DNA from: Cucumis sativus
Taxonomy: Eukaryota > Streptophyta > Magnoliopsida > Cucurbitales > Cucurbitaceae
NCBI RefSeq assembly: GCF_000004075.3
Contig: NC_026657.2
Coordinates: 11,532,001-11,596,000, forward strand
Direction of reading: 5' to 3'
Length of the DNA stretch: 64,000 nucleotides
This document shows, in pieces, positions 1 through 64,000 of the stretch (its first letter is position 1; each line of letters begins with the position of its first letter). A program made the position numbers and the translations under genes. The notes under the pieces were generated by a model. That model saw nothing but the letters and a program-made list of their open reading frames with translations. It had not been told where the DNA came from and did no database searches.

Positions 1-2181
1 TTTTTTGATCTACAATCTACATTTTGTTTGCCTAAAGTGGATGTTTAAGGAAGATATGACATATTGCTCAACTCTGATGTCGGGTTCTCTTTTTTAGTGT
101 CTGGGTTGGTTTCATGCACTTTAACTATATTCTCCTGGAATTTTTTACTTTTACTCACATAGTTGTTAAGGTAACTTAGAATATTATATCTTATATAGAT
201 GGTTACTAGGGTTTAAAGTCGTTTTTAAGTTCTTTATGATTGGTATTTATAGATGTTTGGATTTATCCGTTGTGGTGGTTCTTATTATGGCAATTGTTAA
301 TGGAAATCCAATGAGAAATTGAGGAGAATAATTGTCGCCTTTTGTTTTGTATTATGTGTCCTTATTTTTTGGGATAAAATAAACACATTGGTAAGTATCC
401 AACAACACATTTAAGAATGGTTAAATTATTTGAGGTTGATGGTGCAGATCAGTGCATGATTCATCAATACTTATTTTAGTATCGATTTATCACTTTGGCC
501 AATGGCTTTGGTATATTTTATGTCGTCGGTTTTGATTTTTTTCAAACCCAACAGCAATGGAACCTCTCCTTTTATCTTTGAAATTGAAATCTTAGAGCAT
601 TTAATAAATTTTTTTAAAATTTAGAACAGGCGAAGGTAAAATAATAATAATAAAATAAGATAAGTATACTTTAGAGCATCAATACTTCAAAATGGTGATG
701 ACTTTTTTAATTAATTTACCATTTGAATTCACAGTGATCATTGTATTTGGTGGGCTAAATTTTAACGAATCAAATTATGCTACTTTTAAAAAGTTAAAGT
801 CGAAAAAAAAAATCCAGTTAATTTTTTTTAGGGATAGTTGCAAATTTAGCCATTATATGTAAAATAATTAAGTATGTAGCACTTTAAAAAAATTACAAAT
901 ATAGCAAAATTTATCAAATTCTATCGATGATGGAATTCTATCACTGATAGATCATGTTGTAAATATTGATCTATCATTGATAGATTATACTGATACAAGT
1001 CTATCAGCGATAGTTTTGCTATATTTGTAATTTCTTTTAAATGTTGTTATATCCTTAATTATTATTCCTAAAGTGGTCATCAATTATAATTACCCATTTT
1101 TCTAAATATAAACGGTTTGAGCAATAAATTTTATCACATTATCATAATAATTATATATTTTTTATTTTGATTGGATTTGGATAATTAAGATTACTCAATT
1201 CAATTTAAACTCGTCAAACATATGGGTTCAAGCTTAAGTCCAATAAGACAAATGATCAAACTCAAGTTCGAGTTCAACAAGCATATGGATTCAAGCCCAA
1301 GCTCATCAAGCAAATGGATCAAAGTCCACCTAAAGCCCATTAAATTTTTGTTCAAGGAAGAATTGAAGCTCTGAATTTCTACAAGCTCTCAAGACATGTT
1401 CATCAATCTTTCAGACTTGAAGATTAAACTTGATCGAAGTTCAAATCGACTTGCAACTACAACAGAAGATCGAGGATTAAGAAGTTCTAAGTTTTTAACT
1501 TGTATTCGAAAGAAAACATCAAATGAGTAAATACTAGAGATTGTATTCATAATATTCATTAATATACAAAGTTCAAATTTCAATTTTACTAATTACATTT
1601 ATTCGAAATCTCTATTGAACAATAACAAACTGGAAAAATATTTATAACCCAGCTAACAAAATGAAAAAGTGTAAAAAATCTAATTATCTTTTTAATATTC
1701 TAGGTTTGTCAATTCATTTTTCAAATATATTAAACGTTAATTAATTAATCAGTATCTTAGTTTTTTATTCTGTATTTGCATAGACGTGAAGTTTTTCGAA
1801 ATTATAAATATTTGAATGGTTTGTTATATTTTTAAAATATTTTTTCTTTTTAGTTTAGAGATTAAAATATTTAAAAAAATTAGGATAGAAAATAGAATTT
1901 TAATGTGTAAATTAATGTTTATATTTGCTACAAATAAAATACTAATAATGAAATGCCACGAATTCACACGAGAGATCGGTGAGAAAATCGTAGAAACTTC
2001 CATTTCAACAAAAATGACTCCTGAAAACTGAAAAGGTCTAACCGGCCCGTACCATATTATTCTCTAAGCTTTCCTTTTGCCTTTTCTCAGCTCTTCAACG
2101 AGCAAGCTGAAGAAGAAGAAGCTTAAGCTCTTATTGTCACAACCTATAGCTTTGTGATCACGGAACCGAACCACCAGATCA
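1..2181. other. Intergenic, AT-rich, with repeat remnants
   Basis: No supportable gene is visible. The stretch holds a foldback element (831-1095, listed separately). At about 1195-1600 there is a less AT-rich block with internally repeated phrases (CATATGGGTTCAAGC and CATATGGATTCAAGC) that looks like an eroded retrotransposon LTR or UTR. The last 150 bases form the 5' leader and core promoter region of the mitochondrial carrier gene. Short ORFs here have no recognisable domain. Confidence 0.6.
831..1095. repeat. Foldback/MITE-like element with long inverted ends
   Basis: An 18-base segment at 892-909 (ATTACAAATATAGCAAAA) is perfectly inverted at 1014-1031. The similarity continues outward imperfectly on both sides to about 831 and 1095, giving arms of roughly 80 bases. 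The loop carries three short near-palindromes of the form CTATCAnnGATAG or CTATCAnTGATAG (938-950, 971-983, 1001-1013). There is no coding capacity. This fits a non-autonomous foldback DNA element. A clear target-site duplication was not resolved in the T/A-rich flanks. Confidence 0.65.
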
Positions 2182-5100
2182 ATGGCTCTCGACGCCGAAG
2201 CTGCACCGGCGGCGGAGTTGGCGCTTTCTGATACCGACATCAACTGGAACAGGTTCTCCACCAACTTTCTCTCTACCATCGCGTTTGTTCCATTTTTCAT
2301 CAATGTTCTACTAATTTGCTAGCGAAAATCTTGATCCTCACTTCTTTTTGGCTTAGAACGGTTATTAGTATCGGTTTCTGTTTTAGAATATCGCTTAAGG
2401 AATGAACGGAAGTGTGCTAGATAGATGTTAACTTCTTGTTGTTTGTTTTGTGTGTCTTAATATCCGTTTTAGGAATTGATTTAAAAGACTGAGAGATGCG
2501 TTCTTGATATTAACTTCCGATTGTTGTGGAATTTTGTTTGCTTTGTCTTACACCTTGGAAGATTTTTGGTAAGAGAATGTATTAGGTTCTGATAGTTAGT
2601 CTTGGCGTAAGTCTTTTAAAGCATTAGGAATTTGGAGCTTAAACACAGTTAATGTTCTTTAAATGCCGAACTAGGCTTCGGTATGTGAGTTGATCGTCAC
2701 TCAACATAACGTATAGTTTAAAACTAGGTGATTTGTGGAGTTCATCTCCACTTTGCTTCTAAGTTTTAACGTCTTTGGCTTCAATAATTTGCACCAGGAC
2801 GCCTTCACTCTTTTCTTTTGACTTTCACTCTTGCTAATGCTACTCTAGTTTTCTTTCAAAATGAAATCATCTTTGGCAATTAAGTGTTACAAAATCAACC
2901 ATCAAAGAAAATCGATGGAATAAACAGTAGAGAACAACGTCTTAGCTACGTTCAGATAATAGGAGAGATCATTTTTTTTTTATTTGAGAGAAATATCGTA
3001 TAATGCATGAGTTCGGTAAGTAGGTTTATATATATTGCGCCCTGTAATTTCTAGAGCCAAAATCGTCAATAAAATAAATACAAAACTTCAGCACTTGGTG
3101 ATTCGGAGCTAGATAACAGATTAAGGTATTATAACCTGAAGAGTTGTAGATTTTCTTTTTACAAATATTTTGGAATGTATTTCCATGCTTCTTGTAATGT
3201 TATGTTACTGATGAGTGATGACTTCAATTAGGTTGGACAAGACAAAGTTTCATATAATTGGGGCAATACTCTTTACGGTTCAGTCAGCCTTGTTACATCC
3301 AACAGCGGTTGTAAAAACTAGAATGCAAGTTGATGGATCTGGTCTTTCTCACATGCGTGGAGTCTCAGTTTTCTGGAATATATTGAAGTCCGATGGAATC
3401 TCTGGCTTGTACAGAGGATTTGGTACTTCAGCAATTGGATCATTACCTGGTCGAGTATTGGCTTTAACATCACTAGAAGTATCAAAAGACATAATGTTGA
3501 AATATACTGAAAATCTGGAAATGCCTGAAGCAACGCGTATTGGTCTTGCTAATGGAGTTGCAGGCATGATCTCAAATTTAGTTTCATGCATATACTATGT
3601 GCCATTGGACGTGGTAGGTGAACCTTTCCTTTTGAGTGTTGCCTATTTGAGATTTTTTTCCTTTTTTTTGGGTGAAGTAGTTTAGTTCTTGATGAGGGAA
3701 CACTTAAAGACTTGATTGAAATAAATGGCTCATGGTTGCAAGTTCCCATGCTTAAGCAAACCTGTCAGCAATAATTGGCATGTACAGTGTACTTCATCCC
3801 TTGAGGTTGGGGGTTCAAGTCTCCATACCCTCCATTTTTTTGTACTAAAATAATTTCAAATTTAGTTTTTAGGATGAAGTTTTTTTTGTTTGTTCACTTG
3901 ATTTGAAGAGAAAAAAATATTTATGGATAAAAACTTATTTTTCTCTGAATTGAATGAAGGATATATCGGTGAACTTGATCCTCTCTCCTACTTCACAGTT
4001 TACTTTTGCAAGTACATACATTAAATAAGAAGCTTCAATTTTGATCTGTATGTATGACTACTACTTGTGATACAATTATACAATGTCAATTGTTGTCCTC
4101 AGGTTTGCCAGAGGCTGATGGTTCAAGGGCTTCCTGGAACCACCTACTGCAATAGCCCACTTGATGTTGTCAGAAAAGTGATGAAGGCCGAAGGATTTCG
4201 TGGTTTATATAGGGGTTTTGGATTAACGGCTGTAACTCAGTCTCCAGCATCTGCCCTCTGGTGGGGTGTTTATGGTGCTGCTCAACATATTATCTGGAGG
4301 TGCAATAATTTTCTACCATTGTCAAATTTGCGGATTAATTTTAATGGCTAAAATCTTGGACTATGGAGTAATCTAATAATTATTAGGAGCTTAGGATATC
4401 GAGATAGCATGGAGAAGAAACCTTCTCACATGGAGATGGTTACAGTTCAGGCCACAGCAGGAATGGTGGCAGGTGCTTGTTCCTCTGTTATTACAACTCC
4501 CATTGACACAGTAAAAACCAGACTTCAGGTAACGTGGTAGTTAATATTAATCCGCTACAGTAGGAGAGGAAATTGGGTTTCTGAAATTGGATGTGCATCT
4601 ACATGTGTGTGTGTACATCATTGGTATGAAATGATGAAAAGACTTCGTCTTTCGTTTCTTTAATGTTTTTTATCCGGATCTCTCCAATGCAGGTCATCGA
4701 TAACTATGGAATTGGAAGACCATCCGTGCTCAAGACATCAAGAGCACTTCTCAAGGAAGATGGATGGCTGGGATTTTACAGAGGCTTTGGACCTCGGTTT
4801 TTGAATATGTCACTGTATGGAACCACGATGATAGTCACGTATGAACTGATCAGTAAGTCCGGATTTCTCGTTTCTCTCATTTGAAAGATTATGAAATTGA
4901 CGTAGGAAATTAAGGTTTAAGAAACATAAAAAACACCACTGACTTTGAAAAGTTCCATTTTAACAAATTGAAAAACTATAAAGAAACATATGCATATGTA
5001 AAGTATAACTATACTATTGTCTTCTTCTTTTCATTCATGATCTATTTTCCGTTCTTCGGAACTTAAATATTTACAAACTTTTTTCCTTTTTAAGGGTTGT

Positions 5101-5353
5101 ATTTCAAACTTAAAAGAGTCAAAATGAAACTTTTTAAAGTTTAGGTGGGTATTTTTTTTAAATTTAATCCATTATTAATCATGCTTCTCATGCAAATTTA
5201 TAATATATTTTTATCTATAATCGTCACCGTTTATCAGTTATTCTAAAACATCTCACCCTTAGATTTATAATTTATCCTGGTGCATTTCTGTTTAACCCTC
5301 TAATATGCCTTTCATCAGAGCGACTTTCCCTAAAGGACATTGTGACATCTTGA
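2182..5353 (+). CDS. Mitochondrial carrier family protein, SLC25A44-like
   Basis: Six exons: 2182-2252, 3232-3613, 4103-4299, 4387-4528, 4693-4852, 5319-5353 (987 nt, 328 aa). The protein is a solute carrier of the inner mitochondrial membrane. Three carrier repeats are visible from their PX[D/E]XX[K/R]-type signatures: P47-K52 (HPTAVVKTR, with Ala in place of the acidic residue), P148-C153 (PLDVVCQR) and P255-K260 (PIDTVKTR). Each is followed by a G-L/F-YRGFG block. The second signature and YRGFG spacing match the SLC25A44 subgroup (branched-chain amino acid or related transport in animals); the plant substrate is not deducible here. Exon 5 could read on to a stop at 4882-4884, but it has a perfect GTAAGT donor at 4853. 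Joining to 5319 gives the usual C-terminal ending KRLSLKDIVTS, so I prefer six exons. Confidence 0.92.
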
Positions 5354-6546
5354 ACGGAAGGACATGCAGCACCTTTAGAATGAGTAGAACAGTAAGCCAG
5401 CAGCTTTTTTTGTTTTGTTATTTTTTCCCCCCTCTTTTTTAGAGGTTGGGGTTTGTCGCAGCAGATGAAACATAGAAGCATCTCATTGACACGGGATGGA
5501 ACTAAACTAGCAGTTGTAGAAACGTAGATCATTCCATCCTTCCTCTATGTAAACTGAAGCAGAGGTGTCCCTTTTCACAATTTCAAAATCGCCTATATCG
5601 ATTACATTTTGGTTAGAATTGTATTCATGTACTAATGAAACGAATGAATAATATTTCATTGATTCGTAGGAATGTTGCATGCTTGAATCATTGTTTTTCC
5701 CTTTTTCCCTCCGCTTGGGGGGTTAGTAAACATCTTAATCTAGCAGCACATGAAACATAGAAGCGTCATTGAGACAGGGCAGAACTTGAGTAGCATTAGT
5801 TTAAACGTACATAGATCATTCATTCTTCTTTCTCTAAACTGAATCTTAGAGGTGTCGTTCTTCACAAAATTAAAATCACTGGTATCATGTGTCTGTTCCA
5901 TTTTGGCTACAATTGTATACATGAACAAATAGGAAAATGAATCATATTTGATTGATTTGTATGACTTCTTGCGCTCTTGAACCCTCCTACCAAAAAAGGG
6001 GTTAATTTGGTGACTAATTAGACTTCAGCAATGCAAAACTCAAGCTTCTCCCACCTATAGCCACCTAATAAATGCAGGGTTGGAATTCCTTCGGAGTTGC
6101 TGCTGATGATTATAGGTATGAATACTTTATCTTTATTTTGTTGGTTAACATATTACCTCTGATCTCACTATACTAATGTTACCAAGCTTTGGAGTGGATG
6201 TAAGGGCCTACAGTGCTGTAATGATCAGATTAATGATTGATCAGAAGTGTTCGGGAATGAAATGAATGATATCATGGGAAGGAACTGGATTTTTCTATTT
6301 CTATATTCTCCTACGTCGATCGGATCAACCAAGCGAGGCTAAAAATCGTCCACATGTCATTTTGCGCTTAAGTGGAATTACTTGACACACTTGTTCTTGG
6401 GATGGCTGGAAAAAAGTATAAAATAAGGAAAACTGAGACAAATAGGTATCATGTCTTCAACAAAATGCATGCAACATCCATCAATTGACACGACAACTGC
6501 CACGTTCGCTACATGCAGAAAGTCAAGAAAATGCCAGAAAACTGCA
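5354..6546. other. 3' flank of carrier gene and PER1 upstream region
   Basis: No gene is seen between the carrier stop and the PER1 promoter. It contains a diverged tandem duplication of the carrier 3' UTR (5457-5690 and 5742-5975, listed separately) and then the PER1 upstream region with RY motifs. A short ORF-like stretch at 6078-6118 lies between possible splice sites, but nothing identifies it as an exon. Confidence 0.6.
5457..5975. repeat. Diverged tandem duplication in carrier 3' UTR
   Basis: Two copies of about 235 bases are offset by 285 bases (around 5457-5690 and 5742-5975). Shared blocks in order are ATGAAACATAGAAGC, a CATTGA-ACA-GG block, GTA-ATAGATCATTC, AGAGGTGTC-TTC-TTCACAA, ACATTTTGG/CCATTTTGG followed by ATTGTAT, and TTGATTGATTTGTA-like text. 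The copies differ at many positions, so the duplication is old. The first copy lies just after the carrier stop codon. Confidence 0.75.
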
Positions 6547-6552
6547 TATATA
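6466..6552 (+). promoter_or_regulatory. PER1 core promoter: RY motifs, ACGT core and TATA box
   Basis: A palindromic TGCATGCA (6466-6473) contains the RY element CATGCA on both strands. A second CATGCA is at 6512-6517. An ACGT core (in GCCACGTT) is at 6502-6505. A TATATA box is at 6547-6552, about 86 bases before the ATG. RY plus ACGT motifs are established elements of ABI3/B3-bZIP controlled seed genes, and 1-Cys peroxiredoxin is a known seed/dormancy gene. The combination is seen in the sequence; seed control is inferred. Confidence 0.65.
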
Positions 6553-6637
6553 CATGAAAAAAACAAAGAAAAACACACATCAAAACACCAGACTTTGAAT
6601 TTGTAATATTCTATAATTCTCTTCCTGTAGGTAGAAG

Positions 6638-7612
6638 ATGCCTGGCCTTACAATAGGCGATACAATACCTAATATTCAAGCTGATAGCACCCATGGAAGG
6701 ATCAGTTTATATGATTACTTCGGCGATAGCTGGGGCATTATCTTCTCTCACCCGGGTACACTTTCAAGATCACTCAGTCCTTTTGAGTTTTCCTTTTTTT
6801 CAAACTAAGCCTATTTCCTTTCATGCCATAGAGTTGAATTGTATTATTTAGTGAACGGGTTTCCGAAATTTGGCTTTTAAGGACAATGATTAGGTAAAAA
6901 AGAAATGAAAACAGCTAAAAGCAGCACCTAAGTTTTTTCAATCAAGAAATGTAAGTGGTAGGGATGATGGCTACTCAAATTTTGGTTTGCATGCAGGGGA
7001 TTTTACTCCCGTTTGTACTACGGAGCTAGGGATGATGGCTGCGAAAGCAGAGGAGTTCAGTAAACGTGGTGTGAAGCTAGTAGGATTATCTTGTGATGAT
7101 GTTCAATCACATAACGAGTGGATCAAAGATATCGAAGCCTTCAATGTGAGTTTTTCGGTTACTCAATGAATGCTTTTGGTTTTGAATAGTTAATTCAGTT
7201 GAATAACATACCTTTGCAGAAAGGGAAAAAAGTCACATATCCAATACTGGCGGATCCGAAGAGAGAGATCTTCAAGGAACTGAATATGGTCGACCCCGAC
7301 GAGAAAGACCCATCAGGTGGTGCAGTGCCATCGCGGGCATTGCACATCATCGGTCCAGACAAGAAGGTGAAGCTAAGCTTCTTGTACCCAGCAAGTACTG
7401 GGAGGAACATAGAGGAAGTGTTGAGGGTTTTGGATTCTTTACAGAGGGCTACAAAACACAAGGTGGCGACTCCAGTGAACTGGAAGCCGGGCGACAAGTG
7501 TGTGATCACACCGAGTGTGAGTGATGAGCAGGCCAAGCAAATGTTCCCTAATGGCTACGAAACTTTGGAGCTTCCATCAAAGAAGAATTACTTGCGTTTC
7601 ACTAATGTGTGA
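6638..7612 (+). CDS. PER1: 1-Cys peroxiredoxin (PER1/PRDX6-type)
   Basis: Three exons: 6638-6755, 6997-7145, 7220-7612 (660 nt, 219 aa), the normal length for plant 1-Cys Prx. It is a thiol peroxidase that reduces hydrogen peroxide and organic hydroperoxides, found in embryo and aleurone nuclei/cytosol in other plants. The peroxidatic motif DFTPVCTTE has its Cys at residue 46. The thioredoxin-fold AhpC/TSA core is followed by the C-terminal 1-cysPrx domain ([14 protein letters not shown], then the [13 protein letters not shown] region), which makes it the Prx6-type rather than 2-Cys. The exon 1/2 junction splits the Gly before DFTP. The promoter carries seed-type motifs. Confidence 0.97.
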
Positions 7613-9571
7613 AAGCCACCACCACGGTATGAGGTTTTGTGTGGTGTTGAATGAAATGATAATAGTGGTAAACTATATTTTGTTGTCTCCTTGTTTATAA
7701 ATGATGAAGCAATAGCTATATTATATGTATATGGTTTGCAACTACTTAGTTATGTACTATCCACTACTACCAAATGCTTATTATATTTTTACTTATGTTT
7801 GATGCATAGTAGTAATAATAATAATATTAATAATAATGTGAGTTTTTAACTTGAAGTTTTTAATTGAAATCAACGTGATTAATATCTCCTTAATTTTCTT
7901 CCCTATGTCCTAGAAACTCCTGGTGCCAATGTGAAGTTGAAATCTTTTCAGAACCAAACTCAGTTTCTCGGTGTGAAATCTGTGGGAAAACCTACAAATT
8001 TCTTACAGTTTGAATTTTTGGGGCTTTGCTTTTGGACTTTCTTGACAATATATTATCATTGCAGATTTTTGGGGTTTAGCTGTAAACACATTTTGACATC
8101 CCCACAACGGAATTTTATCATTACTATTTAAAATAAAAGCTGTGAAATTTTGGAAAGCTTTGTCCTTCACAATTAACTTTTAAAGTGTTTTTTAGGGCGG
8201 GGGTTGAATTCAATTTTTTGTCTTAGTTGGGAGAAATTTTGAATTATTTTAGTCACTATTTGCTAAAACTAGATACGTGCTTTTGAAGTGCAACACCAAA
8301 ATAAAAAAAATTTAATTAGGGGAGTGGGGTGAGGAATAGTGCATTCCACCCCTCTTTTAACATTTTGCTGTTTATGATCATCTTCTTTCTTTTATTCTAG
8401 TCTCTATAATAGTGCAACGGGAACCAATTTTGTTTGCCACGGAGGGAGAGGTATGAAAGACAGCAAGTTTTTAATAGGAACAAATAAAAAGTTGCTTTTA
8501 CATATTAAAAAGAAAAAGTACATTTTAATTTTTGTTATTCATAAGGATCCATATTTTAATCATTTAAAAAAAATAAAAGGAAATATGATTTAGGGTGAGG
8601 GAATTAGTCAAAGTAGGATCCCACTGTGTGAGTGTGACATCTTCTTTTTGAACCTTTTTGACGATTTTCTTATGATGTCTCCCCCTCATCCACACCGTCA
8701 CAAATTAATACTATGCTAAACTATTGTTTCTATCTATTTCTTAAATGTATTATAAGTATTGATAAACCAAATTAAACCGTTTGTGTCTATGATGGATTTG
8801 GGGCATAAGTCCCTCTTTCAACTCTATCCTTTTATTACACATAATCTGAATTACCACTAGCTACGCATCCTCCAGATTTAGGTGTAAGGTCACGTTTTGT
8901 ATACATAAGTTCACTTAATCTAACATTTAGCCTCCTCCAGACTTAGGCGTATAGTTATTTTTTAGATTGATTATTATAAAGTTACTGTTTGTTCAATTAT
9001 CTCTCTTGTATTCACTATGATGGTTTTATAATTAGAAAATCATCATCAAATATTCCCTCACAAAATTACTATAATTCCAAGTTTTTTACACACCAACTAT
9101 GTTTACTATTGTTCGGATTGATTTATGCTTATGTTGGACTAACCAATCTTGATAGAGTTGAGCTTAGTGTTAGATTTCTTGAAGATACTTGAAATTAAAA
9201 GGATGAACTTATGTTTTGGTATTGATTTTTTTAAAAAAGTACTTAGGTGAACGGAGATACTAATTTGACGTTATTTTAATTCTTCTTTAGAAATTTTGTT
9301 AAAAGATGTTTAAACTTAGGTTTAGAGAGAGTAGTGAATTTTGATGATCATCACAAATTCAAAAGAAAAAAAAAACGAAAAAAAAACGAAAAGAGAAATT
9401 TACCTCCAAAAGTTGATGGAGAGAACACCGCAATTTTAGTTCATTATTGTTCCTCGAAGTTCCAAATTCCTTCCTCTGAGCTGTTCTCCTCTTCCTCCTC
9501 CGAAATCAAAATAATCCACCATTCCAATTTCCATTCAGTTTCTCATTTTACTAGAAAACATAACTATTTCC
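7613..9571. other. Intergenic region
   Basis: No gene is supportable. It starts with the PER1 3' UTR and a short AAT-rich microsatellite near 7810-7836. The rest is AT-rich spacer with unsupported short ORFs. The last 250 bases hold an A-rich tract (9360-9395) and a pyrimidine/TCC-rich leader before the next gene. Confidence 0.6.
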
Positions 9572-11887
9572 ATGGCGTCGCCACCGTTTTCTGTCATCTT
9601 CGGTCACCAGAATCTCACATTTTCATGGTCATTGCTTCTCTTCCTACTACCACCACTAATACTTTCACCTTCTCTCGTATTCGCCTCACCTTGCCGTAAT
9701 TCCTGCGGCAACATTCCGATTAAATACCCCTTCGGAATCGACGACGGCTGCGGAGCACCTCAATTTCGTCGCATGTTCAATTGCTCCAACGATCTTTTTT
9801 TCCTCACTCCTTCCGGTAGCTATAAAGTACAATCCATCGATTACGACAAACAATCCATGGTGATCTACGATCCAGCAATGTCTACCTGCTCAATCCTCCA
9901 ACCGCATCACGATTTCATCATGACGGACATTCAATCAATCATAATTCCGCCATCGCCAGACACAGTCTTCGCTCTCCTCAACTGCTCGATCGATTCTCCG
10001 ATCCTCAACCACTACAAGTACCTCTGCTTCAATTTCTCCGGCCATTCATGCGACGAACTGTACGGAAGTTGCAACGCGTTCAGAGTGTTCCATTTGTTGG
10101 CGAACAGTACATCGCCGCCATGCTGTTTTACGGGATACGATACGGTGAAGATGATGAGTATGAACATTTTGGATTGTACGCATTACACGACGGTGTTGAA
10201 TACGGAGAATCTGAAGGGAGTAGGGGCTTTGGATTGGGAATATGGAATGAAATTGAGCTTTTCGGTTGCGGATTTGGGATGTGATCGTTGTTCGAAATCG
10301 GGAGGAAATTGTGGATTTGATACGGAAACGGAAGGATTGTTGTGCCTTTGCTCCGTTTCTTCTAATCATACTAGAGATTGCGGTAAGGCTCTTTTGCATC
10401 ACATTGTCATTTCTTGAAAATGCTGTTTTGAATTTCATTTTTAATTAAGCCCATAAATTTCTAGTTCTTTAAGTTTGAAATTTTAGGATTTTTTCAAAAA
10501 AATAGAAGAAAATTGATTTCTCAAATATTCTATTTTTTACAAAGTATTTAGGGATAACTTGAAATTAGATTTATAATCCTGAAATCAACTAAATCCATTT
10601 TAAATATTTTAATAAAAATTATCAAAAATAGTAAATTTAACTAAATATTTATGTAAACAAATTTATATTATATCAATAACAAATGATGGTCAATAATATC
10701 ATTTTATCGGTAGCATTTTGTAAATATTTTAATTTATTTTGTAAGGTTTAAAAATAACTCGTTAGTCTATATACTTTGATTTCTAAAATAATCTATATCT
10801 AACATTTTGGAAAATAAAGTGAAAGTTAATTGTTTGAATAATTTCGATAAAAAAAAACTTTGTAAGGATAATTTTTTTTAATTACATAAATTAAAATTGA
10901 ACTTTTAAAAAGAAAAATAGATTATATTTTTAAATGGTAACTTTTTAGTATTGTTTAAATATTTAAGACTTCCTTTAGTAACTAACGAACTTTTCTGTTT
11001 TTATTTTTAAATTTTTGTTATTAAAAACAAATGTCATGTTGACTGATTTAAAAATAAAAGTTGCTTTTTTATTTTTAGTTTTCCATCCTAATTTGAAAAA
11101 CAAATTTAATGTTTCAAAAACAAAAAAGTTATTTAGTTATCAAACGCACACATATTTCAAAAACTAAAAAAAGAAAAGAATAGATTATCAAAAGGAGTGT
11201 TTTTAAACTTTATAAAAAGAACATCCATTCATTATTATGTGAATTTTGTTTTCATTTAGTTTTCACTTGTTTAATGTTATAATTGCATTGAAATTTAACG
11301 TTACGCACATTAAACTTAAGACATTAACTAAATTTGTTTCAAAAATGAAAAATCAATATAATTATTTTACCAAGGGAATAAAAAATTTAAATGACCAAAA
11401 TAATGAATTCCATATATTATATGATGTAGCGGGAAAGTATTTAAGCTAAATCTAGTCAAATAATGGAAATTCGTTCCTTAGGAAGAGAAACTCTCTAAGA
11501 ACATAGAGTGTTTATATTGTAATATGATCCAAAAGTTTCTTCCTAAAACCCCAAATTTGCTATTCCATACAATGAAAATAACACAATTAACTATCAATTC
11601 TAATTTCATACTAATTAATCTAAATGAACAAATACTGATTGCTTCTAATTCTCCTCATCATTATGCATCTTTGATATAGTTAAAATATGTAAAGTATGCG
11701 AGATTTTTTTATTAATATAAATTGAAAGTGGTAGTGACAATAAAAGGATGTATTTTGTGTGCTTTCAGTTGGCGGAAACATACCGAATGGAGGACCAAAT
11801 CAAGCATCGGTATTATTCATCGGAGAATTCTTATTTCTCTTATTAGCCATTCTTCATCTTAACTTTAAGTCTCTGACCTATTATTGA
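9572..11887 (+). CDS. Secreted GUB_WAK-domain protein without kinase
   Basis: Two exons: 9572-10382 and 11769-11887 (930 nt, 309 aa). Residues 1-40 form an N-terminal signal peptide with a strong hydrophobic core. The mature part begins with a typical galacturonan-binding wall-associated kinase domain: CRNSCGNIPIKYPFGIDDGC. Many paired Cys follow, including a C-terminal WAK-associated Cys cluster (CDRCSKSGGNCG, then CLC). Exon 2 encodes GGNIPNGGPNQAS, then a hydrophobic stretch (LFIGEFLFLLLAILHL) and a short polar tail NFKSLTYY. No kinase exon follows before the next gene. It is therefore a kinase-less LRK10L/WAK-like ectodomain, probably membrane-tethered at the cell wall. Ligand unknown. 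An antisense ORF at 10046-10438 is a shadow. Confidence 0.85.
10610..10750. repeat. Degenerate foldback repeat in intron
   Basis: Within the GUB_WAK gene intron, text like AAAAATAGTAAATTTAACTAAATATTTA on the left is roughly inverted by TTTGTAAATATTTTAATTTATTTTG on the right. The centre resembles the CTATC/GATAG loop of the element at 831-1095. It appears to be an eroded copy of the same general class, with no coding content. Confidence 0.4.
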
Positions 11888-12793
11888 AATATATTATTAG
11901 GAAAAAAGAACTTGATCGGCTGAAGTTTGTACTTATTTGATCTCTAAGTCATTGAGAGTATATCTAATATATCTTTGATTATTCAGTTTTGTATTTAATT
12001 GACAGATAAATATCTATTTAAGTGCCTATTTTGCAATTAATGTTAGATGAAATGTAGATTTGATGTTCTTTGGTATATATTTGAATGTTTTTTGAAAATA
12101 TAGTTGATCAATGAATGCAAATGAAAATCAAACTCATTTAAATAAAGAAATATATCAAGTTTCATAAAATTCAAATCAATGTGTTGATTTGGTTCAAAAT
12201 TAGAATTCCAGCTCTAAATAATTAAAAAATTTAAACTGTATTCTGTATAAATAATTTCACTTGAAAAATAAGTGTCTAAATTTCATTCATTTCTCTTCCA
12301 ATTTTTGGTCTGGTTTCTTAGATTTCCTTATTTTAAATTTCAATGAAAAAAGGCAAAGAAAAACTCCTAAAATTTCTCAAATACTTTCAAACCTCACCTA
12401 GAAAATCTTAAAATCTTCTATTCCATGAGTCTTATCTTTGTCCTCATCCGGGCATTGTCCTTATTCCAAGAACAAAATTGATCGTTCAAACATGTTACTT
12501 TTAAAAGTTTTGTTTTATTTTGATCTCGATATAGATTCAATTCGGAGATAGTCTAGTAAAATAGGCGCTATTTGTGAAAGACGAAAAACTTTTGGTGCTA
12601 TTTCCAACCATCACCTGGTTAAATTCTATCTCTAAAATGTAATGAAGCCTAGCATCAAAGACAGTTTATGATTTAATGCAGTGAGAAATAGTTGAGCTTT
12701 AAGTACTATCACGTTACATAACTTGAAAAAACAACAGAAAACTCCTACATTTTTAGTTAAAGGAAAACACTTGCCTCTTATCACGCTCTTCCT
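11888..12793. other. Convergent 3' intergenic region
   Basis: This spacer lies between two convergent genes, the GUB_WAK protein (+) and the methyltransferase (-). It is AT-rich, and no ORF, RNA or repeat structure of note was seen. It presumably holds both polyadenylation regions. Confidence 0.6.
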
Positions 12794-15127
12794 TCACTCA
12801 ACAGCAACTTCATGTTTTTCGTCTGTCTTCAAAGAAGAATCCTAAAATTGCAAAAAAGAAAGTCAAATTCAAATGTAAGATCACATCTAAAACGAAAAAT
12901 TAATCGTAGAGATGAAAATTTAAGCATCTTCTAATAGTACAGGAGCTGCGAAAGAGTTCTTTTCCATCTCTACAATAACCGATTGAATGCTAACCTTCGT
13001 ACAGATGTATACATAGTGGATATCGGGATTCTGCCCGAGCATTGTTTCTAGCGTCCTCACATCGTTGTCAAATGGAACAGGTTTCAAGAGGTCCCATTTT
13101 GGAGGGTCAGTCCTTTTCTCTGAAACAAATTTGTCTGCAAGATGTTGATGAGAGATAAAGTTGACATGATATGAAGTAATTACAAATGTTTCTGAAGCAG
13201 CTTAAAAACTTGAAGTAAGTGAAGAACAATGACTTTGGAATATATACATATACTAGTTAAATAGGTTGTAAGTGATAAACTTTGTCAAAACCCAGTATTT
13301 TAATCTCTAGTCTACAGATATTCGAGTATCTGTTAACGAGGGAAAGGAAACGAGCATACAAGCTCCTTGGATAGTCAAAGCCAAATATTTATTGAAAAAT
13401 ATAGAACAAATCAATCATAGATCATAACAAGTTCAAATGCCTAAGAAGTTTAGGTATTTTATATTTTAAACATAAAACCTCTTACAAAAAGTAAAGACAC
13501 TGGAAAACTGAGACATTGTAAGGGGCAGAGGCATGAAATTTGCCCAAGCTGGGTGGGCACAAACAAAACATGCCCGTCCTGCCTTTCAGCTGACTCGAAG
13601 AGCAGTGTGTACTGATTTAAAAGCACTAAATAGCTTAAATTTAGTCTTGATCAAACCTATGACATGAAGCTTTATCAATGAAAAAGTACGTTTCAGTAGA
13701 CTTAGTCTATATGTGGGAGCTCCATACGTAACCTGCAGTTTTGAAACAAACATATAGATTATTTCTTTAATATAACACTAACAAATACATTCAAGGAAAC
13801 AAGGAAGAGTAATAACTACAAAATTTACCAAAATATATACTCCATTTTCCTTGAGGACCCTATAGTTTGTCATCAACTGCTTCAATATGTGGTGAACAGA
13901 TCAAGAAAGAAAATTTATACGTAAAAATAAAGAACCGATAGAAAATCATATAGTCCATCGTTGCGTTTTACCTCCAAACTTCTTCAAGCATCCTAGTTGC
14001 ATTTTCACGTGAATTATTTCCACACTAAAATTAAAAGTTGCCCACACATAAGCAATCAATGAAGAAAGGATAAACCTATCAAAAGACTCAATACTCACCA
14101 ATAGAGAGTCTAGGGTACCTGAAACCATCACATAGAAATAGAAACAATCAAAATGTTGTGGAGAGAAAATTGGAAATCAACAACTCATAACCACACAAAT
14201 ACACACTATAAATCTAGATAAACAGTGCACGTAGAGAATTAGAAATCGTGTACATGACAAATTCGAATACTACACCTTTGTCAAGAACGGCATGGAAAGA
14301 ACATGTTTCAAATGTACTCATATCACGAACATCCATTTTCACATCTGTTTGATTATAAAGGAACATCAATGAATACTTGAATCTGAACCAAATTTAAAAA
14401 TTCACATCATCTACAGTCTAATTCGATAAACAATAATATATATAATACAATTCAACTTCAAACAAAAATGAATTCAAATTCTTCATTGCAAGAAAATACA
14501 AGGGGAAAGAACTCAATAACGTGGATCACAAAATCAAGTTTGATAGCTTCTTGAATTTATGAAATCAAACTTACGTAAAACCACTTTCCAAACTAAATAC
14601 ACAAACTAGGTCTTGTAATTCCAACTCCGAAGAACAATAAAACGGCAATTAAACAAAAAGAAAGCGAAAAACGTACATTTCAACTGCGGAAGATTACAAT
14701 ACTTTTTCTGCATTGCTTCAATCACAACAGATGATATATCAACATTGACTACATCCTCATAGCCATCATCGACCATGCCTTCGCTAAATGCTGTAACAAC
14801 AAAAAAGGAAAACCACAAGTAATGCCAATTAAACGCTTCTTGCACACAAAACAGAGTCGAAATCTATTAAGATAACATCGAGTTACCGGATCTGGTAAAG
14901 AAGAACGAATCGAAAAGGGCAAAAATGGAGAAGAAGAAGACGAAGAAGAAACCTGAGTTGCCGCAACCGACGGCGAGGGTGCGATGATGGCGAGAGACAT
15001 AGAGATTGACCAATGGCGCCAAGGAATGATACTTCTGGTACCAATCGAAGGGGCCAGATTCATTGGAATAGCGATTGTCCCAATACGAGGGCTCGCCGTA
15101 GGCCTGCGTACAAGTCTCCGTCGCCAT
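12794..15127 (-). CDS. EEF1AKMT4/METTL-type class I methyltransferase
   Basis: Nine exons on the minus strand, in transcript order: 15127-14953, 14790-14677, 14344-14276, 14118-14099, 14024-13972, 13859-13829, 13732-13657, 13134-12995, 12841-12794 (726 nt, 241 aa). It is a class I SAM-dependent methyltransferase. The N-terminal YGEPSYWDNRYSNESGPFDW and SAM motif I (AVGCGNSAFSE, about residues 52-62) match the EEF1AKMT4/METTL13-N family, which methylates lysine in elongation factor eEF1A in animals. Further family marks are NVDISSVVIEAM, DVRDM, the motif AVLDKGTLDSLL, and LEEVWRVLKENGVYIL followed by VTYGAP. The 31-base exon 6 uses the CTATAG acceptor; an upstream GCAG acceptor would cause an early stop. 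Substrate in plants is inferred. Confidence 0.92.
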
Positions 15128-15611
15128 GATTGATGATGATTCTGCTTCTGCTGCTGCTTCTTCTTCTTCTTCTTCTCAAACTGATCTGTCGTCTTCTCTT
15201 CTTCTTTGAAATTTTGATTGTGTTTTATATGCTCGGAATCTGAAAGGTACTGGATATGGAAATCGACGGTGCTTTACAATGGTGGTTTGATTTTGTTGTG
15301 TTGCTTAGCTTCGAACAAAAGGCCAAGAAGGGCGTTTTTGTCATTTACCTAATATAACGACCTTGCTTTATTACACATTATAAATAGGATCTTTCAATTT
15401 GGATTAAACAATGATTAATTAATTAGATTAGATTAGATTAACCATAATATTTAATATTTTTTATGATTTTATCATTTACCACAATGCTCTTAATTTTAAA
15501 TCTATGATAGATAGTACTCAATTTTATGTATTATCTTATTTTTTATATACGATCAAAATAAAACGATTTAATTTTTTATATAGTAAAGGGTAGATTTTTA
15601 TTATTAGATAA

Positions 15612-15785
15612 ATTTTTAGAAATAGTAAATTTTACAAAATATTTACAGCTTTATAATAAATTTTATCACCGATAGTCATTGAAATGTTAGAGTGATAGAA
15701 TACTATCATTGATGGAATTCAAAATTTTGCTATAGTCGGTAAATATTTTAATTTATTATACTATTTTTAAAAATGTCTCTTTTAT
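15612..15785. repeat. Degenerate foldback repeat
   Basis: Left text TTTTTAGAAATAGTAAATTTTACAAAATATTTAC is approximately inverted by GGTAAATATTTTAATTTATTATACTATTTTTAAAAA on the right. Between them are ATCACCGATAG and ACTATCATTGATGGAATTC, echoing the loop of the 831-1095 element. It is probably an older member of the same element class. Confidence 0.5.
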
Positions 15786-16879
15786 TACCGTATTTACTTA
15801 TTATTTTATAATACTATAGTCGTTATAATACATGTGTTTTTAATTTAAAAAGCATGTTTATATACATGATTACACAAAACACAACAAGAAGCTTACATTG
15901 GTGTCGTGCATGTTCCATTAAGATTGGCAACAGAAACTCTTTAGAGTCGTTCAAATTTTTTATGTCAAACTTAAGGACCAGGTGCATACATGTTTTTCAA
16001 AACTCTAGATCATAGAGTGTTTTTTTTCTAATGTAACACTATAATGATATTCTCTTGTCAATATTTATACAATGTGTTGTAGAAGTAGAAATTAAAATAA
16101 CTAAATAAAGTACCCTTAACAGTTAGAGGTTGTTTGACTCACTGAATGAAGTTAATGTATGTATGAGTGAGGAAGTTTGTTGTAATCAATAAATGTAAAA
16201 AGTAAACTATAAAATTATTGTGTTTGTAACGCAAGGGAATAAAAGTTTTTTGATAAGGAGAAGTAGATAAACATAATAAGATAAAGTCACTCGATAAATG
16301 TGCAACTATAAATATAATTTTTTATTATCAACTGAAAAAGTTTGGTAGATAAACGATCGTTGAGAATGTTAGAGACACTTTCATCCAAAGCTCTATATTC
16401 AAATCTCAAACTTCAAGTTACAAGATTGAAAGTTTAATAATTTAAAACCTTTATTGCACTTACTATCAAGTTCTAAAATTTAAGTACCATAGTTACTGTA
16501 GGAAAAAAACAACATATTTGAAAAAAAAAAAAGGAAAATCACACGGATAGTTATTATTTGGGAAAAATGATAGAGATAAAAGAAAGAAAAATGAAATTAG
16601 ATAGAGAGAAAAATGGAAAAAGAAAAAGGAAATAAGAAAATAAACGAGAAAAATAAAAATAATTGAGAAATTAAATTGAAGTGAAAATTTTATATTTATT
16701 TTAGAACGAGAAACATAAATGTTTCCATGTGGTCAATCAAGGACTTTCTTATCTCGAGACAAAGCCCGTGCCCGATCGACCAGTTGAGCAAGATTGCGAG
16801 TTGTGGACTCGAACGCGAGTGCGATCACTGGGCACAGCCACGCCAAGGATTAAAGCCCACTCGAGCAGTGGCATTTTTA

Positions 16880-17054
16880 CAATTTTGGCCTACAAATTTC
16901 GATGGCATATTCGTAAATTTTTATTAGAGTTTTGATTTCAATTTTCTTTTCTTTCTTTGGGGGCGTTATAGGAAAAAAAAATCCTTTTCCGTAGAATCAG
17001 ATCTTGAACTTTAATCAATTTTGGCCTACAAATTTCGATGGCATATTCGTAAAT
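16880..17054. repeat. Perfect 39-base direct repeat upstream of SRP19
   Basis: The 39 bases at 16880-16918, starting CAATTTTGGCCTACAAATTT, recur exactly at 17016-17054, 136 bases downstream. Identity is complete over this length in otherwise unremarkable AT-rich DNA. The second copy sits about 340 bases before the SRP19 ATG, in the likely leader or promoter. This indicates a recent local duplication. Confidence 0.9.
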
Positions 17055-17395
17055 CAGATCTCTGTTTAGCTTCTCGATTCGCATTCTTAATCAGTTGATT
17101 CTTAATTTGGTAGGTATGTAACTTGTTTCTTATGAGTTGCTTCAGATTGTTATTCTTTGGTTCTATAGAATTTCGTAGGAGTACATTAATTGACATGCCA
17201 TATGAGGAATTGATTTCATTTTTTGTCATTTTGATGGCAATGATCAGACAACCGAGTTGTTCTGAGGATTTTTTTACGAAGTTGAAATCCTGTTCAATTA
17301 GGCCATTTTTAATTGCTTCAATATAATATGTTTTTTCTTTTTATTTTGTTTTATATTTGATTGAAGGTGCATTGTGATAGGAATTTGGTCGGAAT

Positions 17396-19572
17396 ATGGA
17401 TGGAGAAATTCCCAACATAAAGAGATGGGTAGTGTTGTATCCCATTTATATTAATTCAAAGAAAACAATTGCTGAAGGAAGACGTATAGGTGTTAGCAAA
17501 GCTTGTGAGAATCCTACGTGTGCTGAGATTGGAGATTGCTGCAGTCATCTCAAACTTCCCTTTGCCATTGAGGTTTTTCTAGCAATCATCTTTTATTGAT
17601 AAAGATCTTACTTTCTCATTAGTTTTTGTTCTTCCTGCTCCTTGAAGGTAGCTGCTGCAACCTGCTTTGAGTTTATGTGAACCTGTGAATAATTGATAGA
17701 ATGATTTAATTGGGTTGTTTTCTTATAACATTAAGAAAATCAATATTCAAACTAAATCCAAAAATCATTTAGGCCATGTTTGGTTCCTTCCGGGACATGA
17801 TAATTTAAACTATGTTTGGTAGCCGTTTTGTTTGTAGTTTTGTTTTTCTAAATGTAGGCTTGTTTTCTTCGAATTTTCTTATCATGATTTTCACATTTAT
17901 TAAAGAAACATTTGAATTCTTAGTCAAATCTAAAAACAAAAAATAAGCTTGAGAAAATGACTTTTTTTAGTGTTTGAAACTCAGCTTGATTTTTGAAAAC
18001 ATTGATAGAAGTAGACAGCATAATATGCAAATTCAGTGCTGAAAGTAGAATTGATAAGCTTAATTTTTACAATGTAAAAACCAAATGATTATCTGATGGG
18101 GCATTATGAATTCACAACCAATAGCTAGAAAGTTAACAGTTTGATTTGTCTTGCACTTTTCTCTTGTAGCTCTGAAAATCCACATCTTTTCTCCTTTCAA
18201 TAGAAAAACAAAGCAAAGTTTATTGGTTTATATTTACAGCATTCCTGCAGATTGATAAAGCATATCCTCGTGATTTCATGCAAAGAGGGAGAGTGCGGGT
18301 TCAGCTGAAGAAGGAGGATGGAGCTCTCTCCAATCCAGCTATTACTTCCAGTAAGGCTTTTGCTTGTCTCTTGAAAAAGATTTATTTCGGATCTTTCTCA
18401 TTCCAAAGGAGAAATTTAATTGAAAATCCTTTTTGGATTTCAAACCATAGAATTTAAAATTATTTCTTGAACTTTTTTGGTTTTAAACCGAGAGTAAAAT
18501 TTCAAGCAGTTGTCATGTGAGAATGTTCAGTGTGTGCAAGCTAACCTAGACACTCAGTTCTCTAGAAAAGATAGTGTATTGCTCCAGAGTATTTTGGTCA
18601 ATGCATCAAGGTTGTTGAATCTTGCCTTACATAACTGTATGGTTTTTACCTGAAGTGGATTTATAAAGATGAAATTAGTCCATAAAGAAACATTGGGGGC
18701 TAGCCAAAAAGGAGAGGCACCCTGAGGGTGAATTCTTCTACCCATGAATAGACAGTAGCGAAAAAGTTGTCTATTCTTCATCAACAAATTCCTAACAAAC
18801 TATTATATCAAACACATCATACTTGTTAACTAAAGAAAATTATTACTTCTAAATAATTTCTTTCAACAATCATCCCATTTACTAAAAAGGGGATTCTTCC
18901 TCCAGTTTGATTGAAACACCCTGAGAATTCTGTTTGAAGTTAATTTCAATCCAAAGTGGTAACAACGCAGGTCTAATTGGAATGAAACAAAATCCCAGTT
19001 TCCACCCTTTTTTTTTCTGCCTTGGGCCTTAGATTTTGTGGAACTACCTTTCACAGATCATATCAATTAGTTATAGTGACTATTTGTGGGTGTGGGGATT
19101 CTGCTAGTCCTTACTATTGTATCAGTTAAAGTAGTTTGGATAACTGTATTTATCTAATAACAGATGCTACAATTTGTCCAACTTTTTTCTAAAAGAAAGC
19201 GCTTTTCTTTTCGTTAAAACCATGGTCCTTCAACTCTAAAAATTGTTTTATAGGTTCTTAAGATATCAAAATGTTATTAAACACTGAATTGAAAATATAT
19301 AGACTTATTAAACACAAAATTGAAACTTCAAGGATGTGCTTATAATTTAACCTAAGTGTTTCAAAGTTCCCTCCAAGTTCTTATTATCAATAAAGTACCA
19401 TAATTATTACGATTTTACATATGAGACATCTGGGTCTATTGCAGGAAAACAACTTATGCTTCGTATAGCCGAACTTGTTCCTAGACATCCTGGGAGGACT
19501 AAGAAGCAGGAGCCAGCATCCTCATCAACAGCAGGACCTTCAAAAGGCAAGGGTGGAAGAAAGAAGAAATAG
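17396..19572 (+). CDS. SRP19: Signal recognition particle 19 kDa protein
   Basis: Three exons: 17396-17572, 18251-18350, 19445-19572 (405 nt, 134 aa). SRP19 binds the tips of helices 6 and 8 of SRP RNA and primes SRP54 binding in ER targeting. The sequence shows RWVVLYPIYINSKKTIAEGR at the N-terminus, then C-NPT, then DFMQRGRVRVQLKKEDG, all hallmarks of the family, with a basic Lys/Arg tail (KGKGGRKKK) that is also usual. Length is typical. The three exon joints preserve frame (phases 0 and 1). The upstream region contains a 39-base direct repeat that may affect the leader. Confidence 0.96.
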
Positions 19573-22500
19573 TTGCATTGCCATTATGAAATTGTTAGAA
19601 CCAGATTGTTATCAACGAGGCAGGCGGTTTCGTTTTCAGTTCTTAGTTCTTAATTCTTAAAAGTTGGTGTTCTACCCCGGCTCTCATCCGAAACGAAAAC
19701 TAACACAATGGTCCGAAAGTTTTTGTGAAACGTCATCGATACTTTTTCTTTAATGGTCGATAAAAAAAGTCAGGAATACAATTTTTAAGTGTTAACAAAT
19801 ATCACATTTGGTGTAGCCTGGGATTGTTTTGAACATTTTTGTAAATTAGTGGATCAAGAAGTGCTTTTACTAAGATAAAATTTCATGTTGGACAAAAGGA
19901 AAGTGGATGGGAATTTAGTTGAATGGTCCACTTTTTTTTCTTCAAATCCTAAGATTGGATGTGAAATAACCTTTCTATGAATATGATTCACAGGTCTGGA
20001 GATTGATAAGTTTGGAAGTCTCTCAATAATTTTCTGCCATAGCAAAATTTTGAGATTTTTTTGCTCATGATTCTATTAACAAGAATGGTTGAAACTCATT
20101 CCAAGCTTCAGAACTTTGGGAATCTTAGGTTTTAAGGAGGTCGAGTTTGTCAACATATTTGTACAATATTAGTTCGTGTTAATCTTGGCAGATAGAGATG
20201 TTTATATAACCTGTGTGATCTAAGGGAAATCTCGATTATAAGGGGAGTAGGGCAAGAGCTCTCTCAATTTTCAATGTCACCTCAATTATTGTTATTATTA
20301 TGTAATGTGAACGAAAAGTTTGGCAAATTGTTATAAATGATAAGACTACTACAAATATTTACAAAAAATAAAACTTTGTAGAAAGAAATAGAGTTTGATG
20401 AATTTCACGGGATTTTGTAATTTCAATATTTTGCTATTTTTGAAAATGCTCCGTCGACTCTTTTTTTTAAATTTTAATTTCATTAACTTGTACCTTTGGC
20501 CGTAGATAATTGTTGGAGTTTTTACCCTTCAATGTTGGAGAATCATACGTTTGATGGAAAATGCGGGGAAGAGAGAGAAGTATGTTCTTGTCCCGTCCTT
20601 GACCTCGCTACGAATATGTTTTATTACTTTTAAAATATGTATGAATGTATGTGTCTACCTATATATAACAATAGCTTTAAAATGATTGTTTTGTTAATTT
20701 ATTTGACTTTTAAATTTCATTTTATAATTAATTTAACTTAGTCATTTTATTAAATTTACGATAGAGAAAGTGAAAAATTAGCAACAGTAACATACTTTTG
20801 GTTTTCGTTTTCAAAAGTAACATATTTTTTTAAATTCGTAAAATTATTTTTCACGGTCAATCTCGAGTGAGGTCGACCACCAAGATTTTCCTAAAATATT
20901 AAAATTTTCCAACTTAAAAATTGTTTTGAGTTTTTTGGTGCATCTCATTAGACAATTATAATGTGATCCTACCATTTTTCAAATCTTTCTCAATTTTTTT
21001 TTTCTTTTTAAAATAAAATAATTCAATCCTATTCAAAATTTCACCAAAGCTTAACTGTTTTTTTGCTACTTTTGCTCGAGATTGACCAATAAAAAATAGT
21101 TTTACTAGTTTTAAAAAATGTGTGACTTTTGAAAACGAAAACCAAAAGCATGTTAGTTATTTCCTCTAAAGAAGTGCTAAAATGTTTTTATTATTAGTTC
21201 AAATGCCAAATTTTAATTGTTTTAATTAAAAAAAGGAGAAAAAAAATTCCGCCCACCCCCAATTCTTGAACTCTCCAACCCGACTCTCCAAAAAAATGCC
21301 CCCACCCTTGCTTCGTTGCCAACGGGCGTAGTAATTCTTTAAATCCTATAAATACTTTTTGTAGTCTATTAATAAAAGATGTTGATAGTTATTTATTAGT
21401 AATAAACTATTATAACCCATCGTTATCGAATGAATCATAACATTTATAGTATATGTAAATATTTTGACTCAATTTTGTTATATTTGAAATAAAATCATGA
21501 TTAGAAGTATTAAAACAAGTAATTTTAACCACCTACATGGCATATATAGTATTTTGACTCAGTTTTTAGGTTGGTTGAAAACTAAAATAATTACACTTAA
21601 ACGTTCTTTTGGTAGGTTGTAAGTTACAGACTTACACTTAAGTATTGTTGAATGTGTATGGAGCATTCACGATTAATGAAAAAAGTAAGAAGGTCATTGT
21701 CAAAATAGTCGGCGTTGCATTTTGTATAGTAAATAGTTGGTTGGCAATGTAATATAATATCACTTTTATTGATAAACTGCAACTCTTTGTAGATCCAACT
21801 TCATTGTATCCCCACGTAATTGAAACATGTTACTGGCATGAGTCTTCCATATCAAGACTATCTTTATAATTTCAAGTATTAAACTTTTCTCTTATGAGAA
21901 AATCAATAATAATATAATTCAGGTTTGTTATATAAAATTTGTATAGAATGTGAGAAGTCAACAATAGGATCGAAGAAAGACGAACAAGTATAATCATAAT
22001 GTGTCCATAAGAGGTTATATGAATTTAGTTGAGGAGATAGTAATTAAGAATACTATAGTATTTTACATATATTATTAAATTTAACTATTGCGTGCTTAAG
22101 AATATGCAGGAAAAAGTTTCTTTCAACGAACTAGGTTTGGACGAGCTAATATGTGGAAGAAGAAAAACTCGAACAAAAAAAAATGAAGAATACATCAACA
22201 AAGATGTCCAAAAATTAGCCAATCAATAGTAAGATTCTTAATATTACATTTGCATCAATTCACGTATCACATATATATATATATATATTCTTTTTTTCTA
22301 TATTTATTATTAATCATATTTAACTTCTTTTATAATGTGATTGTGAATAATAATACAAATTCACACCCCAACAAACTTGAGTCAAGCGCAAACATGAATC
22401 ACCTAATGATACGTTGACTAAAGTTTAGGTACTCTAGAATATGATGGACGAATACATAGTGTGTGGTTTCATTACACCTTGAAAGAAAGATTTTTGATGG

Positions 22501-24274
22501 GTCGTTTTAAATATGCGAAGGATAGAATAAAGTTGAATAAACTAATGTAATTGCACCAAAATTATCTGACCAACATACAATAGATATTCAATTGAAAATA
22601 TAACGTAAGTAGATAAGAAATCTCACCAAAATACCTCTTTAAAAAAAATTAAAGAGATACCCAAATTAAATAAAAGTTAAAAAGACTTGGAGATTGTATG
22701 TCGAACAATTGCATAATTGTTGGGTGATTTCTACGGATGACCTTCATTTAGAGGTCCAAGTGAAAAATTGCCGTATTAAAAAAAAAGAATGAAAAGTTGT
22801 CTCGTGTTTGTGTTAGCACATTACGAATTTACCTATTCACGCCTTAAAACCACTCGCTCATTTGCAACTAAGAACACCACTTGAGGCACGTTTTTTTTAT
22901 GCTTGATGCTCAAAATATGTACTTAATGTTTTGTGCCCTTTGTTATATACTAGATATTGGAAACCTGATATTCATGTGAAATTTTATATGGAGTTAGTTT
23001 TGAAAAATTAGAAATTAGAAAAAACTAGCTCATAACATTTATTTTTTACATATTGCAAATATAAACGACTATCAAATGGTTATAGAGAAATTCACATTTT
23101 AAATTTGCCATTTTTGTAATTTGAAAAATATAGTAACATAATTCTATTATCATAGTTTTATTTTTGCTATTTTTTCGACTACCATGAGTTTTAATTAGCT
23201 ACTTATTTAGTTATACATAATTAGCTACTCTACAAAATTTACTTATATGGAATTTGATTTGAGGTCCATCTTTATTCTCCAAATTAATTCCATTTTTTAA
23301 GAAGAAAAAAAAAACTTAGTTCCTTGAAACTCAAAATCACATGTTGATAATATTGAAAAGGTTCATTCTGGTAAAAGAAAAATAGTAATGAAATAAAAAC
23401 ATAAATTGAATAAAATAATAATAAAAAAAAAGTATTGTGTTCTCTCTTCTCTGTTCTGTATCTTCGAAATCCAGAAGCCATTAATGCACTTTTTAGTTTT
23501 TACAGCATACGGATCCATCAGTTCTTCACCGACCAGACGCCATTAACGCTCCCTTCCTCACTCTTCTCCATTTTTGCACTGACCCATTTCTCCATTTCCC
23601 CCAATTTCCGCTTCTGCATCTTCTTCTCTCTCACCGCCAAGTAGGGTTTACTGCTACTGTTCTTCGTCTTTCTTCCTTCAGATTCCCGCCTACGTCTCGA
23701 TCCCTCAGTTTTGGTAACTCCCTCTTTTTCCTCCTTTCATACTTCATCGTGTTCTGCTGTGTGGTGCGTCTTCTTGATGTCCCCCCTGTTGGAATTTAAT
23801 TTCCGTCACTTGTTTTTTCTGCATTCTTTCACATCTACTCGAATTTGGGTTCTGTTTGTTTTTCCCGCTTAGATCACTTTTGCATCACATATGACTTATG
23901 GTATGATTCGTTCTTATTGTCGTGATTTTGACAAATCGTGTTGCTTCTTAACTCTCTGTGCCTTTTCTATCGTTAGAATTAGAATGTAATGTATCTGGGG
24001 TTTTGCTTGTTGGGAGAGAGAAATCGGGTTGTTCTTTTCTTTAATTATGGGCTTTGTTTTTAGGTGCTGTCCTGCATGGATATACAATACAGTAGGCATT
24101 TCACCTGTCGGTTTAACCAATAAACCCTATGGAATAGCCTAGAAGATGAAATCCGACTGCTGAGTTTTGATAGAAGATGCCTCTATCTTCAGATCATAGA
24201 CAGAGGTGGTAAAGATAGTTTTTGAATCGGAACTCAACTGTTAGATCAGCCAGCGAAAGTTTTTATTCGCCAAA
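19573..24274. other. Long intergenic region with foldback elements
   Basis: No coding gene is supportable over about 4.7 kb. Present are SRP19 3' sequence, a degenerate foldback around 20310-20455, a well-preserved foldback at 20788-21155 (listed), an (AT)n microsatellite at about 22268-22289, and another weak inverted region near 23040-23180. The last 850 bases (from about 23430) are pyrimidine-rich and look like the promoter and 5' UTR of the next gene, with a possible leader intron from GTAACTCC near 23716 to TTTTAG near 24063. Confidence 0.55.
20788..21155. repeat. Foldback/MITE-like element with 80-base inverted ends
   Basis: The left arm 20788-20867 begins TAACATACTTTTGGTTTTCG and ends GGTCAATCTCGAG. 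The right arm 21075-21155 is its imperfect reverse complement (CTCGAGATTGACC to CCAAAAGCATGTTA). The arms match over about 80 bases with few differences near the ends, including an uninterrupted 23-base block from CTTTTGG to CAAAAGT. The 207-base centre has no ORF. This is the expected form of a non-autonomous DNA transposon. Target duplication was not clear. Confidence 0.8.
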
Positions 24275-27200
24275 ATGATCAACAGACCACTTGTGCTCAC
24301 TTACCTGTATCTTTTCATCTACATTTTGCTGTCATCTGGAGTTATTTTGTATAACAAGGTATTACGACATCTTTTTTTTTTTTTTCTTTATTGATCATAT
24401 TTAAAATTTATTCCAGTTTTTCTTATTTTCTTTCTGTTACTGGTACAAGTAGTAATCAATGATTTAACTATTTCATAATCTGAATGCAAGGTATTACCAT
24501 ACTTAGTGCTTGGTTGTTGCTTTCTGGTGCGATTTAAATCTCATTTGGTGCTTATTTCTTCTAATATTGCAGTGGGTGCTCTCCCCAAAATACTTCAATT
24601 TTCCTTTGCCTATTACACTTACAATGATTCATATGGGGTTTTCTGGTGCTGTTGCATTCTTCCTTGTTCGAGTTTTCAAGGTATGGCTTTACCTGAAATC
24701 ATTTTACTGAAATCAAAGTACAGAGATGATTGTTAAACGGGGTGTTAGTAACTGCCACTCTTCCTTAGAGGTAGCATCTTTCTAGCACATTTGGTGAGAA
24801 AGTTCTACCTGATTTTCAGTCTGTGACCACTAGTAATTGTTACCAGCCGGCAGCAGTGCTTTAACATAAAGATATTGTTTGTCTTGGATAGCACACTTCA
24901 TTTGTTTTCCCTCGTTCAGTTGATCTATTCTTTTCTAATTTTGGGTAGCTAGAGTAATTAATCTTGATTCCAAATCTGCAGGTTGTATCTCCAGTCAAAA
25001 TGACTTTTGAAATGTAAGTTCTCTGAGAAATGAAAAGCTGCCGTATAATTGATTTTTGTAGATTATTTTTGTGTAATTTTATTTTCCTGTTTTTAATGCA
25101 TGATATCCTTGTTGGACAGATATGCAACGTGTGTCATCCCAATTAGTGCATTTTTTGCGTCAAGTCTTTGGTAAGTAAAGTTGTAAAATTAGTTTCTTGT
25201 AATAGTACTTGAAAGTGTTCTCATTTTGGAGGGAGGGATATCATTTCTATGTTTTTTAAATGATGCTTATCTGATACATTGGTTTGATGGATTATAATGT
25301 TCTCTTGGTGATGGCTAATAATATTGTGATTTTTTTGTTTATTATTTCTAGCTCAAGCAAACATGTTTGCTTGTATCATGCTTCAGTGTTTTCTTGTGTC
25401 TTTCATTAGATAAGTTAGCCTATGATCTAAGGTTTTATGCAGATGTTTCTAACTCGCTGTAATATTTAAATATGCTAAAAACTGTAATGGTTTTTATACT
25501 ATTTTGTAGCTGTTTGAGGATCAGTGCCTTATGCGTGATGTTCATAATGGCTTGAGTATTACTAACTACTAACTATTGATATTTCAGGTTTGGTAACACT
25601 GCCTACTTGCATATATCTGTGGCCTTCATTCAGATGCTTAAGGCTTTAAGTATGTGGTTTAACTTCATATTTTTTCTTACTTCTAGGATGAGTCTCCTTA
25701 GAAATGTAAAATAATTAGATGTAAATTTGACATTTCAGTGCCAGTAGCCACATTTTTAATGGCTGTTGTGTGTGGTACCGACAAGTTAAGGTGTGACGTT
25801 TTCTTCAACATGGTGCTGGTCAGTGTTGGGGTTGTCGTTTCCTCATATGGAGAGATACATTTTAATGTAGTAGGTACAGTTTACCAGGTCACAGGTATCT
25901 TTGCAGAAGCTCTCAGGCTGGTCTTGACGCAGGTCCTTCTGCAAAAGAAGGGCTTGACTCTAAATCCTATCACCAGCTTATATTACATTGCTCCATGCAG
26001 GTATAGTGTAGTTTGATGTCTCTTGACTGGAAGTAGTTGTGTCATTGGCAATGGATTCTTAAGATTTCGTTATGATCAAATAGTAACAATCTTTCATTGG
26101 AAAATGATTTAACATAAATGCCACAGAAGCTAGAGTGTAAGATTTAGCCGCTCAGATTTTGCTTTTGATGAATGCAGTTTTGTTTTCCTGTTTGTTCCTT
26201 GGTACCTGTTGGAGAAGCCAGAGATGCAAGTTACTCAAATTCAGTTCAACTTTTGGATCTTTTTTTCAAATGCATTGTGTGCCTTGGCGTTGAACTTCTC
26301 TATTTTCTTAGTAATTGGAAGAACTGGAGCAGTTACTATTCGAGTTGCTGGTGTTCTCAAGGACTGGATTCTAATAGCCCTCTCAACAGTCATATTTCCT
26401 GAATCTACTATAACAGGGCTGAATATCATTGGCTATGCAATCGGTAATCCTTGTCAAGTGGAGGGTCTTTTTTTCCTATTATGTTTTACTAGTTTAACGT
26501 GATTTTCAATTTACCAATCCTTCTCTCAATGCAGCATTGTGTGGGGTCCTCATGTATAATTACATAAAGGTCAAGGATGTTCGGGCATCTCAATTATCTT
26601 CTGACAGCCTTCCAGACAGAATCGTAAAGGTAAGAGTTCAGTTTAATAGAAAGTAGTTCGAGTTCCTTCTCCCCTTGATGCAATGTTTCATAAGTTTTAT
26701 ATGGTACTGAATGTTTCAATCTTTTTATGTGGGAGACAATTAGGTACAAAATAAGTTAGGAGAGATGGGAAAGTAAGACATCAACCAGTGTGAAAAAATT
26801 TGATAACACCCCCCTCACAGCTTCTCCATCTCTAAGTATTAGCAAAGATCATTTGATTTTTTTCCATTAGCGATTCGCAAAGTATAGCCACAACAACTAA
26901 CTCCCACAAGATTCTAGTTTTTCATTTGAAGGGGTATCCACATAAGAGCTGCTCCATACATAGTCACGTATATTCCTATGTTTATAACTCTAGGGCACAA
27001 AGGTATAACCTATTAAATGGATCATGTTCAGGAAAGGGTGGTTTTTTATGGCGTGCTGGGGTGTGCTATTATTTAGGATATTTGGGGCGAGAGGAATGAT
27101 AGAGTGTTTAGGGGTAGAAAGGGGGCATATGTGAGATATGGTTGTTGGCTAGATATCACGTGTCACTTTGGGCTTCGGTTTTGAAGATCTTTCGTAACTA

Positions 27201-28866
27201 TTCTATAGGCAACATTTTACTTGGTCCCCCTTCCTTTAAAAGGGTGGTTTTGTGTGCTGGTTTTTTGTGCCCTTGTATTCTTTTATTCTTTCTCAGTGAA
27301 AGTGTTTGTTTTCATTAAAAAAAAAAAGATCATGTTTACGTAAGAATTAAGATGCTATTCTTCTTTTGGGTCCCAAGCACGACCAAATACGTTTAAAGAT
27401 TATGTCAACGACTTGGTAGTTTAAGAATAGGAAATAACAGATTGCTTTGAGTGTCCCAGTTTGTACTACTTAGTCACACTACAAAGGAAATGGCAGTATA
27501 AGGATGGGTTCTTGGAATGAATATCAGGCGTATAATTTCCACCTACAATAAGCGTCCTTCAGAATGATTGAGTGTTGAGAGTTATGGTTGCTTGTATCTT
27601 TGATAAGTCTCTTGAGAAAGGTCTTTCTTTCATGTCAACTTCCTTGATCCTTACGTTGGTTGAGAGGCTGAAGATTGCTATCCAACACCAGTAGCTGAAG
27701 CAGAATGGTCAAATCTAGGGTTTTTGTAAAAAAATTAGGCGTTTGAATCACCTTTCTAAGTATCTATTTAGGTTCTAACAACTGAGGGGAATGTTCCATA
27801 TTTCCATACCAATGTCGGTTATTTTTATAAGCTAGGAATAGGAGGAGAGAATTTTGCTAGAAGTTTAAAATCTGTCAGGACTTGGAGAACATTACAATTC
27901 TAGGTGCCGGATGAAGTATCAATGCATCATATAAGGCTGGCTGTTATTATTTTCTTGGCATCATAGTTGTCTACATGGATTTAATAATATCTTTTGGAGC
28001 TTTAGTTTTTGCTTTAGGCCAGATGTGAAGTATTTTTTAAGGATAAGGAAAAATTTATGAACTGAAATCTTACCTGCTGCTTGATTCAGTTCATGATTTA
28101 TATGGGAGTGAGATGTATAAAATTGAAATTCCCAAGCATTGTTGGGGAAGTACAAAATTCCAAGTATTTGATGGATTGTGTATCTTTTTAGTTTTGGCTT
28201 TTGGGTGAACTTATTTACTTGACTACTCCTCTATGGGAATCCTTGATCATTGTGATTTTTTTGGTTAAATTAATAGAATTTTATTTTATAACCATGAACT
28301 TGAGGAACTAGATGCAAACATTGCCTTAATGTAATCTCATATTTCGAACTTGATAGTTGATTTGAGTTATTGTTGGTGGTAGTTTATGAATATTCCCTTG
28401 GCTATTTTTTAGAGCGTTATTTTTTTTCCTTTCCCTTTGATGATTTTGGTCAGGAGGTCTATGGATATAACCTGCAAAACAAACTATTAGACCGAAACGA
28501 TATATGCCAACTTATTCTGAGACCACACAGTCATTGTTAGAATGGTGATGATATTGGTGTAGGTGTGGGAACAAACGCTGATGAGTGCAACTTTACTTGC
28601 TTTCTTTTTTCATCTGCCGTGTTACTATCAGCAGTTTGTTTGTTTGCCTTGACCAGTCCTCCAATATTTTCATAACTGGATTTTAATGCCTAGTACAGGA
28701 CTGGAAGTTAGAGAAGAAGTCGTCGGATATATTCACACCAAATAGCAACGATGGCAATGGCGGAAACGGTTTATCCGATACGAATGTGGATGATGAGGCA
28801 CCTTTACTTGCATCATCAAGGTTGTCGCACATCGGTCGGATGCAGGTTGGTAACCACAATCAGTAG
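24275..28866 (+). CDS. Nucleotide-sugar/triose-phosphate translocator family protein
   Basis: Nine exons: 24275-24358, 24573-24680, 24982-25013, 25120-25170, 25588-25649, 25739-26000, 26178-26443, 26535-26629, 28699-28866 (1128 nt, 375 aa). It is a multi-pass drug/metabolite-type transporter of the TPT/DUF250 family, of the plant subgroup named probable sugar phosphate/phosphate translocator. Visible features are YNKWVLSPKYFNFPLPITLT, NTAYLHISVAFIQMLKALMP, a run of about ten hydrophobic segments, and GRTGAVTIRVAGVLKDW near residues 255-275, a family signature. The hydrophilic C-tail (about residues 305-375) has an acidic DDEAPLL segment, a possible sorting signal. It probably sits in Golgi/endomembranes; the substrate is not predictable. 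Intron 8 (2.07 kb) carries a LINE insertion. Confidence 0.93.
27020..27336 (+). mobile_element. 5'-truncated LINE insertion with poly-A and TSD
   Basis: A 299-base insert (27029-27327) ends in an A11 run (27317-27327). It is flanked by the perfect 9-base duplication GATCATGTT (27020-27028 and 27328-27336). Conceptual reading of the insert gives fragments like LWRAGVC and RERNDRV, with interruptions. These resemble the LWxxW/WxERNxRxF tail that follows the zf-RVT domain in plant L1-type reverse transcriptases. This is therefore the 3' end of a non-LTR retrotransposon that landed in intron 8 of the transporter gene, in sense orientation. Confidence 0.85.
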
Positions 28867-29470
28867 TGATATATAAATATGAATATGAATCACTAGGAAG
28901 GAAGAAAAAGAAAAAAGAAGAGAATAGGAGAAATATTAAATGGAAGTTGTTTTGATATATAAGATGAGATGAGGTGTTTTTTTAAGGTTTAGAAACAGGC
29001 TATTATGAATTCATTTGATTTTGTGGCTTGTCTCTCCTACATGGAATATAGATCATTGGGACTAGTGGGCAATTGTTGTTCTTGGCATATAACAATGAGC
29101 TCTTGATTTGGATGTAATACTTTAGGACAATTCTTTTAACCAAGTCATGTAATTGTATTCTTTTGATGAGCCAGACCTTTCATTTGGGGCAGTAACTAAA
29201 TTTTGCAGTCTTTGATCCATTAATACTATATAGTCCCCAAGAAAAAAGTTTCACAATATTACATGGTACCTTTCTCTCTTTTCCTCCTAATAGTGATGTT
29301 TTTAGAAAGTAGATGTATTGCTTTGGGTGGTTCAGAATTTGGTCAAGATTTAAGTTTTTGTTTTTTCTGCTTTTTTATTTTTCATTTCGACTTTTTTAAA
29401 CGGTAAAGGTAGCGAAGGAAAACTCAAAGCAAGATCCATAGACTATTTACAAAATAGAGCAAAATATCGG

Positions 29471-29520
29471 TCCATTTATTATGAACTACGATTGATCCAT
29501 TTATTATGAACTACGATTGA
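29471..29520. repeat. Perfect 25-base tandem duplication
   Basis: The 25-mer TCCATTTATTATGAACTACG+ATTGA at 29471-29495 is repeated exactly at 29496-29520. It lies inside a region (29440-29600) that resembles the foldback family, with ACAAAATAGAGCAAAATA on one side and TATTTGCTCTATCATGATAGA on the other, so the duplication probably arose inside an old element. Confidence 0.85.
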
Positions 29521-31200
29521 TTACTATTTGCTCTATCATGATAGATATAGGAAGTCTATAATAGATATATTAAAATAATTTTGATAATCAAATTTAATTT
29601 CTAGATAGGGAAAGAAAATGAATGAAATGTCAGAATCATAAATTTCTAAATTTGATTGAAAAACATAGAACTTCCAAACTTTAAATACATATTAAATGAG
29701 ATTATAGCTTTGATTTTTGAAGTTTTTTTTTTTTGAAAGAAAAACTACAATTTTTTTTATTTGATTAAATCTGTTACATATAAATTACAAACTAATTAGT
29801 ATGAAATGTACTCATAGACTAATTATGATACAATGATAAAACGTAACTATAAACTTAGAATACTAATTTAAATTTTGGTTACATTTTATAAATACATAGA
29901 ATTAGATTATACATTTCTTTAACAATTGAACAATCCAATGACAAAATTATTTAGTTGCAAAGGGTAAACGCCACCACCCATGTGATCAATGAAATTTGAC
30001 AATTTTAGTTTTTTCTTCTTCTTGTAATAATTACTTTATACGTTACTAAGTGATGTTCATAAAACAAACAAAGGAACAACGAAAAAGGAAGAACGTGAAA
30101 TTAGTGGAATTATTCCTCACCCCATCCCTTCACACTCCAAAACCATTGGTTCTCCGCCGCTCCCACCTAGCCTCTTACTGACTCACACGTGCCATCTCTC
30201 TTTCTACAAACATTTTTGCCTTTCAGAATATCCTACCTTCCTATTTAATATATATGTATATTTACTTATAAATCAAACTTTTATATTTTAGTTTCTATAG
30301 TTCAACAATTTATCATTTATAATATTTTTAAAAAAATTTATACTAAATATTATATGCAACAATAATAATAAAAAAAAGTGTATATGCACTAAATAGAAGC
30401 ATTTTTGTTATTCCATGAAGACTATTTTTTAAGTTTAGTTCTTAAAGTTATGGTTAATATTTCATTAGTTTGGTTTGTGTTTTCTTATTCTCATCACTAT
30501 TTGTTGTTTTTGTTCATTAAGTTAAGTTTTATTTAGGTGAGTATATATGCTTTGTTTTTGACATTTATTTTAGTATCAATTCTTTTTTGTTTATTTATTT
30601 AACAATTTAAACCTCTGATAAAAGCAAGTAAAGAAAATTAATTAACTTTACTATGATGTTGAATCAAACCTACAGATTGAAATAGTACTCCGAGTTTAAG
30701 ATTCAAATTGTAGATCATTAATTAATAATAATATCAAATTTAAATTTAAAGCTAAAAATTAAAAGCTTTGGAATGATTAATATATATACAAAAGAATTTA
30801 AAACAAGCAATAATTAAGGAAAAGTTATAGAGCATAAATATTCGATTCTTGTAACATACTGAAAGTATATACACACATGCAAAGAAAATAATCAAAATTA
30901 TATCGAAATATTATTTTAGTTTATGTATTTTGAGGATCCACCGTCCAATTTTAGTTTTTGTAATTTTAAATAAATATTAAATTTAGTTCCAAAATTAGTT
31001 AAATTGTTCTTAAGAAACATTTTCTTGCCTCCCATAGTTTTTACTATAAATTTTGAAAATATATTTGTTGATTATTGTTAATTAATTAATTTGGATAAAA
31101 TTGAATTTTGAAATACTAAATTTAAGATTTTTTGAAAATAGAAAGAGTAAAATTATACCACTAAAATTGGAAAAAGAATGGTTGAATAAATAACATTAAT

Positions 31201-31327
31201 ATGAAACCGTAAATTTAAGCTTTTGGATCGATCGATGATTGATCGACCATTAGAAAGTGATATGAAACCGTAAATTTAAACTTTTGGATCGATCCTCCTC
31301 GATTTCGATCAACCATTAAAAAATGAT
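31201..31327. repeat. Imperfect ~61-base tandem pair
   Basis: Copy 1 (31201-31261) and copy 2 (31262-31327) both start ATGAAACCGTAAATTTAA and share CTTTTGGATCGATC, then GATC-ACCATTA and TGAT. Copy 1 also contains a run of GATCGAT/ATTGATCGA that is locally palindromic. It sits about 450 bases upstream of the PDK start codon. Confidence 0.8.
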
Positions 31328-31773
31328 ATCATAACTTTTATTTGTTGGATCTTCGACAAAATTTAAGAGAAAGTAAAGGGATTTATTTTGTCCTTAAGGA
31401 AAAGAAAAACAACAATTTCTATTTTATGTCCGAGAAGATGAAGAAGTAGTCCGAAAGAGAAGCACCAATCACAGCCCCATATCCAATTCATCTTTCCACC
31501 TGTTTCAGTTTTCACATCCCATTACTACGATCTGCTTCAAAATTACAACCCTAAACAATTCTCTCTTTGGAGAAGAAGAAGAACAACAAATTCAAATGTC
31601 TCGTTAATACCTCTATACAAGGCAGTTTTTCCAAAACAAGCAAAAAAACACCGGACTAACTTTTCGTCTTCTTCCTTCATCTCTGGCTTTGTTTTTGCAG
31701 TTTTTGGCTTGCATGCCGTTTCTTTCATCCATTTCCTTCGTGGGTTTTTCCTTTTGGGCTCCCTCTTTGAGCC

Positions 31774-34596
31774 ATGGCGGCTAAAAAGCTCTGTGAAACC
31801 TTCTCCAAGACCCTGATCGACGAGGTTCAGAAATGGGGTTGTATGAAACAGACTGGGGTTAGTTTGAGATACATGATGGAGTTTGGTTCCAAGCCCACTC
31901 CTAAAAATTTGCTCATTTCTGCTCAGTTTCTTCATAAGGAGCTTCCAATTCGGATTGCTAGAAGAGCAATTGAACTTGAGAATCTGCCTTATGGCCTCTC
32001 TATGAAACCTGCTGTTTTGAAGGTCCCTTTTCTGTACTTTTCTGCTTTGCAGTTTGTTGAATTGGTTGCTGTCGGTTGTGCCTGAAAAATTAATGAGGAT
32101 TTTCTGACTTAGAAATTAGGAATTTGGTAATTGATGTAATGATTTTGTTTCTGTTTCACTTGCTTTTTTATCATTATTTCTTGTGAATTTTCTTCAAAAG
32201 ACTCTATTTGTGTTTGTTTGTTTGAACTTTCCAATTTAGGATGTACATATTTTTTAGCGTTCATGTTTAATTTAATCGTACAGTGAGTCAGTGAGAGGAA
32301 TTGGCTCAATTTTGTACAATTATTTTATCCCCCATTCTTTGTTGTTGTTGAAGATTCCTTTTCGCCTTTTTATTCAAACATCCTAAGTGCTTTTGCCGGT
32401 TAACTGTTTCCTGCTACTGCTTATTTTTTTAATTGTTTTTTAAGAGTTCGAACCTTTTTTGTATTTCATATAAAGTCTACATTTGGGGCATGTTTTTTTC
32501 TAGAAAAGTACTTGCATGATTATTGAAATGTTTAAATGTTTAGAGGTTGTTTGGGAACTGTCATCAAAACATTTTTTTCCATTTAAGAATAAAATTTCTG
32601 GGGAACTGTTTATGGTAATTGTTTTAAAAGTTGTTTTGAGTTTTTTCTGTTTCAGAAAAATGAACTTATTGTTCATCTCAAGAGTCAGTATCATGTTTTT
32701 GTGAATAATGATTTCAACGTATGCAAGAATGTGATCACCTAGTCAGCATCTAGTATCCTACGAATCTTTTTACACCCAGTAAGGTCAAGCGGGTTGTTTT
32801 GTGAGATTAGTCAAGGTGCTGATAAATTAGCTTGGACACTCATAGATCTAAAAAATAACGTACACAATACGATGAACTTGTACAAGTTCTTTAACCACAC
32901 AATCTTTGAAAAAAAAAAACTATTTTTGAACCGGTTTTCCAATCAGCAGTCCATTTGTTTCTTATTAGAGTTTCATGGTGTATGAAAAGGCAGAGTTCTG
33001 TATATTATATTTTTTAGCACAACCTTTTACTGGTTTTACTTCTCCATAAATGTTTTGTTAGGTTCGTGACTGGTATGTGGATTCTTTTCGTGACCTTCGG
33101 TCCTTTCCCGAGATAAAGAGTTCGGATGACGAAAAAGAGTTTACACAAATGATAAAGGCAATTAAGGTGAGACACAACAACGTGGTTCCAACGATGGCTT
33201 TAGGTGTTAAACAGCTGAAGAAAGGCCTAGGTCTGAATAATGTTGGGTCTCTAGATCTCCATGAGATTCATCAGTTTTTGGATCGCTTCTACATGTCAAG
33301 AATTGGGATTCGCATGCTCATTGGTTGGTTAAATTTCAATTTCCCTCAAGTCCCATCTTTCCTGTCTTCCCCTTTCCTTTCTCTATTTGTTTATAAAGTT
33401 TCTTTGATGGATGGGGAAAAATCTAAATCATGACATTTTTTTGCAATTTCTAGATGCTTAACATGTGGTTTGTGGAATTTGATTGTTACTCAGGGCAGCA
33501 TGTGGAATTACACAATCCCAATCCTCCTCCTGACTGTGTAGGATATATACACACAAAAATGTCCCCTGTGAACGTTGCGCAGAGCGCCAGTGAGGATGCT
33601 CGTGCAATCTGTTTACGTGAGTATGGTAGTGCTCCTGATATCAAAATCTATGGAGATCCGAGTTTCACATTTCCGTAAGTTCTTCATTTTGACTTTGCTC
33701 ACATGCTGTTTGCATTAAAGTTTCACTTCACTAGACTCTCAATCTCTCTGTTCTGAGTGTTTTTATCGATGTTTATGCCACTTTTCGCCCGTGTGACATG
33801 AATATTGATTTAAATCTTTCATCTGTTGTTTACTTTTTCAGTTACGTTCCAACACACTTGCATCTTATGGTCTTTGAGTTGGTTAAGAACTCATTACGTG
33901 CTGTGCAAGAGAGTTTCATGGATTCTGATAAAGTTCCACCTCCAGTTAGAATCATAGTTGCTGATGGAATTGAGGATGTCACTATTAAGGTATTGTTGTT
34001 ATGCATCACCAAAGTTAATTCAATGGAGTTTCAATATAACTGTTTATATGACTGACTTGTAGGTATCGGATGAGGGTGGTGGCATACCCCGAAGCGGCCT
34101 TCCCAGAATTTTCACTTACCTCTACACCACTGCAAAAGAACCTCTGGAGGAACATCCAGATCTGGGAACAACGGATTTGGTGACAATGGCTGGATATGGT
34201 TATGGTCTTCCAATAAGTCGTCTGTACGCTCGTTATTTTGGTGGAGATCTGCAAGTGATCTCCATGGAAGGATATGGTAAATAGATTCTTGCTGTTTTAG
34301 TTTTCGTCGTTGATTTCAGTATTTTCAAGCACATAGTACCATAATACTGTTTCGTCGACACGACTCACCTATTTCATTGCTTCCAAACATTTCTCGGAAC
34401 AAATAAAACTTAAAATTCCTTCATCATTGAGCTGAAATTCTTAATCCTAGTGAGTTTTGAGACATTAATTTCTAACTGCCATCTCTCCACAGTCGTTTTC
34501 AGGATGGTTATAACCGTTGTTATTGAACTGTAAACAGGAACAGATGCATATCTTCACCTGTCTCGTCTGGGGGATTCACAAGAGCCTCTCCCATGA
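31774..34596 (+). CDS. PDK: Mitochondrial pyruvate dehydrogenase kinase
   Basis: Six exons: 31774-32022, 33062-33323, 33494-33674, 33842-33989, 34063-34276, 34538-34596 (1113 nt, 370 aa). PDK phosphorylates serine of the PDH E1-alpha subunit in the mitochondrial matrix and switches the complex off. An N-terminal BCDHK/PDK helical domain (about 15-190) carries [19 protein letters not shown]. It is followed by a GHKL ATPase domain: N-box [10 protein letters not shown] with Asn at 247, G1 box [10 protein letters not shown] at 283-292, and G2 box GYGYGLP at 324-330, then ARYFGGDLQ. These are the ATP-binding residues of the family, all intact. The length matches plant PDKs. Intron 1 is about 1 kb. 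Confidence 0.97.
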
Positions 34597-36727
34597 GGAA
34601 AAAGGAAAGAATCACATTCCTTTGAAGATTTGGTATTGAAATTCATCCAATTGTAATAACTTGGAATTTAGTAACCTTATTCCCTTTCCATTGTATATTC
34701 TGCCTTTTGCTTTATGCAAAAAGAGCATTTTCTCACTGTGATTTGCTATTCCTTTGGGCTACTTTCAGGTATTTCTTTAAAAGCTTTTTCGTTTTCCTTT
34801 CCCCTCTGATGATAAATAGCTTTTCCACTTCACCCCAAGAAGTGAAATGCTTTTATATCGAACACATGAGTTCGAACTTTCGACCTTTAACAAGTGAATA
34901 CGTGCTCACTTTTGACAAGGTAGAAAGAAAGTTTTACATTACCAAATTTGTCATTTAACTATAGCTTAAGAAATAAGGTTGGAGTTGATGCATGTGTCGA
35001 AACACAAACCGAATTACCTAATCTTATGACCCTTAGATTCGATCTATTTTATGAGTTTTGTCTTAATTATAAAATTAGAAGTTGGTTTCCCCACTTCTTT
35101 TCAACTAACATGGCGGCTCACGTTGGTAGGCTACGCTATAAATCTCCCCTTCCATAGATTGTCTCATTTAATTAAAATATTTAATATCTCATTTGTTTCC
35201 TACTTTAAACACTTTTCAATTTTAATTTTAGTCCCTATTTTTTCAATAGAAATGTATTGTCTTCCCATTTTTATTATAAAAAAAATTTAAAAACATATGA
35301 ATTAAAATATCTAGATCGTAGTTTAACTAATCTTATAGAGAGACTCGTGTTATCTTAACTTAATATTATTTCGTTAATAAAAGATTTACAAAGATATCAT
35401 ATTATCTTAAAGTAATCTTGTATATTAAGGATACTTATTATACATGTTGTAATTATAGTAAAGGTATGAATCTCAAATAATAATAATTAAATGAGAATAA
35501 GAAATTTGTTGCCACATCAGCATGTCATATCCATATCATCACATTAATTTTTCTATTTATTTTTAGTAAGACAAATTGGAACCTACACCAAATTCAACCT
35601 ATTTTTCTTTTATTAATTTCGAAGAGACTTTTCCAATAAATTGAATGCATAGTCAGACGCATTAAATTTGTCACACTGATTAATTTGATGGACGTTTAAT
35701 AATTTCACTCATAATAAATGGTTTTAGTTTTATTTCGATTTAATTCATGAATTTCGATTCGTTATAATTTTCTTAAATTTCAATATTTACATTTTTTAAT
35801 CCAATTTCAATGTTAATGTATATTCATAAATTTAAAATAATTAATTAAAATTTAGGACATTTTTAAAAATAGCAAAATATGAAGCTATTTTCAAAATCTT
35901 TTACCTGTTTTTTTCTATCTTTGACAATGCCCACTTTAAAATTGTACCTCACAATTACTTTAAATTAATTAAAAATTATTGACGTTAATGTTTGAAAGTA
36001 AATATTTGATGAAAAATCGATCCATTTAAAATAAAACTCAAATCTTAAAGTAAGAAAAATTGAAACATAAATCATAACTCTTGAAACCTAAAATACTAAA
36101 TAAAAATTAGATCCAAAACTCAAGAACCAAGCATTAAATTTGTTAGGTTTGAATAATTTGATAGGTATTCAATAATTCCTAGGACTTTCCATTTACACAT
36201 TAAATTTGTCTTGGGCAATTTTTTTCTTTTTTTTTTTCTTTTTTGTTATTTTAGAATGACATTCAAGAGTTAAATTGTAATTCTCAAATGTCAACCACTT
36301 CAATTGAACAAGAACACAATTCGCAAAAATTAAAGTATTTTGACAACCTTTTTGAAAAACTAATAAAATTTATTTTAAATCTTGGCACATCAACAGCATA
36401 ACATTTGTAGAATTAAACAATGCATGAATAACCATAGTTTAGCAAGCACATACAACAACCTTACTATAAGTGTTTTGAGATACTTGTACCCTCTTCTAAT
36501 TCATATTCTAAAATATTGTCCGACTTTCCTCCAACAAACTATTTAGCTGATTACTAATATACTCTTAGTATCCCGATTAACATACCAATCACAGGATTCA
36601 TTTTCTTAGGACTCTTGAGATGCACCCATCTTCATACATTTCTTAGGAATAATAAAACGGAAGAATGACATGAATGAAAGCAAAAAGAAGTGTACACAAA
36701 ATAATAAAATTCTGTCAACTCTCATAC
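34597..36727. other. Intergenic region between PDK and gene fragments
   Basis: About 2.1 kb of AT-rich DNA in which I see no gene. It contains the PDK 3' UTR and simple A/T-rich spacer. A short inverted look (AAAAATAGCAAAATATGAAGC, near 35864) recalls the foldback family. Several ORFs of 70-85 codons here are low-complexity or hydrophobic without a recognisable family. Confidence 0.55.
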
Positions 36728-37227
36728 CTGACCAATTTCACAAGCATTTTGCTTTTCTTTGGGGTCGACAGATTGAGCAATCCAGATAAACACTTCACCT
36801 TGAGTGTAAAGCATCAAGATATCCTCTGTCAACAGATGTAAAGACAAATTGTAAAATTCCTCCACCTACGCATGATAAATATAAGATCATAACATTGAAT
36901 CTCATCAAGTTCTTTATTGACAAGAAATTCTAATGTTCACCTAGAACTTTCTTGAAGTGCAAATACGAAGATCAACTAACAAAACAAAAGCAGTTAAAAT
37001 GAGCAGTCAAAAATGATAAAATGATAACAGTGGAATACCAAACAAGTTGGTTTCTTGTAAATTAAAGAACACATTTCGCCTCTACTAAATGGAAATGCAT
37101 ACAAGTGGGGATCCCTGTCAATGTCCAGAGATGCCTTTTTATTGTTGTAACTTTGTTTCCCTCAAAGTGAAAACTAGAAGGTTGAACTCTTTGCTCCTTC
37201 CTTTGGTTGTTTCAAAGTAACACCTGT
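36728..37227 (-). pseudogene. Villin gene fragment (two exons, broken)
   Basis: The minus strand shows two exons of a plant villin, an actin-bundling gelsolin-family protein. The upstream exon (37227 to about 37073) reads TGVTLKQPKEGAKSSTF, then a stop, FSL, a second stop, then GKQSYNNKK and DRDPHLYAFPFSRG. Intact villins have Trp and Gly codons where the two stops stand. After about 200 bases of intron, a 138-base exon (36865-36728) with good AG acceptor and GT donor reads [15 protein letters not shown], then [16 protein letters not shown]. One codon is missing before LLTED. Neither earlier villin exons nor the headpiece are present. It is a partial, non-functional copy that kept its introns, so it is not a retrocopy. 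No gene product is expected. Confidence 0.85.
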
Positions 37228-37877
37228 CTGTGATAGAAACAAATGATACCAAGCACAATGGTGTGGGTTTTTAATTTTTAATCACGCACTTAGGTTTATC
37301 TAACCAAGAATAACAAGAAGAATAAGAAAAATATTACCTCAGCTGGCAGGAATGAAAAAAGAAGAGTTATCAAGGTTCAGCCCAATAATGTAAAAGATTC
37401 AAAGTAATGCATTTAGTTAAGAACCTAAAAGTACTCTTCATATACACAGATAATTTATAGTGCGATAGAATCAATGTAAGCATGTCCAAACTCAATCACA
37501 TCCTTCTAGTAAAAAGGTTAACAAAAAACGAAATAAGAATCATTATTCGTCAGTAAAGAAAGATGTGATCCTTCACCTACCTTCTGCCTTGGTACATTAG
37601 AATATAGATATACCAGTAACAGTCAGGACAATGGCCATTATAGAGGGTGAGAGGCATGGTGTAAAAAAAAGGAAACAATATTTTTATTGATGATATGAAA
37701 AGAGACTACAGAATAAGCAAAATAAAGCAAATAGAACCAAATATGGCCTATAATTGTAGTAGTAAAATAATTATAAGATCCAACAGATCGCAATGAAAGG
37801 TTAACCACATGTATGAGGAATCCAAACAGCAATATTTCACAAGCCATAATTTTCAGTCATTGATTAAATAGTTCGAT

Positions 37878-37929
37878 ACTATAACTCAGACTCTTATAGA
37901 TCAACTATAACTCAGACTCTTATAGATCA
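37878..37929. repeat. Perfect 26-base tandem duplication
   Basis: ACTATAACTCAGACTCTTAT+AGATCA at 37878-37903 is repeated exactly at 37904-37929. It lies between the villin and PRP6 fragments, close to the end of PRP6 homology. Confidence 0.9.
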
Positions 37930-38002
37930 TACATGAATTCACTGGTGAGAGGCTTAATACTCTGAACTTTGTAGAAACTAAATTTTGCTTTTCAACTGCA
38001 CC

Positions 38003-38451
38003 CTACTCCTTACCTAGTGCAACAACTAGTTTTTTCAAGATTGCTTCAGTCGTTTGATGGAAGTTCTCCTCAGCCTTTGAAATTGTTTGCCATTTCGCAA
38101 CTGTTTGGGTTCTGCATCAACATATCTCTTCAGTACGTTTCTTCTGATTCTCGTCAGTACCCTGCTGAAGTTTGAATTTGTAGTAAAAACACCAACACCT
38201 GAAGCAAGAATTACTGCCCTGTTCAGCCAAGTTCTAGCAATGTCAACCTTCCTGTAATGCCAAAACAACTTGGCCACAGCAGCAATAAGGTGAGTATCAT
38301 GATCACATTTGTTAAGTGCAACAATGGTCTTGGTTTTACATCATGGGCAAGGTACCATCTCTATTCAGGCTTCCCGCAATATGCCACTATTTGGACATAC
38401 TTGCAGTGCCTTGGCCATCAAAAGATAAGCTTCTTCCTTATTGCCATAACC
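38003..38451 (-). pseudogene. PRP6/STA1 splicing-factor C-terminal fragment (broken)
   Basis: Read on the minus strand from 38451, this is the C-terminal HAT-repeat part of the U5 snRNP protein PRP6 (STABILIZED1 in plants). It reads GYGNKEEAYLLMAKALQVCP, NSGILREA, stop, IEMVPCP, stop, then KCDHDTHLIAAVAKLFWHYR and KVDIARTWLNRAVILA. Frameshifts follow, with family text still visible in alternate frames (VLKR, VDAEP). The end LGKE plus stop at 38005-38003 matches the natural C-terminus. At least two in-frame stops and two or more frameshifts show that it is dead. Only the last ~150 codons are present. Confidence 0.85.
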
Positions 38452-39372
38452 CTAAAAATGAATTAATCTTAAAAGTCACGTTTATGTACACAAATTCAAT
38501 AAACTATGTACAAAAACAATATTTGTTTTCTCAAACAGAAAAAGAAAGAGATGGAAAAAAAAGAGCCCATTTCTATGTTTCCTATAAAATTAGTCCGAAC
38601 CAACAGAAACACTGCCCCAAGCATAATTCATCGTTCTACCTGTTTAACCCTAAAAATTTCCTCGGAAGAAGAAAAGCAATTGCCTCGTCAATACTTGTAT
38701 ATTTGGCTTTTGCTTTATGCAAAAAGTACGATCATACGAATTGGGCTTAGTAGTAACAAAACAGTAAAAATAATTTTTAAAAAAAACTAAATGAAATCAA
38801 AGAGATGCCTAAAACCTTGCCACAAAATAATTCAAACTTAGCCATAAAAACAAGCTGACACCTGAATCCTGACATAAGATACCCTACCTAGTCAATATAA
38901 TTATAATGTTCAGTGTTCAATTCAATTAGATTTGACAAACAAACCAGGTAATTGCATACAAATTCTTTAAAAGACAACATGCATTGAGAGGAGAAGCAAT
39001 TGAGAAAAATTTGATTGGATCAATTTTGATTAAATGTTATTATTAGTTTTAATAAATACATAAATAGATGTGTTTCTTTTTTCCCAAAGGAAAGATTCCA
39101 AGGAAAGCATCGAAATATTAAACACCATATGAATGAATGCACACAAACACAACAATAGAATCTACCTTATGTCAATACACATGCACGACTCAACTTGTGA
39201 AGGCACTTATACAGTCACAATATGACGAAGTTCAGAACTAATAACTAACTTTAAACAATTCTATATGGAGAACAAAGAAAAAAATGTCAAGCCATAAAAT
39301 AAGTAACCAAAAAAAAAAAAAAAAAAGTAACCAATTCCACTCATCACAGTCAGGTTAAGTTGTATACCTATT
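38452..39372. other. Intergenic spacer before the hAT-derived gene
   Basis: AT-rich spacer, including a poly-A tract (39309-39327), downstream of the convergently read 3' end of the hAT-derived gene. The 144-codon ORF at 38316-38750 is antisense to the PRP6 fragment in its first part and has no recognised domain. I see no other gene. Confidence 0.55.
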
Positions 39373-42300
39373 TTAGTCACTTAGCTCATTGTCGTAAAAC
39401 TTCACATCGGCATCATTGTCTGTGGAAGCACCTCCATTGGCAGGATTGACATCCAATGTGTCTACATCAGTCAAACCAACCAGTTGAAGGCAACCCTTCC
39501 GACCCTCCGATGTCCCATCCTCATAGTCAATCAAATCATTCTCATATGCATCAAGTGGCTCCATTCCAGGACAAAGAATTTCCTGAGAAACACAAGAATG
39601 AATTTTCAACTCCAGAAGGCTGGTAAAGTGCATATCAAAAGGATGATTACATTGGAACTTCATACTACAGGCTAGGTATTACAGATCACATTACCATGGA
39701 ACTGAGATAATCATTATAAAGCAACAACTTGCTGTGAAACTAGCTAATCTAACAAACAACAATCATCCCTCTCCATATCAATTTTTTTTTTCTAAAAGGA
39801 AACGAGTCTCATTATCATTAATATTGAGAAAGAGAGAGACAAAAACTCAACCGTGTATTAGCAAGGGTTTTCCTGATGAGGCGTTCTTTATAAGGTACAA
39901 CAATGAAACTCACTCAACTATTCTAGAACATCTTTCCCAGCTTTTTCTTTCCATCTGTCAAACCATATTATCCAAAAACCTCATTTATCGATGTTTTCAA
40001 ACTAATGATTCTAAAATTTAGCAGTATGGGTAATCTGCTAGTATAGGCTGTCGATATTTGGAGATATCCTGTAACTTTTTGAGTCTAACCTCACATAAAA
40101 ACTATAAATTTAAAAAAATAATTAAAAAGGGAAAAAAAGACTTAACAACTTAAAACCCATGTGGTCCCTTCCAAAGTTGGCCTTAGAGTGTGCAAAGTCT
40201 CTCTCTGCAATTATGGGGTGTGGCTGTAAGCAGAACGGAATAAAAAGATCTCCGATTACCTAGTTCTTAAAAAACCAAACAATAATAATAGTAGTAATAA
40301 CATGAATGAACTTAGTCTTCTTCTTTCATATGGGGGTAGTTTTATGTAATTAAAGTGGACTTCTCTTACTTTTTTGTTTTCTCTAGTATATCCCTACATT
40401 AAATGACAGTGGGTTTCTTACCCAAAACAGGGGGGGAAATTTGGTATTTGGAAGACAGAAGACATGCCTTCCACTAAATGAAGTTTGGGGAATGCAATTC
40501 GTTGGAACAAAAAAATAATTTATTGTTGGTTGCTTATAATGGAATCACTTTGCAGATAAAAGACAGTATACCCTCATACCTCATCTTCTTGCATGCCTTG
40601 TTTCCGGGGTTCCACAATCCAATCATCCAATAAGTGTTCCATAAGAATATGATCAAGAGAGATAGACTCATTAGATTGCTTTCTTAGTTGGCGTTCCCGA
40701 AGTTGCAGGTTGTAGTGGACATACAACAAATCAGCCATTTTTCTCTGAGACAAACTATTGTGCCTTTGACTATGTTCTTTAGCGAATGGGGTCCAGTTGT
40801 GTTCAAAACACAAAGACGAACATGTCTGACTTAGTATGCGAACAGCTATTTGTTGCAGCTCTAAGCAACTGATTCCATGCTGTTGCCACCATGCAGCTAT
40901 TAAAGCAAAAATGGAATCGATGACTACGATTAAACAATATTGTAGAGAAAGAAGTTTGTGTATTACTTTTCCTATGGAATGCATATTAACCAATTAATAC
41001 TGAAGGATAACGGGAAACATACCTGGATCAAGCTCTGTTCTTGTACTAATAGCCAGCTCAGTTCCAAAATCAGACTTTGCTGAATTATAGTCAGAAATCT
41101 GGGACATCGAATATCAAAGCAGTGAAAATTAAAGAAAAACAGGGACAATCAACAGGCTCACAAAATAGCCCGTTCCATACCTGCATAGATGCAGAGATCC
41201 TTCTGGAACTGTCGGACTCTAACCGAACTATGCATTCATTAAGTCCACGAACCACCTCCGAATGCTGCACGAAGAAAAGGAAATGTATCTGAGAAAAGAT
41301 ACCAATGGACCATCATGATTATGCATCAGCAACAAACAGTTATTTTCAATACCGCTACAAAATCAGGACGATATCTGTATGATGGATTTAAGAAAAAGGC
41401 AGCCATGTGTAAAGAGTGGCAAAATAAAGAATTCCAGTTGCTATCTATCACATTCCAGAATGGTCCATATTTCCTGGCATCATCACCATGAATGGATTGT
41501 ATAGCAAACTTGGCTCTGTACATATCATTATATATCGATGAAATTGACAAGCTTTGAACAGAATCGACTTTTTGAAGAACTTGCAATACTGGTTCCACAG
41601 ATTTACAAACATATTGCACCTTCTTCCAAAATGAAGGATTTAATACAATCATCTCTACTTCTTGTCCCTCGCCAGATTTAGAAAACCTGCTAGAAGTCCA
41701 CTCATTGGAGACAAACATTCTCCGTAAATTACCTCTGTGTTCTAGCAAGCACTGCAAAGTAGCAAAGCTTGAGGCATTCCGAGTAACTGCAGGCCTCAGA
41801 AGTTCCAGCCCCTGGGTGAATTCATTCTTCATGAAATTTAACAACCAGCTCCGATTATAAATAAACTTGGTAATTTTTTGGCACTTTTCCATGCAGTCTT
41901 CCACGGATCTCAATTTCAAAAAATCTTCAAGCATGTGATCAACACAATAGGTCGCACATGGAGTCCAGAATAAATTTCTTCTCTTCTCCTCAAGCATTTT
42001 CCCAGCAGCTTTATAAATGGGAGTATTCTCGGTGATTACCTAAGGGGCAGCAAAACAAAAAAAAAAACAAAAACAATTAGCTTCAAGGACATGAGCAATT
42101 TAGATTAGAAACTACTGGATGATTGCAGCAAAGAAACTACCTGCACCACATTTTCTTCTCCAATTTCATCAACCACTCCATCAAGAACGCTAAACAAGTT
42201 TGAAGGGTCATCTACTATTTCCATGGCATCAACTGACGACACAAAGTAAACACCACGGGGACATGAAACCAAAAAGTTTATAAAAGCCCTACCATCTGAG

Positions 42301-43469
42301 TCTTTCCAATTGTCTACCAGAATAGAACAACCAGTAACTGCCCAGGAGGCCTTCAACTCAACCAGGTAAGACTTAATAGTTGCAACTTCCTCCTGTAATA
42401 ATCGACCAGACATAAGTTGGCATGAAGGGCCAACCAAGCCCGATCCATATTGACCAACTGTCTCCAACATCTTATGAAAGTAAACAGAATTTGCAGATTG
42501 AAAAGGAATTCCTGCATAGCAAAAGAATTTGCAAATTGCAGACATCACTTCTTTCCGTGACCTCCTATTGCCTCCTCGTTTTACTAAAGCTTGTTTCTGC
42601 ACCTGTTCAGTTTGTCTTTTGGTGGTTTTCAGAAAAACAGAATCTAACCTTGACCTTTTAACTGACGGTTCAGATCCACCACCAGGGGACATTCCCCTGA
42701 AAGTACTTTTCAAATCTTTGCTCAGTCTTTTGTCACCATCAATAAACCTTTCCTTGCTAATATGATGCAGTGATTCCTCTTTCTCTTCTTCTTCTTCTTC
42801 ATTATCTGATTGCATAAAATAAGCCGATATCTCATTGGCATCAGTCTGTACATGTCTCCTTCCAGTACGATGCCATTTCATATTCTCTTTGATCTTAAGA
42901 TACACTTCTTCGGGAGCATGTTTGCAGGGAGCCACTTCTCCAGGAATTCTGGCTAGATGTTGTTTAAACCTATTAATACCTCCGCTTACTATCTTTTCGC
43001 AGTAGTTGCACTTTACCTTCTTCTTCCTTTCATCTTGAGCAACACCATGTTCCCACCCAGGATCAACATATCTTAATGACCTCAGAGGAGTCATGTTAGT
43101 ACCAACGTTCCTGTTTCCCATTAGTTGCCTTCCTCTATTTCTGTAAGTCACATGTGAACCATCTTCTTCATCATCGTTGGAATGGAAGTTCAAATATGAC
43201 TGTTCATCATCTTCAGATTGCCTAGGTTTCTTATTGGAACGACAACCTTCCAGGTTTTCTCTCATTCTCAAATATACTTCCTCCGGAGCCTTGTCACAAT
43301 AAGTAACTTCTCCTGAAACTCGAGCTAAATGTTGCTTCAATCTATATATGCCACCACTTACTATTTTCCCGCAGTAATTGCATTTAACCTTCTTCTTCTT
43401 TTCATCTTGAGCAACTCCATGCTCCCACCCTGGATCAACAAATCCAGAGGTGCGAATAGGGGCCATCAT
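39373..43469 (-). CDS. Domesticated hAT transposase-like protein, double BED finger
   Basis: Six exons in transcript order: 43469-42141, 42039-41353, 41264-41181, 41098-41023, 40896-40580, 39582-39373 (2703 nt, 900 aa). Two BED zinc fingers lie in tandem with identical spacing: C30, C33, H47, C58 and C154, C157, H171, C182. Each is within DPGWEHGVAQDE...VKCNYC...SGGI..KQHLAR. An acidic run (QSDNEEEEEEKEE) precedes a basic linker, then a DUF659 domain (about 320-480, with SILVDNWKD) and a C-terminal hAT dimerisation region (AAWWQQHGISCLELQQIAVR, LSQTCSS). The usual C-A-A-H-C block reads CATYCVDHML, lacking that His. Long intact multi-exon structure without terminal inverted repeats in view indicates a domesticated nuclear DNA-binding protein. 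A 5' leader exon is likely near 44170-44330. Confidence 0.92.
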
Positions 43470-46026
43470 TGCTACAACACTAGGGCCGAACTGAGCCCAA
43501 GCCTATGGGCATCTGTTTAGAGTTCGGTCAGTGCATATTTGGAAGCACTTGTCACCACCAGTGAACTCCTGTTACAATTTGATTTCAATAGCTGGTTGAT
43601 CAATAAAACGGCACCTAAAACATAAGAGTCAGAGAAATTTACGATAAGCAACGCCCATTAAGCTATTCAATCTTCATTCCTTTTCATCTTGACTAATAAT
43701 ACCTATTAAAGAAACATAGAAAGCCCACATATTGGCATTTGCTTATTTAAACAAAGAAATATGCAAATCAACATCATTGAGAGAAACAATCTCCATAAAC
43801 AAAAGCTCGGAACTTTAGAGGTATTGTAAACACAGCTAAACCTGAGACAAACAGAATAAGAACAAAGAGACTACAGTTCACTATAATCAAGAAATAGAAG
43901 CTTGTCAGTGTTGGTATGAAGGAAGCACTGAACAAGTCAGAACCCCTAAAAAAAGTTCAGGCATTTTCAGCGAACAGGCGATACACAGAAAACAGAAACT
44001 CTAAACACCATAAATGGAATAACAATTGAAAACAATCAAATGCAATTAACTTATTCATTGTAACAATAAACAGAAACCGTACAGCCTTCATTGGCTTGAA
44101 TGCTAATGAATTCCGAGCCCTTTCTGATCATTTTGATTGCAACGACATTCACAATCTTTGTTTAGCATCTAGAATTGAAAAGGGAATTTGATTTCAAGCC
44201 AAAAGGGTTGAGAAAGAGAGAGGAGTTTGACGAAGGGCTGGTCGGATCGCTGGTGGAATCGTGAGTCGCGAGTAGGAACGTCTGGGTGAAATGGGTTTCA
44301 ACTCGGCTCCTTATTCTAGGGTTTCTCTTTGAGTTAATTATAGTTTTTTTTTTCAGAAATAAATATTCCATATTAAAATCTATTAACTAATGGCAAAAAA
44401 AAAAACATAATTGCAATTATACCCTTCATTTTTTATTTTAGAAATAAGTTTTTCAACGTGCTTCCTACATATATAATTGTAACGATAGCATAAATTTGAG
44501 TTTTATATAAAGTTTAATTTCTATAACTATTATATAAATTAACGATAAAACGAGTATAAGTTTGAAAGTAATTAAACTATCAACTGCGGGGTGTTTCTAA
44601 CTTGTTTTTTTTTTTTAATTTGAGTTTTATATAAAATTCAATTTCTATAACTATTATATAAGTTAACGATAAAACGAGTATAAGTTTGAAAGTAATTAAA
44701 CTATCAGCTGCTTTGAGGTGTTTCTAACTTGTTCTATTTTTTTTTTCTTTTGGTGTTGAACTTACACGAGTTTTGCATAGCATGTTTTGAAAAAAGATCG
44801 ATTGTTGATTCCAATCTTGACAGATTCTATTTGTTTGGTATTAAACATTCAATTTCATCAATCTTGGTATTGAACTTACACGTGTTTTGCAATTTTAGTA
44901 ACTCAACTTTCATTGGAAAAAGAAAATGTTGAAATATAAATTTGTTGAAAAAATTATATAAATTTACAAATCGTAAGAAAGCTAAAAACTATTGTTTAAA
45001 AAAGTTAGATTTAATCTTAGATCAAAATTTAGAATAACATATCAAATCTAAATATTAATTATAAACTAAATCACCAAAATTATAACCTTCTCTAATGCAA
45101 AATTTTGTAATTTAACCTAAAAAATCTAATTGTTAAGTATTATAATTTAATAAATGCATAATAGAAGCCATTGATTAATTATAGTATTCTTTTTTTAGTT
45201 GTCAAATGAAAAAAGGGTTTTCTTTTTTTTGGACCCAGAGAAATTATCAATGAGTCAACTCGGTTTTCTCAAAGCGAGACGAGTGGAGTCGACTCGGCCG
45301 AATCACCTGAACCAAAAACGAATCGAAATGGTAACTCAGAAAAATAGCAGCAGAATTCAAACCATATTGATTGAAAAGGTGGAGAAATTGAAAATGGCAG
45401 TTTTGTAGACAACGGAAAAGACGAGAAACGGTCAATTTCACTTAACAAAATACCAGCTCAATCGTCGCCGCCGTCATCGCCATCGCCATCGCCGTCACTT
45501 CTTGATATGACCACTGCTCCGCCAGAACTGGCATTTGAATATCAATGGGCGAATGGCGATTCTAGTAGCTCAAAGGTGGCAACAATGGCGTTCTCACCCA
45601 TAAAAGCTTTGAGATTCTGACAAAAATAGTCGATAGAAGAGAGCAGAATGAAGAAGAAGCTGAGAATCAGATAAAACAGAAACACAAGTGATAAAATAAA
45701 GAATTGGAATCAATAGAGAAGCTGAACAAGCTGCTGCAATGCAACGTTCTCAATAGAACTTCAATTAGGCGAAAATCTTCCAAAACGGTTAAGCAAACAG
45801 TGATGAAATTTTGAAATGTACATAGAAATTCATTCAGACTTCCCTCAATTGATTGTTCATCACTACATTGATCCAGAAGGTTTCTGTGGATGGTTTGATA
45901 GTACCTCAACGCTTTGTATTCTACTGAATCTTCGAGGAACTCAATTGAATGAGACAGTTGAACAAGACTACCCTCTACAGTTAGTTTCCTTAATCAACTA
46001 CCTTCGTTATGGAGTTCGATTCCCCC
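43470..46026. other. Upstream region of hAT-derived gene plus spacer
   Basis: From 43470 to about 44340 is the probable 5' UTR and leader intron of the hAT-derived gene; near 44310-44325 is AAACCCTAGAAT on the minus strand, typical of plant leaders. From 44493 there is a 124-base tandem duplication (listed), then AT-rich spacer. Around 45462-45500 is a GCC/ATC-rich microsatellite. No further gene is supported, although 45660-46020 may be the 3' UTR of the Cys-rich gene. Confidence 0.5.
44493..44742. repeat. 124-base tandem duplication
   Basis: Copy 1 (44493-44616) and copy 2 (44617 to about 44742) both begin AATTTGAGTTTTATATAAA and share CTATAACTATTATATAA, then TTAACGATAAAACGAGTATA, AGTTTGAAAGTAATTAAACT and GTGTTTCTAACTTGTT. 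There are only a handful of differences, so the duplication is fairly recent. A second, weaker repeat follows: TTGAACTTACACGAGTTTTGCA near 44755 and TTGAACTTACACGTGTTTTGCA near 44870. Confidence 0.9.
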
Positions 46027-46719
46027 TCATAGATCGAAAATGGCGGTTACATCTTTCTCCTGTAGCTTGTATTCTTCTTCTTCAACCTTCCTCTCACTAT
46101 CAACAGCATCTCCATTACTTTTAGAATATCCATTTTTATCCTTCTCCTGAAGAACAAGATACGCAAGCTGTTCCAATGCGAGAGTAGCCTGTTTCTTGGC
46201 AAACGCGGCGTTTTTTATCTTCATCTCCGCAACAGCCCTAGCGTCAAGAGCTGCTCTCCTCATGGATTGAGCGGACACACGAGCCGCAGCGACAATAGCT
46301 TTCCCTGATTTAGCATCAACATTTTTTCCGGCTAAAAAGGCGACAGTAGACTCCGATTGACAAAGGCTGCCGCCGGAGTCAAAACCATCGAAGAAGACAA
46401 AACGAGGATCGGAGCAGAGAGGGCATAGGAAGGTAGAGGAAAATCGAAAGGAAACGCAAGAGAGATGAGAGATTGAAGGGCATCTGAAGCACATAACTCG
46501 ATGATGAGACGGCGGAGGAGTTGAATCCTCATAAACATCGAAGCAAAGAGGACAAAAACGGGAGAGATTGTGCTTGAGGACACAATTAGTGCAGAGACGA
46601 CGGAAAGTGGCTTTGTGACGAACATTGTGGAGGATCCAACAGGCGGATTGAGAGATGCCGCACTGTTGGCAGTGAGAAATGGAGTTGGATTGAAGATGGT
46701 TGGAGTGTTGGCGATTCAT
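46027..46719 (-). CDS. Cys-rich RING/PHD-like zinc-finger protein, uncharacterised
   Basis: Intronless ORF of 230 aa. The N-terminal half (about 15-108) has a series of C-x2-C pairs (CQQC, CTNC, CPLC, CFRC, CPLC) with His positions between them (HNVRH, HLSC), giving a RING/PHD-type cross-brace pattern. Residues 115-190 are Ala-rich with regular charged spacing (SMRRAALDARAVAEMKIKNA, then AFAKKQATLALEQLAYLVL) and should form a long helix. The tail is Glu/Lys-rich (RKVEEEEYKLQEK). This layout fits a small plant nuclear or E3-type protein, but I do not recognise a named family. The ATG at 46719 is the first in frame, and a GAA/GAAA-rich stretch lies just upstream. Confidence 0.75.
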   Translation of the reverse strand: MNRQHSNHLQSNSISHCQQCGISQSACWILHNVRHKATFRRLCTNCVLKHNLSRFCPLCFDVYEDSTPPPSHHRVMCFRCPSISHLSCVSFRFSSTFLCPLCSDPRFVFFDGFDSGGSLCQSESTVAFLAGKNVDAKSGKAIVAAARVSAQSMRRAALDARAVAEMKIKNAAFAKKQATLALEQLAYLVLQEKDKNGYSKSNGDAVDSERKVEEEEYKLQEKDVTAIFDL

Positions 46720-48370
46720 CGGAGGAACAGTAGCATTCGCCGGAACAGAAACCCTAGAATGGGAGACGGAGAGAGAGAATCCAATGAAAGCCCGGTGGGG
46801 ATCTGAGAAGAAGAAGAAAGAAAGAAAGAAAGAAGAAGGAAAGAAAGAAAGACGAAGAAGAAGAAGAAGAGAAGAAGATCAATTTAATCTTCGACGCATA
46901 TTTAAAATATTTAAAAGACCAATATTCATTATTTTGCTTTGGTTGAATTTGAAGCTGAAGTATTTTATTTCAACAAATGAGGCTAAGACCCAGTGGAAAA
47001 CTTCATGCCGCTTGGCTCTTTCTTCTTTCATACTTAGACTGCGCCACAGTTATACTTCTTTCTCTAAAAAGAAAATTGTATCTCAATTATCAAGTGGCAC
47101 TTTTGATGTCATTATGTGGAATCTAATAATTTTATCAATTTCTTTTTTAAATTAATAATAATAATAATAAAAAGATAAAAATTTATGGATACAAAAAGAA
47201 AGAACCACTCATAAAATATAGAAGGAAAAAAAAACTTAAATGGACTAAGAAATTTTGATATCTATTTATATGTTTTTATAAATAATTTTTTATTATTATA
47301 TTTGAAAATGCCTTTTTGCTGAGAAAGTATGAAAATTCTATTAATTTAGATTTTTGTTATATTTTTAAATATGTATATTAAAATGCATAATTATCAGAAT
47401 ATGGTAGCACACTCTACACTCACATCCTTAAAATTTAAAATTAATTGTGCAAATTATTTACAACCATTTCCATTTCAATCATCATTTTTGGAGAAAGATA
47501 CATTTTAACAATCAAATCCGTAATTGCATTCTCAAAACAAATTCCAAATTGAAGATTAAAAATAAACTGAAAATTAAAACAAATCTGAACTCAATACGTT
47601 CAAAGAACATTGTGATAATGAAGCATATCACAATGATAAATTACTAGAATAAGAATCTATTTATATATATATATATAAACTCAAATGAGCAAATTTGATA
47701 AATTTTGCTATGTTTAAAAATAGTTTCAATTTTTTTGTATATATTTGAAATCGTGCGCACATTTGAAATCGTGTCTTTCTCACTTTGCTGAAATGTATCA
47801 CTTTGGTTCAACTGCACACATTTTGAACCATTGATTCAAGTTGACTTTTGTCTCAACATGAGTCAAACATTGTTTATAGAACGGATGACAATTCCAAAAT
47901 TCAAAATGCAAAGGAAATACATTACAAACAATATAAAGAAAAGAGAGGTTTGACACTTGGTTCGAATGGTAAGAAATTGCTAACTCAATTGGCAGCCATG
48001 AACAATATCTTCCTAAGTAAGTTCACATAAACATTAACTTCAATTCCCAAAAGAGGTTATAAGATCACTCAACCAAAAATTCTGAATAATCGTAGCTTTT
48101 TTTTCTTCTCTCTACTCTTTTTATTTCAAAATGGTCTTTTCCGGTACAGGTTTGAGATGGTGAGAAAATTTTTGAAAAGAAAAATATAACTGTAGAAGAA
48201 TACCATCGGATTAGAAGATTCGATCACCTCGTAGAGATCCTCCGACTGCAGTTTTATAATGAAATTGACTACCCGTAAGGGTTGGGGTCAATAAGCATAC
48301 CTGCAAACACCATCAATAAAAGGAAAAAGCAGAGCAAAGTGCACAACTTGCGCTGAAGGCCAACTCCTAA
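46720..48370. other. Intergenic, purine microsatellite and AT spacer
   Basis: A GAA/GAAA purine tract (46809-46878) lies in the probable leader of the Cys-rich gene. The 151-codon plus-strand ORF across it is a low-complexity artefact. Further on is AT-rich spacer with an (AT)n run near 47662-47678 and a foldback-like scrap near 47695-47740. No other gene is seen. The last part is the RPL3 3' UTR. Confidence 0.55.
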
Positions 48371-51300
48371 TCAATCTCCAGTCATAAATGGATCTACTTC
48401 TCCAAGATCAGCAACAAGAGGTTCCAACTTGTCTGTGTCCTCACCATCAGTTGCGAAGTACGTAGGAAATGGAAGGATTGCCGACTTATTGAGTTTCTTG
48501 TACACGGCGTCTTTTATAAATACAAAGTTTCCTTCGGCACCGGGGATCTAAATAGAGGTGGAGTTGTGCACAACAAAAACATCAGACCATGATGTCCCAA
48601 GAGTAAGATATTTATGTACATGACAAAGACTCTAGAGGGGATCACATCAAGAGTTTAAATTCGGTTTTTAGAAGAAACTTACTGGTCCTTTCACCCACAT
48701 CAAATTCCTTGCAGGGTCAATTTTGTATATCCACACATTTTTAACAGTTCTCTGCTTTCCACCCATACGCCCAGCCATCTTTCTGCCTTTGAAAACCTGT
48801 AAAATAACCAGGTGTTTTTCACCATCATAAATCACATGGAATACAGTGAAAACAGACTAGAACTTTCTTTAAACAGATCATAAATAGTTATTCCACACTT
48901 TTGGATTTTCTTTTCTCTGTATCTAGAAACAGGAACAAGCTTCTAAAATTCAACACAGGTTTCCATGGTTATATATGCAAAGAAAATCAAACAAAACTCA
49001 AGTATGTTCTATTGAATCACGGAACTGAAGAAGATAAGGTAGGTATGTGAAAGAGGATTCAAGAGTGCAAGTTTTTTCAAACTTCATTAACATTAAAGCT
49101 TCACCAGAAACAAGGCAACAACAAAAAGAATATTATTTTCAAGATTGTAACCCGTGAAAACTGCCACATGTTGCTCGACAGTAATTCATTCCACAAGCAG
49201 AGCTAAATCCGTAAACCATCCAAGGAAGAATTATGCAAATAGACTTTCACCATGCAAGTTAGTCATTTATTCTGTAACCATATGCTTCCAGCCAATTCTT
49301 ATTTCTCTTCTATGAAATTGCCATTCATTTGGAACCCTTGCAAATTGACAGAAATCAAAAGACATAGCATGAATATTAGAAAAGCAGCAAAACTCCGAGA
49401 ATCAGAGGCAACCTAGTAGGCTACCAGTATGTACAACTACAACTACTTGACTAACATGTGAGTTTCAGGAAGCTATTAAGACCCAAAACATCACTCAATC
49501 TTAAAAATGAATACCACCATGGAAACATAAACTCACCTTTCCAGGAGCATCCCTCTGACCCGTAGAACCTCCGCTCCTATGAGATAATGATGCTCCGTGG
49601 GATGCTGGCATTCCTTTGAAACCATGCCTTTTCATCACTCCCTGAGCACAATTAGAGAAAGGATTAGCAATGAGAGGCATCACTTTCATGGAAAAGATTT
49701 TATACCATTTACAAAAGGTAAGAAAGAAAACAATTTCGTTATAATAATTCTGGATCTCGTGAAGAATTTTCAGGACACAGATATACAGCTCGAAATTACC
49801 CAAACAAGCACACTAACATGAAAGAAGACAAAGCAATGATCACATAAATGATCAGCTACATACATCTTTCAACGGGGTTAGCTCCTCAATTTATATATAT
49901 GTTATATATAATTGCGTTTTTTTATTATTTGTCTCCAGGAGGTACATGACCTCATTGAAAAATTGTCATGTTATCGTATGATAACACACACATACATCTC
50001 CCTGTAACTTTGATGGTTAATTTGTATCTTGCAGATCATGCAGCAAGTCAGGTAATTAAGAATGCAAGCCAATGAGCAAGTTCAAGCATGACTAAAACTA
50101 GGTTAAATCATGATAAAATATCAATATTTGGGTCATTGTGTGTCACTCTCATGTAAATATTTGCTTACTGCTTACTAAATCTATTATAATGCTCACAACC
50201 CAAAGTACGGATTGCAATGATACAATTTGTAAGCTGATAATGACAAACAAGCATGCATAACTTGTCCGATAGTTGTTTCTGCTAAAACTCTCATTTTAGA
50301 TTTTGGAGTTCAGTTATTAGCAGAGTGGAACACCATGAGGTTGTTCACTTGGGATTTGAGCTAAAGATATTTACTGTTGTGGTTTTAGCATTCTTTGTCA
50401 ATTAATAGTTTTTTATTTGCTAGATAAGGTCTCTTACATCTATATGTTCATTTGGTGTAACTTGATACTTTAATTGGATTTGACTTGCTCTATAAGTTAA
50501 AGTTTGAGTTGTAAGTTGGACATCAAAGAAAGTTTTGGGTAGTTAAACATAACAAGTTTTGAATCATCAGTAATGCTTGATGAAAAGGCCAATAGTTCAT
50601 GTTCTTGAGAATCACTGGAAGAAATATCAGTGCATACAGAATAATGTTGATGAGCATGATCGACTAGAAACGTCAGTGCCAAGGAAGAAAGAGAAAGGGA
50701 ACCAACAAAGTTTATTATAACTCGCCGCTAGTTTACAGCTATCACTTGTTGAAGTTCAATTTCATAGTTCTGCTCATTCAATTGTCATTGATGATTAAGC
50801 AGCTTTTAAATGGTACTTTGACCTAAATTCAGAGAGAGACCTGCATTTATATGAATCAATGTTCCCACAATAACATTTAACTGTTTAAGTAATTTTGACA
50901 TGTTACTGACTTAACCATAATAGAAAATATAAGGAATTGAATGAAAAGAAAAAGGAACAAAGGTTGTCAGTTAAAAAACGAATGGAGTAATGGTGCAATG
51001 GTGCAATGGATTCACCTGAAAACCTTTCCCTCTACTTATTCCTGTCACATCGACATACTGTCCAGGAACAAAATGGCGAACGCCAATTTCTGTACCAACT
51101 GGAAGAAGTGCATCTTGTGACACTGGGAACTCCCTCAGCTTCCTCTTCAATGGAACACCTTGAGCCCTAAAATGGCCTAATTCAGGTTTACTCAAATGCT
51201 TTTCCTTCTTCTGTCCACAGCCAATCTAACTAGCACCATACCATAGAACCTTTGGTCAATAAACTCAAGTCGTAGGCAACAAAATACATATGAACTGAAT

Positions 51301-52228
51301 AAAAAAAAAACCTCAAACATATGGAATTAAAAAAGCTACGAATGTTTATTTCTAGCTAAGTGTATGGATGGAAGTGATGACATGATATGAGATGGTGAAA
51401 TTCAGGTCCAAAACAACAATTTGCAATTCAGTTCAGTACAATAATAAAATCCATGGAATTGCCAGAACGACAGTTTTAAATCCCTCTTACACAGTAGAAT
51501 AATATAAATACAAACACATTTTCGTTGAGAGAAATGAAAAAATATACAAGAGCAAAAAAAAAGGCTCAATAAGAAAAGAGAGCTCGACCCTAACTAACTA
51601 TAGACAAGGACTCAAATCCATTATGCCGAAGTAGCGTCCGTAACATCATTAAGCCAAAGTCTCATTTCATTTCTGCTTTCTTTGGTTCTACGACTGTGAT
51701 AGAAACTAGCAATGCCAAGGCCAACGAAGTTGGTTTTCTAGGTTTCAGTCATGCTCTTAATTTCAGCTAAGTATCAAAAGCATCAAATAATAATAATAAA
51801 CACAACACAGTAGGAATGAGAATGAGAATAAGAGATTTGAACAGTACCTGTAGAGCTGTGATACCTTCTTTCTCAATGGTCTTGACCTGAGACACAATAT
51901 TATCATCAACCCAGAGCACAGTGATGGGTATCCTAGCTCCCCATTTATCCCACAACGCCGACATTCCACACTTGACGGCAATAACACCCGTCCGCGTAGA
52001 GTTACTTCCCATAGTACCAGGTTTAGCTTCAAAAATCGAAGAAGCTGACAAAGACCCATCGCTAGCCTGAGTCAAATCCTGGGTACTGAAAGCACGGAAG
52101 AAGTAGTAACAGGACGCATTTGTCCTTGAAGAAGAAGAAGAAGAAGAAGTAGTAATTGAATGAGAAGCGCTTGAATTGATCGAGAGAAGACGAAAACGAG
52201 AAATGAGACCTCTAGATAAAGCTGACAT
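48371..52228 (-). CDS. Organellar ribosomal protein L3 (uL3)
   Basis: Five exons in transcript order: 52228-51848, 51225-51016, 49641-49537, 48796-48683, 48547-48371 (987 nt, 328 aa). uL3 is an early-assembling large-subunit protein near the peptidyl transferase centre. Bacterial-type L3 motifs are clear: [17 protein letters not shown] (residues ~80-96), [57 protein letters not shown] and [11 protein letters not shown]. The first ~60 residues are Ser/Arg-rich without acidic residues ([20 protein letters not shown]), which looks like a mitochondrial presequence; plastid targeting cannot be excluded. All exon joints are phase 0. Telo-box motifs lie just upstream. Confidence 0.95.
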
Positions 52229-55200
52229 GGTGAGAACCGATCACAACGATTATGATACTAAGTTGGTAAAAATCAGATAGGAAGAAGAAGGGTTTGGTTC
52301 AAATTTTAGGGTTGATCTCGATCTCCGAGACTGTGGAATTTCATTGTCTTCCTCTCTTGTGTTATGCAACTGATGCAGTGTGATGGAGCGGCAGCAGGAT
52401 GCACCTTAGGGGTTTAGGGTTCTAAGAAAGCAAAATCGATGGTATTCAAAATTAATAAATAATTAAAATGGCATATTGCAAAAACCGCCCCTCACAATAC
52501 ATTAATACTTTGCAGTTATACCCTTCGATTTTCCATTTTATAACTTTAGTCCTTTTCAATTTGGTTAAATTAGACCTTCAAACTTACTACCATCTTTAAA
52601 TGTTATCGTTTTTCATAAGTTTGAGGTTTTAACTTTAGTATTTATGGATACGATTTCTATCATTATTGTAAACTCGAGGATTTAATTTCAACACTTATAG
52701 ACGTTTAGGAGTTCAAGGGTATAATTGTAATTAATATCATATTTTGGAGATGGATTTTGCAATTTACCTTAAATAAAAAAAATATAAAAGTACCTTCTTG
52801 GACACATGGGGCATTCACATTTTTCTTTATTTTAAAAAGTGTTGTATTCAAATACGATAAAATTAATCAAAATATATACAAATATAACAAAGTGTTGTAA
52901 TTTGTGTCTATTGTAATGTTTATAGTAATTTAACACAAATAGATTGTGATTCTTTTGTTTAAGTAAATATTTTTAATACTTTTGTCATTTAAAATAATTT
53001 ATAAAATATATAAAAATAATAACTACGGTAAAGAGGAAAACATCAATTTTAACAAAACTTAGAGTTTTATCAACTAAAACTTACATGATAATTGTTTGGT
53101 TTAAGGTTTAATAGACGTATGAAAAAAAAAAGATGTTATTGAACAATATGTTTGATGTTTGTGAATGAAACACGAGTATGTGTGATTGTGCATGAAAAAT
53201 GTTATCATAGTTTTATGAACATTTACTTATATGATTTCAATAGCTAAATTGATTAGATAAAATATATCATTCAATGTACTCGTAGAAATTAATATCATGG
53301 TCGCGTTTACCTTAGTGAAGACATAAGAAATTGACGATGTAAAGTGAAAAGTGGTGCTATTTGATTACATTTGATGTGTTTTTACTTGTGTTGTGCATTT
53401 GTATTGACATATATGACTCACTTTCAAATGTGTAAAAGAAAACACAAATCAATTGACGAATGGTGCGTACTTGATTCAATTGAGTTTGAAAATTACTTAA
53501 TCGTATTGTTATGGTTGTTGTTACTATTTTTAAAATATATATATCTTCAAACGTTTTTTTTACCACCAACATTACAACGCCGGACAGTTATAGTAAATGT
53601 GACAAAATATTTAGTAAACGTATCAAAAGTTATTTAGTTGCATATGTGATCGTGGACCCTTGCAATTAATATATCAATAGAATTCCATTACGATTGCAAT
53701 AGATTTCATTGTAAATTTACTTATGATTTTTAAAAAAATAACATTTTGTAATTTAATTTGATAAAATGTTAAACTTAATATAATGTCTTAAAAGAAAGAA
53801 AAAAATGCATGAGAATGCAATATTTTTTAACCCGAAAACCTTATTTCAAGCAAGGGTGTCGTAAATTCTTACCAACTATCACCATTGATTTTCCTGTACC
53901 AAACGACTCCTAAATGTTGCAGTCTTGATGTTTTTCTCAATTTTAGTTAATTTTAACAAAGACACAGTATAATTTCTTTTGTAGTTTAATAAAAGATAGT
54001 TTTGCATGAAAACTAAGTACGATCAAACATAAACAATCATTGAATAATTAATACTATACCTAAAAGCAACTACAATAATATACATGTTATGTCCTCGTTT
54101 TGCCCTTACACATTTTAGTAATTCATATTTTTTCATTTGGTTATATTATTTAGGTCGATGTGTATACATCCAAAATGATGCATTTGTTGTATGCATGAGT
54201 TAGTTTGATTTGGACCATACATTTGAAATCTCACAATCAAATAGTGGAGTATATATATGGCGTCCCTTGTTTGGCTATAACAACTCAAGTCAAAGTGGTT
54301 ACATAACATATGTCATTTCGTACCGGTGTGAAACACAAACATGTAATCAAACGTAGACATGTGTTTAAATAGTAATCGTAATCAAACACAAATATGTGTT
54401 TAAATAGACAACCATGTACTCTTCCCTTCAAAGCCCAACATTTCTCTTAAAATAGTTGCAACAACGTATAAGTTTAACGATGTAAAATACAGTTCTATTC
54501 ATTATAACATTCATTAAACATTTGTTTATGTAATAAAACAAACTTTTAAGTGCATTAAATGTGTTATGGTCCGTCAAAGTTGGTTACCAAATGTTAACAT
54601 CGTAATTGATCGAGGAGTCGAGATAAAACATTGAAAGTGGTTTTCACTGGATATGGTAATAGGTCCGTATTAGAAATAGAAACACCAAAAAGAAGATGAA
54701 ACCTTATCATTAGAAAAAAGTTATAAATAATTTGACGAAAACAAAATAAAATTAAAATAAACCTTAGTATACCCGTTATTTTACCATTAAATTTCCAAGT
54801 AAGTTATAATATGTTAGTTGAGATCGATGTTCGAAATATTGAAGTCTGATAATTTTTTAAAAATTTTGTATAAAATTGAATAGAAATGATTGTAATAAGT
54901 GAATGAAACTTTAACGTATGAATTAATTAAAATATAGTTAACCATCACTAACACCATTTTTAATCTTTAATACTTTTTCGTTTACACAAAACTTTGAACA
55001 AAATATCCTAAAGGCAACGAAGATTTTGTTCGGATGTGTGAATTTAGAGAGTAACGACCGACTCCATGGTTTGAATACACTAAAAGGAAAACAATCGTCG
55101 TGATGAAAAGAAGAAAACAAAACAGTAATCTGATTTGAAATATGAACCCGAAATGAGAAGTTGAATCCGACACCGTCCCGCCCCGAAGTTCAATTCAAAA

Positions 55201-55277
55201 TTCGATTCGTTTCATCGAACATTTGGTATCAGCGGCGATTGGAGAAAGGGGTTGGTTCGCGCCTTTCTCCAAGAAAA
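52229..55277. other. Divergent intergenic region, RPL3 to SNF2 gene
   Basis: About 3 kb of AT-rich DNA between divergent genes. Beyond the RPL3 promoter I see no gene or clear repeat. Scattered phrases such as AAACACAAACATGT and AAACACAAATATGTGTTTAAATAG near 54325-54410 form a short loose repeat. The last 130 bases before 55278 hold the probable leader of the helicase gene. Confidence 0.5.
52306..52421 (-). promoter_or_regulatory. Telo-box motifs upstream of RPL3
   Basis: On the minus strand AACCCTAA occurs at 52313-52306 and again, as AACCCTAAACCCC, at 52421-52409, about 80-190 bases before the RPL3 start. Telo-boxes (AAACCCTAA) are a well-known feature of plant ribosomal-protein and translation gene promoters or leaders. 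Placement fits that role. Confidence 0.6.
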
Positions 55278-56397
55278 ATGGAATTTGGAGACGAAGATGA
55301 TGACTGGAACTTGACCCCTGAAGAACTCGATTCCCTCGAGAGAGACGCTGTTCAGAAGATTGCTCAACTTCAAAATTCAGCTGCTGCGTCTTCTTCTTCG
55401 TTCAATGCCTTTGTTCCTTGCTCTGCTTCTAATCAACACCCCCATCAGTCTTTTCAATCCAACACCCACTTTAATTCGGGTGTCAACAAGGCCAAAATCA
55501 GCAACCCAAATGCCCATGATTCTGCATTTCAACCTTCCCAGCTCAATCCGGTACTGGGTTATCGTTCTCGCGCGGTTTGTGCTTAATCCATGCTTTGATT
55601 GTGGTTTTGTAGTGTGTTTTTTTGGTTTTAGGGGTTCCATTTCTGTCGTTGTAGCTTCCTAATCTTATACCATTTGTTACTATACAGGTGGAAAACGCCT
55701 CTCCCTTGGCCGGAGCATTACCTCCATCAGCTGCGGCAAAAGAACATGTTGGTAAGCTTCGTAGTTTCACTCTCTCTTTTCACTTTGATGCACGATCGTC
55801 TCTTTTACTATAGTTAGTTTTTCAGAAGGCTTAGGAAATGATTACATCCCTGCATGTATTTGAACTGTTTGTTCTTTAGCCTATCGATTCATACTCACTT
55901 TGATACCTTCGTATGGTTTTCAAATGAATTGGATTATCTCAGTTTTTGTTTGGCTCCATCTAACATGTACGGGTCTTTTTGATGGCCTGGTTTGTACTTT
56001 CATGAAATGAAAGCTGAGTTCTTTAAAGAAAAGACAATTTCATATCTCATCTACGGAAGTTTTCCTGATAATGCTCCAACAAAATAATGAGCGGCTAAAA
56101 ATTGTTTCATAACTGAATATCTATTGGCCGACTGTGTCAGGAGATGAAGGTGCAAAGGAACGGCCTAAGCTTTCTGTCAAATTTTTTCTTCACAGTAGCG
56201 GAAACGTTGCTGCAAAATTTTCATACGATCAGGTGCATTTTCTAGCTGCCTGCTGCGGTTTTCGTTTTTAGCCACTGCTGATTGAATATGCCTTTACTTG
56301 TATATTATTATGTGTATTTACCAGGTACTGATAGATGCTGTTCGAAAGATCCCTAAAGCCACATGGAATGGCAAAGAAAGGTTTCCTCTGCTCCCTA

Positions 56398-56428
<31 letters not shown>

Positions 56429-59400
56429 TGGTTGTAGTTGTTTGTTACCGTTTGTATCTCTTGAACATTTGAACCTGCAGATTATGGATGTTTCCAGTAT
56501 CTAGTTTGTCAGTGGCAGAAAGCGTCCTACGTGATGTAGTTGGTTTTAAAGTTGAGGTGGTAACTTGTGCCTCGTTACATTTTTCTGCAATCAATCAATA
56601 CAAAATAAGATTTATGACTTATGAGAACACTCTGACTTGACATAATCTATATATTCTAATGATGTAGTTTAGGCTTTTCACAGGTAGAGAACTTAGATAA
56701 CCTGGTGCATCGTGCTATTGTAGCAGCTTCTCTAGTTCCTGATCTACGAGGTAAACCTTGAACGTTTTAGAAACTCAGTGTTGGTAACAACTGTGTTACA
56801 GTTTTCTTATTAGTGAACTATTTAGCATTTTTGGCATCTTTTGCCCCTTCAGTAACAATTACTTCTGATAATTTGTAGTTTAAGTTTTAGTGTGGTGAAG
56901 GGTTATTGGCATTGTATCCTTGGGCCACAAACATGCGTTACATAAATTATGATGTGTTGATCAAGTGTCTGTTTTAAATTTGTATATATTAATGTAAATG
57001 CTGAGAAAAAGAGTGGGATGACATTAACCTTTTCTTTTGATTCCTGCTGGAGCTAGTGCAACGAATTCATACGTCTTATTTTTGGGCTTATATTACTGAA
57101 GTATTTGCTCAGTATTCTCTCTCTCTCTATTCGTTTTTTATTTTTCATATAAGTTGAATTGAGATCCCCCCAACGAAAACTCAGGTCTTGGGTTTACTCC
57201 TCATTGTCCCTTATTGTGAATTATTTTCTTATTTGGGGGGTTGTGTGTGTATATTGTATCAATGTATATGCACACACTAAATGATTTGATGTTCTGTATC
57301 AATGTATATACACAGGTTAAATGTTTTGATGTTTTCTATAATTTTGCACAGACAAATATAACAAGTTGCCTGCCGATATTGAATCAATGCTTTTGCCATT
57401 TCAGCGGGAAGGTGTTAGGTATGACGTAGTGGAGAGCTCTGTTAGTCGTCATTGAGTTATGTCAAGTTCAAGTTTTAAATTTGTTATGTTGTGGTTTTCT
57501 TATCCATCTCGATCGATTGTTCCTTTCAGGTTTATTTTACAACATGGAGGTCGTGCCCTTTTAGCAGATGAAATGGGGTTAGGGAAAACGTTGCAGGCAA
57601 ATGATTCTTTAACTAAACATTGTAAATTGTGTTATGTTATATTTGAACATTTTCTTTGTTTCATGTTTAGCTTTACTAAGGATAGATTTAAGTGGATGAC
57701 TTAACGATAGATTGTAAACTGCTGCTATTTGTTTTATGTAATTGTTGCATTTTGTCTTGGACTGTGTACCTTTATTGATCCCATGGGACAATGGGATATC
57801 TAATTCAATTGGTTTTTTGACAACTGCCAATCTAAACATCTTAAAAGATGCCACTAGGATAGTTTTTATCTAGAATTTGGTAGGGGTGACAATCAAAGAC
57901 CGAAAAAGTGAGCTGACTGACTGAAATGAATCAAACTAACTTTGGTCAGTGGACTAAGAGTATAATTAGTCCGACAAACTCAATAGGAACTCAAACCGAC
58001 CAAACCCACCAACCATTAAAAAGACAATTTGCTAATGGTCTTCCTAAGGTATCTTGTTCTATTATATTTTTATAAGAAAATAATTTCATTGATATGTGAA
58101 ATTACCAAAGAAGGGCTTTTGCTTGGAACAAAGGGAGTTCCAAGATATTTCTCCATTTGGTCGAAAGAGATGAAAGATTATAAGAGCTGTAGAAAGTTGT
58201 ACATCCACATTAAGTCATAGCAAGAAAGATAATACGTTCAAAGTAGCCATAAAAAATGTTTCCTTTATCATTGAATAGTTGATTGTTTTGCTTCTTCTAA
58301 GTGATCTATAGGAAAGTGTGAATCAAATTCATCCATATGGCGTTTCCCATCCAAGAAGAGATGACCATTTAGAGTGTAAATAAGAAAGCTGCCTATCTCA
58401 TTGGGAAAAGTTGTAAACCATCTAAAGGCTAGAGTGATTTCCTTCCAAAATCTATCGCTGTATTGACAAGTAATGAACAAGTGACTCTGAGTTTCATGGT
58501 CAGTCGTACAAAGTACTAAACAGTCTGGGGAGAGAACCATGTAAGGATTACGTTGTTGTAATTTGCCGAAAGTATTGATGGCATTGTGGAGAAAAAAAAA
58601 AAATTCTTGGGTTAATAAAAATCCACTCAAACAAGGGAAAGGATGGAGCAGTCATATCCAAATCCAAGTCGAGAGAAGAGATTTTTGTCAAAAAGTAACA
58701 TATTTCCAAGTGTCCACAGCCGACTATCTTTGATGGGCAACTCCCATACATTCAAAGAAAAGTATAGGAGATTTGTTGGCTGAATTTATATGGGATTTTT
58801 TGTGATCTATATAGCTAGGGTGCAACTCTTGTATATTCAAAGAGAAGTAACGACCCTCTCAATCTTTACTCACATCCATCATATACTTGCCTCTTAATTA
58901 GTGTAAATTGAGACTGTCCTTTTGTAATTATAGCTTAACAAATTTCATGACAATTGGAAACCTTTTTGTAGTTAGTTGGATAGACTTCCTTTTCTGAACT
59001 TCAATTATATCAATGAAATGTCTATGTTTGCTGTAGAAAAAAACATCAGTTTATGAACTAAGAATGAGTTAGGCCTTTAAAGATTTGAAAACTTCTGATT
59101 TCTTTTTTAATAAATTAAAATTTTGTGCATGTGAATAATCTTGGTGTTGGATGTGGCTGGATAATGTTCAAGTTTGGAGGTGGGCTTATGGTTGCCTTTG
59201 CCAATTAGGTGGAATCAAGAGTATGTGGAAACATCACTAAGAGAAAAACACACTAATGATGATTTTGCTCTTTGAAGAGCAACTAACTAGCATTTTACAT
59301 TGTTTTTTCTCAAAATATCATACATCTATGAAATTGTTTCTTATACCCCCCCCCAAAAAAAAAAAAATACACTGCTTTATCTCAAAATCATTAGTTTGCT

Positions 59401-62400
59401 CATATGTACTGCAGGCTATTGCTGTTGCTGCATGTGTTCGTGAAGCATGGCCTGTTCTTATACTCACACCATCTTCCTTACGATTGCACTGGGCTGCAGT
59501 AAATATTTTGTCAACTTCACATCTTTTTTAAAAGGATATTTTTTTTTTATTCTAAAAAATTAAAAAGATATTGTTTACACCATCTTACATTCTCTTCTGG
59601 TTTCTTCAGATGATTCAGCAATGGCTCAAAATTCCTTCATCAGATATACATGTATTCATCTCATCCATATTTCTGTAATTGCTTGCCCTTTTGTGTGTTT
59701 AGGTGTGTATGTACGTATATATTCATGTATGTGTAAAGGAAATTATGAAGTGAATTTGTATCTTGTACAAGATTTCTGGTGGTGATGGGGTTTTAAAAAG
59801 GATGCTTGAGTTACAAGCTGTGGATGTTTATTTTTACTAGTTTTCCAATTAGGTTGTTTTATCCCAATATTGCGGGTCAAATAAGGGTGGATTTACAATA
59901 CTCTCCTCAAGCAGCAAGAGCAGCCTTCATCTTGATGGCCTTTTCAATATCATCTCCTATGACGTGGTTCAGAAGTTACAAAATATTCTAATGGCATCGG
60001 AGTTTAAGGTACCTGTGCATGTTCTTATGTAACTTCTTGATTTTTGTTTTGTTATATCGTTTCATGCATCATGGATACCATTGCCTGTCTTAAAAAAAGG
60101 TGCCTGTGGACTTCTTCTGTTCTCTCTTGCTTTTGTTCATTTATTTTCCTTGTTGATTGCCATTATAAGGTTTTCATGAGTTACAGGCTGGTTTGGTGGT
60201 TGTAATATTATGAAGTCTGTTTTATTTGCAGTCGCGTGGTTGCAGAAATTATTTGTTGATAATTGTGTATCAGGACTGCAAACAATGTACTTCATATTGT
60301 ACACAGTTCCTTTACATCTTGACTATGCTTTGAAAGAATGAGTCATTGTAACTTCTAAATGCCAATGTGACTGAGATATCAACCTAGTCCTTAACTGTGT
60401 CGGCAATATTTCAACGGGTTTGCTTATTGTCTACTCTCAATGTTTATACTCTTAGCACTGATCTAGGTACTTATCAGGTTGTAATTGCAGACGAGTCACA
60501 CTTCATGAAAAATGCTCAAGCGAAGAGGACAGTTGCTTGTGTGCCCGTTATACAGGTTATCTTGTATTCTTAATGCAGTCACCCACATACAGGGAATTTT
60601 TATGGCAAGTTTATTTATAGGGTTTAGCAAGAGTGAGGCACCCCTTTCAACTTACGTTTTGGAACAAATGTGTCTATCATGCTAGTGCATTTGATTTGAC
60701 CGAGTTGACCGAGCACATGTTTCTAATAAGTCACATTCTATCAGTTTGAATGGATGCATTTTTGGCAAAGATGGACACATTTTGGAAATTGAATGTATCT
60801 CTTTCCAGAATGTGTGATCTTGGCACGTGGGTTTTATGCTTAGGCATTCATTTTCCTCTAAACCCTTACACATTTTGAAATTTTATTTTCAGAAAGCTCA
60901 GTATGCCATTTTGCTCAGTGGAACTCCAGCATTGTCTCGACCAATTGAACTCCTCAAGCAGGTAGAGCTGATATGTTCTTCTGTCTTCATGTTATGTCTT
61001 ATACACCCGTGACATTTAATACCATGTCTGATGTAGTATTTTGTTTACGTCAGTTGAATTTGCTTTGAACTTTGCAGCTGGAAGCTTTATATCCAAATGT
61101 ATATAAAAATGTTCACGAGTATGGCAACAGATACTGCAAGGGTGTAAGGAACAATAGCTTCAATCTTCAAAAGCTGTTACATATAGTTATGGTGCTGTTT
61201 GAATCACTTAAAAACATCTTCACTTTTAGGGAACTTTTGGATTATATCAAGGTGCAAGCAACCATGTAGAATTACACAATCTGATGAAAGCAACGTTGAT
61301 GATCCGCAGGCTTAAAAAGGATGTTCTTTCTGAGCTCCCACAGAAGCGTAGGCAACAGGTATTCGGTGTTTGTGCGCTGTGTGGATGGGTTGCACTTGAA
61401 GAAGGTCCCATGATACTTCCTTTTGTTTTCTCAGGTGTTCCTAGATTTGGCTGAGAAGGACATAAGGGAAATTAGGGCTTTATTTTGTGAGGTAACATCA
61501 AATTTCCGTAGACTTTTGTAATCTTTCTTGAAGTAGCTTCTTTAAGAATTTTCTGAACATTTAGACTACTCTTTGGCTTTCTGTAGCAACCCAAGTCTTA
61601 CAGGAAACTTAATAACTTGTTCTGCTCCCAAGTCTTACAGGAAACTTAATAACATTGTTCTGCTTAATGGTAAATAATAATAATAATAATAGGAATAATA
61701 AGGAAAAAAAAAAAAAGAACTACAAAGACATAAGAAAAATGAAAAAATCCTCTGGTTGCAAGCAACTGTAGAAGATAACCTATAGTGAATACAACGGTAT
61801 AGGTGCCACTCTTTATAATTTTTTAAACTAGTTTTTGTTTTGTAATATAGAATACTTACTTTCAAACTATCATGAGTTTGTTTAGTAGTCAGTAACAGTC
61901 AATGCAAATAATAAAGAGCTTAGGCAATGAGTTCAACTCTCAAGCAATGGTGGTCACCTACATTGAATTTAATGTCGTATGAGTTTCTTAGTCACCTAAA
62001 TGTAGTAAGACAACCTGTGAAAACAATTGAGGTGCATGCTAACAAGGTCCAGCCACAGATATGGAAAAAAGAGATAGATAACCTATTTGGATGATTGTTT
62101 CGGGTTGATTTTTTGAAAAATAACCTGTAACTTGAAGAGATGATTCGAACATAGTGGCAAACAGTGAATATTACAGAGCTAATCAAAGTAGGAATAAATG
62201 CATAATATCAGCCAATGGTTTTTTTTTATAAAAAAAACAACTAAATGGTAACTATGAAGAAACTACTTTGAACTAACATCTTGATATTTTGCGTCCTTAC
62301 ACTAACTACACGATAACTATTCAAACTTAATCAAAACCTTCAATCTTGTATAAATTAATTAACTGTAAAGAAACTAACAAGTGCGTGCAGGGGGAGTAAA

Positions 62401-63979
62401 TTCAGTGTTGTTATACTAATGTTGCATGTTTACAGTTAGAGGTTGTTAAAGGAAAAATCAAAGCCTGCAGATCAGAGGAGGTAGAATCGCTGAAGTTTCA
62501 ACAAAAGAATCTTATTAACAAGGTAACTAATTATTTTATTGCATGGTAAGTGTTAACATGATAACTATAATTACTGAGTTCAATTTTTAGTAGTAACTAA
62601 TAAGTTAGGCATGGAGGTTTGTAGAGATAATTTGATATTCTTTATTGAATAACTTTGAAAGTTTTCCCTTGCTTAAAGTCTCCCACTTTGTAATGGAACC
62701 AGATATACACTGATTCTGCTGAAGCCAAAATTCCAGCAGTTCTTAATTATCTAGAGACCGTAATTGAGGTATCCTTTTCTTTCTTATGTATAATATATCT
62801 TCTTCTTAGCTCTCTTTCACCCAATGTGTGTACACTCTGTACTGAACCAGTTTGGAGTTATGTGAATGGCTTAAGCCACACCTGGGGAAATTGTAGAATT
62901 GTTCAAAGCCTTTATATCTTACCATTGTTGCATCAATCCTAGATAATCTTTTTTTATTTTTTATTTTTTATTTTTTAAGATGGTCTTTAAGAAGAAGTTG
63001 TAGCCTTAACCATCAATCAAATGGTCAAATCGCCATATCCCTGGATTACTTTACAACTAATTAGTAATTAAACTAGTTTCTTCCAGCCCATTGATTTGTC
63101 AAATCTACTCATGGCTCTTGTTTTTTTTTTCCTTGTCATTTTTCTTCTTATCAGTTTCTAAATCTTGAACATCAGTGTGTATGCATTCGTAAAAATTTCA
63201 TCAATGATTGAACCCTTAACAAAATAATTCCCACAGGCAGGTTGCAAGTTTCTGGTTTTTGCTCATCATCAGCCCATGATTGATGCTATACACCAGTTTT
63301 TTCAAGTGAGGGACTGTATATCTCCTTCAGTTTATGAATCAAGTTTGAGGTTGCTTGAGATCTTATATAAACTCATAATTTCCAGAAAAAGAAAGTGAAT
63401 TGCATTCGAATTGACGGCGGTACTCCTCCAGCAATGAGACAAGCTCTGGTTTCAGAGTTTCAGCAGAAAGATTCAATCATGGCAGCAGTGGTACATTTTT
63501 CATTTGGCCAAAACATTCAACAGTTTCTAAATATTAGTTTTAAATGGAAACTAAAATGGCAACTGATAACTAAAATTCTTGTAGTTATCTATTAAAGCTG
63601 GAGGCGTTGGGCTAACGTTAACCGCTGCAAGCACAGTTATTTTTGCCGAGCTTTCTTGGACGCCAGGTGATCTGATTCAAGCTGAAGATCGGGCTCATAG
63701 AATCGGACAGGTAGGCACATGCAATATATTCTTATAAGTTTCAAGTCCAATAATATTAATCCTCATTGGGTGATTATTGGTTTCTAATTCGACATAGTTG
63801 CATTGTTGTTGTAGGTGTCTTCTGTTAACATACATTATCTACTAGCGAATGACACAGTTGATGATATCATATGGTAAGTTACTTTGAGCATTGGCTAAAC
63901 GATATCTGAGCGCAAAGTAATCCATTTATTTTCTTTTTACAGGGACGTTGTACAGAGCAAGTTAGAGAATTTAGGGCAG
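55278..63979 (+). CDS. HARP-SNF2 helicase, SMARCAL1/ZRANB3-like (3' end outside window)
   Basis: 23 exons: 55278-55550, 55688-55751, 56141-56232, 56325-56380, 56481-56556, 56684-56750, 57352-57418, 57530-57596, 59415-59498, 59610-59651, 59853-60008, 60478-60555, 60893-60961, 61078-61143, 61230-61358, 61435-61491, 62436-62522, 62703-62768, 63237-63305, 63386-63490, 63585-63710, 63815-63873, 63943-63979. They give 664 aa, open at the end. A HARP-like module (about 113-215, [11 protein letters not shown] to [10 protein letters not shown]) precedes the SNF2 ATPase: Walker A DEMGLGKT (K251), [15 protein letters not shown] box 353-356, SGTPALSRP 383-391. Helicase-C follows: [22 protein letters not shown] 595-606, RAHRIGQ 626-632. 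DESH plus HARP are the fork-remodelling annealing-helicase type. Plant orthologues carry an HNH nuclease beyond this point. Intron 8 uses a GC donor. Confidence 0.94.
56398..56424. repeat. (CT)n microsatellite
   Basis: An uninterrupted CT dinucleotide run of about 13 units lies in intron 4 of the helicase gene, between the donor at 56381 and the acceptor at 56480. It lies well before the acceptor, so it need not act as the polypyrimidine tract. Confidence 0.9.
57597..59414 (+). other. GC-AG intron 8 of helicase gene, with LINE remnants
   Basis: This 1.8 kb intron has donor CAG|GCAAAT and acceptor CTGCAG|GC. The donor is GC, not GT. Moving the junction to any nearby GT would break the Walker A-containing frame. 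It contains a minus-strand LINE 3' region (58065-58780) and a plus-oriented LINE-like tail (about 58940-59045), so most of its length is retrotransposon debris. Confidence 0.75.
58065..58780 (-). mobile_element. LINE remnant with zf-RVT region, antisense in intron
   Basis: The minus-strand reading at 58630-58268 contains [20 protein letters not shown], then [18 protein letters not shown] and SDRFWKEI. That is the zf-RVT pattern (C..C...E...HLF..C.....W) found downstream of plant L1-type reverse transcriptases. Further along, the tail TTTCACATATCAATGAAATT with A-rich text at about 58095-58065 matches LINE 3' ends. The reverse transcriptase core is missing, so the copy is 5' truncated and decayed. 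It is inserted antisense in helicase intron 8. Confidence 0.8.
61590..61664. repeat. Tandem 37/38-base duplication in intron
   Basis: CCCAAGTCTTACAGGAAACT+TAATAAC-TTGTTCTGCT at 61590-61626 is followed directly by the same text with one inserted A at 61627-61664. It lies in helicase intron 16 (61492-62435), just before an AAT microsatellite and A-run (61673-61715). Confidence 0.9.
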
Positions 63980-64000
63980 GTAACATGGTTCTCAACCCTT

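What the first reader, a model, noticed from the sequence alone, without database searches (positions are those of the whole stretch)
36728..38451. Villin and PRP6/STA1 fragments side by side: captured or transduplicated gene pieces
Two unrelated cellular genes are represented by broken pieces within 1.8 kb, both on the minus strand. One is an internal part of villin with its introns, the other the C-terminal end of a U5 snRNP protein. They lie just 3' of a hAT-derived gene. Seen: stops and frameshifts, retained splice sites. Known: Helitrons and Pack-MULEs pick up such genomic fragments, with introns, from several loci. Inferred: a single element may have brought both. Alternatively they are two independent segmental duplications.
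Basis: partly seen in the sequence, partly recalled or inferred. Interest (0 to 1): 0.8.

Follow-up and report, generated by a model that had tools for sequence, protein, structure and literature searches.

The report
Copied STA1 tail with villin scrap
A dead stretch of plant DNA that looks like two separately captured gene pieces is most likely one decayed copy of the far end of a splicing gene on another chromosome, which already had a broken villin piece beside it; this is ordinary genome debris.

Summary
In detail: window 36612-38447 (minus strand) contains a broken C-terminal end of STA1/PRP6 followed by an internal villin piece with its introns. The "two captures at this site" reading does not hold. 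36731-38447 aligns, in order and orientation, with one place on contig C6 (6868459-6870929). There an open STA1 frame (1028 codons stop to stop) is followed by the same 3' flank and the same villin piece, joined at the same point. So the villin scrap came to lie behind STA1 on C6, and one copy of STA1 tail + flank + scrap landed here. The villin parent is elsewhere (C3:32.29 Mb). The differences look like neutral drift; alignable non-coding divergence (K2P 0.28) and no other shared neighbours in the spans held argue against a whole-genome-duplication pair. No Helitron-like 3' end or target-site duplication was found. A 13-of-15 inverted match lies just outside both ends (null 0.0036), so a short-ended DNA element is not excluded. 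The most likely route, inferred, is filler copying during double-strand-break repair. Ordinary unprocessed pseudogene debris; low interest.

The parts
37978..38447 (-). STA1/PRP6 C-terminal coding relic (about codons 869-1028 of the C6 stop-to-stop frame), with stops and a 10-base gap
   Evidence: parent frame C6:6870448-6873534
37244..37977 (-). copied 3' flank of STA1, collinear in pieces with C6 6870447-6869093; about 0.8 kb of C6 between window 37409 and 37489 is not here
36612..37243 (-). villin relic: exon A, 11-base exon, exon C, start of exon D and the introns between
   Evidence: parent C3:32296812-32297433
37235..37255 (-). STA1-flank/villin junction, at the same point in the C6 copy (approximate to some bases)
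   Evidence: the spacer does not align to the villin intron
36596..36610 (.). left arm of a 13-of-15 inverted match just outside the homology end; possible but unproven element end
   Evidence: null 0.0036
38451..38463 (.). right arm of the same inverted match

Best explanation
The region is a non-functional, unprocessed duplicate. Step 1 (follows from the shared junction): a piece of the villin gene, about 0.6 kb with introns, came to lie behind the STA1 gene on C6 (0.7 kb behind it in the window copy; 1.36 kb on C6 today). Step 2 (follows from collinearity): at least 1.84 kb running from the last 160 codons of STA1 through its 3' flank into the villin scrap was copied to C3, between two genes that face each other (a gene I call PDK-like, name recalled, and a hAT-derived gene). 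Step 3 (shown): the copy lost its frame and its changes are spread as in neutral drift. The route of steps 1 and 2 is inferred: the sequence was most likely copied as filler into double-strand breaks (synthesis-dependent strand annealing or template switching), not carried by a Helitron or Pack-MULE. My probability is 0.93 for one copy from the C6 arrangement and about 0.55 for the repair route; the stated confidence is for the whole.
For: Collinear match of 36731-38447 to C6:6868459-6870929 in one order and strand. Same villin entry point in both copies: C3 32296812 against 32296818. The spacer does not align to the villin intron: score 15 against a null median of 19. Among the DNA matches to the fragment only C6 has an open STA1 frame, so the direction is C6 to window. 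Introns and 3' flank are copied, so DNA and not mRNA was the source. Drift: STA1 differences 23/157, 18/155 and 25/156 by codon position (P 0.52); villin exons against parent 10, 14 and 13 of 99 by position (P 0.67). In the block alignable in all three, changes unique to the parent are 1 of 116 exon columns against 16 of 190 intron columns (P 0.004): the parent is constrained. No TSD of 6 bases or more, no Helitron-like 3' end. A 33-column near-copy of the PDK-like gene's 3' flank at 38695-38726 suggests that templated patching has happened in this same intergenic stretch.
Against: The 13-of-15 inverted match outside both ends could be short terminal inverted repeats of an element. STA1 differences are not fully even: 21 on 95.3 synonymous sites against 45 on 366.7 non-synonymous (P about 0.02). 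I put this down to constraint on the C6 gene, which I could not separate without an outgroup. The window's own villin changes are fewer in exons (9 of 116) than in introns (27 of 190; P 0.10). The 33-column patch has 2 differences, so it is probably younger and need not belong to the same repair; its alignment score of 28 is exceeded by some random pairs (top five 32-48), and only the genome-wide rarity of its 20-base core marks it. The age of the copy could have erased target-site duplications. No related genome was available to show the empty site. The genome-wide protein search for further STA1 copies did not complete.
Confidence: 0.6

Rival explanations
1. A non-autonomous DNA element with short terminal inverted repeats (Pack-TIR type) carried the STA1 tail and villin scrap to this site.
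For: Inverted match ATTCATTTT(CT)TAGG one to three bases outside both ends of homology; gapped score reached by 0.36% of 20,000 random position pairs; longest exact inverted match 9, a length reached by 43 of 1500 random pairs.
Against: No direct repeat of 6 or more at the ends; neither end lies in a match to another place, which score only the best candidates; found after looking at the ends in several ways, so the null value is optimistic.
Confidence: 0.2
2. A Helitron with the villin scrap sat behind STA1 and ran through its own end, taking the STA1 tail along.
For: Helitrons capture gene fragments (abstract starts listed, e.g. PMC4778049; that they take intron-containing pieces of several genes is recalled). 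Villin capture and copying look close in time (T1/T2 0.87, 95% 0.67-1.18).
Against: No CTRR-T end with an upstream hairpin in 34.6-39.4 kb on either strand under a strict scan that finds 3 in 164 kb; only two copies of the composite found.
Confidence: 0.08
3. The C6 and C3 places are whole-genome-duplication partners of which one lost its genes.
For: Two copies in the same genome with the same internal order.
Against: No other match between 30 kb around STA1 on C6 and 164 kb around the window at E 1e-5; the 64-kb window against the same 30 kb at 1e-4 gave two further weak hits; 10 kb more of C6 gave three short hits, not pursued. Alignable non-coding columns are still 77% identical (K2P 0.281), which looks younger than the cucurbit-common tetraploidization (named in PMC6856369, passages seen; its age is recalled).
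Confidence: 0.03
4. Two independent captures met here by chance.
For: The two parental genes lie on different contigs.
Against: The same pair, order, strand, flank and junction exist at C6.
Confidence: 0.02

Closest known systems
Unprocessed (duplicated) pseudogene fragments inserted at non-collinear places, as discussed for wheat chromosomes 3B/3DS (PMC3445842, passages seen)
   Same: Broken gene pieces at a new place; that paper names double-strand-break repair with a gene-bearing fragment as filler DNA, and transposon capture, as routes
   Different: Here the piece is itself a composite: STA1 tail plus a villin scrap. That paper argues that most of its wheat pseudogenes broke after insertion, unlike this truncated copy
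Helitron or Pack-MULE gene capture (PMC13317346, a review of gene capture in plants; search listing and start of abstract only)
   Same: Pieces of two unrelated genes, introns kept
   Different: No Helitron-like 3' end, no target-site duplication, no long inverted ends at the homology limits, only two copies found

Membership tests
Helitron | 3' end CTRR with a hairpin upstream, inserted before T | tested here: not met
   strict scan (perfect stem of 6 or more, half G+C), none in 34.6-39.4 kb, 3 in 164 kb over both strands; ends of the C6 copy were not scanned
Helitron | 5' TC end shared among several copies | not tested
   only two copies of the composite are known
Pack-MULE | long terminal inverted repeats | tested here: not met
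   at the homology ends only a 13-of-15 inverted match. Of the inverted pairs, 36217-36245/39308-39336 (29 bases, 86%) does flank the region at a distance, but it is a T-run against an A-run
Pack-MULE | target-site duplication of 8-10 bases | tested here: not met
   no direct match of 6 or more exact, or 8 or more with one mismatch, within 40 bases outside and 15 inside the ends; age could have erased it
Pack-TIR element with short ends | inverted ends plus target-site duplication and further family members | tested here: inconclusive
   inverted ends perhaps, duplication not found, family members not searched by pattern
Processed (retro)pseudogene | introns removed, poly-A tail | tested here: not met
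   villin introns and STA1 3' flank are present
Unprocessed duplicated pseudogene | collinear copy including introns and flank, with disabling changes | tested here: met
Whole-genome-duplication pair | further collinear genes on both sides | tested here: not met
   within 40 kb of C6 and 164 kb of C3; a few short unpursued hits

The most novel reading that the evidence does not exclude
The inverted match just outside both ends marks a short-ended DNA element that first brought a villin piece behind STA1 and soon after left with the STA1 tail attached: an element assembling its cargo in two steps by over-running its own end, with both steps close in time (T1/T2 0.87).
Probability: 0.1. Interest if true: 0.4.

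Novelty: new member of a known kind. Interest (0 to 1): 0.15.

Why it matters
It is a clean example of how a seeming multi-gene capture dissolves once the donor locus is found: a shared junction at a second locus shows stepwise growth of a composite fragment. For annotation, both relics should be marked as pseudogene. It does not change any general picture.

Tried and rejected
Independent captures: rejected by the shared junction. Whole-genome duplication: no convincing other shared gene in the spans held. A period of selection on the window copy: my first forced alignment gave a low coding and a high flank divergence (0.17 against 0.446), which suggested it. Codon-position counts are even, and alignment limited to local matches lowers the flank value to 0.281. 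A remaining synonymous excess (P about 0.02) is put down to the C6 gene, which is not proven. A 4-kb insertion between the near-repeats at 34691-34723 and 38695-38726: rejected, because the paralogue on C4 continues collinearly past 34723, to 34789 and about 34822, so the sequence right of the left repeat is old. Villin homology further upstream into the parent's intron: not found. RNA family in the spacer: none in L001 and L010 at Rfam gathering thresholds. Papers: the listings of searches (6 to 15 papers listed in each, from an open-licence library) showed no title or abstract start about this locus. I read passages of three papers (PMC6856369, PMC3445842, PMC6582320) and none in full.

Full report
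Setting. The window is C3:11532001-11596000 of a genome of 226.6 Mb in 88 contigs. This fits the published cucumber assembly (226.2 Mb, 85 super-scaffolds, N50 31.1 Mb; PMC6582320, passages seen); contig C6 is 31,125,843 bases long. The species is an inference.

Observation. A DNA search with 36728-38451 gave nine matches: itself, four pieces on C6 that together span most of the query, one at C3:32.297 Mb, and three short ones. The C3:32.29 Mb place is a villin gene: Gelsolin repeat in Pfam, villin and gelsolin as best solved-structure hits, and four gelsolin-repeat stretches between 32.2929 and 32.2973 Mb. I did not build its whole gene model, so 'intact' is not claimed beyond the exons seen. 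The C6 place holds an open frame of 1028 codons, stop to stop, with PRP1_N and HAT/TPR repeats, i.e. STA1/PRP6. The window piece is the last 160 codons of that frame plus flank.

One source, not two. Local alignment shows window 38447 to 36731 matching C6:6870929 to 6868459 in pieces, in the same order and strand: STA1 end, stop codon, 3' flank, then villin. The villin homology begins at the same point in both copies (parent positions 32296812 and 32296818). Upstream of it the two copies align with each other, and the window spacer does not align with the villin intron. The junction is therefore shared and older than the copying. The distal ends differ: the window keeps villin to parent position 32297433, C6 only to 32297322. 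C6 also holds about 0.8 kb between window 37409 and 37489 that the window lacks, including a repeat at 6869322-6869530; 40 of the 45 matches listed belong to this repeat. Part of villin exon A on C6 is replaced by sequence that does not align. Only these two composites were found (such searches score the best candidates only).

Direction and fate. STA1 is open on C6 and broken here. Differences from C6 are spread over codon positions (23/157, 18/155, 25/156; 21 synonymous, 45 non-synonymous of which 3 are stops). They are still somewhat denser on synonymous sites (P about 0.02), as expected if the C6 gene is constrained, though I had no outgroup to show it. Villin exons differ from the parent by 10, 14 and 13 of 99 per position, and introns by 52 of 195. 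In the block alignable in all three, unique changes in 116 exon columns are 9 window, 15 C6 and 1 parent; in 190 intron columns 27, 15 and 16. The parent's exons are constrained (P 0.004). For the window copy exons and introns do not differ clearly (P 0.10). I set aside the wider count (exon columns 15, 61 and 11), because the C6 exon A stretch there is not homologous.

Age. Non-coding local matches of the two copies: 879 columns, K2P 0.281. A forced alignment of the flank gave 0.446; I set it aside because it includes stretches that do not align locally, and this choice lowers the estimate. At a recalled plant rate of 6.5e-9 per site per year 0.281 is about 22 million years, near the split of Cucumis from the watermelon/wax-gourd clade (18.1 MYA in PMC6856369, passage seen). 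Three-way intron distances (190 columns) give branches 0.204 window, 0.108 C6 and 0.114 parent. With equal rates the ratio of capture time to copy time is 0.87 (95% 0.67-1.18), so the two steps look close in time. The unequal window and C6 branches warn that rates are not equal.

Not a duplicated block, as far as seen. Proteins from 30 kb around STA1 on C6 match nothing in 164 kb around the window at E 1e-5 except the relics. The 64-kb window against the same 30 kb at 1e-4 gave two further weak hits, at 27118 and 58020. Ten kilobases more of C6 gave three short hits, not pursued.

How it got here. Direct repeats at the ends: none of 6 bases or more (814 of 1500 random pairs have one). Inverted: nine exact bases, extending to 13 of 15 columns with a two-base gap, one to three bases outside both homology ends (gapped score reached by 0.36% of 20,000 random pairs). 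This is the one sign of an element. Without a target-site duplication or known family members it does not carry the case, and it was one of several tests. No Helitron-like 3' end lies in 34.6-39.4 kb under a strict scan. Filler copying in break repair needs no special ends and is a described route for gene pieces in plants (PMC3445842, passages seen). A near-copy of 33 columns of the PDK-like gene's 3' flank, about 250 bases beyond the STA1 end, suggests templated patching in this stretch, although it is probably younger. Its alignment score alone is not exceptional; the rarity of its core is.

Verdict. A real but ordinary unprocessed pseudogene fragment, copied as one piece from a composite locus. 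The capture-by-one-element reading is only partly supported.

Noticed in passing
34691-34723 and 38695-38726: A stretch of the PDK-like gene's 3' flank recurs 4 kb away (31 of 33 columns; one mismatch, one gap); its 20-base core occurs exactly at only these two places in the genome. It looks like a templated patch.
   Followed up: partly
33062-34822 (C4:15.1657 Mb, L015): The PDK-like gene (name recalled; Pfam gave only HATPase_c, in one of three stretches tried) has a collinear paralogue on C4, 79% identical over 34534-34789, continuing past the gene end. Whether that copy is intact was not tested.
   Followed up: partly
37878-37929: Perfect 26-base tandem duplication inside the copied STA1 flank; the C6 copy has a 25-base gap there.
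   Followed up: no
39373-43502: hAT-derived gene with two BED fingers (a 241-base internal duplication, 71% alike), DUF659 and a dimerisation domain; a DNA search with it found no second copy apart from a repeat of about 67 bases near 39780-39850.
   Followed up: no
L010 3323-3531 (C6:6869322-6869530): Repeat of about 209 bases, 40 listed matches genome-wide (a lower bound), with a tRNA-like box by eye; possibly a SINE inserted in the STA1-villin spacer on C6.
   Followed up: no
37578-37599: A 22-base spacer block (TAATGTACCAAGGCAGAAGGTA) is identical in the window and C6 copies although its surroundings are about 71% alike; no Rfam match.
   Followed up: partly
C6:6867938-6868277 and C6:6881252-6881644: Local duplicate 13 kb apart near the STA1 locus, 74% identical.
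   Followed up: no
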